A DNA stretch of 64,000 nucleotides, taken from a cyanobacterium endosymbiont of Epithemia clementina EcSB. Its GTDB lineage: Bacteria; Cyanobacteriota; Cyanobacteriia; Cyanobacteriales; Microcystaceae. The stretch is taken from positions 117,110-181,109 of the forward strand of contig NZ_CP123991.1 of assembly GCF_029919255.1 (NCBI RefSeq), read 5' to 3'. The position numbers and the translations under genes are program-made. The notes beneath the pieces are model-generated. The model had not been told where the DNA came from, made no database searches, and saw nothing but the letters and a program-made list of their open reading frames with translations. Below, in pieces: positions 1-64,000 of this stretch (position 1 is its first letter; every line of letters begins with the position of its first letter).

Positions 1-118
1 TTTTATCGATTTATCATATCCAATTTAAGATAACCATCATTAGAAGTTATCACTATTCACTATCCCTGTTACTCTTAAGTAAAAGAAATCTAGAAAGCTA
101 ATGTAAACTACATTCTAT

Positions 119-1261
119 ATGACTAAACTTCATCGCTCTGATCCTAAACTACCGCAAAAACTTAACTTAGAAGAGGAAGATTATTTTGACTACTTCTATG
201 ACGAGCCAGGTAGTGAGCCAGGTACCCTCAACATTGAACCAGATGCCAAACCATCGCGCATTGTTTTAATAGACTATGACGAAATCAACACTGTTTGCCG
301 GGTAGATGTCATTCCAAACGCTCTGATTCCTTATTTAGGTAGTAATACTGTTTCTTGGATGGATGTTCAAGGATTAGGCAGTGAAATAATTCTTAAACAA
401 GTAGGAAAAATTTTTAAACTTCATCCTCTACTACTCGAAGATGTGGTAAATGTTCCCCAACGTCCCAAAGTAGAAGACTATAATGGACAATTAATGATTA
501 TCGCCCAAATGGTATTTTCCCAACCTAGTGAAGAAGGATTTTCAAGTGAACAAGTGGGATTTATTTTAGGCCAAGGCTATCTTTTAACTTTTCAAGAAAA
601 ACAAATCGAAGATTGTTTTAATATAGTTCGTAATCGTATTTATGCCAATCAAGGAAAAGTTCGTCATACCGGACCTGATTATTTAACTTATTTGTTGTTA
701 GATTCGATTATAGATGGTTATTTTCCTGTATTAGAAAAATATGGTGATCGCATCGAAACTTTAGAAGATCAACTAGTTGTACGACCACAAAGTAGTTATC
801 TCGAAGAAATTTATGCTGTGCGACGGGAATTATTAGCATTGCGGCGAGCCATTTGGCCTCTACGTAATGTCACAGATTTATTAGTAAGAGGAGAGAGTTC
901 TTTAATTCAACCAGAAATAAAAATTTATTTTCGTGACTGCTACGATCATGTTATTCAACTGCTCGATATTGTAGAGACTTATCGGGAACTTGCCTCAAGT
1001 TTAATGGATGTTTATTTATCCTCTACGAGCAACAGAATGAACGAAATAATGCAAGTTTTAACAGTTATATCTACGATTTTTATTCCTCTAACTTTTATTG
1101 CAGGAGTTTATGGTATGAACTTTAAATATATGCCAGAACTTAATTGGCGTTGGAGTTATTTTACTTGTCTAGGTTTGATGGCAACTGTTGCGACAAGTTT
1201 AATCTTTTTCTTTTGGCGACGGGGATGGTTTGACTCATTTTATACCTTTAAAAGGGACTAG
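119..1261 (+). CDS. corA: CorA-type magnesium/cobalt channel
   Basis: This 380-residue inner-membrane protein is a CorA-family divalent cation channel, expected to import Mg2+ as a homopentamer. The family signature YGMNF is present near residue 333, followed by the pore loop with MPEL. There are two C-terminal membrane segments: one around residues 312-332 (VISTIFIPLTFIAGV) and one around 346-367 ending in FFFWRRGWF. The long acidic N-terminal part is the cytoplasmic funnel domain. Length is within the usual range for cyanobacterial CorA. It stands alone on the + strand with no co-directional neighbour. A hairpin about 25 bp past the stop probably terminates it. The family call is very safe; metal preference is inferred from the family. 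Confidence 0.95.
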   Translation: MTKLHRSDPKLPQKLNLEEEDYFDYFYDEPGSEPGTLNIEPDAKPSRIVLIDYDEINTVCRVDVIPNALIPYLGSNTVSWMDVQGLGSEIILKQVGKIFKLHPLLLEDVVNVPQRPKVEDYNGQLMIIAQMVFSQPSEEGFSSEQVGFILGQGYLLTFQEKQIEDCFNIVRNRIYANQGKVRHTGPDYLTYLLLDSIIDGYFPVLEKYGDRIETLEDQLVVRPQSSYLEEIYAVRRELLALRRAIWPLRNVTDLLVRGESSLIQPEIKIYFRDCYDHVIQLLDIVETYRELASSLMDVYLSSTSNRMNEIMQVLTVISTIFIPLTFIAGVYGMNFKYMPELNWRWSYFTCLGLMATVATSLIFFFWRRGWFDSFYTFKRD

Positions 1262-1284
1262 ATTAATTGATAAAAATAGGCAAA

Positions 1285-1313
1285 AAATATATCTAATTTT
1301 TGTAGATATATTT
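1285..1313 (+). terminator. Hairpin after corA, probable terminator
   Basis: An 11-bp perfect stem (1285-1295 with 1303-1313, arms AAATATATCTA/TAGATATATTT) with a 7-nt loop lies 24 bp past the corA stop. No strong T-run follows, so it may instead be an mRNA-end stabiliser. Confidence 0.5.
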
Positions 1314-2225
1314 CCTTGTAAAATGTTTGTAACTTTTTAATCTTTCTAAAAAAAACTAACTTACTATGAGTTTAAATAACTCTAAACTAGAAAAGTAGTT
1401 TAAAAAGGATGAGTGTAGCTCATAGCATTTAACCTAAAAATTTAGCACATAGAATTAGAAGTGCAAGAAATATTGAAGTTAACTCATAACTTACAAATTT
1501 TTTGTTCATTTTTTTAAAAAAAGCAGAAATATTATACTTAAGTGCAAGAGAATAGAAAGTTAGAAAAATTGCAGACCTGGTAAAACTTTTAGGATATATA
1601 ATGTTAAAAATAATTTTTAGATGGATCATCCAGGAAAGAGAAGGATTTTGGTAGTTCCCAAAGAGGTTAAGAAAAATAACTTGAAAGAAACAAAAAAAGC
1701 GTTTTGAGAATATCTCAGAACAACGTAAAATAATTTATATTAGCCCACAGTTATCTATTTTTTTACAAAAAAAGTAAATATAAATTAACTTTCTAAAAAG
1801 AATGTAAAATTTTTAAAAAGGTTGGAAATAGAAAAAGATAAAATTTAGTAGAATCATCATCCGTATCCTAAGAAAAAGTAATTAATATAATAATTTGATT
1901 TTAAAAAGTCGGTACATATTGAGTATTTTGGTTTAAAAAACATCAAAAAATAAAAAAAGGACATTTTCTTTTTTAACTTAAAACTTATAGTTTTAAGTTA
2001 AGTGCCATAGGAAATAGCATAGAATAAAAAACATGAAATTGCTAGAAGGATATTTGAATATAAAGATAATTTAGTTAAGGAAGTTGAACAAAGTCCTACG
2101 AGAAAAAAGTTACCCTTAAAAATATAAATTAAAATAATTGATGTTTTTAACGTTTATTTAAAGCTACTTACTTATCCACTGACAACGAAAACTTTATGAC
2201 TAAAAAAACAGTACACTAAACATAG
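1314..2225. other. Gene desert between corA and rnpB
   Basis: About 0.9 kb of AT-rich DNA with no recognisable gene. Frames on both strands are broken by many stops. It contains one perfect 13-bp hairpin (1973-1985 with 1989-2001, loop TAT). The rnpB promoter should lie in the last 100 bases, but I could not define it. Confidence 0.6.
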
Positions 2226-2610
2226 GAAAGAGTTAGCGAGGGAGTTGCGGATTCGTCCTTGAGGCGAATTCGAGGAAAGTCCGGGCTTCCTAAAGACCAA
2301 ACTTGCTGGGTAACCCCCAGTGCGCGTGAGCGTGAGGATAGTGCCACAGAAAAATACCGCATTTTTTGGGTGTTGTCTAAAAAATGTAAGGGTGCAAAGG
2401 TGCGGTAAGAGCGCACCAGCAGCATCGTGAGATGCTGGCTCGGTAAACCCCGGTAGGAAGCAAGGTCGGAGGGACTAAGGTTGGTCTTTTCCCTGTTCCG
2501 TTATTGGAGAACCGCTTGAGGCGTTTGGTAACAAGCGTCCCAGATAGATAACTCCCCCTATAAGACTAATATTTTATAGGAACAGAACCCGGCTTATGTC
2601 TAACTCTTTC
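2226..2610 (+). ncRNA. rnpB: RNase P RNA, cyanobacterial type A
   Basis: This is the catalytic RNA of RNase P, which matures tRNA 5' ends. It was recognised from conserved blocks: GAGGAAAGTCCGGGCT (2271-2287), the ACTTGCTGGGTAAC region, GTGAGGATAGTGCCACAGAAA (from 2332), the AACCCCGG block near 2446, and the 3' ACAGAACCCGGCTTATG block (about 2582-2598). The 5' end (GAAAGAGTTAG, from 2226) pairs with the 3' end (CTAACTCTTTC, to 2610), forming helix P1 and setting the boundaries within a few bases. A T-rich tract follows the P1 helix. It converges with mfd, about 90 bp away. Confidence 0.95.
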
Positions 2611-2702
2611 TTTTTTCCTTACTTAATCCCTATTTGGCGTCAATATTGAATAGGTGGCGCAATAAGTGGAGAATTACTGCCATAAAAGGATGTCTGAGGA
2701 CA

Positions 2703-5700
2703 TCAATTAGCAATTTCTATCCCATTTTGGGGTAAAGCTCCTTTCATCTTTCCTAACCACTCAATCAAACTCTCTAATTGTTTTTGGGGTTTTGATAGTC
2801 CTAAACCCCTAACAGTCACTTTTTTAGGACTATAAACGAACCGCGATTGCAGATAATTGGGTAAGTTTTCTTCTAATAATTTCCAAGCAGGTTCTTCCAT
2901 TGGAGTTTCTAAAATGACATGTTGTTTCCCATCAGTCTTAATGCGAGAAAACCCTAAAGATTTGCCAATTTGTTTTAATTCTATTACTTGCAGTAGCTGT
3001 TTTACCGAGGAGGGAATCTTTCCATAGCAGTCTGTCCAAGCTACCATAATTTGCTCTAAATCTTCTTTAGAATTCGCCGTTGCTACTGCTCGATAAGCAT
3101 CCATTTTTTGTTGAGTGTCAGCAATATAACTAGTAGGAATAAAAGCCGTTAACTGTAAATCAACTTGGGTTTCATCAACTCGAGGTATTTCCTGACCTTG
3201 GATCTCTTTAATAGCTTCCTGTAACATTTCCATGTACAATTCAAATCCAATAGCCGTCATTTGACCTGACTGTTCAGCCCCTAATAGGTTTCCTACTCCC
3301 CGGATTTCCATGTCACGGGTAGCCAATTGATATCCTGAGCCCAGTTGGCTGAATTCTTGTAAGGCCCTCAATCTTTTCCGGGCCGTTTCTGTTATTTCTC
3401 CTTTACTTGGATATAATAACCAAGCATGAGCTTGTATCCCAGATCGCCCCACCCTTCCTCTCAACTGATAAAGTTGAGATAAACCAAATTTTTGGGAATC
3501 TTCAACAATAATTGTATTAACTCTTGGGATGTCTAATCCTGATTCAATAATCGTTGTACAAACTAAAATATCTCCCATCCCATTGTTGAATTCTAACATG
3601 GTTATTTCTAATTCGTTAACATTCATTTGTCCATGAGCAACCATGATTTTCGCACTGGAAACCATTTGTTGCAATTTCCCAGCTACTTCTTCAATTCCTT
3701 CAACTCTAGGAACAACATAGAAGATCTGTCCTCCCCGATCTAATTCGTTACGAATGGCGGTCCTAATAACATCAGGATTATGACTGGATAAGTGGGTTTT
3801 GATGGGACGACGAGAAGGTGGAGGAGTAGTTATTAAACTCATTTCTCGAATACCTGACAAAGACATATATAAGGTTCGAGGAATAGGAGTAGCACTTAAT
3901 GTGAGAACATCAACTTGAGTTTTTAACTCTTTAATCTTTTCTTTTTGATTAACCCCAAATCTTTGTTCTTCGTCAATAATTAATAAGCCTAAGTTTTTGA
4001 ATTTAACGGTTTTTCCCAAAATTTTATGAGTTCCTACAACTATATCTAATTCTCCTGTGGCTAACCGTTGTAAGATATCCTTTTTCTCTGAAGTGGTACG
4101 AAAACGATTCAGTAGTCCAATATTAATTGGATAGGGCGCAAATCTTTCCTTTAGGGTATGATAATGTTGTTGCGTCAGAATCGTAGTTGGTGCAAGCAGT
4201 GCAACCTGTTTATGTCCACTAGTAACGACTTTAAAAATTGCTCTGACAGCAACTTCTGTTTTACCAAAGCCTACATCCCCACAAACTAATCGATCCATAG
4301 GGCGGTCACTTTCTAAATCGATTTTCACATCTTGAACTGCTTTCAGTTGATCGGGTGTAGGTTGATAGGGAAAAGAACCTTCTAATTCTTCTTGCCAAGG
4401 GGTATCAGGAGGATAAACAAATCCTGATTGTTTAGAGCGTTTAGCATAGAGATTTAATAAATCAACTGCTAATTTTTTAATTGTCTTACGAACTTTTTGT
4501 TTAGTTTTTGCCCAGGTTTTTCCTGTCATTTTGTGGAGTTCTGGAGGACGATCTTCAGTTTGATAATAGCGGGATAAACTATCCACAGAATCTGCTGGTA
4601 TTCTCAACAAACCATCATAGTATTGAATAACTAAATACTCACGAGTTGCTAGGCTTTCCAGCTTTAAAAATCTACCAACTCCATGACTTTTATGAACAAC
4701 ATAATCTCCTGGAAGCAGTCGCTCTAAGTTTATTTGTTTAGAGGCAGCCCGACGACGTTTTCGAATATATCCTGTCGAGGCTAAAACATGCTGTCCAAAA
4801 AACTCCTTATCGGTAATAACAACAACCCGAAAAGTAGGTAGAATAAACCCTGTTAATTCCGCTAAGCCTGAATACTTTAAGGCTACGGCTATCCCTTGAG
4901 TATGATACTTTTCAACTCCTGGGTAATCCCGAGGATTTGGAATAAATTGAGCTGGACAGTCATGTTCTTCTAGTAAAGAAACTGTTCGGGAGGGTTGGGC
5001 AGAAACCAACCAGGTTAAATATTTATTTAGAGAAATACCACTATAAATCTCTCGTTTTCCTCGTAATATTTCTGCTAATTTAGAGAACTGATGAGGGATA
5101 CTAGGTATTGGACGACTTGACAAATCTAATGCAGTTTTATCTGTGCTTTCTGATAACTCTGAAAGATAAATAATGGGAAATTTTTGGGCTAATTTTACAG
5201 AGGTTTCAAAAGAACGATGAATCTTTGGTAAAGGTGATCCTAATTCTTGCCAGTTATCTTCTATATATTCTAACCAGCGATTACTATGGCACTCACATTG
5301 TTCTAATTCATCAAAAATACAAATAGTATTATCTTCTAAATAATCTATTAATGAAGCAGGTTTTTCAAAAGCTATTCCTAAAAAACGTCTCATTCCCTCG
5401 GGATAATTATTGTCTTTTAATGCCTCTATTTCTTCGATAGAGAAATAAGTTTCTAAAGATTGATGTTGTTCATTAAGAGTGTGAGCAATGATAGGATCAA
5501 AACTCGTAGGAGTTAGAAAAACTTGATCAAGTTTTTCTAAAGAACGTTGAGTTGCTAGATCTAATTCTCTAATTTTCTCTAATTTATCTCCAAACCATTC
5601 TAATCGAATGGGTAATTCTAAGGAAACTGGGAAAATATCAACAATATCACCTCTTCTACTCCATTGACCCTCAGTTTCTACTAGAGAAACTCTTTCATAA

Positions 5701-6194
5701 CCTAATTTAGTTAACGATTTATCAATTTCTTGAGATGATTTAGTCATTCCTGTTTGTAAATTTAAACAATAAGACCGAAAAATGTCAGGAGGTGGTAAAT
5801 GGGGTTGTAAAACTTTTTCTGTAGTAACAATAGCTAATTTGTTATCAATATATAATGAACTATTTATGCTTGACAAAACTTGCATTTGTCCCCAAATCAT
5901 TTCTGATTCAGCGTTAAAAGACTCATAAGGAGACGCTTCTGAAGTTGGATAAAAATCGACAGTTTTCCAGCCCATAATCTCTAACTGAGCCGCCCATCTC
6001 CCTGCTTCTTCTAGGGTTGCACAAACTACTAATAAACTACGATTTTCTGCTTGTGCTAATGCTGATGCGACTAAGCCTTTAGGGAGTCGAGGAATTCCTG
6101 TCAATCCCAAATAACCTATTTTTTTTAGTTTCTCTAATAATTCTTTAGTTAGAGGTGATTTTTGTAGAGTACGAATTAGGGAAGAAAAAGTCAT
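2703..6194 (-). CDS. mfd: Transcription-repair coupling factor Mfd
   Basis: This 1163-residue SF2 DNA translocase removes RNA polymerase stalled at lesions and recruits the UvrAB excision machinery. The N-terminal third is the UvrB-like module. The RNA polymerase interaction (CarD-like) domain is around residues 490-560 ([17 protein letters not shown]). The translocase core follows, with Walker [10 protein letters not shown] near 640, motif II DEEQ near 740, SATPIPRT, and the late helicase motif QLRGRVGRS. The TRCF C-terminal domain is near 1010-1110. Length is normal and no frameshift is visible. The ATG start gives the usual N terminus. It stands alone on the - strand, converging with rnpB. 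Its retention in a genome losing so much DNA points to a continuing need for excision repair. Confidence 0.97.
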
Positions 6195-7680
6195 AGTTAT
6201 ATTGACAAATCTATTTTATTTTTTAGTTTTATAAAATAAATAAAAATGATTTTGATATAATCAAAATCTTTTCAGATAGCTATTGTAGCACAATTTTTAA
6301 CTAACTGTCTTATTTCCAAGAAACAGCTTTTTATACTTTAAAAATAGCCTTAAATAAACATTTAAGATACAAACTATTTCGTGCTTATATATAAAAACAA
6401 TTAATGCCATTTAATTTAGACTGTCTTAATTAATATTTTTCTTATTAACTGCTATAAACAGGAATTTTTAAAGTACTTTAACTAAATTAAATTCATCTTT
6501 AAAAATAATTTCAAGGCTCTCATAAACTTTTCTTGATGTTTTTCAAAAAAAATTAATTCTTGACTACAAGTTAGTATAAAATGCTTTATTTATATAATAT
6601 CTTTTGATTGCTTTGGTTTTACTTTTACTGAACTAGTTATATCCACTGATATATTACAAATAATAATTACTTTTTATAGATTTTTATTTTTAATTTTTTT
6701 GACGTATATTTACTGCTAGAATGTTTAGTTTTAATTTTTTTTAGAACTATTTATTTATATATAAAAATTTTTATATATAAAATAATCAATATTTGCAAGA
6801 AGAAATTTGACTCATATTTTTTATATTATCTAATTTTTAGATATTAATTTTTTTATTTTTTCTTAAAAATATCTAAGGTATTTAATGGTGTTTAGAAGCT
6901 GAGTAGTCTTTATTTATTTTTTAAAATTTAAACTTTTCTTCTGTCTCTTAAATTGTTAATTTAAGTTGTTTTCATTATAGCTATTTATAATCTTACTTAA
7001 TTTTAAATCTATTTAAATCAGGTTCTTTTCTAAGAAACATGTTTGTACTTTTATTAGCAAATAATTCTATAGATTCTTTTAAAATTGAAAGTTAACTTCA
7101 ATTATTCTTATTTCTCTAATTTTATTAGCTTAATTTTTGAGTAGGTTACTATCTAACAATTGCTTTCTTTTAAAAAATCTATTCTGACCTTATTTTATTA
7201 AAGTTTACTTATTAATGGAATTTAAAATTAACAGAAAACTTAGATTGGAAAAGTTATTATATTACTTCTTATTAGATTATTTAATGCTTAACATTAAATA
7301 ATCTAATAACTCTATTGAGTACATCAAAGTAATTTCCCCACCTTGTAATTAAAAATATTGTTAATCTGTAAAGGATACTCAAAATTAATTGAATCAGCTA
7401 ATTTTGAGCTTGTATTCAATTAACTATTGCTCTTCTATTGTCTTAACTTATTAGCAACTTCTAACTGTAACATATTACAAACTACTTGACTGCCAGAAAA
7501 CAAAGCTGTATTAATAAATTTTTTTCCGTTATTTTTGGTATTTTTTTTAAAAAAAATTGCGGTTGTAAACTATTTTTTAACCATTTAATAAATGATAAAT
7601 ATCTTGATTAACTATAGTTGATTCATCTTTAACTGAAGGGTTCTAATCAACAGTTAAGCAAACTTCAGAATAACTATCGA
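6195..7680. other. AT-rich gene desert upstream of mfd
   Basis: About 1.5 kb dominated by A/T runs. No open frame of gene-like composition was found and no family was recognised. A perfect 18-bp hairpin lies at 7269-7286 with 7292-7309 (5-nt loop). It probably represents genes eroded past recognition. Confidence 0.6.
7269..7309. repeat. Perfect 18-bp stem-loop
   Basis: The arms 7269-7286 and 7292-7309 are exact reverse complements with a 5-nt loop (CTTAA). It lies about 370 bp downstream, in the - direction, of an unrecognised coding remnant. It may be that lost gene's terminator. Confidence 0.6.
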
Positions 7681-8370
7681 TCATCTGTTTAACTGATGCT
7701 TGTGTTTGTTTTTCTTATCCCTAATTTTCTGGTAGTACTGCACAACATCTTTAGATTTAAAAAATACTTCACATCCATTCGTTGTTAAAACTTTTGCTGT
7801 TGTTTGATAAACAGGGAAAAAAATAGTCTTTTCAAGAACTTTAAAATTATTTCTACTCGATATCATAATTTTTTTAAAAATTACAGTAACTTGTGAGATT
7901 TGTTCTCCTACATTTTCAATAATACGTTGAAAACTAACTATTAAACTCCATCTATTCTCCTATATCTAATTTTTAGACAACAGAAGTCAGAACTATCTCT
8001 GCCACAGTGATTTGTAGTCCCAATTCAAGTAAGGTTAAGGTGATCTTAGCAATTACGGTTTTATATCCAGTTATGCTTAAGGTTTTCGATGTGTAAGCCT
8101 AAAAATAAGTCTGAAATGTAGTCTAACAAACAACCTCTAATGTATGGCGAAATTCTGTGAACAATTTGATTAAGTCACATTCTGCCATATTTTTAATAAT
8201 TATTTCCCCTAAACGCACAAAAGACAGTTATAAGACTAAATATCTGATTTCCTGTAACTTTATTTTCCACTTCTCTTATTTACTGTGGACATAATCTCAT
8301 CAATGGTGATGTCATTGAGATAAATAGATTCTATCTGTGGAAACAGTTCAGATTTTGGATATTCATAACT
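7681..8370 (-). pseudogene. Unrecognised coding remnant
   Basis: Reading the minus strand gives several coding-like blocks in shifting frames. In order they include IYLNDITIDEIMSTVNKRSGK (about 8277-8340), MAECDLIKLFTEFRHTLEVV (about 8125-8190) and a block ending LELGLQITVAEIVLTSVV (about 7978-8050). They end with an open stretch of about 88 codons (to 7681) that runs through FQRIIENVGEQISQV to a lysine-rich tail. The blocks are separated by stops and frame changes. I do not recognise the family. The composition of the blocks is more protein-like than the desert around them, which is the only basis for the call. Confidence 0.3.
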
Positions 8371-8712
8371 AGTCTCGGGGATAATACTAAGCCATCCTAA
8401 TTTAAGTTTGGTCCTATTTCTGCATAGGAAAATAGACTATAGGCTTTCCTTAGTAAACTGAATGATCTTGAATAGGGTTTTTAAATTAGGAAAAAATTAG
8501 ATAATTAGAATAAATATCAAAACCTACAAAGTTGTTAACTAAACTCTTCTAATATAAATCTAGAATGTTCTAGAAAACAATCGCATCATAGGAGTCAACC
8601 AAGGATTAGGACTATGTAATGATCGTACTAGGTAATTAAAAAAAAGATAGTCTCCACTGCATTTTAATGGACCCAACCTTTTTGAGCGCAACGCAGCACA
8701 GTACTAGTGTTT

Positions 8713-8749
8713 GAGTTACCATTAGATTATTTTAATCTAATGGTAACTC
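8713..8749 (-). terminator. Perfect 17-bp hairpin overlapping a stop codon
   Basis: The arms 8713-8729 and 8733-8749 are exact reverse complements around a 3-nt loop. On the minus strand the upstream arm is made of the last codons of the neighbouring gene (GAG TTA CCA TTA GAT TAA), so the stop codon sits at the loop. Only a short A/T stretch follows. It is probably the terminator of that gene. Confidence 0.65.
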
Positions 8750-9055
8750 ACTCCATTCTGCACAAAAGTTATCCCAACACAATACCTTTTCTTTCCCTGG
8801 AAACCAGTCTACTTGGTCTACTTTGAACCATTGTTGCGCCAAATGACTCCAAAGTTCAATGTCCTTTCCATTGTTTCTATAATAGTATCTTTGACCACTA
8901 CAAGCCACAATCTCCCAGGTTAGACCATTTTCTGGATGATTAAACTCTATGGTTAAAGTGCAATTTTCAGGAGATGATAATTTATCTCCTTGACGTTGAT
9001 AACAAATGGTCCGATAATTTTGCAGGTTAGATTCTCCTAGATTAACCATAAACAC
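8732..9055 (-). CDS. Small conserved cyanobacterial protein of unknown function
   Basis: This predicted soluble protein has 107 residues, with no signal peptide or membrane segment. It is rich in W, Y and C (for example WEIVACSGQRYYYRNN and VDWFPGKEKVLCWDNFCAEW) and acidic overall. I recall similar short hypothetical proteins in unicellular cyanobacteria but can assign no function. Codon use and composition look like the intact genes here, and the frame is undamaged in a genome where unneeded genes are broken, so it is probably functional. Its stop codon lies inside a perfect hairpin (8713-8749). A separate terminator (9085-9120) isolates it from the rpsP-KH pair upstream, so it should have its own promoter in 9056-9085. 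Confidence 0.75.
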   Translation of the reverse strand: MFMVNLGESNLQNYRTICYQRQGDKLSSPENCTLTIEFNHPENGLTWEIVACSGQRYYYRNNGKDIELWSHLAQQWFKVDQVDWFPGKEKVLCWDNFCAEWSELPLD

Positions 9056-9084
9056 AATACTCAGTAATTATTTTGGAAGTGAGG

Positions 9085-9120
9085 GGAGTATGGGAGCGTT
9101 TTTAACTCTCCCATACTTCC
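9085..9120 (-). terminator. Terminator of the rpsP-KH operon
   Basis: A G/C-rich stem (AGTATGGGAG at 9087-9096 with CTCCCATACT at 9108-9117, extended by GG/CC across a bulge) starts immediately after the KH-protein stop in the minus direction. It is one of the few G/C-rich hairpins in the window and fits an intrinsic terminator. Confidence 0.7.
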
Positions 9121-9121
9121 A

Positions 9122-9538
9122 CTACTGTTCCCAATGAGATCTTACAGAAAGTCTTGGCAAAGGAGGAGGCTGAATCCTGGTTTTTTTTCGCACGAATTTA
9201 CGTTCGGACCTGTAACCTGTTTGACAGCTAGAGCGAGAATTTTCCCCTGGAATATCATAAATATCAAGATATAAAGATTGACCAGCAGCGGTAGCGGCGA
9301 CTTGTAGTACCACACGAATAGCCTGAAGATTACGGCCACCTCGTCCAAAAATTCGCCCTTTATTATTGCCTTCAAAGGCTAAACGAATCCAAACGCGTTG
9401 ATTCTTATTAACCTTTTCACAATCTACACTTAGGGAATCTGGCGATTCTAACAACGGTTCTACTAAAAACCCCACTAGGCCTAAATAATCTGGGCTGGTA
9501 GGGTTTGATGAATTAGACCAAGAATTAGATTTGAGCAT
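9122..9538 (-). CDS. KH-domain RNA-binding protein (KhpA/YlqC type)
   Basis: This single-KH-domain protein is probably an RNA chaperone. From the ATG at 9538 it has 138 residues. I chose this start over one 32 codons upstream because the longer version would read far into rpsP. The KH core includes [10 protein letters not shown], the GXXG-type loop GRGGRN and the following helix [17 protein letters not shown]. The tail from the residues after YDIPGEN is basic and arginine-rich, typical of the cyanobacterial version. The ATG overlaps the end of rpsP by 14 bases, so the two are probably translationally coupled. The same rpsP-KH order is common in cyanobacteria and Firmicutes. Confidence 0.85.
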
Positions 9539-9779
9539 TGACCTGTTCAAATACTTGCGCTTTCTGAAGAATACTACGAACGGTATCTGTTGGTTGGGCT
9601 CCTTGTTGAAGTTTTTTAACAATTCCTGGAACATTTAAGTGAGTTTCGTCGGTTCTGGGGTTGTAAAATCCTAATTCTTCTAAAGGACGACCATCACGAC
9701 GATTGCTGCTATTCATAGCGACAATTCTATAACTGGCCTCACGCTTTTTGCCGTACCGTTTTAAGCGTAGTTTGATCAT
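9525..9779 (-). CDS. rpsP: 30S ribosomal protein S16
   Basis: This 84-residue protein is ribosomal protein S16 of the small subunit. It begins with the standard [22 protein letters not shown], followed by the conserved [13 protein letters not shown]. The length is normal and the tail lysine-poor. It is the first gene of a two-gene operon with the KH-domain protein, overlapping it by 14 bases. A very A/T-rich leader of about 150 bp lies upstream before the decayed radical SAM gene on the other strand. Confidence 0.97.
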
Positions 9780-9972
9780 ACTAGTTACTGAGACTCCTTA
9801 ACTTATTGATAATTTTTAATCACTTTCCGATGAGAGATTGACTTTTACGCTAAATCGATTAAGTCATTTCCGAATAGATAATTATATCATCATTATTATC
9901 AACTTCAGTCAATTATTACAATCGTTATTGTTTTGTATTTAAACTCAATTAATATATGCACAGGGTAGTTAA

Positions 9973-11505
9973 ATGTCAATATTACCTATTTATCCGGTAT
10001 TGCTTCCAATTTTTTAGTTTTATGATTCAGATCTTGGAGTTGGTCAATTACAAAATTTTATTGCCACTATGGGGCTTAATTACCGTCATTAGCATTTTGT
10101 TCTACACCTAAGAATTTAAAACCTTATAATCTTAACATTGCAAGACATAAATTTTAAAAAATGGGATTGGGCACAACTTATAATCCTCTCAGCGATGCTC
10201 GTACATAAATTAGATTTACTTGGACAGATTTTAAGAAGTTAGACGACTGGATAAAGCTCTTCTTGTAGAAGATTTTACCCCACATCAGTCCTTTAAGAGA
10301 CTTAAAAAGCAGGGGGCAGACTTATCAGTTTTAAAGTAAGAAGAATTGCCTCTTCTTATGTTTGTTGAGGCGTTAAAATACGGAAAGACCTGGGGAGTAA
10401 TTTCCATGACTGAAAAGTCTAGTGTTACTATATTCTCCATTTCTTGCTACGATTTCTTGGAATTAGATATCTATGACTTAATATTAGTCCAATCTTCATA
10501 TATATTTCCTTTCCATTGCTAATTTTGTGACATTATTATTTTTTATAAACGCAAACCTAGCATTAAAACCCCTAGTCAAATTTTAGAATAGTCGGACCAG
10601 TTTTATAAATTAGGGTTAAGAAAGGAAGTATTCATAGTAGTCAATGACTCTATTGACAAAAAAACACAATATCAAATTCTTACTTAGAAAATTAACAATT
10701 TTACTAAAAGTACATTAAAATTTTTTTAGGTTTAATACAAAAGTGTCCGTTGATTTAGTCCAGGATAGTAATTTATTAGAATTAATAGTATAGTTCAACT
10801 TTAAATATTGTTTGCTTAATCTTTGAAATTACAGATGAAGAAAACTTAAAATTAACCAAAAATTTTAAAATACCCGTAGTTATGTAACTGAATATTGCGA
10901 TATTTTAACCAGGGCTAGTTTACATTTAGTAGCTAGATTTATTTGCCCTTTTAATAAAAAAATAGGCAGCTCTACATATTATTTGTCCTGTGGAAGGCAA
11001 GACAATTCCTATCTGCAATGTTTGGTATGTTATAAACCCTTTTCTATATCAGTACTAATGTCTAGTTTTTTAGAAAAAGAAGAAGGACTGCAAGTTTACA
11101 CCAAAAAAGATACAAAAATGAACTTTGTTCCCATCCATCCTTTTAGGAAAATTTTCCAAGAGTAATTGAAGCTTTACGGGTTTTATTCAAATAAATAAAA
11201 CTTCTTAGATCGTACCTATAGTTGTTTTCTAAAACTAGAGAGCTCTCAATATCATCTCTCTTTCGAGTTACCTAGTCAGGTTAGTTTACACGCTTCAGTA
11301 ATTGTTGTCTGGAGATAAGAATTTAAACAAAAAAACTTGTTAGCAGTTTTGACATTATTTTTTTAGAAAAAATACAGAATTTTTCAGCTTTGGAATATTA
11401 TTTAACTGTGTGCGCTCATGATAAACATCCCTGAGAATTTTGTAAAACCGTTCAGAGTGAAATTAAATAACAGTTGCAAAAATTTAAGAATAGAAAATTA
11501 TGACA
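9973..11505 (+). pseudogene. Broken B12-binding radical SAM protein (DUF4070 family)
   Basis: This is a full-length but heavily mutated relic of the cyanobacterial B12-binding radical SAM family with a DUF4070 C terminus. The pieces are in the expected order but in different frames: MSILPIYPVLLP at the start; VEDFTPHQSFKRLKKQGADLSVLK (about 10265-10340); LPLLMFVEALKYGKTWGVIS; RKPSIKTPSQILE (about 10550); FYKLGLRKEVFIV; then YLTVCAHDKHP and the end of the gene (about 11400-11500). At least ten stops or frameshifts separate them. The region of the radical SAM cysteines is also damaged (only FPFHC-FCD is left). The original substrate is unknown. A short open stretch at 10983-11165 is part of this relic, not a gene. 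Confidence 0.8.
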
Positions 11506-11575
11506 ATAGTTGAAAAATCCATTATCTTTCACTAAGAGTTGATAGTAAGGCGGGCACTACCCACCTTACCTAAAG

Positions 11576-13165
11576 TTACTCAATTGCAGGAGCTTTTAAA
11601 GACATTTGTTGAGTTAAAGAGATCTGCACTTCCTTAACTTCTCCTCCTAAAGTTGGCACTGAATCACGTAATACTGCGGTGAGTTGATTAATACTAGAAT
11701 CGTAAATCTGGGTAACAATTTTTGGATATAAACCAATACCAATGATAGGAATTAATAAACACCCAATAATAAATACTTCTCTCGGTTCAGCATCAATCAA
11801 TTTGGTGTGGGAGATTAATTCTTCATTCTCAGGCCCATAAAGCATTTCCCGCAACATTGACAAAAGATAAATGGGGGTTAAAATTACCCCAACAGCAGCC
11901 AAAAAGACTACAACTACTTTAAATGTTGAATTGTAGGCATCACTGGTTGCAAATCCTACAAAGATCATTAATTCTGCAACAAACCCACTCATTCCAGGCA
12001 ATGCCAAAGAAGCCATTGAACAAGTAGTCCACATGGCAAAGACTTTCTTCATCTTTTGTCCTACCCCTCCCATTTCATCTAACATTAGGGTGTGGGTGCG
12101 ATCATAAGTACAACCTACCATGAAGAAAAGACTCGCTCCAATTAATCCGTGGGAAATCATTTGTAACATTGCCCCACTAGTCCCTAATGAAGTAAACGAG
12201 GCTATCCCAATTAAGACAAACCCCATATGGGAAATTGAAGAATAGGCAATCTTTCTTTTTAGGTTTCGTTGAGCAAAAGAAGTTAGAGCTGCGTAAACAA
12301 TATTTACAACCCCTAAAATTACTAACATGGGAGCAAAAAAAGCATGGGCATCTGGTAACATCCCTGCATTCATCCGCAGTAGTGCATACCCTCCCATTTT
12401 TAGGAGAATTCCCGCTAATAACATGTGGGCAGGTGCAGTAGCTTCTCCATGGGCATCCGGTAGCCAAGTATGAAGAGGGAAAATCGGCAATTTAACACCA
12501 TAGGCGATGAGAAGACCTCCATAAAGCAATAATTGCAGTTTTAAAGGAAAATCTTTACTCGCAATCGTCACCATATCAAAGGTGATATTGCCACCATAGA
12601 AGGCCATGGTTAAAGCGGCTACTAAGATAAATAATGATCCCGCTGCGGTGTAGAGGATAAACTTAGTCGCTGCATAAAGACGGCGTTTGCCTCCCCAAAT
12701 AGATAGGATGAGATAGACGGGGACTAATTCTAATTCCCAGACAAGAAAGAAAAGCAACATATCTTGTACTGCAAAAACAGCAATTTGTCCACCATACATC
12801 AACAACATCAAAAAATAGAACAATTTTGGCTTAAATGTCACTGGCCAAGCAGCCATAGTGGCTAAGGTGGTGATAAACCCCGTTAGCAAAATCAGGGGCA
12901 TGGATAGCCCATCAGCCCCTACCGACCAATTTAAGTCCAGTTGAGGAACCCAGGAATAGCTTTCAAACAATTGAAGATTAGGATTGCTTAAATCATATCC
13001 AGTGTAGAAAGCATAAACAATCACCGAAAAATTGATGAGTCCAATAGTCAAAGCATACCATTTGACTGTTTTACCGTCCTTATCAGGAATTATAGGAATA
13101 AACAAGGCGGCAATAATTGGAAAGAGAATTATGGTAGTTAACCAGGGAAAATTGGCAATATCCAT
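11576..13165 (-). CDS. ndhD1: NAD(P)H dehydrogenase-like complex subunit 4 (NdhD1)
   Basis: This 529-residue antiporter-like membrane subunit belongs to the thylakoid NDH-1 complex, which passes electrons from ferredoxin to plastoquinone and pumps protons. It is hydrophobic throughout, with about 14 predicted helices. Typical Complex I subunit-4 segments are present: [17 protein letters not shown] with the key Glu, the ANAT-like region [32 protein letters not shown], and [19 protein letters not shown]. The sequence matches the D1 form of NDH-1L (respiration and cyclic flow) more than the D3/D4 CO2-uptake forms; this sub-type call is from memory. It is monocistronic on the - strand. Its usual partner subunit, NdhF1, is 23 kb away on the + strand. 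The ATG start gives a standard N terminus. Confidence 0.93.
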
Positions 13166-14887
13166 TGTGATTATCTAATGTCCTCAGTGATACTTGGAGT
13201 TTGGTTAAACAGTTATCCAGTTCTTTGTTATCAGTGTTTTCACTGTTGACTGTTCACTAGTTCAATGTCTCCGCAAAATACCCGCTACATTCTAACCACT
13301 TTCTCTTTAGGCTTCTAAAAATAGATCTCATATCTTAATCTTTGGATAAGTTTGGTGGAAAAATTACGATAATCAGGAATTAATCCTAACTTTAAATTAA
13401 AGAGTATCTAATCTAAAATTTAAAATTAACTGAGAATATTAAATTTTTTTGACTCTTTTAGAATTACTATGACGTAATAACTACCTAAAAAAGCTGAAAG
13501 TCTTAAATTTGTCAGATTTTAAATAAATAGTAAATAGTTCATAACAGAGAAACGAAAAAAATAGAAGACTTGATCAAAACAGCTTTGTCTATTAGTAAAA
13601 ATGATTGGAATATTTGGTGGATATTATAGCATATCAAGGGAAAATAAGCAATAATTTATTAAAAACTAACAGAGTAATCTTAATCAAATCACTGTCTGTT
13701 TGCCTGAGAATAACTCTAGGCAAACTCTTTCTTCCGCAATTCTAAGTTGTGCTAATTCTATAATTTCTATTTAAGTTATTTTTAATAGAAATTATAGAAG
13801 ATATTTTCTTGGTTTTATATGTTAGAAAATGTGGTTGTATATGGTGTCATTATTAACTTTAGGCTTAAGATATTAGTGTCAATGATAAAAGTCCTAATGG
13901 TTGTCAAAGAGTAAGGTTGTGTGGCGGTTATTTTGATCTTTAAAAAAGTCAGAAATTATAAACAATATTAAATTTGTTCTAGGTAACATTAAATATTATT
14001 TTGAATAAAATTTATTCTTTATACAAAATAAATAAACCAGATAATACTTAAAGATTTTTTGACAAGAAATTAATTTAATTTACATTATTAATGATAATTT
14101 TCTAATTTATGAGATAAAAGTTAAGTCAGTTTTAATGGCAATAATAATCGTACTTATAATATTTTTTTATTGAATTTCTTTTGAACTCTGTAATTTACAG
14201 AATAAGATAGGCAAGTAAAAAATTGAGACTAAACGTCAAACAATATATCCTAAATATTTTCCAGTATCACAAAATAATTGTGGGACTTTTTTATGCAGTT
14301 AGAATTTATTCTAAATAAAATAAGGAAAAACAATTGTATCTGTTGTTAACTGTTTCAGTTTATAAAATTTTTCTATCTGTAATTTTTAATCTATATCTTT
14401 GATGATTGTTTCTATTTTTTGTCAACTCAGTCTATTACTTTTTGCTATATTTTTGATGTCACTATTGACGACATATTCAATGATTTTTGTCTTAATAAAT
14501 TTGAGTTTATTTTCTTTTTTTTCAAGTTAAATTAACTCTTATATGAATTCTATCCACATCGATTATATTTTACTTTGTAAAGATTAATCTTGAGTGTAGA
14601 CTTCTTTCCCTATCCAAGAAAAATCTCTAATTGTTAATTTATTAAATTTATAGAGGTTACTATTGAATATCTCAACAACTCAATATCATTTTAATCTAGT
14701 ATTTTTTCTTAAAATATGTCCAGTAAAATTACTTTTATTAGTTACACAGTTCCTAAATCTCAAAAATTAAATAATATAGAATAATTGAATATAGAAAAAC
14801 TATATATAAAAGTTATTTTTTCCATAATCTATTTTAGAATAAACAATTTACTATTATTAAGTAATAGCAAAATAAATAAATGAGTGA
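13166..14887. other. Gene desert between ndhD1 and the ECF operon
   Basis: About 1.7 kb of A/T-rich DNA without recognisable coding content. The first 150 bp, next to ndhD1, should hold its promoter. A perfect 16-bp hairpin lies at 13756-13771 with 13784-13799 (12-nt loop). Confidence 0.6.
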
Positions 14888-15739
14888 CTAAGAATAAATT
14901 AACCAAGCAAATTTACCTACACCGAATCTAAAGTAAAAAAATAGTACAATTATCAATAAAAGAATCAACAAAACAATTGTTATATAATCTGTAATAGTAA
15001 GTAATGATTTATGTAAATAAGTGCGGTTAGAACTGCCAGAAAATGCTTTAGATTGAAGAATAATTTCTAACTTCTGGGACTTAGCCATTGCGTTGAGAAT
15101 TAGAGTAACTGCAACTGTTGAATACATCTTTGTTTTTAAGATTAATCCCATTTTATTTATAGCCAGTCCACGTAATTTTTGAGCTTCAATAATAGTCTCA
15201 ATTTCTCCTAATAAAAGAGGAAAAAAACGCAATGTAGAGGAAAAAATAAAAACGATTTTATAAGGTATCTTTACTCGTACCATACCTACTACCATTTGAT
15301 TGATATCAGTGGTAAAAATAGCTAAAGGAATAACTAAAATCATAGTTAAAGTTTTAAAAATAATATTTAAAGCATATATAATCCCTTCTTGACTCATAGA
15401 AGCTCCTCCAATCAACCAAAAAGTTTGAGGTATACTAAAAACAGGTGTCAAAGTGTTTCTATTAATTAAAGTTTTAATCTGATCAACATTAAAAAACCCC
15501 ATAGTTATTAATAGAAAGACATAAAAAGGAAACATTACTTTTATAACTAACTTAAAATACTCTAATTTAATCCCGGCTAACAAACAAGCAGAACTGATAG
15601 ATAAAGCAAGTATTCCTCCGGTAATAGGACTATCCCAAATAAAAGCAATTAGAGTAGTTATCACAATCATCACTAGTTTAGTCCGAAAATCCAAACGGTT
15701 AAAAATGGTATCGTGTTCAATAGATTCAAATTTAAACAT
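14888..15739 (-). CDS. ecfT: ECF transporter membrane coupling subunit EcfT (CbiQ family)
   Basis: This 283-residue integral membrane protein couples the ATPase pair to the substrate-binding S component in energy-coupling-factor (ECF) importers. It has several hydrophobic segments (about 24-45, 60-85, 110-145, 245-270). The first EcfT coupling motif is visible as AQKLRG, around residue 185. The second coupling segment appears as SKAFSG, without the usual arginine in the centre. It is the last gene of an S-A-T operon on the - strand, 28 bp after the ATPase. Having its own T unit means this is a group I (dedicated) ECF transporter. Substrate cannot be read from this subunit. Confidence 0.88.
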   Translation of the reverse strand: MFKFESIEHDTIFNRLDFRTKLVMIVITTLIAFIWDSPITGGILALSISSACLLAGIKLEYFKLVIKVMFPFYVFLLITMGFFNVDQIKTLINRNTLTPVFSIPQTFWLIGGASMSQEGIIYALNIIFKTLTMILVIPLAIFTTDINQMVVGMVRVKIPYKIVFIFSSTLRFFPLLLGEIETIIEAQKLRGLAINKMGLILKTKMYSTVAVTLILNAMAKSQKLEIILQSKAFSGSSNRTYLHKSLLTITDYITIVLLILLLIIVLFFYFRFGVGKFAWLIYS

Positions 15740-15767
15740 AGGATTATAGTTGATAATTGATAGTGAG

Positions 15768-17477
15768 TTAAAAACAGTTAGCTAATTCAATAGGAGTTAA
15801 TACACGATAATTTTGTCCAGAAGATTGACTTAAACTTTTTCCCAAAAAAACTGTTTGGGGAGGAGTAAGATATGTAGACTTTAATAAGTCAATTTCATAA
15901 TAAACTTCACGAATAGGAGCATCGAGTAAAATGGTTCCTTTACCCATTATAATTGCGCGTTGAGCGTAGTCTGGCATTAGATATAAATGATGAGTAATAA
16001 TAATAACAGTTTTTCCCATTTTATGTAGCTGACGACTCATTTCTAAAATAGAAAGAGAACCATGATAATCTTGTCCAGTTGTTGGTTCATCAAAAATGAT
16101 GATATCAGGTTCCATGGCCAAAATAGCAGCAATTAAGATTCGAGCACGATCACCTTTTGGTAGAGATAAAGGATGGACATGGCGATATTTTAATAAACCC
16201 ATTGTTTCTAAATTTTTCCTAACTTCTTCATCAATTCTCTCAGCAGAATAGTTTAGATTTTCTAAGGCAAATGAAACTTCTTTTTCCACTGTCATATTAA
16301 AGATTTGGTTGTCAGGATTTTGCCCGACATAACCAATAAAACAAGACAGTTCGCTTACAGAAAAAGTTTTGATATTTCGCTGACAAATTTTAACAATTCC
16401 TTGGGAAGGAGATAAAAGATTTAAAAAGTGTTTAACTAAAGTACTTTTTCCAGCTCCATTTTGACCAGCAATCAATACATATTCTCCTTGATAAATGTCT
16501 AACGAAACTTGGTTTAAAGCTTTTGTTCCATTTTCATAAATATAGGTTAAATTCTCAGTTGAGAGCACTAATTTTTCTCTATTTCGAGCGTAAGCCTTAG
16601 GCGGAGTTAATGACGGCGCAATGGCTACATTGTTTTGTATACGCTTGAGAGTGGAAAGTCCTTTGTCAAGTGTGATAGGAATTTGAGGAACTGTAATTCC
16701 TTTTTGATTAATGTAGTAGAAAGTTTGAGCAACTTCAGGAGGACGTAAATTTTGAGCTTGGAGAAGTTCAATTTCTGAGTAGATTTGATGAGGAGAACCG
16801 GTGAATAATAATTTTCCCTCTGATAATAGAGCAATACGATCACTAAATTCAGCCATTTCTTCTGCAGCATGGGACACCATAACAATGGTGACTCCTAATT
16901 CTTGATTTAATTCCTTGACAGTAGCAAATACTTCTTGGGAACCAATGGGATCTAACTGGGAGGTGGGCTCATCGAGAATCAATAATTTTGGTTGTAAGGC
17001 CAAAGCTGCGGCAATTGCTAACCTTTGTTTTTGCCCCCCTGATAATTCTTGAGGATGTTTCTTTTCAGTTCCTTCAAGCCGAACTGCTGCCAACACCTGG
17101 GGAATACGGGTAATAATTTCATCAGGTTCCACAAGAAGATTTTCTAAGGCAAAGGCGATTTCATTTTCTACTGAAGTTGACAGTAGTTGAGTTTCAGAAT
17201 CCTCAAAAACTACTCCCACGTACTGCGCTAAGGTACTGACTGTTTGTTTTATTGTATCAAGTCCCCCAACGGTGACATACCCAAAAAAACGACCCCCATA
17301 AAATTGGGGAATAATTCCATTAAGGGTTAAACAAAGAGTAGTTTTGCCTGCACCAGTTGGACCAACAATGCCCAAAAATTCCCCTTGAGCAATATTTAAT
17401 GAAATATTTTCGAGAACGGGTTTGGAGGAATTAGGATAAAGATAAGAGACATTTTCTAAACGAGCAATCACATCCAT
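15768..17477 (-). CDS. ECF transporter ATPase with two fused ABC domains
   Basis: This 569-residue protein carries two complete ABC nucleotide-binding domains, corresponding to a fused EcfA-EcfA' pair (YkoD-like). Domain 1 has Walker A GPTGAGKTT near residue 40, signature LSGGQKQRL near 144 and Walker B LLILDEPTSQLD. Domain 2 has Walker A GQNGAGKST near 340, a degenerate signature LSLPKGDRAR and Walker B IIIFDEPTTGQD. The second signature lacks the canonical LSGGQ; asymmetry of this sort is common in ECF and other paired ABC ATPases. It powers vitamin or metal uptake together with EcfT downstream and the S component upstream (58 bp away). Membrane-peripheral, on the cytoplasmic side. Confidence 0.92.
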   Translation of the reverse strand: MDVIARLENVSYLYPNSSKPVLENISLNIAQGEFLGIVGPTGAGKTTLCLTLNGIIPQFYGGRFFGYVTVGGLDTIKQTVSTLAQYVGVVFEDSETQLLSTSVENEIAFALENLLVEPDEIITRIPQVLAAVRLEGTEKKHPQELSGGQKQRLAIAAALALQPKLLILDEPTSQLDPIGSQEVFATVKELNQELGVTIVMVSHAAEEMAEFSDRIALLSEGKLLFTGSPHQIYSEIELLQAQNLRPPEVAQTFYYINQKGITVPQIPITLDKGLSTLKRIQNNVAIAPSLTPPKAYARNREKLVLSTENLTYIYENGTKALNQVSLDIYQGEYVLIAGQNGAGKSTLVKHFLNLLSPSQGIVKICQRNIKTFSVSELSCFIGYVGQNPDNQIFNMTVEKEVSFALENLNYSAERIDEEVRKNLETMGLLKYRHVHPLSLPKGDRARILIAAILAMEPDIIIFDEPTTGQDYHGSLSILEMSRQLHKMGKTVIIITHHLYLMPDYAQRAIIMGKGTILLDAPIREVYYEIDLLKSTYLTPPQTVFLGKSLSQSSGQNYRVLTPIELANCF

Positions 17478-17534
17478 AATTTTTCAATGAAATGGGCAAA
17501 AAAAAATATATTAACTTCTACTTTTTGTGTTCTA

Positions 17535-18320
17535 TTAATAAATAGCTTGTTTGGGTTTCATCAAACCAATAGCCCGTAAACCAGAAATAACTCTAATACC
17601 GATAAATGCTCCTATCAAAGAACGGACTAAGTTTTCTAACGGTATGATAGGAACTAAAAATAACCAGGTTTCTTCCGGCCAGTTAAAAATATAGTAGGTA
17701 ATAACAACTTGACCTAGGTGAGACAGTCCCATAACCATCCAAGTTCCCAAAAATACCCCAACAGTTACTAAAAATGGTTTCTGATTATTAATACATTGTG
17801 CAATCAAAGAACAGGTGGGTAAGGCAAACAATAAAATACTTGACCAGTTAATAAAAGAACCGGCAATAATTATTGAGAGAGAAACACCATTAGAGAGAGC
17901 ATGGCGAGTATATAAAAATAACTCAATTAGAAAAACAAGGGTCAACCCAAAACGCCAATATGTATTTCTCTTTCCTGAAGACATTACACCGGCCGTAAAA
18001 CTAGCTATCACTGCTCCCCAAATAGAAATCAGAGGAATTCCTGCAGTATGAGGTGCGAGAAACACACCAATAAGAGTCCCCATTCCACTAGTTATTGCTC
18101 CAGCTAATGGACCTAGTAACCACCCAATTAAAGGAAAAATCCCCTGACTCATAGGAAACAACCCCCCTGAACCAATGGTTATGGAAAAAGGGATAAATGC
18201 GAGAACTGTAACTACAGCAGACAAGACCACAATATAATCTAGGGGAGTGCCATCGACGGAGGCTCCTCCTGAAGTTTTAACCTCTCTTTCTTCGCCTTTG
18301 AGAAGTATTAAGGATGACAT
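17535..18320 (-). CDS. ECF transporter S component, substrate unknown
   Basis: This 261-residue protein is a predicted substrate-binding S component, with six or so hydrophobic segments after a 25-residue polar N terminus. The segment GLFPMSQGIFPLIGWLLGPLAGAITSGMGTLIGVFLAP resembles the loop and helix that S components use to dock on EcfT. It is the first gene of the S-A-T operon. I looked for cobalamin or thiamin riboswitch cores in the upstream 150 bases and saw none. The substrate therefore remains open; the dedicated group I arrangement with a fused ATPase is seen for hydroxymethylpyrimidine-type, cobalt/nickel and uncharacterised systems. Assignment as an S component rests largely on position and hydrophobic pattern. 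Confidence 0.8.
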   Translation of the reverse strand: MSSLILLKGEEREVKTSGGASVDGTPLDYIVVLSAVVTVLAFIPFSITIGSGGLFPMSQGIFPLIGWLLGPLAGAITSGMGTLIGVFLAPHTAGIPLISIWGAVIASFTAGVMSSGKRNTYWRFGLTLVFLIELFLYTRHALSNGVSLSIIIAGSFINWSSILLFALPTCSLIAQCINNQKPFLVTVGVFLGTWMVMGLSHLGQVVITYYIFNWPEETWLFLVPIIPLENLVRSLIGAFIGIRVISGLRAIGLMKPKQAIY

Positions 18321-19640
18321 AGCTGGTTAATGTTATAACCTTTTTATTCTAAGCTGTCTTTAAGCAGTTATGGTGAATTTATTTGGTTGGGGAGCAAAGT
18401 ACGCCATCAAACAGAAGAACAATATATCTTTTAGAAAGAGTTACCAAATCTGTGTAAAAAATGGTCCAAAGATAACATCACAGTGATGATAGTTAATTAA
18501 CTATCAATCTTTCTATATCACCCGAATAATCCATTAAAATCATAGACTTTCTGGACTTAATCAATGGCACATATTACGGATATATTATATTAATAATAAT
18601 TTTTATGACTTCTGATGATGAATAAAACAGGTTTATCCTTTTCAATAAAAATACAAAGATTGAGATTAAATCTAGCATAACTATCAGTTATGATAATGCA
18701 AATTTTTAAAATTTAAAAATAAAACCCCGATTAATTTTGCTGATAATTGCTACTGTATTTTTCTTTCCTAAAGTTTTAGACTAACCCAGCTAACTTCTTG
18801 AAATTTTAATGAGTAGACTCTAAACAATTGCTTTAAAGGAAGTGGGAAAAATCACAATTATAAATAACTAACGAGTTCCTAGTGGCAATCAGATTTCCAT
18901 CTAAAACTGAACTAAATATCATCTGCAAGGAAAAACTAAGACTAATAATAAAATTAGTTTAGGACTTAGGAACTCGAGTCCTTGTTTAAAGCTGAGGATC
19001 CTAGTGTTAATTTATTAGCCTTGATGAATTATCTTGAATATTCTACCAGTTACGATTAAGAAGAGAAATACACAGAATTACATCATAATGTCACTCTTTC
19101 TAAGATCTGCTCAAAATTGAAAAATCTGACTGAGGTGATATCTACGACCTAGTTAGTTATATATTAGTTACGTCTAACTTAGATAAAAAAATCGGGTAGT
19201 ATTATCTACTTCTGATTGATTAATTAAAGACAAAACTTATTCTAAATTTAATTTATCTCTATCTAAACTCCTTGAATGTTTTTTGTCGAGTCAACTAATA
19301 ATTATTTTTGCTAAAATTAATTCTTGCATTCTTTTATAAAACTAATAAAAATAGTACTATATCATTTTTATTGGGTTAAATAAGTTTTTAAATACTGGTA
19401 TTTAAGATTTAAAAATTGTTTATCAGCAATAAATAAGTAGGTTTATTTTTGAGTGTACTATCTATACATAGTTAGATTTTTTATAATAAAAAATATTAAT
19501 AATTTTATTGATTAATTAATTTTTATATTTAACTTAAACGTTAAAATAAAATTTCTTTTATGGGTAAAATATATTCACTTATTATTCTGACTTTTTAAAG
19601 CTAAAAATCTTATATAACTGCTTTATAACTTCAGAAATTA
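18321..19640. other. Decayed intergenic DNA, possible coding remnant
   Basis: No intact gene. The forward strand from about 18880 to 19200 gives short protein-like blocks in different frames (for instance LLALMNYLEYSTSYD and KYTELHHNVTLSKICSKLKNLTEVIST). They look like the remains of a soluble protein gene that I cannot name. The rest is A/T-rich and featureless. Confidence 0.4.
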
Positions 19641-20650
19641 CAACTTTTTTCCTTAGCTCTAGAAACCTATCAACCCCCAAAATCAACGCCCACAAATATC
19701 ACCCTTTCACTGCAAGAGAAAGAAAAGCTCCTAACTTAGGATTTATGTCGTTATACCATTATTTTTTTACAGTAACAGTAACAGCTCACGAAGTAGGAGG
19801 ATATACAGGAAGACTTTACAACACCATAGCAGAAGTCATCATTCTCAATATTTTCTTTTGAGGACTTTCTCAAAAATTTGTCTCTATCTTCTTTGAAGAT
19901 GTCAGATATAGCGTAGCTACTCAATATTTGAAGACAACTATTCGTGAGGAATTCCTTGTTACTCAATTGTTATACTTTCGAGAAACTTATTCTTATCTTC
20001 TAAAATACCTTAATTAGGATTAACTCCAAAGGGCAAACTTAGTTCAAAACGCTTGGGAAATATATGACTTTACTTTAATAGAATCACGTTTACTAACCCT
20101 GAAAAGGTGTTCAGTTTGCTTATTCATGCCAACAATGTTACTGTTACCGGATATTATTGCAACTATTTATCAGAATGCAATTTAGTTAAAATCCTGACCG
20201 GTTGGTCAGAGTCTCACAGTTTTTATAAGAGAATGAGGAAAACAATCATAGTTTACTTGAACGCATTTGTAAAACAGTTGTTACTCCTAGCTCTGCGGGG
20301 GCTATTAATCATCGAAAAATGGATCTAGAAATTACAGTCTTAGAAGAAGTTACCCATAGCTATGATGTGATTTCCTTAGACACAACGTTATTTTACCTAA
20401 CTGAACGAAGTCATCAAGGTGCCCTAGATTACCTCAAAAGTCTTTCTAAACTGAAACAAACCTATATTTCATAAGAAATCTGGGTACAAAATGGGGTCAA
20501 AATGCAATGTTTTCGTTGACATTATTAATCTCTGTGTTAAGTGAAATAAGTGATGTAGAATGCAAAGAAAAGATTGTCTGTGTTGAGAATGATTTATAAT
20601 AATTTTATGAACTGGGTGGACTTATATAAATTCGTAAAACTTATCCCCAA
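19640..20650 (+). pseudogene. Unrecognised broken gene
   Basis: Forward-strand coding blocks can be followed for about 1 kb through many frameshifts and stops. The start LETYQPPKSTPTNITLSLQEKEKLL lies near 19660. The best-preserved block runs LERICKTVVTPSSAGAINH, then KMDLEITVLEEVTHSYDVIS, then LDTTLFYLTERSHQG, then ALDYLKSLSKLKQTYIS (about 20255-20475). The blocks have the composition of a conserved soluble cyanobacterial protein, but I do not recognise the family. An open stretch at 20107-20328 belongs to a wrong frame across this relic. Confidence 0.45.
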
Positions 20651-21235
20651 TTTTTATCAGTAGTAACATTATGGAACTGAGTAATTGTTTTTCTGCAGTA
20701 TGTTTTAGCTTGACATGAAGAAAAATAAATAGAGAATTTTTGCAACTTTTTTATAGATGTATATTTCGGACATTATCATAGCACGGCTAAATTTTTTTAA
20801 TCTAGAGAGTTATTTTTCCTATATAGGTATTAATGATATGGCTAACAATACATTGTTACTTTAGATTAAACAATATATTTGCTGATAATGGGCGGATGAT
20901 AGTTATAAAATTCGTTTCTATTTTATAGCTGATATCAACCCAATGAAAACTTGCGTCAATTTAATTATCTTTAACTTAGTATTTTATACTTTTTATTTTT
21001 TTATAATTACTATTATTTTAGCCTAAAATAATAGTAATAGACTTTGTCTAAGGTACTGTTTTGCTATAAAAAATATTAGTTATTTTTTGGAATAATTCCA
21101 AATTATATAGTTAGTTTTTATAAAATTTTATTTAGTTATATGGTGCAGTTTAAAGATTTAAAGACTAAGTATTTATGCTTTATCAATTAACAAGATTATT
21201 CCCGAACTAATGAATAGAAATTTGATATAAAACTC

Positions 21236-21272
21236 AAGTAATCTCTTTTATTAGCAATAAAAGAGATTACTT
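21236..21272. repeat. Perfect 17-bp stem-loop in gene desert
   Basis: The arms 21236-21252 and 21256-21272 match exactly with a 3-nt loop (AGC). There is no intact gene within 700 bp on either side, so there is no obvious gene for it to terminate, apart from the broken gene ending near 20650. Confidence 0.6.
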
Positions 21273-21980
21273 AAAGTACTGATTGGGAAGGCTACTTTTA
21301 TTACTGTTAACTAGAATTAAGTTTTATTTATAAAAACATTTGCTTAAAAAGCATAAAGTAGAATATAGAAATTTATAGCGAAAATTATTTTTTCAAAAAA
21401 CAAGTATTATTGAGTATGCCAAAAGTAATCTACAAAAGTAGATTTACAGCTTTTTTTAAAAAGAAATAAACACTTAAATTCGTCAATTTATCCAGTAAAG
21501 ACCTATTTTTTATAAAATTTGTATGGCTTTTATTTTTGTTTAATTGCATTTTTTTATAAAAAGAAGAAGATTTTTTTATAAAATTGCTCTTTTGTACTAA
21601 TTGTGATATGCTAACGAGTTGTAACTTAGTCTAACTTTTATTTTGAATCTGTCCTGTTAACCCTAAAAATTTTGTTTCTATAGAAACAAAATTTTTGTAA
21701 TTTTGTAAACTTTACGAAACAAAACTTTTAACTTCTAACTGGAAAGTAAACTCTGTATTCAGATGATTTAGGCGAAGAATACCTTAAAATATTAAATCTA
21801 CTTTTTTATCACTCTCGAGGAAATTATCGATGTAGAGAAGATGTTCCAGACTAAATATTTAGTATTATTCTTGTTTGCCATTCATAACTTTGGTAATCTA
21901 TAATTCTAACCTTAGAGATTTATTAAGATAAAATCGATTTCAATCTTGATTAACGTGGAACAAAACCAAAGAAATTATGC

Positions 21981-22002
21981 CCTCTCTCCTGAGAGGAGGA
22001 GG
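21981..22002 (+). promoter_or_regulatory. Strong Shine-Dalgarno preceded by a small hairpin
   Basis: GAGAGGAGGAGG (21991-22002) is an unusually strong ribosome-binding site ending 8 bases before the ATG at 22011. CCTCTC (21981-21986) can pair with GAGAGG (21991-21996) around loop TCCT, leaving one AGGAGG free. This could tune translation, but no regulator is implied by the sequence. Confidence 0.5.
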
Positions 22003-22010
22003 ATAGCTTT

Positions 22011-23060
22011 ATGACCACCCTATTACGTGATTTTTGGTATGTCGCCTTACCTGGGAAACAATTAAAACCAGGTAAAATGGTTCATAAAAAGATGCTTGGC
22101 GAACCAATTTTAGTCGGACGGCGTAAAGATGGAGAAGTCTTTGCTATTCGTGACATTTGCCCTCACAGAGGGATACCCTTGCAATATGGATCGATGGATG
22201 GAGACAATGTCTGTTGCCGTTATCATGGTTGGAAGTTTAGCACTCATGATGGAAGTTGTAGGGAAATTCCTTCTTTAACTGAATATGATGATTTAGATAT
22301 TAGTCGTATTCGGGTTCCTACCTATGCTTGCCAAGAAGTTCAAGGAAATATCTGGGTCTATTTTGCGATGGATACTGACAAAGGAACTGATTTAGCTACT
22401 ATTCCACCAGTGCCTACTATCCCGGATTTTGGTAAGATCGAACCTGGAATTTCCGAAGTCATCCATTTTGTCTGTAATATTGACCACGCTACTATTGGAC
22501 TGATGGATCCGGCCCACGGTCCTCACATTCATAGTTCTTGGTGGTGGCGTAGTGGTCCACAAAAATTTCGAGTCAAGGAAAAGCAATATGAACCTGTAAC
22601 TCAAGGATTTCGTCTTGTTCCCTATGATATGCCAGTGAGTGCACGCCCTTATAAACTCTTAGGTGATAGGGTTTCTATTGAAATTATCTTTGAATTACCT
22701 AGTGTGCGAATAGAAATTTTAAGAGGTGATCGCTATTCTGCTTGTTTATTAACCACCATTACTCCTATTGATGAAAACGAATGTGAAGCTTTTCAGAGCA
22801 TTTATTGGACAATTCCTTGGATGGGAGTTTTTAAACCTTTATTGAGGTTCTTCACCCGTCAATTTTTAGCACAAGATCGCGATGCGGTAATTCAACAACG
22901 AGAGGGGCTGAGCTACAATCCTGCATTAATGTTGATTGATGATGCAGACACCCAGGCAAAATGGTATTTTCGTCTAAAACAAGAATATCAAAAGTCTAAG
23001 GCCGAAAATCGACTTTTTAAGAATCCAGTAGAATCGAGAATGTTACGCTGGCGCAGTTAG
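22011..23060 (+). CDS. Rieske non-heme iron oxygenase (ring-hydroxylating/pheophorbide a oxygenase-like)
   Basis: This 349-residue oxygenase has an N-terminal Rieske [2Fe-2S] domain. The cluster ligands are visible as CPHRG (C-x-H) near residue 48 and CRYHGW (C-x-x-H) near 67. The catalytic domain carries the mononuclear iron site: the stretch NIDHATIGLMDPAHGPHIH around 155-175 supplies the two histidines and a nearby acidic residue. The family hydroxylates aromatic rings, methyl groups or tetrapyrroles using a separate reductase; none is encoded nearby. The exact substrate cannot be told. No C-terminal membrane anchor typical of plant pheophorbide a oxygenase is evident. The gene sits alone between deserts and next to a dead desaturase gene, yet is intact and well translated by its ribosome-binding site. 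Confidence 0.85.
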   Translation: MTTLLRDFWYVALPGKQLKPGKMVHKKMLGEPILVGRRKDGEVFAIRDICPHRGIPLQYGSMDGDNVCCRYHGWKFSTHDGSCREIPSLTEYDDLDISRIRVPTYACQEVQGNIWVYFAMDTDKGTDLATIPPVPTIPDFGKIEPGISEVIHFVCNIDHATIGLMDPAHGPHIHSSWWWRSGPQKFRVKEKQYEPVTQGFRLVPYDMPVSARPYKLLGDRVSIEIIFELPSVRIEILRGDRYSACLLTTITPIDENECEAFQSIYWTIPWMGVFKPLLRFFTRQFLAQDRDAVIQQREGLSYNPALMLIDDADTQAKWYFRLKQEYQKSKAENRLFKNPVESRMLRWRS

Positions 23061-23219
23061 AAAAAACCAATGAGGTCTCTAAGATTATCAAAGATATTAA
23101 CATGTTACTTTTCAATCTTAGATGTCTTTTAAGTAAAATAGTTTCTTCTGGATTGAGCAAAATAGATTAGAAACTAATAACTTATAGGACTCTCATTCTA
23201 AATGGAATTCTATAGTCCC

Positions 23220-23251
23220 AAGAACTAGATTTCTATAAAAATCTAGTTCTT
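23220..23251 (+). terminator. Hairpin downstream of the Rieske oxygenase gene
   Basis: A 13-bp perfect stem (23220-23232 with 23239-23251, arms AAGAACTAGATTT/AAATCTAGTTCTT) with a 6-nt loop, followed by an A/T-rich TAAAATTTTG. It lies 160 bp past the stop and is a plausible terminator. Confidence 0.5.
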
Positions 23252-23574
23252 AAAATTTTGAGAATCTTGTGATATTGAACTTTTAGCTTTTTTATATTTA
23301 GGTTTTGTTACAGTTAGTATAGAAGAATATGGATTTATATATCTAAAAAAATGTATATATCTGAAAAGAAAAATTTCCTTTTAATTTAAATGGCATTGAA
23401 TACTTTTCTATCAGAAAATAGACCACGCGTAAAAAATAGCGACATAGTCTGTATATCTATGACGCTCCAAGTTTAGGCTAGGGTTAACTTTTTGTCTTAA
23501 AGCTAAGTAGGAAAACAATTTTACTTCTAAATTGACGACTTCTAACTCTCTTTACTTTAAAATTACTTTTAGAT

Positions 23575-24306
23575 AGAAGATGTTCAGAGAATTCAGCAGC
23601 CAATAACTGCGGGATTTGAACGTAAAATTATAGAAAAACTTTCTTACTATTTTACAGGAAGTCAAAGTAGTAACTACCCACCATTTTTTAAAATCTTCCG
23701 TATTTAAGTTTTAATTTTATTTTATTTTATTGGTGAGATTACCATTGTTAGTTTGCCCTACACCATAGCTTATACTCTGAATTTTTTGGTAGCACATATA
23801 ACCATCTTCTGGGTATTATTTGTAGTGGGTCATGATTGTTATCAAAGTTTATTTTCTCACTAGAAATGGCTTAATAAGCTTACTTAATAGTGTTGTATTG
23901 AATCTCTCGGAAAAACGGGACATAATTACTAGTGCTATTTACTGAACTTTAATGATAATTGTTTTAGGTTTTTTCACTTATCAAGTGTGCTTCATATGGC
24001 TACTTAAATATTCTTTAGATCCCTATGTGAGCTTTGTAATATAGTTAGAGCTGGTTACCTATCTACATCATACTGATCCTGATATTCCTTGGTATTGAAG
24101 AAAAAATTGAAATTTTCTTATATTGATCATGATTACGAATTAATTATTATCATCAATAATAATATTGGAACTCATGTGGCTTATCAAATCTTTCGGAAGT
24201 CTAAACCCTCAATTGTTAAGACTTTTTTCTATTCTTACAAAACTTATTTTATCGCTCTTGACAGTGGAAATAATATTTATTTTCAATTTGAAAAATTCTA
24301 AAGGCT
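23575..24306 (+). pseudogene. desB: Broken omega-3 fatty acid desaturase (DesB-like)
   Basis: This is a relic of an acyl-lipid desaturase of the DesA/DesB type. Pieces in order are: VQRIQQPITAGFERKIIEKLSYYF (near 23580); ITIFWVLFVVGHDC (about 23795-23840, first histidine box), followed by the frame-shifted remains of QSLFSH-KWLNKL; LELVTYLHHTDPDIPWY (about 24045-24097); then IDHDYELI and NNNIGTHVAYQIF (about 24120-24195, last histidine box with one His replaced). The middle histidine box (HRTHH) region is deleted: the relic is about 730 bp against about 1,050 for the intact gene. Multiple stops occur. The order and motifs resemble Synechocystis DesB, as I remember it, more than DesA or DesC. 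Confidence 0.8.
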
Positions 24307-25260
24307 TCTCAACTGTTTAAAGCCATAGTTAGGGGTAATCTTCTTTTTTATATGATCTTATGTATTGAACAGAAGATTTTTAAATGTCTAGACTTTAATT
24401 TTTTTTAAAAAAACTACTAAGTTAAAGATTAAGCAACTTAGACTAATTCAGTTTAATGATTAATTAAGGTAGTCAGTAGCATTTATATACTCCATTTTTA
24501 TAGAGTTTTTAAAAATCAAAACTAATTTCTTTAATTTTTACTAAAATATTCGGATTTTAAACTTGCACTTATTTTAGTATTTTTTATATTTTGTTATTGT
24601 TTTAATTCCTGTGCTTACTCATTTTTTAAAATCTACTGATACTATATAATTACTTGCTTTAATTGAAATAAAAATACTTTAATGTCTAAGATTTTAGATC
24701 TGCATTTTTAAAACTAACCTCTTGAGCATTGTTTCTGTTTATTATTCACGTGCTTAATTTTTTTAAACTAGATAATTTATATATTTTATTTTAAATTTAT
24801 TTACTGACTTTTGTCGTTAGGTATTTCAGTATATGTCTTTTCTTTAAAAAAAACTTAACTCTCCCATAAATTTACTTTCTTATTGACTGTATGTCATTTA
24901 AGAATAATTTTTTTAAAAAATTTAATTAACAACTGATAATTTCAATCAATTTTTGAGTAGTTTAACTAAAAAACTACGATTTTATATTTAATCTAATTTA
25001 AATAAATAACTTAGTTTTAAGTAATTCATTGTTTACCAATAAATAAAGATAAATTATTTATTCTTTTAAAATCTATTTATTAAACTAAATGGAGCATCCA
25101 ATATTAGAGATATAAATAGAGTAAAATATTGGTAATATCATGATTTAATCTGGATTAAAAACTGCTATAGCATCTTGTCCGTTATATTATATATAATATA
25201 TATACTTAAACTTTATATTTATATTTTTTATTCTTACACAACAGATAGAGTAAAACTAAA
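24307..25260. other. AT-rich gene desert
   Basis: About 1 kb of very A/T-rich sequence with no recognisable gene. It includes runs of TA dinucleotides (about 25190-25205). Confidence 0.6.
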
Positions 25261-25263
25261 ATC

Positions 25264-25585
25264 ATGAGTAAAATTTAGAAATCCTAGGTAATATTCATTG
25301 CAACAATAGGAAATAAAAAATTATTACAGTCATAATCTAAGAAATTACTATGAAGTTAGCCCCAGTGTAAGAGCTTCTTCTCTCAATAATTATGATATTG
25401 AACAAGCGGGTTTTGAATGTTATCAAGTAAGAGTAAAAGTCCAACAACCAAATTCATGTTGTTCTTTAGACTATCAAGATAGCTATTCAAGAAAATTAAC
25501 GTATAAAATCATTGATAAAAACTGCAAGTATAGTAGTACTACTTTTTATGTTTATGAATGTAAAACTTTTATTGATTTTGATTAA
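25264..25585 (+). pseudogene. Cysteine-containing coding remnant without a usable start
   Basis: An uninterrupted frame of about 91 codons runs from just after a stop at 25307 to a stop at 25583-25585. It has a protein-like composition (VRASSLNNYDIEQAGFECYQ, VRVKVQQPNSCC, YKIIDKNC) but no ATG, GTG or TTG near its beginning. Just upstream, ATGAGTAAAATT (from 25264) opens another frame that stops after four codons. This looks like a gene whose 5' end was recently broken by a stop and a frameshift. I do not recognise the family. Confidence 0.35.
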
Positions 25586-25717
25586 CAAATAAAAAGATAT
25601 TATTTTATGGCTCAAAAATTAACAAAAAAATGCGACGTAATTTAATTGTAGTTAATTTTGACAATTAAATTTTTATTTAATTTGTAATTATTAGTTATAA
25701 ATATCTAACAAATTTGG

Positions 25718-25821
25718 TTAAGACAACACAAATTCTATTTAAAAAATATAAAATATACAAAATTTAACTCTGGACTAAATTCAGTAGAATAGTTGTTTAA
25801 ATAGAATTTGTGTTGTCTTAA
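25718..25821. repeat. 104-bp element with 26-bp perfect terminal inverted repeats
   Basis: The arm 25718-25743 (starts TTAAGACAACACAAATTC) is the exact reverse complement of 25796-25821. The 52-bp centre is A/T-rich and non-coding. With so long a centre it looks less like a terminator and more like a miniature inverted-repeat element (MITE). No target-site duplication could be confirmed: the flanks are TTTGG and CTATT. No second copy was noticed in the window. Confidence 0.6.
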
Positions 25822-26443
25822 CTATTAAATAATCCTAAAATAAAATGTAATCAATTTTTATAACAAGCCACTTTAATTGTCAATTAATTATTGATATAAT
25901 TGCTTATAACTGTATTTAATTATTCTTAATTACGAAGATAATAGTAATTATTTATCTAATTTTATTAGCTAATAAAATTAAATGTTTTTTTATTATTAAA
26001 AATAATTAGAATCAATATTCTACTCTAAAAATATTAATAGCTCTAGATTATAAAGCAGTTGTATTTCTAGATACTTCTGTGAAGATAATTTTCAAAATAC
26101 AAAAAAATCTAAATATTTATTAATAAGACGTAATTAAGTATTCTTACAAAGGTTTAAATAAACTTCATTTAAATAGTTTAAAATATTTTACTTATAAAGA
26201 TATTTCTTTAAAAGAATTAACTATAAAAAATAAAAGTATATATATACTATATATTTTTATGCGAAAGCTATTATTACTATTTATCTTGAGCGATAAAACT
26301 ATCGAAAATGTACTAATCTAAACTTAGAACAATAGAGAAATGAATAATAATAGTTATTTAAAATAAAATACAATCTACTCTACGTCACTAGACGATGTAT
26401 AATAATAAAAACTACTAAACTTCATTTAAAAAATAGATTAGAA
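25822..26443. other. AT-rich region upstream of the ArsS-like gene
   Basis: About 0.6 kb of low-complexity A/T-rich sequence. No gene was seen and no convincing promoter could be picked from so many TATAAT-like strings. Confidence 0.55.
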
Positions 26444-27439
26444 GTGACTATTATAAATCTTTCTAAGATCACTCCCTTTAAAAGTAAAATAAACCACCCT
26501 TTAAATAAGCAAAGAATAAAAGTTTTACAAATTAATTTAGGTAAACGATGCAATCTTACTTGTATTCATTGTCATGTGGAAGCTGGACCAAAACGCACTG
26601 AAGAATTGTCCCCAGAAATTTGTCAGAAATTAATTGATGTAATCAACCGTTTTCATCAAATAGAAACCGTAGATTTAACAGGGGGTGCGCCAGAAATGAA
26701 TTATGGATTTCGTCCTCTTATAGAAGCAGCTAGAAATATGGGAAAACAAGTGATTGTCCGCTCTAATTTAACAATTTACTTTGAACCTAGTTTTGAAGAT
26801 ATACCTGAATATTGTGCTAAACATCAAGTAAGAATTATTGCTTCTTTTCCTTGTTATTTAGAAGATAATGTTGACACACAAAGGGGAAAAGGTGTTTATA
26901 ATGATTCAATCAAAGCCTTGCGAATTTTAAATAAAATAGGGTATGGAAATGACTCTAATTTAAGATTAGATTTAGTTTATAATCCACCTATACCAAGAGA
27001 TAATAATTTTATTTTAATTCCAAGTCAAAATCGATTAGAAAAAGAATACAAAAAAAAATTAAAAAATGATTTTAATATTATTTTTAATAGTCTTTTTACT
27101 ATCATTAATATGCCAGTGGGCAGGACAAAAAAATATTTACAAAATAAATATTTATATTTCTCTTATCTTGAGTTTTTAAAGTCTAATTATAATGAACTAA
27201 CATTATCTCATTTAATGTGTAAAAATCAACTATCAATTGATTATAATGGTAATATTTATGATTGCGACTTTAATCAAACAGAAGATATTTTTTCAACTAA
27301 TGAAAATGGGGAACCACTTACTATAAAAAAACTATTAACATTAGGTAACTTAGATATAATTAAAACTATAAAAACTGCCCCTTATTGTTATGGATGTACA
27401 GCTGGAAGTGGTTCGAGTTGTAGAGGTTCTTTAGTTTAA
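26444..27439 (+). CDS. arsS: Radical SAM/Cys-rich protein, ArsS-like (arsenosugar biosynthesis type)
   Basis: This 331-residue radical SAM enzyme starts at a GTG; there is no in-frame ATG before codon 80 or so. The [4Fe-4S] motif is CNLTCIHC (C36, C40, C43). The SAM-binding GGAPEMN follows near residue 80. The C-terminal DUF3641-type half ends in the cysteine-rich segment CYGCTAGSGSSC. This architecture is that of ArsS, which adds the deoxyadenosyl group to dimethylarsenate in arsenosugar synthesis. Related members of the radical SAM/Cys-rich group have no proven role. No arsM methyltransferase is visible in this window. The frame is intact in the middle of long deserts and is strongly A/T-biased in codon use, for instance in the lysine/asparagine-rich stretch around residues 190-225. 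Confidence 0.82.
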   Translation: MTIINLSKITPFKSKINHPLNKQRIKVLQINLGKRCNLTCIHCHVEAGPKRTEELSPEICQKLIDVINRFHQIETVDLTGGAPEMNYGFRPLIEAARNMGKQVIVRSNLTIYFEPSFEDIPEYCAKHQVRIIASFPCYLEDNVDTQRGKGVYNDSIKALRILNKIGYGNDSNLRLDLVYNPPIPRDNNFILIPSQNRLEKEYKKKLKNDFNIIFNSLFTIINMPVGRTKKYLQNKYLYFSYLEFLKSNYNELTLSHLMCKNQLSIDYNGNIYDCDFNQTEDIFSTNENGEPLTIKKLLTLGNLDIIKTIKTAPYCYGCTAGSGSSCRGSLV

Positions 27440-27839
27440 AAATAAAAAATAAAAAAGTAATTTATTTTTTTGTAGTAAATAAATAACTTTAAAATTTAGA
27501 GTATATTGTTCTTATTTTTGTTTATAAAAAAACAGTATTTGTATAGATATTTAGAATATTTTTTAGTTACTGGTATTATTGTTAACGTGATTAAAGCATT
27601 GATTATAATCAACATTATTTCCACGTTAGCGCCTACTGTCATTTTTTTAAATCAAATATTATTTATCTAAAGAATAGGTAAAGTTAAATTTAATTAATAA
27701 ATTATTTAGATCCCGAGAATATTTTACTAAAAAAATTCTTGAGAAGCTATATGAATAAAGAATTTAAATAATTACTTACAACTATTTAAGCTAAAAAATT
27801 TTTCTTAATCTCTTAATTAAAATATTAAAAATAAGCTGA
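27440..27839. other. Intergenic, no gene seen
   Basis: About 0.4 kb, A/T-rich, between the ArsS-like gene and the transposase fossil. No clear terminator hairpin was identified for the ArsS-like gene. Confidence 0.5.
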
Positions 27840-28510
27840 GGTTACTTTCTAACTATTTTTAAAAAATTATTATAGTCTTGGTTATTAATGGTTACCATAT
27901 CACAATAAAAAAAAGTAGGAGAGCTTTTGAAAATAGTGTCTGCAAATTCTCTAACTGGTTAGAATTTAGATAACATTTTTTTGAGCTAACTCTTTACAAC
28001 AGATCACCAAATTTCAATTTTATTGAAATCTGGAAAGTCAGGTGATAAATACTGTAGTTTATACTTAGTTTCTTCTATTATTTTCTTAATAGTTTCTATT
28101 CTAGAAAAAGTAGCATAGTCCAAAATAATTAGATCTTATAGTTTATATTTGAAAAATAAACATTGAGATAAATAAGCTTTAAATATTTTTTTATATTTCT
28201 TTGCTTAACAGTTAAATAAACAAAAAATTTTCTCTATTTTAGAATACTAATCTAACTAGTTATTTCTTCTTTTCTTTCATATTCAAATGTGTATTATTTT
28301 TCTTATATAGGACTATAACTATATAAACAATTTTCTCTATTATTAAATAGAGATTTATTTAGATATCTCATTCTATTTTTAGCAATTTGTTCTAGTTTTT
28401 TATGTTTTTTTAGTTTAGTTGGTTTGTTTTTGATTTCTGTAAGTTTTTTTACTAGTTATTCCTAATTTTTGTACGTCTAATTTAGATTAGATTGAACAAT
28501 ATTGTTCCCT
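27840..28510 (-). mobile_element. Fossil of an IS630-family transposase
   Basis: Minus-strand blocks match the second half of IS630/Tc1-like DDE transposases. They are QKLGITSKKTYRNQKQT (about 28420-28470), KLEQIAKNRMRYLNKSLFNNRENCLYSYSP (about 28310-28400), then LIILDYATFSRIETIKKIIEE (about 28070-28135), KLQYLSPDFPDFNKIEIWWSVVK (catalytic Glu region), and VREFADTIFKSSPTFFYC to the end. Frameshifts and stops interrupt it throughout, and the N-terminal helix-turn-helix part was not found. Terminal inverted repeats were not identified. It is an inactive remnant. Confidence 0.8.
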
Positions 28511-29468
28511 CAAAATAGAGCCATTTTTGTTTGAGTTGTATTATTGTTTAATATAACAAAAAAACTAAAAAATTGTTTGTTATTTATAACATGTATTATA
28601 ACACTTTATGAGTAGTTTATTCATAATTTTTTATCTCTTATTTATTAGAAGCAGAAAGTTAAAATATTTTAACTTTGAATAAACAACATATTTATGCACT
28701 TATTGTGATCCTATAATCTCTTTTTAGAGTAAATTATAGCTATAAAATTTAGCATAATTGATATGACTAAATTAACTATTTAATTACTTATTTTTATAAT
28801 TATAAAACTATCGTAATATTTTTACGCTGTATGATGACTAATCTACAGGTTAATGGACTCTTCAAGAAAAAACTTAACAATCGAAAAGGTGATAAACTGA
28901 ATTCTTCAACTATTGAGTATCTAAAAAGAGCGTTAATATCTCTAAAAAATAATGAAAAGATACATTTTTTGAAAAAAACTCATAAGGCATAAATTTAAAC
29001 TTATTTAAAGGTTATTTTTTAAAAGTTTAAATTCCTGGACTTTGTCAATAAAAATTAGTAGTTACTCAGCTAGTTTTAGCCTTTAAATATAGAAAAGCTG
29101 ATATGAGTTTCAATAATTTCTTAGATAAAATATTTTTTGTTAAATTATTTATCTTACTTTTCTATTTTTTCCTAAAAAATAATTAATGTTAGTGTAAAGG
29201 TTTACTAGCAATAAAAACACAAAAAAAATACGTATTTTTAATAAAATTTTTCACATTTATAAAAATAAAAACTATAATTGAAGATGCAAAAACTAAATTC
29301 TAATCAGACTAGCTGACACGGCTCAGCTGTAAAAATTGTTATGGTTATCTATTTAGTAAAGCCTTTAATAATAAATTATGTAAGCATTTTGTTTAAAAAA
29401 TTTTCACATTGTCGTTTGTCAAAGTGGTTTTTTTCTAATGAGTAAGGTGGGCAATGCCCACCCCGTCG
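28511..29468. other. Gene desert
   Basis: About 1 kb of A/T-rich sequence with no recognisable gene. The last 80 bp (GTGGGCAATGCCCACCC at about 29447-29463) form a short G/C-rich palindrome next to the stop of the SH3-domain gene and may serve as its terminator. Confidence 0.5.
29447..29463 (-). terminator. G/C-rich palindrome after the SH3-domain gene
   Basis: GTGGGC-AAT-GCCCAC (29447-29461) is a 6-bp G/C stem directly beyond the SH3-domain gene's stop in the minus direction. On the minus strand it is followed by CTTACTCATT, not a clean T-run. Confidence 0.5.
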
Positions 29469-30002
29469 TTATTCTATTTTTCGGACATTTCCCGCCTTAA
29501 CCCAACCTTCTTGTCCATTTCTGGATAGACGAACGTTATGCCAGTCTCCATCAGGACTTGTTTTCAAAATAATTAGTTCAGCTTTGTAGTCAACACCCCC
29601 GATCCTTTGGGCATCGTGGCCAGGTTCAGCCCGCAAACTTAAGCCACTAGGCCAAATAACAGAGGCTTTGTAAGCTCCGGAAGGCAATTTTTCTTCTTTG
29701 TCTTCCTTTTCTTCCTTTTCTTCCTTTTTTTCTTCGATTTCGGGAGAAGATTGAGGTTGTTGGGCAACTATTTCTTCCTGAGGTTTTTCCTCAGATTTTT
29801 TAGCTCTTTGTTGGGTGTTAGACTCAAAGTTAGATGCCTCTTCGGCTTTTTCTTGTTTTTCTTCGACGAAAATAGGTTTTGGAGGTGAGGTATTTAAACG
29901 ATAAAACACTACATAAGCCAAAGCTGTAGTCCCGCTAACGAGTAGAAGAATCCCGACAAAGAATCCTAAAATAAATTGTAAAAAGACAGAGAAATATTTC
30001 AT
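29469..30002 (-). CDS. Membrane-anchored SH3-domain (SH3b) protein
   Basis: From the ATG at 30002 the protein has 177 residues (a start 8 codons upstream is possible but gives an unusual N terminus). It begins with one membrane segment (FLQFILGFFVGILLLVSGTTALAYVVF). A long low-complexity linker rich in E, K and Q (about residues 45-110) follows, then a bacterial SH3-like domain (ASVIWPSGLSLRAEPG, WHNVRLSRNGQEGWV). Such domains bind peptidoglycan or proteins in the periplasm. Function is unknown. It lies directly downstream of a decayed ycf46 gene with which it was probably co-transcribed, so it has outlived its operon partner. Confidence 0.8.
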   Translation of the reverse strand: MKYFSVFLQFILGFFVGILLLVSGTTALAYVVFYRLNTSPPKPIFVEEKQEKAEEASNFESNTQQRAKKSEEKPQEEIVAQQPQSSPEIEEKKEEKEEKEDKEEKLPSGAYKASVIWPSGLSLRAEPGHDAQRIGGVDYKAELIILKTSPDGDWHNVRLSRNGQEGWVKAGNVRKIE

Positions 30003-30029
30003 AATCACTTCAAAGTAAAACTTCAAAAC

Positions 30030-31060
30030 TTGACATAAGATAGTAACTCCAAATCCCGAACTAAGTTGATCGTAAATGATATTACAGTAAACGTACTCAT
30101 ACGGTAAGCTCGACTAGCTTTCTCCGCAGCAGCCCGGTTTTGTAAAAACTCGATTTGTTTTTGAGCAGTTCTTGCCAAAGAAATAATTTGACTGGCAAGT
30201 CTCTAAGATACTCTTAGAGGTAAGACCCTGATCTTAATCAAAACCAATTTGCATTGCCTCAATCAAAGTTCGTTCGATTTCTGTCCTAGGAAAGTCAAGT
30301 GTTTCATAGGCTAACCGCTTGATATTGTAATTTTTCAAGTTGTGAGGTCGGAGTCTAGATGGAGAGACGTTAAAAATAGCTTCACGTTCCTTTTGTTCAA
30401 TCAAACTCACAAAGAAAATTTCATCAAAGGGGTTTTTCCGCAACATTTTAAGAAGTAAAACTGAACATTATTAGCAGTCGCGACTACAGACACTGAAGAC
30501 TGTTTTTCCGTTAACCAGGTGATAAAAGTTTTAAAAAACTGATAGTTCTGCTATTTCCTTTACTATCGACTCCCCAAACGCTTTATCAATTTCATAAATC
30601 TACAATACGCAGGAATTAGGACTTCTGTAAGATCAATCATCTGATGGCACTAAAATCCTAATTATTTTACTAATTATCCAAATAAACGCTTTATATCTAG
30701 ACGTAACAGGGATAAATGCAAATGTATAGAATATAGCTCTCGCACTGAGGGATTTTCAGTTTCTAGTATTTCTACCAAAAGTACACTACAGAAATAAGGT
30801 AAGCTATAGCTCCTCACTTTCTGACTACATACCCCTTTTCGTCTCAATAACTAGTCTTTTAAGTTGTCTAAGCTACCTACTATTAGAAATCTATTCATTG
30901 ACGGCATATAAAGTCTAAAATCTTAATCTGACGGATTAATTAAAGTTTCTCTTCGAAAATGAATTTTAAATTTTCTAGTTCAAGTCTATTAAAATTAGCG
31001 ACATAACGAGTTAGGACACTACAAATTCATTTTAATAATAGTTCTCATGAAAAATAAAAT
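30030..31060 (-). pseudogene. ycf46: Broken Ycf46-type AAA+ ATPase
   Basis: This is a minus-strand relic of the cyanobacterial/plastid Ycf46 AAA ATPase, implicated in inorganic-carbon responses. Pieces in order are: IKILDFMPSMNRFLIVGSLDNLKD (about 30870-30940), LLRRKGV-SQKVRSYSLPY, a destroyed Walker A region (SVLLVEILETENPS), LSLLRLDIKRLFG, then a region equivalent to VVATANNVQ (about 30460-30490). Next comes an open 70-codon stretch (30234-30446) with MLRKNPFDEIFFVSLIEQKEREAIF and the C-terminal lid, ending with QNRAAAEKASR-like remains near 30120. The Walker A glycines and lysine are gone and the first third of the gene is missing. The short open stretch is part of this relic, not an independent gene. 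Confidence 0.8.
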
Positions 31061-31613
31061 AACTTATCTAGGAGTCTATTGAGTAAAGATTATCCAGTAG
31101 AAGCTAGGAAATATTTATCCTTAGTTTTAATGTGGCTGGTTGTGAGAAAAGAAAAGCTAAGTTATTCCGAAATAATTTGGATTACAGAGATAATAATAAC
31201 AATGTTTTTTCGTTAAAATTATAGGCTATACAAAAAAATAAAATCTGCAAAATATGAAAATTCTTTTATATAAATAAACAAAATTATTATCGTTCAATAA
31301 ATTCTAATGCTTGCAAAAAATATATAAACTAAATTTTTGATTATTGAAGTTATTTTAAATGGCTGTCCACAAAGTCTCAAGTTAAAATATATGCGGAACA
31401 ATTTCACAAAATTTGAACATATTGAGTAGACCGTTCGTTTAACTTATTCCTGATTCAGGTATTTTAATTGTAAATCGGGGGATAATAGGATTTTAACAGT
31501 AGTTGACATTTTTTGTTAAAGATGTTCTTAATGATTCGTTATCGGTGATTCCGTTATCAGCTTACTATCTGAAGTCTTAATATTTATTGAAATAAATTTA
31601 AATTTTAAAACTA

Positions 31614-31670
31614 AATAATAGGCTATTAACAATAAATAATCTTATTATTTATTGTTAATAGCCTATTATT
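31614..31670. repeat. Perfect 26-bp stem-loop
   Basis: The arm 31614-31639 (contains AGGCTATTAACAATAAATAA) is the exact reverse complement of 31645-31670, with a 5-nt loop TCTTA. A second smaller hairpin (11-bp stem, 31677-31687 with 31699-31709, arms CCATAAATGTA/TACATTTATGG) follows after 6 bases. The nearest recognisable gene remnant is more than 500 bp away. Confidence 0.7.
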
Positions 31671-32265
31671 TTTTATCCATAAATGTACTCCCAGAAGATA
31701 CATTTATGGTCTATTTTTATGTTTTTGTCTGGACTTATTTTGCAGGCAATTCCAACTCTTATATATTAACTATTTTACGTTAACAATTGTTAATTATTAA
31801 GTTAGTAAAGCGAATATATTCAGCTTTTTAAAAAATTTAAAAAATTATTTACTTACTATTAAAATTGATATTTTATGCATTTAATTTTTAATATTTATTG
31901 GATAATTTTTATGTATTCAACGCTATCAAAATATCAACACAAAAAAATAAAATTAATCGAAGTGTATTTTATAACCATGGAGTATACTATAAATAGTTAA
32001 TTTTTAGTTTATTTCAGCTATTTTGAATAGATTGAGAATAAAATCAATTAGTCAAGATCGAAAAACTAGATTAGATAATAACTGAACTTTAATTTAATAA
32101 ATATTAATTATTAGACTATTCTCATAATCTAGAAAACATATTTTCAGTTATTTAACAAGTCTTAAATTAGATTAAATTTTTATAAAACTTTTATTATAGC
32201 AATAATAAATTCTACTTTACTTAGTATTGCTTATCTTACTTGAGACGTAAAATTTATTAAAAATT

Positions 32266-32307
32266 CTATTTTTTCATACATTTTTAAAAAAATGTATGAA
32301 AAAATAG
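32266..32307. repeat. Perfect 20-bp stem-loop
   Basis: The arm 32266-32285 (CTATTTTTTCATACATTTTT) matches 32288-32307 exactly, with a 2-nt loop. It lies in a gene desert with no adjacent gene. Confidence 0.65.
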
Positions 32308-33704
32308 CTTGAATAAACTTAACTTAACAAAGTTATTAAAAATAGAAGTTACTAGATATAATTTTGCTAAAAAATTAAGCTGAAATAATTGGAATGGGCA
32401 TGACTTTTAAAGTTTCTTTGCAAAATAAAAATTTTATAAAATTATCTATAGAACTAAAATTAGAGCCAAAATATGATTTTTAAATCTAAAACAATAAAAA
32501 GTTTAATAGATTGCATATCAGGTATAATTTTTTTAAAAAAATAATTAGAAAAATAATTTTTAAATCAAAAATTCAAGTCAGAGAAACCTGTAGAGTCTTT
32601 AAAAGAGCTAGAAAAGAAAACTTGGAGTAAAGACGAGATAAAATATCTAAAGTTTCTCTTATAAAAATACAAAAAACTTACGACAACAAAATTTTTGAAA
32701 AAATTGGTTTACTCATAAAAATAAAAAAGTAAGCATAAATATTTATCTATGTCTTAAATAAGAAGAAAATTAAAAAATAAATTATGGAATACTATGTCGT
32801 CAACACACAATAGAATAGAAGGTTAATTTACTTAAATAAATAATATTCTAACCTCTAGAATAAAGTAGTTTTTAGTTTTTTTTCTAGATTAGACAATAAA
32901 AATATACAAAAATAATAGAAGATAAATATTTAAAATATATAAAAAATATATTGAAAAGTAAATATATTTTAAGAAAAAAAGTATCTATAAAAAATGAACT
33001 ATGACACTTTAATCTGAGTTTTAATCACAGAATAATTTAAATGTTACTTTTTTTAAAAAACCCCAAAAAATAATTATTGAGAAGCGAATATTTTGATTTA
33101 CTTGAGCAGAAAGTCATGGATAAGTGTTGAGCATTTTAAGTAGTTTAGTAATCAATGTAATCATAAAACAAAAAATAAAATATTCAAAATTTTGTATAAT
33201 TTCGATAATTTAATATTTAAAAATAGGACATTGCTTCTCAGCATATTAGTAAAGAATTAATATTGGGGTTTCTTGATATAACCCTCAAACAGAAAACATA
33301 TAAGACTAAACAATTGCGATTAGACATAAAAAAAAGTAACGGATAAATGGAAACATAACTACTGTCTAAAGCTAATATCGCCTTGTATAAGGCTCAAAAT
33401 AAAGGACTGGTCCTGTAGTCAATAAGCATAGATTTATCTTGCAGCAAGATGTTATCGCTACTTCGATAATTAAAATTATATATTTTTTTTATGATCTTCA
33501 TTAAAAAATAATTCTAGATAAATCTGAAATCTTTGATTAAAATGTAAACATTAACTGAACTTGATTGATAAAATTAGTTTTGGTAGGAAGAAGTTAATCT
33601 TTTACTTTAAATTCTCAAGTAATTAACATCTTCTTATTAAAGAAGAAATATGGATTAAAGTCTTCTTAGTTGTACTTAAACTGCGATTAAACTATATTTT
33701 TTTT

Positions 33705-33735
33705 ATAAAATGTTTCTTCTTAAGAAACATTTTAT
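33705..33735. repeat. Perfect 14-bp stem-loop upstream of the UPF0104 gene
   Basis: The arms ATAAAATGTTTCTT (33705-33718) and AAGAAACATTTTAT (33722-33735), with loop CTT, are followed by TTTCA. The hairpin ends 50 bp before the start codon at 33786, so it could be a 5' leader structure or attenuator, or simply the 3' end of a lost gene. Confidence 0.5.
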
Positions 33736-33785
33736 TTTCAGATAAGTTTACTTTTTCAGAATTTATTGAACAATATTTTTTTGAC

Positions 33786-34751
33786 ATGTTTAATAACATT
33801 TTTTTTCGGTTGCTTACGTCCTGTTCTAGCCTAGTACTTTTTGTTTTTTCTCTTTGGACAATACATAAAAATTTCCACTACTACAATGCTCAAAATATTT
33901 GGAATATTTTAGCTACAGTTCCCTTGTCTAATATTCTGAAAGCGATTATTTTAATGCTCCTAAACTATGTAATTATGACAGGATATGATTGTCTCGCAGT
34001 AAATTATGTTCGTCATACTCTTTCCTATTCTAAAAAAGCTTTAGTAAGTATTATTTGTTCAGGAATTAGCAATAGTGTTGGTTTTGCTCTAATAAGTAGT
34101 TGTATGATTCGATATCGTTTATATTCTAATTGGGGATTTTCTGTAATTTCTATAGCTCAAATCTCTACTTTTTGCAATTTGACTTTTATTTTAGGATTAT
34201 TTCTCATAGGAGCAATTATTTTTACAACTAATCCTTTAGAAATTCCTCAGTTATTAAATTTACCGTTTGTCTCAGTACAGCCATTAGGAGTGATTTTTAT
34301 TCTATTCATTTTAGTTTACTTGTTGCTAACAGTTATTTGTAAAGAGCCAGTGAAGATTGGCCAATGGACTTTACCCAATCTTTCAATTAAAATAGCTTTA
34401 GGTCAGTTCATTGTATCCGCATTAGATTGGTCATTAGCAGCAGCAGTTTTCTACTCCATTTTGAGTGGCTCTGTTTCTTTTTCTTATTCAACTTTTTTAG
34501 GAATGTATATCTTGGCACAAATAGCTGGATTAGCAAGTAATGTTCCAGGTGGTTTAGGGATTTTTGAAACAGTTATACTTGTATTTTTATCTCCGTTTAC
34601 TTCTATAGAAAAAATATTTAGTTTTCTCTTAATTTATCGAGTAATTTATTATTTTATTCCTTTAACTATATCTGTGTTTTTACTTGGAAAGTATGAGTTA
34701 AAACAGATTGTTTCAACATCTAACTCTCTCTCTTGTAAAGAGCATTTATAA
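33786..34751 (+). CDS. UPF0104/LPG-synthase-TM-like (YbhN family) membrane protein
   Basis: This 321-residue polytopic membrane protein has about eight hydrophobic segments. The family's characteristic C-terminal motif appears as GLASNVPGGLGIFETVIL around residues 245-265, and YNYVIMTGYDCLAV-like sequence near the N terminus is also typical. Relatives include the flippase half of the lysylphosphatidylglycerol synthase MprF and hopanoid/lipid-associated YbhN proteins. Only the membrane half is present, with no aminoacyl-transferase domain. A role in lipid handling is inferred only from the family. The gene converges with hsp20; two strong hairpins lie between them. Confidence 0.8.
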   Translation: MFNNIFFRLLTSCSSLVLFVFSLWTIHKNFHYYNAQNIWNILATVPLSNILKAIILMLLNYVIMTGYDCLAVNYVRHTLSYSKKALVSIICSGISNSVGFALISSCMIRYRLYSNWGFSVISIAQISTFCNLTFILGLFLIGAIIFTTNPLEIPQLLNLPFVSVQPLGVIFILFILVYLLLTVICKEPVKIGQWTLPNLSIKIALGQFIVSALDWSLAAAVFYSILSGSVSFSYSTFLGMYILAQIAGLASNVPGGLGIFETVILVFLSPFTSIEKIFSFLLIYRVIYYFIPLTISVFLLGKYELKQIVSTSNSLSCKEHL

Positions 34752-34854
34752 ATTTATTTTAGCTTTAAACTCTAAACCTATCTTTTTAGGACTTAGGTAA
34801 GAAAATATAAAAAATATACAATCTTTGTCAGAAATAATATTTATTACTTTTTAG

Positions 34855-34900
34855 ATAAACTACTATCTTTATTTTTTAAAAAATAAAGATAGTAGTTTAT
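34855..34900 (+). terminator. Perfect 46-bp palindrome after the UPF0104 gene
   Basis: The arm 34855-34877 (ATAAACTACTATCTTTATTT onward) is the exact reverse complement of 34878-34900, with no spacer. It lies about 100 bp past the UPF0104 gene stop, followed by TCTTG. It is probably a terminator serving this gene; in RNA the central T6/A6 would form the end of the stem. Confidence 0.6.
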
Positions 34901-35063
34901 TCTTGTATTGAAGGTAGGTGAGTATTTATATTGGCAAATTTATATAAATACTTCTATTCCATAACACTCATTATATTTTCAATCAAAATAAAATAATTTG
35001 TTCATAAAATTTTAGAAAATATTTTTTAAATAAACCCAACAAAAATCATAGATATTATTTTGG

Positions 35064-35123
35064 AGCTTTAAGTTTTAATAACTTCTCAGGTAATCACCCG
35101 AGAAGTTATTAAAACTTAAAGCT
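35064..35123 (-). terminator. Perfect 24-bp hairpin after hsp20
   Basis: The arm 35064-35087 is the exact reverse complement of 35100-35123 with a 12-nt loop. It begins 24 bp beyond the hsp20 stop in the minus direction. Probable terminator or RNA-stabilising hairpin; the bases after it on the minus strand are CCAAAATAAT, not a T-run. Confidence 0.65.
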
Positions 35124-35147
35124 GAATTATGTGAGTACTACTGCCAA

Positions 35148-35591
35148 CTAACTAAGGGTTACCTTGACAACTTTATTTTTTTCATCTTCAGCTTTAGGAA
35201 TAGTTAAGTGAAGAATTCCGTCCTTGTATTCGGCAGTAACATTAGCATTATCAACTAAAGAAGACAGTGCGATTGCCCGTTCAAACTTGCCATAACGGAA
35301 CTCACTTTGAGTTATTCCCTTATCTTGAGAAACGACTTCCTGCTTGCGTTCACCCTTAATATAAACGGCTTCTTTAGTCACTTGAATATCGAGATCTTCT
35401 GCTTTCATACCAGGGATTTCTAATTTAAGTAAAACCGCCTCATCAGTTTCTGAAAGTTCGGCTGCAGGTACAGAAGCTGACCCTCTCATATTTCGCTCAA
35501 GAGTGGGGGAAAAGATATCATCAAACAAACGGTTCATTTGACGTTGTAGAGTATCTAATTCACGATTATTACTGTAACGAATAAGTGCCAT
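35148..35591 (-). CDS. hspA: Small heat-shock protein, Hsp20/alpha-crystallin family
   Basis: This 147-residue ATP-independent chaperone holds unfolding proteins and, in cyanobacteria, also stabilises membranes. The N terminus MALIRYSNNRELDTLQRQMNRLFDDIF is the cyanobacterial Hsp17/HspA form. The alpha-crystallin domain runs about residues 43-140, with the LKLEIPGMKAEDLDIQV strand region and the conserved DGILHLTIPK motif. The C-terminal I-x-I/V anchoring motif is weak (VVKVTLS). It is a single gene. The upstream region (35592-35700) shows no CIRCE-like inverted repeat, so heat regulation, if kept, is likely to act by another route. Confidence 0.95.
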   Translation of the reverse strand: MALIRYSNNRELDTLQRQMNRLFDDIFSPTLERNMRGSASVPAAELSETDEAVLLKLEIPGMKAEDLDIQVTKEAVYIKGERKQEVVSQDKGITQSEFRYGKFERAIALSSLVDNANVTAEYKDGILHLTIPKAEDEKNKVVKVTLS

Positions 35592-35954
35592 AAAAAAACT
35601 CCATTAACTTTGATTTAGTTTCTTTAATTGAGTATATTCTAAACATGATTATTTATTAATGCAATACGGTTTTTACTATAAAATAAGTGTAGTTTCCCTA
35701 AAGAAATTAAACAATAAAGTGTGTAAAAAAATTAACTTTCGAATTAAGTTCTTCCCCTATTTCCAACTTCTAACTTCCAACTCTTTGAGATTTTTAATTG
35801 ATAATTCGGAATTTAGACAAAAGGACTGACGTACACTAAAGGGTAGGTTTGTAAAATATGGCTGAACATGAATTAACCTAACTTCTCGTCAACTCGCCAT
35901 AGTCATCAGTCCATGTTCTAATTGTCTTGTAACCTCTAGTCTTTAGAAAAATAC
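35592..35954. other. Divergent promoter region between hsp20 and ndhF1
   Basis: About 360 bp, with no coding content. It must contain the promoters of both hspA (-) and ndhF1 (+). No clear operator repeat was seen, and ndhF1 has no strong Shine-Dalgarno (bases before ATG are TTTAGAAAAATAC). Confidence 0.5.
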
Positions 35955-37967
35955 ATGAGTGAACTTCTTTATGAATACGCCTGGCTAATACCCGTCCTAC
36001 CCTTGGTTGGGGCTATGTTGGTCGGGTTAGGACTTATTTCCTTTAATCAAGGAACTAACCGCCTGCGACAGATAAATGCGGTCTTCATCATCTCCTTATT
36101 AGGCGCATCGATGGTGATGTCCTTCACTCTGTTATGGAGTCAAATTCAAGGCCACGCTGACTATACTCGCATGTTTGAATGGGCTGCAGCTGGCAATTTT
36201 CACCTTAAAATGGGTTATACCATTGACCATCTCAGTGCCTTAATGAATGTTATCGTTACCACCGTTGCTTTTTTGGTGATGGTGTACACTGACGGTTACA
36301 TGGCACATGATTCTGGATATGTCCGATTTTACGCTTATTTGAGCATTTTTAGTGCATCAATGCTGGGATTAGTCATTAGTCCCAACCTAGTCCAGGTTTA
36401 CATTTTCTGGGAATTGGTAGGAATGTGTTCCTATCTTTTAATCGGCTTTTGGTTCGACCGCAAAGCTGCTGCAAATGCTTGTCAAAAAGCCTTTGTAACC
36501 AACCGTGTCGGAGACTTTGGCCTACTGTTGGGAATGTTAGGGCTGTACTGGGCAACTGGGAGCTTTGATTTTCACATTATGGGTGAACGTCTCGAAGAAT
36601 TGGTCTCTGTCGGAACTATAGCCCCGGCTTTAGCCGCTTTATTTGCCATTTTAGTGTTTTTAGGTCCTGTGGCTAAATCAGCTCAGTTCCCCCTCCATGT
36701 TTGGCTGCCAGACGCAATGGAAGGTCCTACTCCTATTTCTGCTTTAATTCACGCTGCAACGATGGTAGCAGCGGGGGTTTTCCTGGTAGCGCGAATGTAC
36801 CCTGTCTTTGAACAAATTCCGGCAGTAATGTCTACTATCGCTTGGGTCGGGGCGTTAACCTCTTTTTTAGGCGCGACTATTGCTTTGACTCAAAATGACA
36901 TCAAGAAAGGGTTAGCCTATTCCACTATTTCCCAATTGGGTTACATGGTAATGGCTATGGGAATTGGGGCGTATAGTGCTGGATTATTTCATCTGATGAC
37001 CCATGCTTACTTTAAAGCTATGTTGTTCCTTTGTTCTGGGTCTGTTATCCATGGAATGGAAGGAGTTGTGGGTCATGAACCTATTTTGGCCCAAGATATG
37101 CGATTAATGGGTGGGTTACGTAAATATATGCCTCTGACTTCCTTCGCCTTTTTGGTAGGAACTTTAGCTATTTGTGGGATTCCTCCTTTTGCGGGTTTTT
37201 GGTCAAAAGATGAAATTCTTAGTCTTGCGTTTGGGGCTAACCCTGCATTATGGTTAGTGGGTTGGTTAACTGCGGGACTCACTGCATTTTATATGTTCCG
37301 TATGTATTTCATGACTTTTGAAGGAGAATTTCGCGGCAATGATCAAGCTATCAAAAATCAACTGTTAGCTTCTTCTTCCCTTCCCCAATTTGGCTCTCAT
37401 GATAATCATGTCCATAATCATAGCTGTTCTCCCCATGAGTCTCCTTTAACTATGACTTTACCCTTATTAGTTTTGGCAGTTCCTTCAGCCTTTATAGGTT
37501 TATTAGGAAAACCTTGGGATAACAAGTTTGAAGGATTTATTTTTCCCCCAGGAGAAGTCATTGAAGAAATTGCCCATTTTGATTGGACTGAGTTTCTAAT
37601 TATGGCCGGAAATTCTGTCGGTATTGCCGTAATCGGAATTACAGTTGCTTCTTTGATGTATTTGCAACATAAAATTGATCCCGCAGCGATCGCTAAAAGG
37701 TATCCGACCCTGTATCAATTCTCCCTCAATAAATGGTATTTTGACGATGTTTATCACAATGTTTTTGTGATGAAGTGTCGTCGGTTAGCTCGTCAAATTA
37801 TGGAAGTAGATTATCGTGTCATTGATGGGGCAGTTAATCTAACCGGTTTGGCTACTATTGTAAGTGGAGAAGGATTGAAATATTTGGAAAATGGTCGCGT
37901 TCAATTTTATGCTTTAATTGTCTTTGGAGCAGTGTTGGGATTCGTGATTGTTTTTAGTGTAGTTTGA
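35955..37967 (+). CDS. ndhF1: NAD(P)H dehydrogenase-like complex subunit 5 (NdhF1)
   Basis: This 670-residue proton-pumping antiporter-like subunit belongs to NDH-1. It has about 15 membrane helices with the Complex I subunit-5 hallmarks: YIFWELVGMCSYLLIGFWF with the key Glu, FPLHVWLPDAMEGPTPISALIHAATMVAAGVFL, and NDIKKGLAYSTISQLGYMVMAMG. The C-terminal amphipathic helix and NdhF-specific end (ALIVFGAVLGFVIVF) complete it. A histidine-rich loop (SHDNHVHNHSCSPH) around residue 480 sits before the last helices. Sequence and length fit NdhF1 of NDH-1L rather than NdhF3/F4. It is intact and carries a HIP1 octamer at 37686. A textbook terminator follows 30 bp past the stop. Confidence 0.95.
   Translation: MSELLYEYAWLIPVLPLVGAMLVGLGLISFNQGTNRLRQINAVFIISLLGASMVMSFTLLWSQIQGHADYTRMFEWAAAGNFHLKMGYTIDHLSALMNVIVTTVAFLVMVYTDGYMAHDSGYVRFYAYLSIFSASMLGLVISPNLVQVYIFWELVGMCSYLLIGFWFDRKAAANACQKAFVTNRVGDFGLLLGMLGLYWATGSFDFHIMGERLEELVSVGTIAPALAALFAILVFLGPVAKSAQFPLHVWLPDAMEGPTPISALIHAATMVAAGVFLVARMYPVFEQIPAVMSTIAWVGALTSFLGATIALTQNDIKKGLAYSTISQLGYMVMAMGIGAYSAGLFHLMTHAYFKAMLFLCSGSVIHGMEGVVGHEPILAQDMRLMGGLRKYMPLTSFAFLVGTLAICGIPPFAGFWSKDEILSLAFGANPALWLVGWLTAGLTAFYMFRMYFMTFEGEFRGNDQAIKNQLLASSSLPQFGSHDNHVHNHSCSPHESPLTMTLPLLVLAVPSAFIGLLGKPWDNKFEGFIFPPGEVIEEIAHFDWTEFLIMAGNSVGIAVIGITVASLMYLQHKIDPAAIAKRYPTLYQFSLNKWYFDDVYHNVFVMKCRRLARQIMEVDYRVIDGAVNLTGLATIVSGEGLKYLENGRVQFYALIVFGAVLGFVIVFSVV
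37686..37693. repeat. HIP1 octamer GCGATCGC
   Basis: An exact GCGATCGC in ndhF1. HIP1 is strongly over-represented in most free-living cyanobacteria; I saw only two copies in 64 kb (the other at 57936), both inside intact genes. Confidence 0.8.
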
Positions 37968-37996
37968 CGTTAATTTAAACCTAATTTGGTGACCAC

Positions 37997-38023
37997 AATA
38001 AGAGGGCTTTTTGCCCTCTTATT
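37997..38023 (+). terminator. Intrinsic terminator of ndhF1
   Basis: AATAAGAGGGC (37997-38007), loop TTTTT, GCCCTCTTATT (38013-38023): a perfect 11-bp stem with a G/C core, 30 bp after the stop. It is one of the two most conventional terminators in the window. Confidence 0.8.
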
Positions 38024-38033
38024 TGGAAAAATT

Positions 38034-39169
38034 TAATTTGCAAAAATAAAAGATAATAAAAATCGACTTAAGTGGAAAAATATCAACTAGTTTGAGATAT
38101 CTTAATATATTAAGTGAAGGCTCGTACATGAATCAAGTTAAATGAGTATAAAAAAGAAAAATAATTAGTAAAAATCACGGATATTAAAAATATCTAAATT
38201 AAAATAAGAGGTATTGAGAAAAAAAGCTGAAATAAATCACTAAAAATAGTAGAATTTATCTAGATAAAACTGAGTTTTATAATATATAAAATTACCCACA
38301 TGCCTATAGTACTACAGCAGAAATAATATATTTCATAATTTATAGAAATAAAAGGGCAAAGAAAAAAGGCTATATTTTAATTCTTTAGGTAGGCAGTAAT
38401 AGAGACTTATTAGAAGTTTGAATTATCTTAAAGTTAAATTTTTCCATAGAAACGAGGGATATTATTCTTTTGAATCAGACCATCTTTGATAAAGAAGAAA
38501 GTTTCAAGAAAATAGTAGAATAAGCTGAATATGAACCATTGTATATCCCACATTACTCTACAGAGAGAGACAAAATTTAGGATCAGTAGTTTATTGTCAG
38601 AACTTGGTTTAAACAAATGTTACTTAAATTTTCAATAAAATATATAAACATATAAACGTCGAAGCAATATAGATTTAACTTTAATTGCTTAAATATAGAG
38701 ATATAAAATCTTTTTAAAACTTATTTAAAAGTATAGAAAGAGGTCCTTTTGTTTAATTTTCCTTTAAAACATTAAAGTCGGCGATAATGTCTTAAAGAGT
38801 AGTTTCTACACAACCTAATTTACTTAATATTTTCAATATATCTCCTTGATTTTAAGTTTAGACTGACATGAATAAATGCTAATACTTTATGGAAATTAAA
38901 CTGTTCAACGACTTTGTTGAAATAGAAAATTCTAAAAATAGATCATAGATATTTATTTTTAGCAAAAAAAACTAAATAAAAATAATTGATAGTAATTTAG
39001 ATAAAACATTAGAAAATCTTTTTTAATGTTTTGATACACTAAAGTATTAAGAGACTATCTTTATACCGTTATCATTTTTTAATCAGCTTTTTTGGAATTG
39101 GTGTAACTTCTTAAAAAGGTAAAAAATCTCATAAAAGCGTTTTTTTCAAAAAGTATAGGTTATCAATAA
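38034..39169. other. Gene desert
   Basis: About 1.1 kb of A/T-rich sequence without a recognisable gene. An open stretch of 60 codons (38434-38616, -) has hydrophobic, A/T-driven composition and no support. Confidence 0.6.
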
Positions 39170-39925
39170 ATGTCTTCATCTTTAAATAGCATTTCCCTCA
39201 CGAACCATATTGACATAATTCTAGTTCCCCAAGGAGCTGAGTATAAAGCCGTTTGTGAAGGATTCAGAGGAGTAAAGGGAGTAAAGCAATTTGGTTCCAA
39301 AATCAAAATCATTCAGATTCCTGCAGGACTTTTACCTTTTAAACATTATCTTAAACAATGGCAGCAAACTCATGAGCTCGTTAGTTGTCCTCCTAAAGGA
39401 ATCTTATTGATGGGGTTAGGCGGAAGTTTATCCCCAAATTATCAGGTAGGTGATAGAATTCTTTACCAAAAATGTTGTTTAATTTCAAATAATATTTCTT
39501 CTCTACCGTGGCAAACTTGCGATGTGAATTTAAGTAACTTAGTGTATCATTATCTTAACAGAAAGATTGTGCGAGGCAAAGCAGTGACAAGTGGTCACAT
39601 CATTACTTCAGCCGAAGAAAAATGGCAATTAGGCCAACGTTATCAAGCTGATGTAGTAGATATGGAAGGAATTCCACTTTTAGAATTTTGTAACTCCTTA
39701 AGAATTCCTGTTGCCATGATTAGAGTTATTAGTGATGATTGTCAACAAGATTTACCTAATTTAACCCCTGCATTAGGAGAGAATGGAAGCTTAAATTATT
39801 GGAGATTAACATTTCAGATGTCCAAAAATCCTTTAAGTTCAATTCATTTGATTAGAAGTTCCCTAAAGGGGTTAAAAACACTGAAACAAGTTTCAAAAGA
39901 GCTTGCGATAGCAGTCACCACATAG
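39170..39925 (+). CDS. Nucleoside phosphorylase/MTAN-like protein
   Basis: This 251-residue protein belongs to the PNP/UDP (nucleoside phosphorylase) superfamily. Recognisable parts are the N-terminal strand IDIILVPQGAEYKAVCEG, the glycine-rich LLMGLGGSLSPNYQVGD and the active-site segment VVDMEGIPLLEFC, where the Met-Glu pair binds the ribose. VAMIRVISDDCQ supplies the C-terminal catalytic Asp region. The closest groups are 5'-methylthioadenosine/S-adenosylhomocysteine nucleosidase and the hopanoid-linked HpnG phosphorylase; the exact substrate cannot be told. It converges with the amidohydrolase gene, 76 bp apart. A small inverted repeat (CACCAC/GTGGTG, 39916-39931) covers its stop codon. 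Confidence 0.78.
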   Translation: MSSSLNSISLTNHIDIILVPQGAEYKAVCEGFRGVKGVKQFGSKIKIIQIPAGLLPFKHYLKQWQQTHELVSCPPKGILLMGLGGSLSPNYQVGDRILYQKCCLISNNISSLPWQTCDVNLSNLVYHYLNRKIVRGKAVTSGHIITSAEEKWQLGQRYQADVVDMEGIPLLEFCNSLRIPVAMIRVISDDCQQDLPNLTPALGENGSLNYWRLTFQMSKNPLSSIHLIRSSLKGLKTLKQVSKELAIAVTT

Positions 39926-40001
39926 GTGGTGTAACATTAATTTTAGTCAAAAAAAACAAGGAATAGAAATCTCTCATGAATTATCTCTAATTGCTATATG
40001 T

Positions 40002-41183
40002 CTATGTAGGATATTGATGATATTTATAGGCGGCATAAGCCAGGGTAATAACCCCTGTCAAGATAGCGGACTCATCTACCTCGAATTGAGGATGATGTAA
40101 CGAATGATTAAGCTTTTCGGGAAATCCTACTCCCAAACGAAACATACTTCCTGGAGCGTGTTCAAGGTAAAGGGAAAAATCCTCTGCTCCTAAAGATGGT
40201 TCAGCTAAAATGTGCACATGATCATTTCCCCAAGCCTCTCGACAAGTAGATTCAAGAATCCGAGTCAATTCCGTGTTATTTTGCACCGAAGGAACTACCT
40301 GGCGATAATCAATCTCATATTTTGCTTGATAAGTATTACAGACATTAGCGACTATTTTTTCAATCCACTGAGGTAAATCGGCACGAGTATCAGGATGAAG
40401 AGATCGTACTGTGCCGGACATTCTTACCTGATCTGCAATGATATTAGGCGCGCGGCCACCGTTAATTTGCCCAATAGTTAATACTACGGGACGCAAAGGA
40501 TTTTGAGTTCGACTAATAGCTTGTTGAAGAGTCGTAATGACCTGAGAAGCAATCCAGATTGCGTCAATAGCTTTATGGGGACGAGCTCCGTGACCTGACT
40601 CTCCTTGAATAAAAATTTCTATATCATCAGCTGCAGCGGTCAAAGCTCCGTAGCGAATCCCCACAGAACGAGCTTGAAGAGAGGGAAAGACGTGTAGTCC
40701 AAGAATTGCATTCACATCGCGCATTGCCCCGTCCTGAAGCATCCAGCTTGCTCCTTGGGCAATTTCTTCTGCAGGCTGAAATAAAAATCTTACGTTTCCT
40801 GATAATTGCTCAGCCAACTGAGAAAGAACCATAGCAGTTCCTAATCCCACCGTTGTATGGACATCGTGGCCACAAGCATGCATAATGCCAGGTTTACACG
40901 AAGCAAATTCTAGGTTGGTTTGTTCATCTATCGGTAAAGCATCCATATCGGTACGAATAGCTAGAAGACGCGAATTTGTCCCGTTTCCGTTTAAGTTTCC
41001 TACTACCCCAGTTTTTCCGACATTTTCTTGAACGTGAATACCGCACGAGGAAAGAACGCCTGCCACATAGGCAGCAGTTTGGTATTCTTGTCCACTTAGT
41101 TCAGGGTGAGCGTGGAGGTGACGGCGAATTTTAAGAAGTCTGGGGAACAGGGACTCGGTGATATCTTTAATTTCAGAAAACAT
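40002..41183 (-). CDS. M20-family amidohydrolase (N-acyl amino acid/hippurate hydrolase type)
   Basis: This 393-residue metallopeptidase-like hydrolase cleaves amide bonds of N-acyl or N-aminoacyl compounds. The N-terminal RRHLHAHPELSGQEYQTA block is typical of the M20D group. The metal-binding HACGHDVHTTVGLG (residues about 105-118) and PAEEIAQGA (about 139-147) are intact. The dimerisation domain begins GESGHGARPHKAIDA and the C terminus ends with GAEDFSLYLEHAPGSMFRLG, carrying the last metal ligand region. Such enzymes are annotated as IAA-amino acid hydrolase, hippurate hydrolase or N-acetyldiaminopimelate deacetylase. No lysine-pathway neighbour is present to narrow this. The gene downstream of the decayed export gene is otherwise isolated. 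Confidence 0.9.
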   Translation of the reverse strand: MFSEIKDITESLFPRLLKIRRHLHAHPELSGQEYQTAAYVAGVLSSCGIHVQENVGKTGVVGNLNGNGTNSRLLAIRTDMDALPIDEQTNLEFASCKPGIMHACGHDVHTTVGLGTAMVLSQLAEQLSGNVRFLFQPAEEIAQGASWMLQDGAMRDVNAILGLHVFPSLQARSVGIRYGALTAAADDIEIFIQGESGHGARPHKAIDAIWIASQVITTLQQAISRTQNPLRPVVLTIGQINGGRAPNIIADQVRMSGTVRSLHPDTRADLPQWIEKIVANVCNTYQAKYEIDYRQVVPSVQNNTELTRILESTCREAWGNDHVHILAEPSLGAEDFSLYLEHAPGSMFRLGVGFPEKLNHSLHHPQFEVDESAILTGVITLAYAAYKYHQYPT

Positions 41184-41189
41184 GAGACT

Positions 41190-42540
41190 TGATCAATTGG
41201 TGGGACTAAAAACAGTGATTAATGTATCTGAGACTGTGCTTAGGATATTGCGATTGACAACTATAACATCCTTATTAAAAAGGACAGGATTATTCGCTTT
41301 GGTAATTCTTTGAGCAAAATCAACTTTGATATCCAGCTTAGTTACTGTGCCATTGTAATTAAGACGGATAACTCCAACGGTACCCTTACCGCGCGACTTT
41401 TATCAAAGTCTCAGGCAGCTAGCTTGATTTAAAGGAGTGTTGGTCGAACTTCTATAACTCCAGGTGAGCGCACTTCTCCTACCACATTAACCCTGATTCA
41501 CGCTTGGAGAAAAACTAGCGACTCCAATGGTTGCGGATTCTCTTGAAAAGATATTTGCGGACTTAGGAATTATACTGGTGTCTCCGTCTTCTAGAATAAC
41601 ATCCCCTGGAACATCACCTATTTGGAGTAATCTACACAAATTTACCTGAATTTTCTACGGATTTTTACGTTACGAATGTCGGCTAAGGTTTTAACTTCAT
41701 CGGCTAATTCAATAATAACGGTAAGTCTTAGGGGTTATTGTCGACTGCTAAATTCTCTCCAGTTCCTTCCAAAGTTCTGTTAGGAACAACTCAATAAGAC
41801 CCTGTCCGAGATACTTCTCTTCCCACAGCTACATTAATTTCTTGATTAGCCGATAACCCGAAATTTGCATCATGTAACAGTCGAGGTTTGGTAATATCAA
41901 TATTATCTTGAGTGAAAACAATGACTGTATCCTCATTGCGCAGGGTAATATTTTGCCGAATACTTCTTTATTTTAGTAATTTCTACAAATTTAGGTTTAA
42001 TATTAGTTTTTTTTGAAAATGACGGTTAATGTAAATTAAATTGAGATTAGCAACCGTGGTCAGCCCTTCTACTTATTGAATCAGTTAGTTGACCAGGGGA
42101 AATTTTTGTTCTTAAAAAATGGGGAGGAGATAAGAGCCTGGATTATTGATTTTTCCAGCGATCTTTAGAAGTAGCGATCAAAAAACTAATAAACTGAGAG
42201 TAATAATAGGACGTTAGTCTTTCAACAAAAAAACTTCCTAATATAGGCGTTGACTGTATTCCATATACTAAAATTTAGTATTCCTAAGTAAATTCTTTAA
42301 CAGGAAAGATATTCAAGGAAGTGCGATCACTGGCTCCGAGACTATATCTAGTTTCAGTCAATAGACTTTTGCTGTGAGTAGAGATCAGTTCCAGCGGAGG
42401 TAAATACTCTAAGAACGAAGATGATGTTTGAGCTAACAGAAACAGGGATGTCATAGGAGAAGTTAGTCCCTAAATAGTACACATTAAAGAACTAGAGAAA
42501 ATTTGACTTAGCAAACCATTATCAAATATGGAATAAAAGA
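41190..42540 (-). pseudogene. Broken SLBB-domain polysaccharide export protein (Wza/GumB-like)
   Basis: This is a minus-strand relic of an outer-membrane polysaccharide biosynthesis/export protein. Its 3' part is best preserved: LLQIGDVPGDVILEDGDTSIIPKS (about 41560-41630), then VVGEVRSPGVIEVRPT in another frame. Next come GKGTVGVIRLNYNGTVTKLDIKVDFAQRI and VLFNKDVIVVNRNILSTVSDTL to about 41220. Several frameshifts and stops occur. Upstream, the first SLBB repeat and the Poly_export region are barely traceable (to about 42540). The natural end of the protein is also missing. Loss of capsule or slime export fits a life inside a host cell. Confidence 0.7.
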
Positions 42541-43036
42541 GCATCATTTGTCAGACAAAATTATTAATAGCAAACTATTCTAACATCGTTAATTTTTGAA
42601 ATTATAACTTTTATACCTAAATTTATTTTAAATCAAAACTGTAACGGTAGTGTTATTGACAATAATTTTATTATTGTTCTTGCTAAGTTAAGTGATAATT
42701 CTTTAATCTACCATCATTACTCCTGATGCAAAAGTATTTTTTAATACACAAAATAAACACTTTATTTTATAAAACTTTTTTCAGACAAAAAACATAATTT
42801 TAAATTTTAAAAAGTCTTTTATTATAATGATCTATTTTTAGAATCTTCATGAATTTATCACTTAACTTATAGCAATACATTTTAATTATCGCATTAAGGA
42901 GGTTATTGCGGCTATTATAGTAGAATTTTAACTATGTTATTCAATACATATTTACATTATAAAAATTAAGTTTTTATGATATAAACTTTAATTTAGTTTT
43001 CTAAGCTAAAAAACTCATTTATATAGCCTATTTTAG
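42541..43036. other. Intergenic, no gene seen
   Basis: About 0.5 kb of A/T-rich sequence downstream of secA with no coding content. Confidence 0.5.
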
Positions 43037-43084
43037 TGTTAAAACGATCGAGAATTAATATTTTAATCCTCGATTAAAACACCA
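43037..43084 (-). terminator. Imperfect hairpin after secA
   Basis: GTGTTAAAACGATCGAG (43037-43053) and CTCGATTAAAACAC (43070-43083) form a long but bulged stem directly beyond the secA stop (minus strand). Probable terminator. Confidence 0.5.
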
Positions 43085-43088
43085 AAAC

Positions 43089-45899
43089 TTAAGCAATTTG
43101 AGGTTGTCCTTGAGGTTGAAATTGAAACAACGAATATACTACATTTCGACGAATATCAATCATCATTTCTAAAAACATTTCATATCCTTCTTGCTTATAT
43201 TCAATTAATGGATCTTTTTGTCCATAACCTCGTAATCCAACAGACTCTCGTAATGCATCCATCGCCTGAAGATGTTCACGCCATAGAGTATCAATTTGTT
43301 GCAAAATAAAGAACCGTTCGGCTTCGCGCATCAAACCAGGGCGAATTTTATCTACTTCATCTTCTTTTATATCGTAAGCTTTACGCACCTCCTCATGGAG
43401 AAATACCTTCATTTCACTAACAGTCATATCTTCCATATCTTTAGCAGTAATGTCCTGCAAGAGATAGATAAATTCCTTGACCTTACTCACCAAGTTGTCT
43501 ACATCCCATTCTTCGGGGGGTAATTCTGGATTTACGTAAGCATCTACAATTTCATCCATGGTTTTCTCAGCGTATTGGAGAACCTGTTCTTTAAGATCTA
43601 ACCCTTCAAGAACTCGGCGACGTTCAGCATAGATAGCACGACGTTGGTTATTCATTACCTCATCATATTCAAACACCTGTTTGCGGGTATCGTAATAGAA
43701 GGTTTCTACCTTTTTCTGCGCACCCTCTAGAGAACGGGTGAGCATTTTAGACTCGATGGGCATATCTTCTTCAACACGAAAAGCATTCATCAAACCGGCC
43801 ACGCGATCACCCCCAAAAATTCTTAATAAATTATCTTCTAAACTTAAGAAAAATCTTGTTGATCCTGGATCACCTTGTCGTCCTGCTCGTCCCCGTAATT
43901 GGTTATCGATGCGTCGGGACTCGTGGCGTTCGGTTCCCATCACGTTGAGTCCGCCTAATTCAACTACTTCATTTTGTTCTTTATCGGTAACAGTTTCGTA
44001 AGATTGACGAATAGCCTTGTAAACCTCCCGCAATTTTTTAATCACAGGGTCTTTGGTGGGAGCTTTTTCTGAGGCGACTGCAATTTTTTCCTCAGCTTCA
44101 AGTTCCGATAAACTTTGTTGTCCGTAATTATCAACGGCTATTTTAAGCATATCTTTCAACATCTCTTCGATCTCAGGAGAGAGCTCAGTGGGGAAGATAT
44201 CTGAATCGGAAGGACTCCAATTTTTTACTTTCTTCTTATCTTGCCCGAATCCTTGAGACCGACGACCTCCACCATTTCTCGCCATCGCCGCCATAATACC
44301 ATCATCTTCGGGCATCACAATTTGGGGCATCAGGAATTCCCGAATTTTCAGCCGCGCCATATAGTCGGCATTGCCCCCTAAAATGATATCAGTTCCTCGC
44401 CCTGCCATATTAGTAGCGATGGTAACTGAACCTTTCCGTCCAGCTTGGGCGACAATTTCTGATTCCCGTTCCACGTTTTCAGGGCGAGCATTAAGAAGGT
44501 TATGAGGAATTTTTTTTGCCTGTAAGAGTTGGGAAAGAACTTCTGATTTTTCAACACTGGTAGTTCCTACAAGAATAGGTCGTCCTTGATGGTGCAACTT
44601 CTCCACTTCAGCAGCCACGGCTTGCCATTTGGCTGGTTCAGTTTTATAGACAACATCAGGAAAATCATAGCGTTGGGAAGGTCGGTTAGTGGGAATAATG
44701 GTAACTTGAAGATTATAGACTTTTTCAAGTTCTGTTTCTTCAGTTTTTGCGGTTCCTGTCATTCCTGAGAGTTTAGGATAAAGAAGAAAGAAATTTTGAT
44801 AGGTAATGGTGGCTAGAGTCTGGGTTTCTTTTTGAATATCCACTCCTTCTTTTGCTTCAATGGCTTGGTGTAATCCATCACTCCACCGCCGTCCAGGTAG
44901 CACCCGTCCAGTAAATTCATCGACAATCACAATTTCTTTGTTGCGGATCATATAGTTAACGTCTTTAACAAATAATTCCTTAGCTTTAATAGCGTTGAAA
45001 ATATAATGTGCCCAAGGATTGTCTTGATCGTAGAGATCTTTGACCCCCAACAATTCCTCTGCTTTCTCGAACCCTTGATCTGTCATCAAAACGTTCCGAG
45101 CTTTTTCATCTACTTCGTAGTCTCCTGGTTCTTCTTCACTTTTTTGCGTGATGAGCTGCGCGGCAATGGAAGCCGCTTTGAGATATTTTTCGGTAGGACG
45201 TTCTATCTGTCCTGAAATAATCAGAGGAGTTCGAGCTTCATCAATTAAGATAGAATCTACTTCGTCAATGATGCAGTAGTTGAAAGGCAGTTGAACCACT
45301 TCAGCCATAGCGGTAGCCATGTTATCCCGTAGATAATCAAACCCTAATTCGCTGTTGGTAGTATATGTAATGTCACAAGCATAGTTTTTCTTTCGTTCAT
45401 CAGGACTCATTCCTGCTTGAATTAGCCCGACACTGAGTCCTAAGAAACGATGAACCTGTCCCATCCATTCAGCGTCCCGACGGGCTAAGTAGTCGTTCAC
45501 GGTAACAACATGGACTCCTCTTCCAGTTAGTCCATTAAGATAGGCAGGAAGAGTTGCTACTAGGGTTTTCCCTTCCCCTGTTTTCATTTCTGCAATTTGC
45601 CCTTTGTGTAGAACAATTCCACCGAGAATCTGAACATCAAAGTGACGCATTCCTAAGACCCGAATTCCAGCTTCTCGTACCACAGCAAAGGCTTCGGGTA
45701 AGATTTCGTTCAAAACATCTTCTAACTCCTCATTATCTTTTGCTTGGTCGATAAATTCTCTAAATTCAACTGTTTTTTGCTTGAGTTCTTCATCGGATAA
45801 TTTTTGAATGTCTTCTTCGAGCACATTCACTTCTGTGACTAAAGACTGAAATTTTTTGAGTTTGCGGGTGTTTGGGTCACCAAATAGGGTTTTAAACAT
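43089..45899 (-). CDS. secA: Protein translocase ATPase SecA
   Basis: This 936-residue motor ATPase drives preproteins through SecYEG in the plasma and, in cyanobacteria, the thylakoid membrane. Nucleotide-binding fold 1 has Walker [20 protein letters not shown] (around residue 107) and [16 protein letters not shown] (around 215). The preprotein cross-linking domain interrupts it. Fold 2 shows [21 protein letters not shown] and the later [13 protein letters not shown]. The helical scaffold and wing domains follow. A cyanobacterial insert (about residues 535-560, rich in G, R and K) is present. The C terminus (QPQGQPQIA) lacks the zinc-binding SecB-interaction tail, normal for this phylum. The length is full and no damage is seen. 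Confidence 0.98.
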
Positions 45900-47246
45900 A
45901 GGTTTCTTTTAGGACTTATTCTAACTTTTTGAGGATCGAGGCTCTAAGATGCCTGAAATGACAATTTTTGTCTTAAACTATAAAGATTGAGGACTGATAA
46001 AGAGGTTATGAGTTATTGTATCATCTAGGTTTTAGTCCCGATTTTTTCCCTTTAAGTTTGATGAAGAGATGAGGGAAGGATTTGTCATAATGACTTAATT
46101 ATCAATGATAATAATTTTAAACTCTTTTATAGTAGGTATGACAAAACTTTAATAAATAAAATCTAAAAGTGTTTAGCTACAAGGTCTAAATAAAAATTTG
46201 GTTTTTAGAGTTGCAGAATACGGTCCCGATAAATCATTGGGAGTTATTAACTATTAATGATTTATGATTCTGAGTCTAGATAGAGTGTAAATTTAATTAA
46301 CTAGACATAATCATATAACTAGTAACTAGATTTATTTATTAAAATAAAAAAAAATTGGTTGATCCTATTGTACCAACAACTTGAAGAAAATATATAGATA
46401 AAATAAATAACGGTTTTATGAACTAGTGCATTGTATTTTAACAGGTAACAGTCGGCAATTCTAAATAAGAAACAATAAAAATTAAAAATGTCGAATATCA
46501 ATAATTTTAAATACTTATAAAATTAGTAAAAAGACATGGACATAACCAAAAGTACTATTTCTTTACTAAAACTTTTCTGAAAGAAAAAATATCTAGTACT
46601 GCAGTATGGTTTCGACAAAGCAGAAAAAGTATCGCTTCAATCAAATACAGTGTACAAGAAAGATATAGAAGACAATATGAGAGGAACACATAAGATTTTT
46701 AAACACAGCATAAAGTTTGGTTCCTTATTAACCAAACTTTATGCTGTGTTTAAATGTTATTTAACAAGGGTCAAGCTTTTACTTAAGAAAAGAAGAGTAG
46801 AATTATTATTAGTTAGTTTTAGAAAAAAATGAATTTTAATTTTTTATTTTTTTCTAACGTTAAAATTGTTAATTTTTAAAAAAAGTTTATGAACAAAATC
46901 AATGGTAGTAGGTTTTATAGATGATATTCCGCCCAATACAATTACTTTTGGCACCTTCAGGGCTGACATTCAAATGGTTCAGCGTACAAGTATTGTTATC
47001 CTTTGAAAGAATTGTCAATATTAACTTCTATGTACGAGCTTTCATTAGAAGAACTTTCTAATCATTAACTTTTGTTGCAACACAATATGGATAAATCACA
47101 ACACAGTTTAATCTCTGATGTCTATGATACATTTATCTCAATTCTTGGGGTAGTGATGTTGCACTACTTGCACTAATTTAGTTGAGATTACTATAATAGT
47201 TTTGGTAATATTAACTATAAATGCCCCTTAGGAGTTACATTACACT
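45900..47246. other. Gene desert between secA and nadA
   Basis: About 1.3 kb between divergent genes. Promoters of secA (-) and nadA (+) must lie at its ends. No gene was recognised. A perfect 25-bp hairpin lies at 46698-46754. Short open stretches here are A/T-driven and unsupported. Confidence 0.6.
46698..46754. repeat. Perfect 25-bp stem-loop
   Basis: The arm 46698-46722 (contains AACACAGCATAAAGTTTGG) is the exact reverse complement of 46730-46754, with a 7-nt loop CCTTATT. It lies about 800 bp from secA and 500 bp from nadA, upstream of both, so it cannot be the terminator of either. Confidence 0.7.
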
Positions 47247-48218
47247 GTGTTTACAACTATACGATCTTACCCATCTTTAGAATCTAATCAAATTCCTGAT
47301 GATTTATTTACGGCGATAAACAAACTCAAAAAAGAATTAAATGCTGTTATTTTAGCTCATTATTATCAAGATCCTGATATCCAAGATATTGCAGACTTTC
47401 TAGGTGATTCTTTGAGTCTTTCTCAACGAGCGGCTAGCACAAATGCCGATGTCATTGTCTTTGCGGGGGTTCATTTCATGGCGGAAACTGCTAAAATTTT
47501 GAATCCTAATAAGTTAGTTTTACTACCTGATTTGGGAGCAGGTTGTTCTTTAGCTGATAGCTGTCCCCCTGATGCTTTTGCTCGATTTAAAGCTCAATAC
47601 CCCGATTGTATTGTAGTTTCCTACATCAATTGTAGTGCTGCTATTAAGGCGATGAGTGATATTATTTGTACGAGTTCTAATGCAGTTAAAATCGTTGAGC
47701 AACTACCAAAAAATCGCTCTATTATTTTTGCTCCTGATCGCAACTTAGGAAAGTATGTAATAAAACAAACAGGACGAGAATTAATTCTTTGGCAGGGCAG
47801 TTGTATAGTGCATGAAACCTTTTCAGAGAAGAAAATAGTTCAGCTAAAGACAGAATATCCCCGCGCAGAAATAATTGCTCATCCTGAATGTGAAACTTCT
47901 GTTTTACGTCATGCTAATTATATTGGTTCAACTACTGCCTTGTTGAAATATTGTCAGCGAAGTTTAAGTGATGAATTTATTGTGGCAACGGAGCCAGGCA
48001 TTATTCATCAGATGGAAAAAGTTGCGCCTACAAAACACTTTATTCCTGCACCAGCAATGAATAATTGTGCTTGTAATGAATGTCCTCATATGCGGTTGAA
48101 TACACTAGAAAAATTATATCTAGCCATGAAGTTTAAACAGCCAGAAATCACTATAAATGAATCTATTAGAACTGCTGCTTTACGTCCTATTCAAAAGATG
48201 TTGGAGTTGTCTCGTTAG
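47247..48218 (+). CDS. nadA: Quinolinate synthase A
   Basis: This 323-residue [4Fe-4S] enzyme condenses iminoaspartate with dihydroxyacetone phosphate to quinolinate in NAD synthesis. Family motifs are present: [24 protein letters not shown] near residue 35, [26 protein letters not shown] (first cluster Cys), HPECE with its Cys near 215, [10 protein letters not shown], and [11 protein letters not shown] with the last cluster Cys. The start is a GTG, preceded by AGGAG at 47230-47234, 12 bases upstream. No nadB or nadC is in the window, as is usual in cyanobacteria where these genes are dispersed. An intact enzyme implies de novo NAD synthesis is retained. Confidence 0.96.
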
Positions 48219-49239
48219 CTAATAGTGTATAGTTAATAACTAATTTAATTAGCTATCTCTTACAAGAAAATACTGTTGATAAAGCAAGTTTTAGGATAAC
48301 TTTACGGGGTGTTACCCTATGTTAATACACTGAATCTTGTTGGTAAAAGTATGTTACAGGACAATAAAAATTGTAGTTTATATTTAATAACGAGAGTTTG
48401 GCTAACAGACCAAACATAAAGTATGGTTTATAAACAGTTCCTAAAATAGGGGCAGAGTTTGTTGTGAAACTCATCAAATCTAATAATTTACTTTTTTAGT
48501 CGTCATAAAACTTTTTTATAAACAAAGAAAATATATTCATAAATTTTTATCTAACTTCGAATATTGATTACTGTTAAAAACAGGAGCAAGCCCTTAAGTA
48601 TTGCCGGAAATAATTAGATAAGCTATGAAAAATTTAATTTAGAAGAATGTCCAGAAGATAGAGCTTTATTATTGTTCTTTTAATTTCTGCTTTTTATAGA
48701 AAGTTTAATTTACTTTATTTTCTCATAAATTTTACTCGAAAGAAAAGAATCTAATTTAAATTTTTAAAAAAATATCGAGAAAGATATTAGCGATTGAAGT
48801 ACTATTTGTTAATAGTAGCATTAATAATCTCAATAGATATAAAACTATAGTAGTGAAAGAAGTTTGGTTATAGAAAAATTAAAAGGTCACTTTTTATAAA
48901 TTCCAATCTTAAGAATATCTCAGAATTACTCTTAGTCAACTTCTATCTAATTTGATATGTAACTCAGCTGAAAATTTTGTTAATTCGTAAATTATAGAAA
49001 CAAGAAAATTAGAGGTAATAGTTAAATAGCTATAAATCTTGTATAAACTTTGATTTTGGCTAAAATCAAAGTTTATCTTATATCTTGAGAAGATCTACAA
49101 TGATTTTGCTAATTAATTAATTTTACTAATTAAAATAGTAGCAGATATATTATATATTATAGAATATATTTATATTGAAATAATTTTTTATAAAGACCTA
49201 TTGCTTGATAAGTTAAAAAGTCTATAAAAACTACAAAAA
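48219..49239. other. Gene desert after nadA
   Basis: About 1 kb of A/T-rich sequence. No gene was recognised and no clear terminator for nadA. A 15-bp perfect hairpin lies at 49043-49057 with 49062-49076 (4-nt loop GGCT). Confidence 0.55.
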
Positions 49240-49650
49240 AAGATAAAGCCTATCAAATATAAATAAGAGGAAACATTTTAAATTTAAAATCTAAAAAGTT
49301 CGAATAAAAAATAAAAAGTCAAATTTAACTATGTGGATAAAATATCATCAGTTTTCTAAAAAATATCCTAACTATTTTGAATGAATTTAGAAAATTTTTA
49401 ATAGAAATTAGAAGTTGGTATCAGAACTGTTAAAATTAGCCAATTGGTGTCAAACAGTTTACTCATCATACCAAAAGTTATAACATAGTTAGGCTAAGCA
49501 TTAGATTAGAAAAATTATTTCCCATTCTGAAATAAAAATAACTTAAGGGACAGTCTAAACTATTAACAAAAAATTGAAGGCTCAGTATTTTTTAATCTAC
49601 TTTTTTAGATTTTTAATTGAGGACATTAATGAATTATTATACTTAGTTTT
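49240..49650 (+). mobile_element. Fossil of an ISL3-family transposase (3' part)
   Basis: Forward-strand fragments resemble the C-terminal half of ISL3 transposases: FRKIFNRN-KLVSELLKLANW, TVYSSYQKL, then GTV-TINKKLKAQ (about 49390-49590), the last matching the conserved GTVEGINNKLKLIKR region. A K/S-rich stretch (KKSNL, near 49315) parallels one in the better-preserved fossil at 56-57 kb. Stops and frameshifts are frequent. No terminal repeats were identified. Confidence 0.55.
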
Positions 49651-50248
49651 GTTCTTTTCTATTTTTATACCTATGTTTAAAATAATTACGAATTTCTCTA
49701 GAAGCTAATTTAACTTTTATTCCTTTTTTTTAGCATCTTAGACAATTGTTGGCTATTAGTATGGGTTACTTTTCTTTATTAAGATATCTTAAAGAGATTT
49801 TATATATTTTTTGTTAGAAGTTTTTTTTCTATTTTTTTAGAAAGTCCCACAATCTTTCTTTTTACTTAAAAATTTTTCTATAATCTATTTTTCGATAGAT
49901 AGACTAAATATATAGGTTTTTAACCTGTTTTTCTAGTTTAAACAAAAAAACTAATATACTAGTTTCAGTGCTAGCAAAAACTTTATAGAGCGTGAGTCAA
50001 CTTTTATAGTTTTTGCTCTTCTAAATTAGGTTAACTTAATTTTTAGATATACTGGCATCTGGTGCTCTTCTCTTTTTAACTAGTTTTGATTTTACACTTA
50101 TTTAAGCTGATTTACTCGAATTTACTAATTAAAATTAATTATGTGTGATAAATAAATCATAACAGTCCCCAAAATAATTTTTAACTGATAATACTTAACT
50201 GACTTGCTATACTGAACAAGACTAAAATACCTAACTCTTGGACTAAAG
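49651..50248. other. Intergenic, no gene seen
   Basis: About 0.6 kb of A/T-rich sequence upstream of the MBL-fold-like gene. No repeat or gene was recognised. Confidence 0.5.
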
Positions 50249-51034
50249 ATGAAACGGCGACAGTTACTCCACTATGCTAGTGTAGGTGCCATTACAGCCA
50301 CTGGAATTCCCCTAGTTTCTCACTTTCAACCGGCCTCAGCCAAGGGTAACGGTTCGTTGATGATACAGTATTTAGGTCATACTTCCTTTTTATACATAGG
50401 GGGAGGACTACGAATTTTAGCCAATCCTTTCCGAACAATTGGCTGCACTGCCGGATATAAACCCCCTAAAGTAGAGGCAGATTTAGTAGTTATTAGCAGC
50501 CAACTCTGGGACGAAGGAGCAGCTGAAAATCTACCTGGAAATCCTAAGATTCTGTATGAACCTGGAGTTTATGAAATTAAAGGGCTAAGAATTGAAGGAG
50601 TTGGAATTGACCATGATCGTAGAGGGGGTAAACAATTTGGAACTAACGTCGCTTGGCGTTGGATTCAAGGCGGACTGCGGATTGTCCATTTAGGAGGAGC
50701 AGCTGCCCCTATTGGCATTGAACAAAAAATTCTTTTAGGAACTCCTGATGTTGCCATGATCCCTGTAGGAGGAGGACCAAAAGCCTATAAACCAGAGGAG
50801 GGAAAACAGGCGATGGAAATTCTCAAACCCAAAGTAATGATTCCTACTCATTATTTAACAGAAGCAGCAGATAAAGCAGCTTGTGACTTATCTCCTGTAG
50901 ATAAATTTTTAGAGTTGGTCAAAGATATGAATATTCGTCAGATTAATGACAACAAATTGCTGATCAAATTTCAGGATTTACCCAAAGAAGGAACTGTTAT
51001 TCGAGTTTTGAGTGAAAAACCAGTCCTCAAATGA
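50249..51034 (+). CDS. Exported MBL-fold-like protein lacking the usual metal-binding motif
   Basis: This 261-residue protein has an N-terminal signal: MKRRQLLHYASVGAITATGIPLVSHFQ, ending in an AxA-like PASAKG. The KRRQLL start resembles a twin-arginine signal. The mature part looks like the UlaG/beta-lactamase_2 branch of the MBL fold (MIQYLGHTSFLYI, IPTHYLTEAADK). The family's HxHxDH motif, normally after the strand VVIS, is replaced here by SSQLWDEGA, and DHDRRGG and HLGGAAAP stand where other ligands would be. I recall the same altered motif in cyanobacterial homologues, so it is probably a lineage trait and not decay. Function is unknown; catalysis of the classic type seems unlikely. Probably periplasmic or thylakoid-lumenal. 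Confidence 0.8.
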   Translation: MKRRQLLHYASVGAITATGIPLVSHFQPASAKGNGSLMIQYLGHTSFLYIGGGLRILANPFRTIGCTAGYKPPKVEADLVVISSQLWDEGAAENLPGNPKILYEPGVYEIKGLRIEGVGIDHDRRGGKQFGTNVAWRWIQGGLRIVHLGGAAAPIGIEQKILLGTPDVAMIPVGGGPKAYKPEEGKQAMEILKPKVMIPTHYLTEAADKAACDLSPVDKFLELVKDMNIRQINDNKLLIKFQDLPKEGTVIRVLSEKPVLK

Positions 51035-51049
51035 TTCTTAATTAAACTA

Positions 51050-51900
51050 AACTAATATGAGCATAGCTTGTGAAATGCAATGCCCGACGATTCTAGTAAT
51101 CAAGTCTAAATCCTGAGAGGAACTGAGCGTTTCTTTAATAGAAGGTTCTCGCTAAGAATCATAAACTGATTTTTCAGGGTGGGGATGACTTTCAACTATT
51201 AAGCCATAAGCCCAAGCTGTAATCGCAATTTTTGCTAAAGGTTCAATTAGTTCTGTTCTTCTAGTAGAACGATAACTGGTAAACAGGTGGGTTATTTCAG
51301 GACAGCCTCTGAGAATTTTTCTGACTTAAGATATACTCTGTATCCAAAAATAAACTCCTCAAGGATTTTGGCTAAACCTCGTTTAAAAATGATGAGTTTA
51401 TCTGCTTTTTCTAGAACTTTGAGTAACTTGAAGTTTTATATATTACAGTTACCAACTTTCACTCTATCTGTATAAGTTACTACTATTTTTTGACATAATT
51501 TTTCTAGTTGACATCACCTCAGTAACGATAGAAGGTCGACAACATAATTTTATTTCACCGAAAATCTTCAGCCTTTCAAGTCTCAAGTCCAAGTCCATTA
51601 AACAAATAGGAGGAGATCTATAGCTCAATTTTCTTTCCCCGTGAGTCTTGAATAGATGGATTAGTGAATTGAAAGGTGACAGTATCAATTTGTTCTAAGT
51701 TTTCAATAATACAAGGACTACTAATAATTACAATTTTCTGATCACCAAAAGTTATGGTATTCGTTAAAATAACAGTGTTCTCGGCTTTAGAATAGAGTTT
51801 TAAGCCAAGTTTTGTGTATTATTTAGTAATAATTTTCTTTAACGAGGAATAAACATTGAAAAAACGAAATCTTGTATCAGTTTTCAAGAAATATTATGAA
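51050..51900 (-). pseudogene. aroF: Broken DAHP synthase (AroF, class I beta)
   Basis: This is a minus-strand relic of 3-deoxy-7-phosphoheptulonate synthase, the first enzyme of the shikimate pathway. Pieces in order are: ITFGDQKIVIISSPCIIENLEQID (about 51690-51760), LFNGLGLE (about 51590), LKIFGEIKLCCRPSIVTEVMSTRK (about 51500-51565), a frame-shifted KRGLAKILEEF region (about 51360-51400), then LIEPLAKIAITAWAYGLIVESHPHPEKSVYDS (about 51155-51250), with the end near 51060. At least five frameshifts or stops occur and the catalytic KPRTSPY stretch is lost. Whether another DAHP synthase exists elsewhere in the genome cannot be seen here. Open stretches at 51287-51475 (+) and 51464-51688 (-) belong to this relic. 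Confidence 0.82.
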
Positions 51901-52371
51901 CTTAATAAAAAACAAAACAGTCCAATCTTCTCAATTTCCCCCAACTTCCTACTAACATAGGAGAATGTGATGGATATATTTCTAGCTTTACTAAGCTTCT
52001 AAACATTGGGCTCAAATTTTAGAGTGTTGCGCTAAGACTATTATTTTTATACAAAAAATGGACTAATTAACGACTATTTAGTATTTATAAAAACTAAATA
52101 ATTAAGAAGAAAGTTTTGAATAATGTTCATATGGTACATCTTAAAAGACCATAAAGTTAACTGGATCAGAACAAAATACACAAATAGATATTTTAGTACT
52201 TTACAACTTAAAGTTAAGTAAACAGACTGCCCAAAAAACTATAGTTTACATGACACACTTTGCTTACGTTTTCTAAACGAAATGGTTTTCTGAAGTTTGG
52301 CAATGACCACCTTAAAAAAGGTTGATCGGTTCAAATTCTTAAAAAAGTTTACCTTTTATGTCCCACAACGC
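51901..52371. other. Intergenic between broken aroF and the STAS gene
   Basis: About 0.45 kb with no gene seen. The far end contains the probable promoter of the STAS-Mini-III pair. Confidence 0.5.
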
Positions 52372-52377
52372 TATAAT
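52348..52377 (+). promoter_or_regulatory. Putative sigma-70 promoter of the STAS-Mini-III pair
   Basis: TTTACC (52348-52353), 18-bp spacing, then a perfect TATAAT (52372-52377), about 33 bp before the Shine-Dalgarno at 52410. Spacing and the G/C-containing surroundings make it better than the many chance TATAATs in this A/T-rich DNA. Confidence 0.45.
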
Positions 52378-52409
52378 ATCTTACTAAGATAATAAACTAT
52401 CATCGACTC

Positions 52410-52425
52410 GGAGGAGGGAGCTATT
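52410..52425 (+). promoter_or_regulatory. Shine-Dalgarno pointing to an ATT start
   Basis: GGAGGAGGGAG (52410-52420) is an excellent ribosome-binding site. The codon at the right distance is ATT (52423-52425, 5 bases after AGGAGG), in frame with the STAS gene. The first conventional start, GTG at 52447, is 29 bases away, too far for this site. Confidence 0.55.
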
Positions 52426-52788
52426 CCTGAGCAACTTACCCTGACCGTGAGTTTACGAGGAACTCGCGACGTTCAAAACACATACCAAATTTTTCGGCTG
52501 ACTGGTCTATTAGATGCTTTCTCTGAACCAACTTTTCGTAAGGTGATTGGGAATTGCATAGATGAGGGACCGGCAAATGTTATTCTGGTCTTGTCTCAAA
52601 TTGACTTTATCGATAGTTCTGGACTGGGCGCTTTGGTTCAACTTGTCAAAAAAGCACAAGTCAATAAGGGTAGCTTACAAATCGTTACTAATCCTAGGGT
52701 AACTCAAACTGTTAAGCTAGTTCGTTTAGAAAAATTTTTGTCTTTGCAAACTTCAGTTGAAGATGCTATCAATAATCTTTTAAAATAG
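52423..52788 (+). CDS. STAS-domain anti-sigma factor antagonist
   Basis: This is a single STAS domain protein of the anti-sigma factor antagonist type (SpoIIAA/RsbV-like), which acts in partner-switching signalling with a kinase or phosphatase. Starting at the ATT at 52423 gives 121 residues (x-PEQLTLTVSLRGT...), which I prefer because of the strong Shine-Dalgarno. A GTG at 52447 would give 113. The phospho-acceptor region is conserved: LSQIDFIDSSGLGALVQLVKKA, with the serine pair after ID. It is followed 40-65 bp later by Mini-III on the same strand, so they are probably co-transcribed. No partner kinase or PP2C phosphatase is in the window. Confidence 0.88.
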   Translation: MPEQLTLTVSLRGTRDVQNTYQIFRLTGLLDAFSEPTFRKVIGNCIDEGPANVILVLSQIDFIDSSGLGALVQLVKKAQVNKGSLQIVTNPRVTQTVKLVRLEKFLSLQTSVEDAINNLLK

Positions 52789-52827
52789 TCAACTCATGAC
52801 AAAGGCGCTAGTGTTGCTTTTGTTCTT

Positions 52828-53328
52828 TTGGGGCATTTAAACCAAGTTAAGACTGTGAAAATACCGAATTCTGACCAAACTCAGTCTCCGATTCCCTATG
52901 AAATTAGTCGAGTCCATGATAGCCTCTCATTTGAGGCTATTGGTGTTAACTTAGAGCCAGTTGGTATGGTACAGCAGTTGTCCCCTAGCTTTCTGGCTTA
53001 TTTGGGGGATGCGGTTTATGAACTTTATGTTCGGAGTCACTATATCTTCCCCCCTCGGCGGCTAGCTGATTATCATAATGAAGTAGTATCATTAGTACGT
53101 GCAGAAAGCCAAGCTGCTTTTCTGTTAAATCTTCGCCCTTATTTAACGGAATTTGAGAAGGAAATTGTTCGTCGAGGACGTAATGCCACCACGGGAGGGC
53201 GTCGACGTATGTCACCAGAACTTTATCAACAAGCCACTAGTTTTGAAACTCTGATTGGCTATCTCTATCTACAAAATCCACAACGTTTAAATCAATTACT
53301 CAGAAAATTAAACTTAAATTCAGCTTAA
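52828..53328 (+). CDS. mrnC: Mini-ribonuclease III
   Basis: This dimeric endonuclease has the RNase III catalytic domain but no dsRNA-binding domain; in other bacteria and plastids it matures 23S rRNA. The conserved core starts at LSPSFLAYLGDAVYELYVRSH (with the catalytic Asp) around residue 52. It continues with the LADYHNEVVSLVRAESQA region and the RRGRNA motif, ending in SFETLIGYLYLQNPQRL with the catalytic Glu. The first 45 residues are poorly conserved, so the start is uncertain: TTG at 52828 (166 residues) or GTG at 52855 (157). It follows the STAS gene in a likely two-gene operon. Confidence 0.9.
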   Translation: MGHLNQVKTVKIPNSDQTQSPIPYEISRVHDSLSFEAIGVNLEPVGMVQQLSPSFLAYLGDAVYELYVRSHYIFPPRRLADYHNEVVSLVRAESQAAFLLNLRPYLTEFEKEIVRRGRNATTGGRRRMSPELYQQATSFETLIGYLYLQNPQRLNQLLRKLNLNSA

Positions 53329-53544
53329 GTTATCAAGTCCAAAGGAAGACTTATCTTAATTGAAGGAGAACGGAATATCTAACCCTTTTTTTATTTTCCT
53401 TTACTGATAAATTGAGAATATTTATTTATAGAAAAAAGTGCCGTTCTCAGGTGGGGACAGGTGATGTTGTGATCGTTGCAGTTACTTCTTGAAGGTTTGG
53501 GATATTAAAATTTTTGAGGGATTTTATTCATTACAGGTTATTTC
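53329..53544. other. Intergenic before the tandem duplication
   Basis: About 0.2 kb. No gene seen. No strong terminator was found for mrnC. Confidence 0.4.
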
Positions 53545-54728
53545 TCAATAGTTGACTTCGTCGTATTTTGACTCAGGTATTAAGCAGGTATTAAGAATAA
53601 TAAAAGTGTTTTCAAACTTCGTGGAACTCACCCTTGCCCAAAATGTACTATTTCAGTTAGTACAATTGAGGGGTTCAATATTCTTTTAAGATTGTGGGCG
53701 AACTATCTGATGATTGAAATGGACAAGCAGTCTGTTACCACTTTAGAGTAGACTCTTGGGAAAAAGACCGTAAATATAAAAAGACTGGGCTTTTGGGCAA
53801 TACTATGTTAAACCATTGTAAAAGTACTGAATCTTTAGAAAAAACTATGTTAGATCATACATGGCAGTAATGGTAACGAGAGATTAAATGTGGCGTGATC
53901 AATCTTTTTTTTGAGATGCAGTCCAAACCATATCTGAGGTTATCAAAAGTATTTTTATTTTTCCAAGTTAACACGCAATACTAGAACGAAAACTATGACT
54001 AATATCTATCCATTCAATTAGCCTGTTAATGGTGATTGACAGGCTGAAGTAGTGGTAAAAACAGTGTATTCAATGCAGGAGACTCGCCAGGCTCTTGAGC
54101 TGGTTCAAGAGCGCAAGACTGTAGTCTTGATCCTAGATAAATTACCTTTAGATCAAGCTCAGCGAGTGGCAGATTGGGTCGCGGGGGGAGCCTATGCCAC
54201 TGATGGACAAACCCTTTGGGTCGGAAAAAGGACATTAATGTTTGTTCCCAACCAAGTTAGTGTCAAGTCTAGTCGACCTCCCATTTCTCCTTTTGCTCCT
54301 AACCTCAAAACCTGTACAGAACACTTGACTAGTATATCTTAAGAAAAGTTCCTACAGAATTTTGCCGGTTAACCTCTTCAGGAGAGAGAAGACTAACATT
54401 CTCTGAAAAAAGTTCCCATAGAATTTAAGCGAATCTGTCATGTAAAGTACAGATATAAAACGCGTTGTCAATGATAAGCTTATGAAAATGCGGTTTTTGT
54501 GTAGCTAGCATCCCAGCAGGTTTTCTCCCTAACATTAAATTGCGTCGAACTCAATATTTTCAGTTGATTTATGCTTATAGTATTAAATGTTTAACTCGGT
54601 TCAATGAATAAGATTCTAAATTTAGAAAAACTTACCATTTCCTTTATCAGATTTTAAACTAGATACGAAGAGTTAAATTGATCGGAAAGATAGACTTAAC
54701 AGCAATTTATATTTATTGTGGTTCAGTT
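53545..54728. repeat. Tandem duplication, unit 1 (decayed copy)
   Basis: About 1.2 kb that matches unit 2 (54752-56027) in the same orientation and order. The match covers a 430-bp leader (for instance AAAAGTGTTTTCAAACTTCG at about 53601 and 54800, and AAAGACTGGGCTTTTGGGCA at about 53779 and 54979). It then covers the SepF-like gene and about 350 bp after it (GAAAATGCGGTTTTTGTGTA at about 54484 and 55790). The gene part is the most alike. Unit 1 lacks about 100 bp present in unit 2 before the gene. Confidence 0.85.
53995..54342 (+). pseudogene. SepF-like gene copy 1, with two nonsense codons
   Basis: This copy has the same ATG and reading frame as the intact copy at 55301. Codon 9 is TAG (TGG in the other copy) and codon 15 is TGA (TGT in the other copy). 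After codon 15 the frame is open to the same stop, with only a few substitutions, including in the SepF core ERKTVVLILDKLPLDQAQRV. Translation could in principle restart at a GTG at 54052, giving about 96 residues, but no ribosome-binding site supports it. This looks like a recent duplicate losing function. Confidence 0.8.
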
Positions 54729-54751
54729 TAAGAATGTTATCTATTAAATGT

Positions 54752-56027
54752 TAATCTCCAATCGTTAACCTCATCGTGTTTTGACTTAGGTATTAAGAAT
54801 AACAAAAGTGTTTTCAAACTTCGTGGAACTCACTCTTGTTCAAACTATGCTACCCCGATAAGTACAATTTAGGAGATTCAATATTGTTTTACAATTGTAG
54901 GCAGACTGTCTGATGATCAAAATGAATAAGCAGTCTGTTTCCACTCTAAAATAGACTCTTGATAAAAGAACCGCAAATGTAAAAAGACTGGGCTTTTGGG
55001 CAATACTATGTTAAACCATTGTGAAGGTACTGAGCCTTTGGAAGAAACTGTGATTAAGTGGTACATAGGCGGTAGCAATAACGAGAAATAAAATGTGGCG
55101 TGATTAACCTTTTTTTTGAGATGCAGTTTAAGCCATAGGAGGAAATAACTAAACAGAACTCACACTGCTTGGTCGGGAGCCTTTGTGCGGTCAGACACCT
55201 TTGGCTGATTAATATTTATAATCCAATAATCTGCATTATCTAAGGTTGTCAAAACTATTTTAATTTTTTCAAGTTAACACGCAATGCTAGAACGAAAACT
55301 ATGACTAATATCTATCCATTCGATTGGACTGTTAATGGTGATTGTCAGGCTGAAGTGGTGGTAAAAACAGTGTATTCAATGCAGGAGACTCGCCAGGCTC
55401 TTGAGCTGGTTCAAGAGCGCAAGACTGTAGTCTTGATTCTAGATAAATTACCTTTAGATCAAGCTCAGCGAGTGGCAGATTGGGTCGCGGGGGGAGCCTA
55501 TGCCACTGATGGACGAACTTTTTGGGTCGGAAAAAGAACATTAATGTTTGTTCCCAACCAAGTTAGTGTCAAGTCTAGTCGACCTCCCATTTCTCCTTTC
55601 GCTCCTAATCTCAAAACCTGCACAGAGCAGTTGACTAGTATTCCTTAAGAAAAGTTCCTGCAGAATTTTGCCGGTTAACCTCTTCAGGAGAGAGAAGACT
55701 AACATTCTCTAAAAAAAGTTCCCATAGAATTTAAGCGAATCTGTCATGTAAAGTACAGATATAAAACACGTTGTCAATGACAAGCTTATGAAAATGCGGT
55801 TTTTGTGTAGCTAGCATCTTAGCAGGTTTTCTCCCTAACATTAAATTGTGTCGAACTCAATATTTTCAGCTAATTTATGTTTATAGTATTAAATGTTTAA
55901 CTCGGTTCAATGAATAAGATTTTAAATTTAGAAGAACTTACTATTTCCGTTATCAGATTTTAAACAAGAAATTAAGAGTTTAATCTATCGGATGAAATAG
56001 ACTCAACGGCAACTTGTATTTATTCTG
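54752..56027. repeat. Tandem duplication, unit 2
   Basis: The second copy of the unit at 53545-54728, directly adjacent and in the same direction. It keeps an extra stretch of about 100 bp (about 55140-55240, beginning AGGAGGAAATAACTAAACAG) before the gene. Beyond the gene, both units carry similar remnants of another reading frame (RTQYFQLIYAYSIKCLTRF-like). Their non-coding parts have diverged clearly more than the gene. Confidence 0.85.
55301..55648 (+). CDS. Short SepF-like (DUF552) protein
   Basis: This 115-residue protein consists mostly of a SepF/DUF552 domain: EVVVKTVYSMQETRQALELVQERKTVVLILDKLPLDQAQRV, then DWVAGGAYATDG and LMFVPNQVSV. In SepF this domain polymerises and binds FtsZ. 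The N-terminal membrane-binding amphipathic helix and long linker of normal cyanobacterial SepF (about 190 residues) are absent. It may therefore be a paralogue or a truncated form; whether a full-length SepF exists elsewhere cannot be seen. The C-terminal 30 residues (SSRPPISPFAPNLKTC) are low-complexity. This is the intact copy of a tandem duplication; the other copy has two stop codons. Confidence 0.7.
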   Translation: MTNIYPFDWTVNGDCQAEVVVKTVYSMQETRQALELVQERKTVVLILDKLPLDQAQRVADWVAGGAYATDGRTFWVGKRTLMFVPNQVSVKSSRPPISPFAPNLKTCTEQLTSIP

Positions 56028-56039
56028 ATTCAGCCACCA

Positions 56040-57000
56040 GTAAACTTTATCAAGATAATGAATCAACATTAGGAACTTAATATTGGGCAGAAAGAGCTGT
56101 CTATCTGAAGACTAGTTGTCGTTGCATCAGTATAGATGTATCTAATATTGAAATAAATTTAACGAAGAATTAAACTACCTTAAAGGCAAAGAATATAGAC
56201 TGAGATATTTTCAGATAAAAATTATTGAAGAAGTCTTGATAAGATTGGCATTAAAAATGTAGCAAAAAGAATGAAGTGAGTGAACAAAAAGTAAAAATAA
56301 TGCTCAAAAATTTAAGTCAAAAATTACAGATAGAAAAATCTTAGATATTAAAACAGTTAGCAATTTGATAAAGTGGCTGCAATTAAAGGACAATAAAATC
56401 ATCATGTAATGTTAATAGATTTAGACAAACGAGTAAGCATAGGAATTCTAGAAATAAGAAAATTTAAATAAAAACTAAAATAGTTAAAAGTTTGAAAGAA
56501 TAAAATTTTTATTGAAATTGAAGAGATAAATATAACTTTTGAGAAATTAGATAGAAACATTCTAAACAAATAAATATTATAAGCTGAATAAGCTTAAGTA
56601 GTAGCAGATAGATTTCATTTAATGAAATAAATTAATATTCAAGTCGATAATCAAAAAATTTTTTTAATGAAAAGATAAAGAGCTTAAAAATACTAGTCGA
56701 AAAAAGAAAAAAACTTTCGGAATTAAATTAAGAGTAAATATGTTTCACTTAAAGATTAAAAAGATTAAAGTAAAGAACAAAAAGTCAAATTTAAACAGAT
56801 ATATCGAAAATCACTGATTATCCCTAAAATATACCAATTAAACAAGAAATTTAGAAATTTTTTTAAAATAACGAGATTGGAAATTAGGACTATTAAAATT
56901 AGCTGAAAGGAACAGAAGTAAAATATTAATAATAAATTGAGTTGATTAAAAGGAGAGCTGATTTATTTAGAAGATTTGTAGATTTTCAACTCTAAAATTT
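56040..57000 (+). mobile_element. Fossil of an ISL3-family transposase
   Basis: Forward-strand blocks in changing frames follow an ISL3 transposase from the zinc-finger region onward. They are YWAERAVYLKTSCRC (about 56083), EVSEQKVKIMLKNLSQKLQIEKS (about 56275-56345), then VVADRFHLM (about 56601, a hallmark of the family), GLLKLAE (about 56890), and ESLFI-KICRF near the end. Stops occur every 10-30 codons. The insertion abuts the end of duplication unit 2. No terminal inverted repeats were identified. Confidence 0.75.
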
Positions 57001-57229
57001 CTTAACTTGACATTTAACTAGTCAATTCTACATAATCAGTTTGGTATAATTTTAAAAACCAATTCGACGAGTTTAGCATAAAAAAGATTATGCTCGGCGA
57101 GAGGGTTATTTAAATTCCCTATCAGTTCCTTAATTTTCCTGTCCAAGGACCAAATGTTATTTTTAACATCAACTATCAAAACCTGCAGTTGATTGCGGAT
57201 TAGGAGTATTTTTCTTGTAAGTTAACCGT
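57001..57229. other. Intergenic downstream of the SulP gene
   Basis: About 0.23 kb, no gene seen; no strong terminator was noticed for the SulP gene. Confidence 0.4.
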
Positions 57230-58708
57230 TTATACACAATCATTTTCGGGAGCATCGAGTTTATCATGAACTGCTAAACGTTCTATTAAGGTGGCACTCG
57301 CTTCATTGAGTCCGATTAGATCAACTTTGATATTATGTTTGCGAAACCGTAAGACTACCTTATCCACAGCATCAACGGCAGAGTGATCCCACAAATGGGC
57401 GTGAGTTAAATCGATAGTCACTTTTCGCAGTTTTTCCCGGAAATCGAAAGCACTAATGAAGTTATCAACAGAAACAAAAAATATCTGCCCATTAACACTA
57501 TAAACTCGTTCAGTTCCATCTCCTTTGAGTAGGGAATCTACAAAAATAAGAGAGGCAATTTTACGACTGAAGAAAATAGCACTCATAGCAACTCCAATCA
57601 GCACTCCAATAGCTAGATTATGGGTTAACACAGTAATTAACACTGTGGTAATCATTACTGCAGTTTCGCTCTTCGGAAACTTAGTAATGTTACGGATAGA
57701 ATTCCAATTAAAGGTACTAATGGACACCATAATCATAATTGTTACTAAAGCTGCCATAGGAATTCGTGCTATCCAATCGCCAAAAACTAGAATAAAAGTC
57801 AAAAGAAAAATTCCAGCACTGAGGGTCGAAAGTCTTGCTCGTCCCCCAGAACGAATATTAATCACTGATTGCCCAATCATGGCACATCCAGCCATACCAC
57901 CAAAAAACCCTGTCACGATATTTGCTATTCCTTGGGCGATCGCCTCCTGATTTTTATTACTAGATGTATCGGTTAAATCATCAATTACATTGGCAGTTAA
58001 GAAAGATTCCAACAATCCTACTAAAGATAAAGTGAAAGCGTAGGGCAGAATAATTTGTAATGTCTCAAAATTCCAAGGAATTTCTGGTACAAGAAACACG
58101 GGGAGAGTACGAGGAAGAGTTCCCATATCCCCAACAGTAGGTACCTGAACCCCTGTCATCAAAGAAACAATGGTTAAGCTAACAATAGCTACTAATGGAG
58201 AAGGGATCACACTTGTGAGGCGAGGTAAACCGTAAATAATTACTAGCCCCATAGCGACCATTCCATAAACTAACCAGGAAGCCTCCTCAAATTGGGGCAG
58301 TTGGGCCTCAAAAATCAGAACAGCTAGAGCATTAACAAATCCGACCATAACCGCTCTTGGAACAAAGCGCATCTGATGACCGAGTTTGATCCAACCTAAA
58401 ATAATCTGAAGAATCCCTGTTAAGATTGTTGTGGCTAATAAGTATTGTAGTCCATAGTCTTTAACTAGAGTAGTCATTAACAAGGCCATTGCCCCTGTCG
58501 TTGCCGAAATCATGCCAGGCCGACCACCAATAAAGGCAGTAATAGTGGCAATACAAAAAGAGGAATATAGTCCTACTTGGGGGTCAACTCCTGCGACAAT
58601 AGAGAAAGCAATAGCTTCAGGAATTAGGGCTAAAGCTATCACAGTGCCTGCTATAATGTCATTTTTAACATTAGAAAACCAGACTTTTTTAGTAAAAATT
58701 TCACTCAT
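57230..58708 (-). CDS. SulP-family anion transporter
   Basis: This 492-residue inner-membrane transporter of the SLC26/SulP family carries sulfate, bicarbonate or related anions. The membrane part (about residues 1-385) has 10-14 helices, with the N-terminal signature [31 protein letters not shown] and [28 protein letters not shown] short STAS domain follows (about 405-485: [31 protein letters not shown]). It is shorter than the bicarbonate transporter BicA as I remember it (about 560), so substrate is uncertain. A HIP1 octamer lies at 57936. It is isolated between a transposase fossil and a desert. Confidence 0.9.
57936..57943. repeat. HIP1 octamer GCGATCGC
   Basis: Exact GCGATCGC inside the SulP gene, the second of the two copies seen in the window. 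Confidence 0.8.
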
Positions 58709-60609
58709 ATTTGTTTAACGAATAAAGATTATCTTAAATTAAGGTGTACAGAATTAATGTTAGTTTCCTACTAAGTGGGTAACTTCGGTCATACTAGCCG
58801 ATCAATTGATTATTCACTGCATCACTTCATACAGCAACAAATAACCTGATGCGATACCTCGTCTTCCAGCTATCATCCCTCTAACTGTCATTTCTCTAGT
58901 TACTTATACAAGTAATACTAATGGATTCTCAGGAGATTACATCTAAATATAGACTAACAATGCTTGATATCCTAACCACGACTATGTAATTGAGCTAAAG
59001 ATGGAAACGATCAAATCTAACTAAAGAATCTAGCGTGAGAGAAAATTAATAACTATATTTATATTGATCGTCGCAATAGAAAATTTAGAGAATAACGAGC
59101 ATTTACAACTACGCAAAGAGCCTTAAATTTTCCCATAGAAAATTATATATGTTTCCTATGGAAGTCGTCTTTCTATGAAAAGTTTAAAAGATATATACTT
59201 TCAAGGTTTAAATAAGCTAAAGTAGCGGTTAATAAAAAATTGTAGTTTTTTTATTTGATTTTAATTCTTGATAAGAAAATTTTACTAATTTGATATTTTT
59301 TGCCTAAAAAAATACCTGTAGATCACGTGCCATGTTTTCAAAAAGCTTCAACACGGCAATTTTTAGTTTATAGTTTTTGAAAATATTTAGAGGAATAGAT
59401 GAAACTGTTGGACTGTGTGACAAACAACTTTAAAAAATTAATATACCAAAAATCGTCTATAATTGTTTAATTAAGATAATTATTTCTCAGGCTTTTTAAG
59501 CTCTCGACACTAAGTATCATAATTTATTAATTAATATAAGAGTCCTAATGTTTATATACTCTGGAGCTAAAATTAACTCTTAACAAGAAAATTTACAAAA
59601 TTATTAATTTTAGATTTAAGCTTTAATATATAAGTTATTTTTTAGCTAAAAAAGTCTTGGAAAATAAATTTTCTGTGATTATTTTTTTGAAAAATGGGCA
59701 ACGGCAGAAGAAAGATTTTTTTAAAAACCACATGGTTAATTATATGGATATCCACAAGTTAAAAATTCATATAACTTTAATAGCGACTCCTCCTAATAAG
59801 GATACTCATATTTGTGGCAAATTTTGCGTAAAAATTCTCCCCGAGGGGGTATATAGATACCTTACTATAGTTAGTTGGTATCCTTGTTTATTAGAGTATT
59901 GTTTCGTTTGAATGGTGGTTAGTTCCTTGCTGGATAGTGCTCGCTATATTTTAGATTTATTTGAGTCTTAAAGAGATAAAAAAGCAGTTTAAAACTATAA
60001 ATTATACAAGTTAGAATCGTAGCAGTAACATCCTTGAAATTTACAACAAGAAAGGCGATCTTATAAATATAAGGCTTTTTAAAAAAACTGTTAGTATTAG
60101 TAGTGATATATTACTTTTATGGTGTACAAAATTGTAGCTATTAAATAAAAATATAAACAAAAGTAAATACCAAAATTCAGAATAAATATGATAATTATCA
60201 TAAAGATTTTTTGAGCATCCTAAATACTTTTTTCTAGTTGGCTATTTTTATAGAATAGAAATTTTTTATTTTTTAAAAGTATCTAACATAGTTTATTTTC
60301 AATTTGGTCAAACTTATCAAAAATATGTTTAATTATTTCTTGGTTTTATGGAGATAAATATCTAAATTTTACCCTTAATTCATTACCTAATATAGTGTTA
60401 TGTCTTCATATTTTTTAAAAAATACTCAATACATATTGAATGCTGCATACATGGAGTAAAAACTTAAGTTAATTTAAACATTGTTTGTTTAATAGAATTT
60501 TCTATTCTAGCCTAAATTCTATATTATTAAATAATAGTTTTTGATAATATCAATTTACAGAATATAAACTTGACTCTAATTGCCTAAATATTTATAATTG
60601 TTTGTTCTT
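58709..60609. other. 1.9-kb gene desert
   Basis: A/T-rich, no recognised gene. An 84-codon open stretch (59657-59911, +: MENKFSVIIFLKNGQRQKKDFF...) has some protein-like segments (LKIHITLIATPPNKDTH, GVYRYLTIVSWYPCLL). There is no recognisable family, Shine-Dalgarno or neighbours, so I do not call it a gene. The first 100 bp must hold the SulP gene promoter. Confidence 0.55.
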
Positions 60610-60644
60610 AAATTTAACTCTTTATAAAAGAGTTAAATTTAATT
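60610..60644 (-). terminator. Perfect 16-bp hairpin after hemN
   Basis: The arms TTAAATTTAACTCTTT (60610-60625) and its exact complement (60629-60644), loop ATA, lie about 105 bp beyond the hemN stop in the minus direction. Likely the hemN terminator. Confidence 0.55.
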
Positions 60645-60748
60645 TAAAATATTTTTTTAGTAAAGGTGACTTTATAGATTACTCCACTACATAATGACGT
60701 AATAATCTGTCTCTGTTGGTCAGAGATTTTTTTGAAAAATTAAGTCAC

Positions 60749-62158
60749 TTAAATTGCCTTAGAAAATGACTGTTCTTTCCGTCTTTTAAGATAAGTATCA
60801 AAGATAGAAGCAATATTACGGATCAATAATCTTCCAGGGGGTGTGACTTCAATGTAATCGCTAAATAATTTGACTAAGCCATCAGCTTCTAGAGATTTTA
60901 AGTCGACTAATTCATCAAAAAAATATTGATCAAAATCAAAATTAAAATCAGGATTGAACTGAAGATTATACTTTCCTTCAAAATGGGACTTATTGAGTTT
61001 AAATTGACACATAAGTTCCATGATAATTGCCCGTCGAATGATATCGTCTCGGTGGAGACTAACACCTTTCTCAATGGGCAGGTTTCCAGAAAATAGAGCT
61101 TTGTAATAACTTTTTAATGGCTTATAATTCTGGATATAAACATCATTTAACATGCTAATAGCTGTTACACCAAACGCAAAGAGATCAGATTCTGGTTTGG
61201 TGGTATATCCTTGGAAGTTACGATGTAATTTACCTTCTTGTTGGGCAATCGCTAATTCATCATTGGGTTTAGCAAAGTGATCCATGCCAATATACATATA
61301 ACCATTGCAGTTTAATTTTTCAATGGTCATTTGGAAAATAGCTAGTTTTTCTGCTACTTGAGGTAGATCTGTTTCAGAGATATTTTTCTGTGCTGCTTTC
61401 AACCAAGGCATATAGGCAAAGTTAAACAAGGCAATGCGATCAGGATTGAGTTTGATGGTCTTTCTAACAGTCTCTTTAAAAGTTTCTAAAGTTTGAAAAG
61501 GTAGCCCATAAATCAAGTCAACATTAGCCCCTTCAAACTCTGCTTCTCGAATCCAATCCATCACATTAAATAGCATAGACTCGGGTTGAATTCGATTGAT
61601 TGCTTCTTGAACTTTGGAATTAAAATCTTGAATACCAAAGCTAATCCGATTAAACCCTAATTTTTTTAAGAAGAAGATATAGTTTTTGTCAATATATCGT
61701 GGGTTAATTTCAATAGAAATTTCTGCTTTTTGATCAATATTGAAGTTTTTAACTAAGCTACTAAATAACCGTTCCAGTTGTGGTTGATTCAAATAATTAG
61801 GAGTCCCCCCTCCCAAATGGATTTGATTGACTTGACGAGCAGGGGAGATTAAAGCAGCAGTTTGACGAATATCCTGAATTAAATAATCTAAATAAAGAGG
61901 AGCAATTCTTTTATTTTTAGTAATGATTGTATTGCAGCCACAAAAATAACAAGCAGTCTCACAAAAGGGAATATGACAGTAAAGAGAAATAGGTTTTCTT
62001 TTATAATTTCCTGCTATTATTCCTCCCCGAAAATCTATTTCTTTTACCTCTGTTTTTAACTCAGTAGCAGGGGGATAACTGGTATAACGAGGTACAGATT
62101 TATTGTATTTATTCAGTAAATTGGTGTCAAATTGTACGGTTTGTGAGTTAGTCATCAT
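60749..62158 (-). CDS. hemN: Oxygen-independent coproporphyrinogen III oxidase
   Basis: This radical SAM enzyme converts coproporphyrinogen III to protoporphyrinogen IX without O2. Counting from the ATG pair at 62158 it has 469 residues; a TTG 21 bases upstream is possible but I see no ribosome-binding site for it. The cluster motif is CETACYFC plus GC (C66, C70, C73 and C75), as in E. coli HemN. IHLGGGTPNYL (SAM binding), ISFGIQDFN and VDLIYGLPFQT follow. The C-terminal lid with KLHRNFQGYTT and the HemN-specific winged domain is complete. The neighbouring gene upstream is a dead heme oxygenase; this is the low-oxygen ho2-hemN arrangement of cyanobacteria. An intact HemN means heme synthesis works under low O2, which suits a nitrogen fixer or a microaerobic host compartment. 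Confidence 0.94.
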   Translation of the reverse strand: MMTNSQTVQFDTNLLNKYNKSVPRYTSYPPATELKTEVKEIDFRGGIIAGNYKRKPISLYCHIPFCETACYFCGCNTIITKNKRIAPLYLDYLIQDIRQTAALISPARQVNQIHLGGGTPNYLNQPQLERLFSSLVKNFNIDQKAEISIEINPRYIDKNYIFFLKKLGFNRISFGIQDFNSKVQEAINRIQPESMLFNVMDWIREAEFEGANVDLIYGLPFQTLETFKETVRKTIKLNPDRIALFNFAYMPWLKAAQKNISETDLPQVAEKLAIFQMTIEKLNCNGYMYIGMDHFAKPNDELAIAQQEGKLHRNFQGYTTKPESDLFAFGVTAISMLNDVYIQNYKPLKSYYKALFSGNLPIEKGVSLHRDDIIRRAIIMELMCQFKLNKSHFEGKYNLQFNPDFNFDFDQYFFDELVDLKSLEADGLVKLFSDYIEVTPPGRLLIRNIASIFDTYLKRRKEQSFSKAI

Positions 62159-62269
62159 AGAGATTAACAATATTTTCAACAGTTTTGAAAAGGAATCTTC
62201 TTTTTAGGAAGTATAGAGTTAATGAAAAGTTGGTAGTTTTTAGCTTTGACTATTAACTGGTTAGTTTAG

Positions 62270-63028
62270 ACTTTCATGAACCAGCCATTACAACTCCTGC
62301 ATTATGGACATGACCATTACGACGTTCCGTACTACCCGTCTGCCTTGAGGAGTAATGAACTAAAAAACGTGTTCATTACGTTAATAGTAGCTTTGACATT
62401 ATCTTCTAATTCATAGACTACATTATAATTAAACGTTTAATTTACATTGATCTCATCAATATTTTTTTGAGATAACTCATCGTCAATGATTAGAAAAATT
62501 AAAGTATCCCAATATTTTTTTGAAAAGTCTCACTTAGTTTCTGGGCTGTGAATCTAATTGGATTTATAAAATTGAGTTCCTTCAACCAAAGTTAGTTATA
62601 AAGTTGAATAGATAATATCCCTTAAGTTTTGTCTTCTTGATAAATCTCCTGTATGCCATACATCTGAAATAGGAAACTGATAAGACGAGTTTAGTATTAA
62701 AGATTTTAAAAACACGGTTAACACAAACTTGACTAGCAGGAGAATTGACAATTTCTTTATGCCAATTTACACCCTAATAAAATACTAAGTGAGTTTCTGA
62801 ATATTGTTGGCGGTTCAGTTCAGAAAAATAAATTTGGCTAATTACTATACAATTCTGATAACTCTGTAACTCTTTTACTAGAATACTGTATAGAGAATAA
62901 AAATTAGCTAATAGTTTTCTTAAGATTTTTTTCTGAAAATTCTTTAAAAAAACACTTGGTAAATACCGCATTTTCAGCCATAGTTTAAGAGTGGCTAGTT
63001 TTTTTGTGTAGTTTTGTAGCTGAGTCAT
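62270..63028 (-). pseudogene. ho: Broken heme oxygenase
   Basis: This is a minus-strand relic of a cyanobacterial heme oxygenase, the enzyme that opens heme to biliverdin for phycobilins. It begins MTQLQNYTKKLATLKLW and continues with LRKLLANFYSLYSILVKELQSYQN, then CIVISQIYFSELNRQQYSE, HLVFY, GVNWHKEIVNSPASQVCVNRV (62774-63028 is still open; the rest is broken). After a stop at 62774 the frame shifts repeatedly. The YLGDLSGGQ motif is reduced to RCMAYRRF, and VVYELEDNVKATINV marks the end (about 62400). The first-helix histidine region is also altered. It sits 90 bp upstream of hemN as in the ho2-hemN operon of other cyanobacteria. Confidence 0.85.
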
Positions 63029-63370
63029 TACTCATTGTCTTTCCCTCATGGACGAGAGAGGCTTTCCTTACAAGGTAGACTAAATAACTAATTGCTTATT
63101 CATTTTATGATTTTCCAGTTTTATGTCGATATAAAGGATGATTTTGGTAAAACTTAACCAGTTTTTCGGGAAAACTAAAAACCTCAAGTAAGAATTCCAA
63201 AAAAGAGGAGGAGCTAATCCTCCTTTTTTCTGAGCATACTATAAATGTACCCGATTGCTTAACGAGTTAGACTGGAGTCTTGAAAACTCTACTTAAGTAA
63301 TCTGGTTTCCTCTAAAGTTAAATAACGTAGGAAAAATACTTAAAGATCAAGATTAAATGAGGATCGGCAA
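63029..63370. other. Intergenic before the DUF151 gene, with a terminator
   Basis: About 0.34 kb between divergent coding directions. It contains the hairpin at 63200-63230. No gene is visible. Confidence 0.5.
63200..63229 (+). terminator. Terminator-like hairpin upstream of the DUF151 gene
   Basis: AGGAGGA (63206-63212), loop GCTAA, TCCTCCT (63218-63224), then TTTTT. The stem is extended by A/T pairs around one bulge. No intact + strand gene precedes it, so it either terminates a lost gene or acts in the leader of the DUF151 gene. Confidence 0.55.
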
Positions 63371-63883
63371 ATGATTGAAATGAACGTTGCTGGAATCGCC
63401 TTAGATGCCGTTACCCGAAGTCCCATTGTGTTACTCCAAGATGGCTCTGAACGTCGTGCCCTTCCTATTTTTATTGGGCAAGATCAAGCAAAATCCATTA
63501 TTGGGGCTTTGGAAAACCAGACCCCTCCTCGTCCCTTAACCCATGATTTAATTGTCAATCTATTTCAAGCATGGGGAATGGAGTTAGACCGTATTATTAT
63601 CCATTCTCTTCAAGATAAGACATTTTATTCTGTACTATGTTTACATCAAGGGGAAACAAAAAAAGAAATCGATTGTCGTCCCTCTGATGCTATTTCCATT
63701 GCATTGCGCACAGGAAGTCCTATCTGGGTTATGGAAGAGGTAATTGCTAATGCGTCGATTCCTGTCAATCGGGATGCGGACGAGGAAGAACGCCGTGCCT
63801 TTCGTGAATTTGTGGAAAATTTGTGTCCAGAAGATTTGATTCAACGACGGGGAGAGGTCCCGGAAGATAATAATGAGCATTAG
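63371..63883 (+). CDS. Bifunctional nuclease family protein (DUF151)
   Basis: This 170-residue protein of the DUF151/BFN family is found across cyanobacteria, plants (where members were reported to have DNase and RNase activity) and actinobacteria. The domain spans about residues 1-135: MNVAGIALDAVTRSPIVLLQDG, LPIFIGQDQAKSIIGAL, LTHDLIVNLFQAWG and the strongest motif IDCRPSDAISIALRTGSPIWV. An acidic tail (about 145-170) follows. Role in cyanobacteria is unknown. The ATG start is preceded by GAGGATCGGCAA (from 63359), a modest ribosome-binding site. The next gene (aldo/keto reductase) starts 54 bp downstream on the same strand, suggesting an operon. Confidence 0.92.
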   Translation: MIEMNVAGIALDAVTRSPIVLLQDGSERRALPIFIGQDQAKSIIGALENQTPPRPLTHDLIVNLFQAWGMELDRIIIHSLQDKTFYSVLCLHQGETKKEIDCRPSDAISIALRTGSPIWVMEEVIANASIPVNRDADEEERRAFREFVENLCPEDLIQRRGEVPEDNNEH

Positions 63884-63936
63884 CAACAGTAAACATAGTT
63901 TACTCTTAGCCTTTTACTTGGCACTAAAGCAGTAAT

Positions 63937-64000
63937 ATGCACTATAGACGTTTCGGCAAAACAAATTTACTTTTGTCAGTTTTTTCTCTAGGAACTATGC
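63937..64000 (+). CDS. Aldo/keto reductase, 5' end only
   Basis: The window ends 21 codons into this gene. MHYRRFGKTNLLLSVFSLGTM is the usual beginning of NAD(P)H-dependent aldo/keto reductases (RFGKT...LS.LGFGTM). It probably follows the DUF151 gene in one transcript. Confidence 0.7.
   Translation, partial: MHYRRFGKTNLLLSVFSLGTM

Follow-up and report, generated by a model that had tools for sequence, protein, structure and literature searches.

The window, as we call the whole stretch of 64,000 nucleotides analysed here, spans positions 117110–181109 of a genome of 3,072,807 bp assembled as a single contig, from a genus that includes the spheroid bodies of diatoms. The nearest named relatives are the endosymbionts of Rhopalodia gibberula (RgSB, NZ_AP018341) and Epithemia turgida (EtSB, NZ_AP012549). 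Two tandem units sit between a ribonuclease III domain gene, which we take to be of the Mini-III type, and a sulfate permease gene. Self-BLAST of the window returned one strong pair (53931–54726 against 55237–56033, 93% over 797 columns) and a second pair covering the leaders (53521–53932 against 54734–55137, 79% over 415 columns), which confirms a tandem duplication proposed in a first-pass annotation, with one 115-codon SepF-domain gene per unit. Just two other pairs were found at E 1e-8, both of them pieces of the insertion sequence that follows copy B. The same annotation had described a shared leader, gene and trailer: both units do carry the gene, but copy A has a private deletion of ~100 bp immediately before it (counterpart in B ~55137–55236). 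The DNA missing from copy A is present in both RgSB copies, and also in EtSB, where it aligns less well. The features of the locus, in window coordinates, are these.

52828–53328, + strand: ribonuclease III domain gene (Pfam), upstream neighbour and syntenic anchor; order the same in RgSB, EtSB and the genomes G003 and G001
53521–54726, + strand: tandem unit A, upstream copy (window self-BLAST, pairwise alignment)
53547–53631, + strand: IS982-family right-end remnant at the start of unit A; the BLAST-confirmed part, 53586–53630, matches positions 664–708 of a 709-bp copy in genome G006
53966–54625, + strand: low-divergence tract in copy A, read as a gene-conversion tract, ends approximate (likelihood scan with shuffles; partner in B ~55272–55931)
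53995–54342, + strand: copy A, SepF-domain pseudogene (translation; TAG at codon 9, 54019–54021; TGA at codon 15, 54037–54039)
54052–54342, + strand: residual open frame of copy A from an in-frame GTG (codon 20), 96 aa (ORF list; Pfam SepF 8e-16)
54430–54725, + strand: ISL3-family remnant, the first ~316 bp of the element, at the end of unit A (BLAST to a 1420-bp G006 ISL3: 142–316, weakly 10–42)
54734–56033, + strand: tandem unit B, downstream copy (window self-BLAST, pairwise alignment)
54760–54832, + strand: IS982 remnant at the start of unit B (79% identity to positions 636–708 of 709)
55301–55648, + strand: copy B, intact SepF-domain gene, 115 codons (Pfam SepF 4.7e-16)
55736–57049, + strand: decayed, near full-length ISL3-family element after copy B (BLAST to the G006 ISL3: 142–1176 and 1275–1417 of 1420, weakly 10–44)
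57230–58708, − strand: sulfate permease family gene (Pfam), downstream neighbour and syntenic anchor; order the same in RgSB, EtSB, G003 and G001

Both units begin with the same IS982 remnant, which also has dispersed copies at other places; the 709-bp G006 reference copy is itself shortened. At 53574–53595, within the remnant of unit A, lies a private 11-bp repeat (CAGGTATTAAG twice); copy B and the copies of RgSB and EtSB hold the sequence once. The A/B junction falls at the end of unit A's ISL3 remnant. The transposase of the G006 ISL3 copy matches DDE_Tnp_ISL3 at 7.6e-73; G006 has five places with near-equal ISL3 match scores (L093 and four others), and the one examined encodes a full 408-aa transposase, against only fragments in spheroid bodies. 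Pieces of the ISL3 type number at least 50 in the window genome, at least 63 in RgSB and at least 41 in EtSB; elsewhere there are at least 3 in G003, at least 10 in G006 and at least 2 in G004, and 0 in G001 among the matches listed. Two further fragments in the window, at 14343–14540 (75%, inverted) and 49133–49440 (68%, direct), resemble 55736–57049. At the EtSB locus (L042, ~6497–6543) the DNA from the gene to the part matching 57212 is missing, ISL3 remnant included. Because the elements at the two ends are unrelated (IS982 and ISL3), crossing over between copies of a single element did not produce the duplication; the same finding, a different insertion sequence behind the remnant at each end, led us to reject the idea that one mobile element carried the gene as cargo. 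A viral_contigs search for relatives of the protein gave 2 pattern matches, none of them upheld, and Rfam over 51000–58000 gave no match at E up to 1, on which a known structured RNA in the region was rejected.

Translation bears out the first-pass description of the upstream gene: after TAG at codon 9 and TGA at codon 15 the frame is open and ends at the same stop as copy B. Against a gathering cut-off of 27 bits for PF04472 (SepF), copy B scores 59.2 and copy A from codon 20 scores 58.5, so that the product was rightly called SepF-like. Copy B is held under purifying selection, with dN/dS of 0.073 between window B and RgSB B, 0.061 between window B and EtSB, and 0.033 between RgSB B and EtSB (values involving G001 are rough, an alignment gap near the gene end throwing the frame off). 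This constraint is mostly absent from the A copies. Pooled over the two A copies, private changes in the gene comprise 16 amino-acid changes, 3 silent changes and 4 stops (the shared TAG counted once in each copy). The two B copies together have 2 amino-acid changes, 7 silent changes and no stop; Fisher P for the contrast is 0.003 when stops are ignored and 0.001 when they are counted. Relaxation of constraint is thus significant for both A copies together and not for window A alone, as the excess of amino-acid changes and stops in the window pair does not reach significance (8:9 against 7:23, P 0.11). The dN/dS between A and B is 0.37 in RgSB and 0.19 in the window genome, the latter below 1 and counting against full relaxation of A. 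Copy A shares its state at codon 72 with G003 and G001; the direction of that change is therefore doubtful, and an old state may have been kept. Copy A probably makes no protein; it is dead yet still looks almost intact.

A short SepF paralogue

A canonical SepF, intact and 192 aa long, is encoded elsewhere in the window genome, presumably next to pipY-like and proC-like genes. The search for a full-length sepF suggested in the first pass therefore succeeded, and it undoes the idea that the duplicated gene speaks to division under host control: it is distinct from the canonical division gene, and with intact SepF elsewhere the loss of copy A is uninformative on host control of division. In a protein search at E < 1e-20, the short paralogue occurs in all 7 genomes of the genus (broken in G003). 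Outside the genus it turned up in 9 of 29 further genomes from the same family, and in 0 of 23 from other families in the order. When a second sample of 148 genomes of the order, partly overlapping the first, was scored with the family profile, only the window genome and G014 exceeded 160 bits; a further 131 genomes matched at no more than 89 bits with frames of at least 187 residues, as in canonical SepF, and 15 were without a match at E 1e-20. No NCBIfam family was found for the short protein. Among the paper titles listed in a literature search, none is on a second short SepF in cyanobacteria; supplementary tables could hold an annotation of the gene or pseudogene.

The AlphaFold model of the short paralogue has a mean pLDDT of 69.4, with ten-residue blocks from 21 to 90 lying between 63 and 88. 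All 23 best Foldseek matches in the PDB are SepF or SepF-like chains or the Corynebacterium glutamicum entry 3p04, the closest being the SepF structures 8hzt (2.4e-5), 6sat (3.6e-5) and 3zih (5.1e-5), and the predicted fold is that of SepF. The short paralogue thus shares its domain with canonical cyanobacterial SepF (Cdv2), from which it differs in its restriction to part of one family among the genomes searched, in its amino terminus and at one position of the FtsZ contact. No N-terminal amphipathic helix is predicted in residues 1–18 of the model; a crude test, the 12-residue hydrophobic moment, gives 0.17 for the short paralogue, 0.32 and 0.34 for two relatives and 0.53 for canonical SepF. 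W75 (55523–55525 in copy B), invariant in 15 of 15 sequences, aligns with C. glutamicum K125, a placement that is weak in phmmer to 6sat (E 0.13), has the same register in a profile search (E 6.2e-7) and counts residue 1 of the 6sat chain as 63. The canonical SepF of the window genome has Arg at this position (by eye). At the position of C. glutamicum F131, the window genome, RgSB and EtSB have Leu (L81), and the other 12 of the 15 sequences have Phe. In C. glutamicum, mutation of K125 and F131 together left no detectable FtsZ binding, as described in the available text of PMC7118173. Judged by its alignment and its model, the short paralogue would not be filed as a working FtsZ anchor.

Uneven divergence along the unit

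Copies A and B differ at 118 of 1168 aligned sites, and the differences are far from evenly spread. The leader (66/373) and the last 116 bp of the unit (19/116) are the diverged parts; between them lie the stretch just before the gene (6/64), the gene itself (17/348, or 5/57, 1/153 and 11/138 in successive parts) and the non-coding DNA after it at 54343–54609 (10/267, 96% alike). A likelihood scan in 6-base steps places the best low-divergence tract at 53966–54625, with 29 differences at 660 sites inside and 89 at 508 outside, a score reached by 0 of 200 shuffles. Identity along the unit is thus not uniform. The first-pass statement that the gene segments are more alike than the flanks holds on the left; on the right it fails, as likeness continues for ~280 bp into non-coding DNA.

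This non-coding likeness is peculiar to the pair within one genome. Over 54343–54609, window A and RgSB A differ at 65 of 262 sites and window B and RgSB B at 51 of 197, giving ~75% likeness between genomes against 96% within (Fisher P ~1e-12); the non-coding columns of G003 and G001 mean little, both genomes being too diverged outside genes. Because the homogenised tract covers DNA that protein-level selection does not protect, gene conversion between the tandem copies is favoured over shared selection as the source of their likeness, one of two alternatives offered in the first pass. Quartet sites over the unit give the same grouping, 76 joining the copies within a genome, with the sites that support orthology (A with A, B with B) few, at 13, and 11 crossing. 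Polarised by EtSB over 941 columns, 42 changes are shared by the window copies, 21 by the RgSB copies, 4 by the A copies and 3 by the B copies, and silent sites in A and B hold genome-specific states. The last 116 bp are the stretch in which true orthology would be expected to show without conversion; here A–A identity is 88.5% and A–B identity in the window genome 83.6%, a difference that is not significant (Fisher P 0.34).

The RgSB pair has a patchwork of its own. Its copies differ at 4 of 138 sites in the last part of the gene and at 19 of 153 in the preceding part (P 0.004), and at 51 of 194 sites after the gene, so that the low-divergence tract is unlike that of the window genome. We infer that the copying ran from B to A and that the mechanism was RecA-type conversion. 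RecA is unbroken in the window genome and in the four other genomes searched, and the available text of PMC11131595 has recombination and repair genes mostly retained in spheroid bodies and transposases kept only as fragments. A literature search over the main text of papers did not link gene conversion to spheroid bodies.

Relatives and age of the duplication

RgSB has both copies in the same locus order, with an A/B junction matching that of the window. The first pass had noted a gain of sequence in an otherwise shrinking genome; with duplication and junction shared at the same locus in RgSB, that gain is not recent and appears to predate the split of the two. RgSB A is also dead, having TAG at codon 9 as in window A, TAA at codon 54 and changes at W61, A63 and G64, each invariant in the 15 aligned sequences. 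Single copies stand at the same place in EtSB, G003 (2.48 Mb) and G001.

Thirteen of the 19 window ORFs tried (the other 6 being missing or partial in some genome) gave a tree of 14,490 columns, rooted with G003, that groups RgSB with EtSB to the exclusion of the window genome, with bootstrap support of 100 under each of three models; the same grouping came from 8 genes when G001 served as outgroup (99.8/100). The branch is short: site support in the 13-gene set is 201 for RgSB with EtSB and 162 and 118 for the alternatives, and 8 of the 13 genes favour the grouping outright, with 1 tie and 4 against, including the long secA-like gene at 43089–45899. A tree of the post-gene region did not resolve. 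Given a single origin and a correct tree, the duplication predates the RgSB–EtSB split, and EtSB has probably lost one copy. No second leader was seen at the EtSB locus, and the loss there may have come about by recombination between the repeats or by a deletion after the gene.

The single copy in G003 (L043, G003:C1 ~1976564–1976886) is broken by stops, including TAG at codon 9, and by a 19-base gap, so at least one lineage manages without the gene. We rejected descent of this copy from copy A by way of the shared TAG, since there is no excess of matching private sites: G003 matches 6 of 32 for window A, 3 of 19 for window B, 9 of 58 for RgSB A and 4 of 30 for RgSB B, counts that include sites gapped in G003. 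Its TAG is read as a recurrent G-to-A change, and with a third broken copy stopping at the same codon, the TAG common to window A and RgSB A could be convergent too.

History and meaning of the pair

We consider it highly probable that the pair arose by one old tandem duplication, that copy A is dead and that it was partly overwritten from copy B in both lineages. A stretch of ~1.2 kb with the SepF-domain gene, flanked on one side by a decayed IS982 end and on the other by a decayed ISL3 element, would have been duplicated once, before the ancestors of the window genome and RgSB separated and, by the local tree, also before EtSB and RgSB split, with EtSB later going back to one copy. The downstream copy would have stayed under purifying selection and the upstream copy become a pseudogene, probably first by the TAG at codon 9 common to the window genome and RgSB. 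Recombination between these neighbouring homologous repeats would then have copied stretches of B over A in both lineages. The last such event in the window genome would have taken in most of the gene and ~280 bp beyond, and would have spared or predated the 5′ nonsense codons, leaving copy A dead but nearly intact-looking.

Two separate duplications at the same place, one in the window lineage and one in RgSB, would also group copies by genome, as 76 of the 100 informative sites do, and would suit the single copy of EtSB, the sister of RgSB in the tree. We think them unlikely: the matching junction joins the interior of ISL3 to sequence before the IS982 end with no obvious hot spot, the TAG is shared by both A copies, and one recent duplication would give an even divergence within each genome where a very uneven one is found. 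Still less credible, to the point of being very improbable, is that both copies were selected as proteins until lately and that the gene is alike through conservation, with conversion playing no part. The gene is indeed conserved beyond its flanks between genomes (window B and RgSB B differ at 26 of 291 sites in the gene body and 112 of 471 in the leader), but conservation of the protein leaves aside the 267 non-coding bases that are so alike within the genome, the genome-specific states at silent sites, and the two stops and broken invariant residues of RgSB A. The codons after 15 most likely look intact in copy A because it was recently overwritten from its living neighbour, and not because it was lately under selection, as the other alternative of the first pass would have it.

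That copy A is alive, restarting at the in-frame GTG of codon 20 to make a 96-aa SepF domain minus its N-terminal tail, is improbable in our view. The frame is open from 54052 with a near-full SepF profile match, an AGG stands 8 nt upstream of the GTG (by eye), and the model gives most of the first 14 residues very low confidence; yet W9 is kept in all 11 sequences (of 15 aligned) that reach that far, favouring the upstream start, the GTG codon falls inside the predicted first strand (residues 19–23), the private changes in A are mostly amino-acid changing, and RgSB A is dead inside the domain, with no long-term use seen. Tandem repeats are frequently misassembled, but the chance of an assembly artefact here is negligible: the RgSB chromosome, published separately, is arranged in the same way, on which we rejected misassembly, and A and B differ at about one site in ten.

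Concerted evolution by gene conversion in bacteria is familiar from rRNA operons and tuf genes. The history of a dead copy overwritten from B resembles those cases in that likeness within a genome exceeds that between orthologues, in bounded tracts that include non-coding DNA; it differs in that the recipient is a dead gene, so that conversion masks its age and keeps no function. Copy A also resembles the pseudogenes described for rhopalodiacean spheroid bodies in the available text of PMC5638926 and PMC11131595, stop-broken and set among low coding density and transposase fragments, except that it belongs to a duplicated pair and is partly re-homogenised; those accounts, as available, do not mention gene conversion.

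A reading of what the gene does can be put forward tentatively, with the odds against it. The gene would be no spare division gene but a paralogue with the SepF fold, from one cyanobacterial family, in which the membrane anchor has been lost and an invariant Trp stands in for the FtsZ-contacting Lys or Arg. Its product may serve as a soluble SepF partner or modulator, for example in mixed dimers, and the gene would be in the course of being shed piecemeal as the bacterium turns organelle-like. The idea of piecemeal shedding draws on the dead single copy in G003 and the dead upstream copies in the window genome and RgSB.

The case is neat yet mostly ordinary. It flags a little-noticed SepF paralogue, and it makes marks of recombination visible in a group that has kept RecA and reportedly lost active insertion sequences. 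It also means that recent-looking pseudogenes in shrinking symbiont genomes can mislead, as conversion resets the clock and a long-dead gene looks freshly dead.
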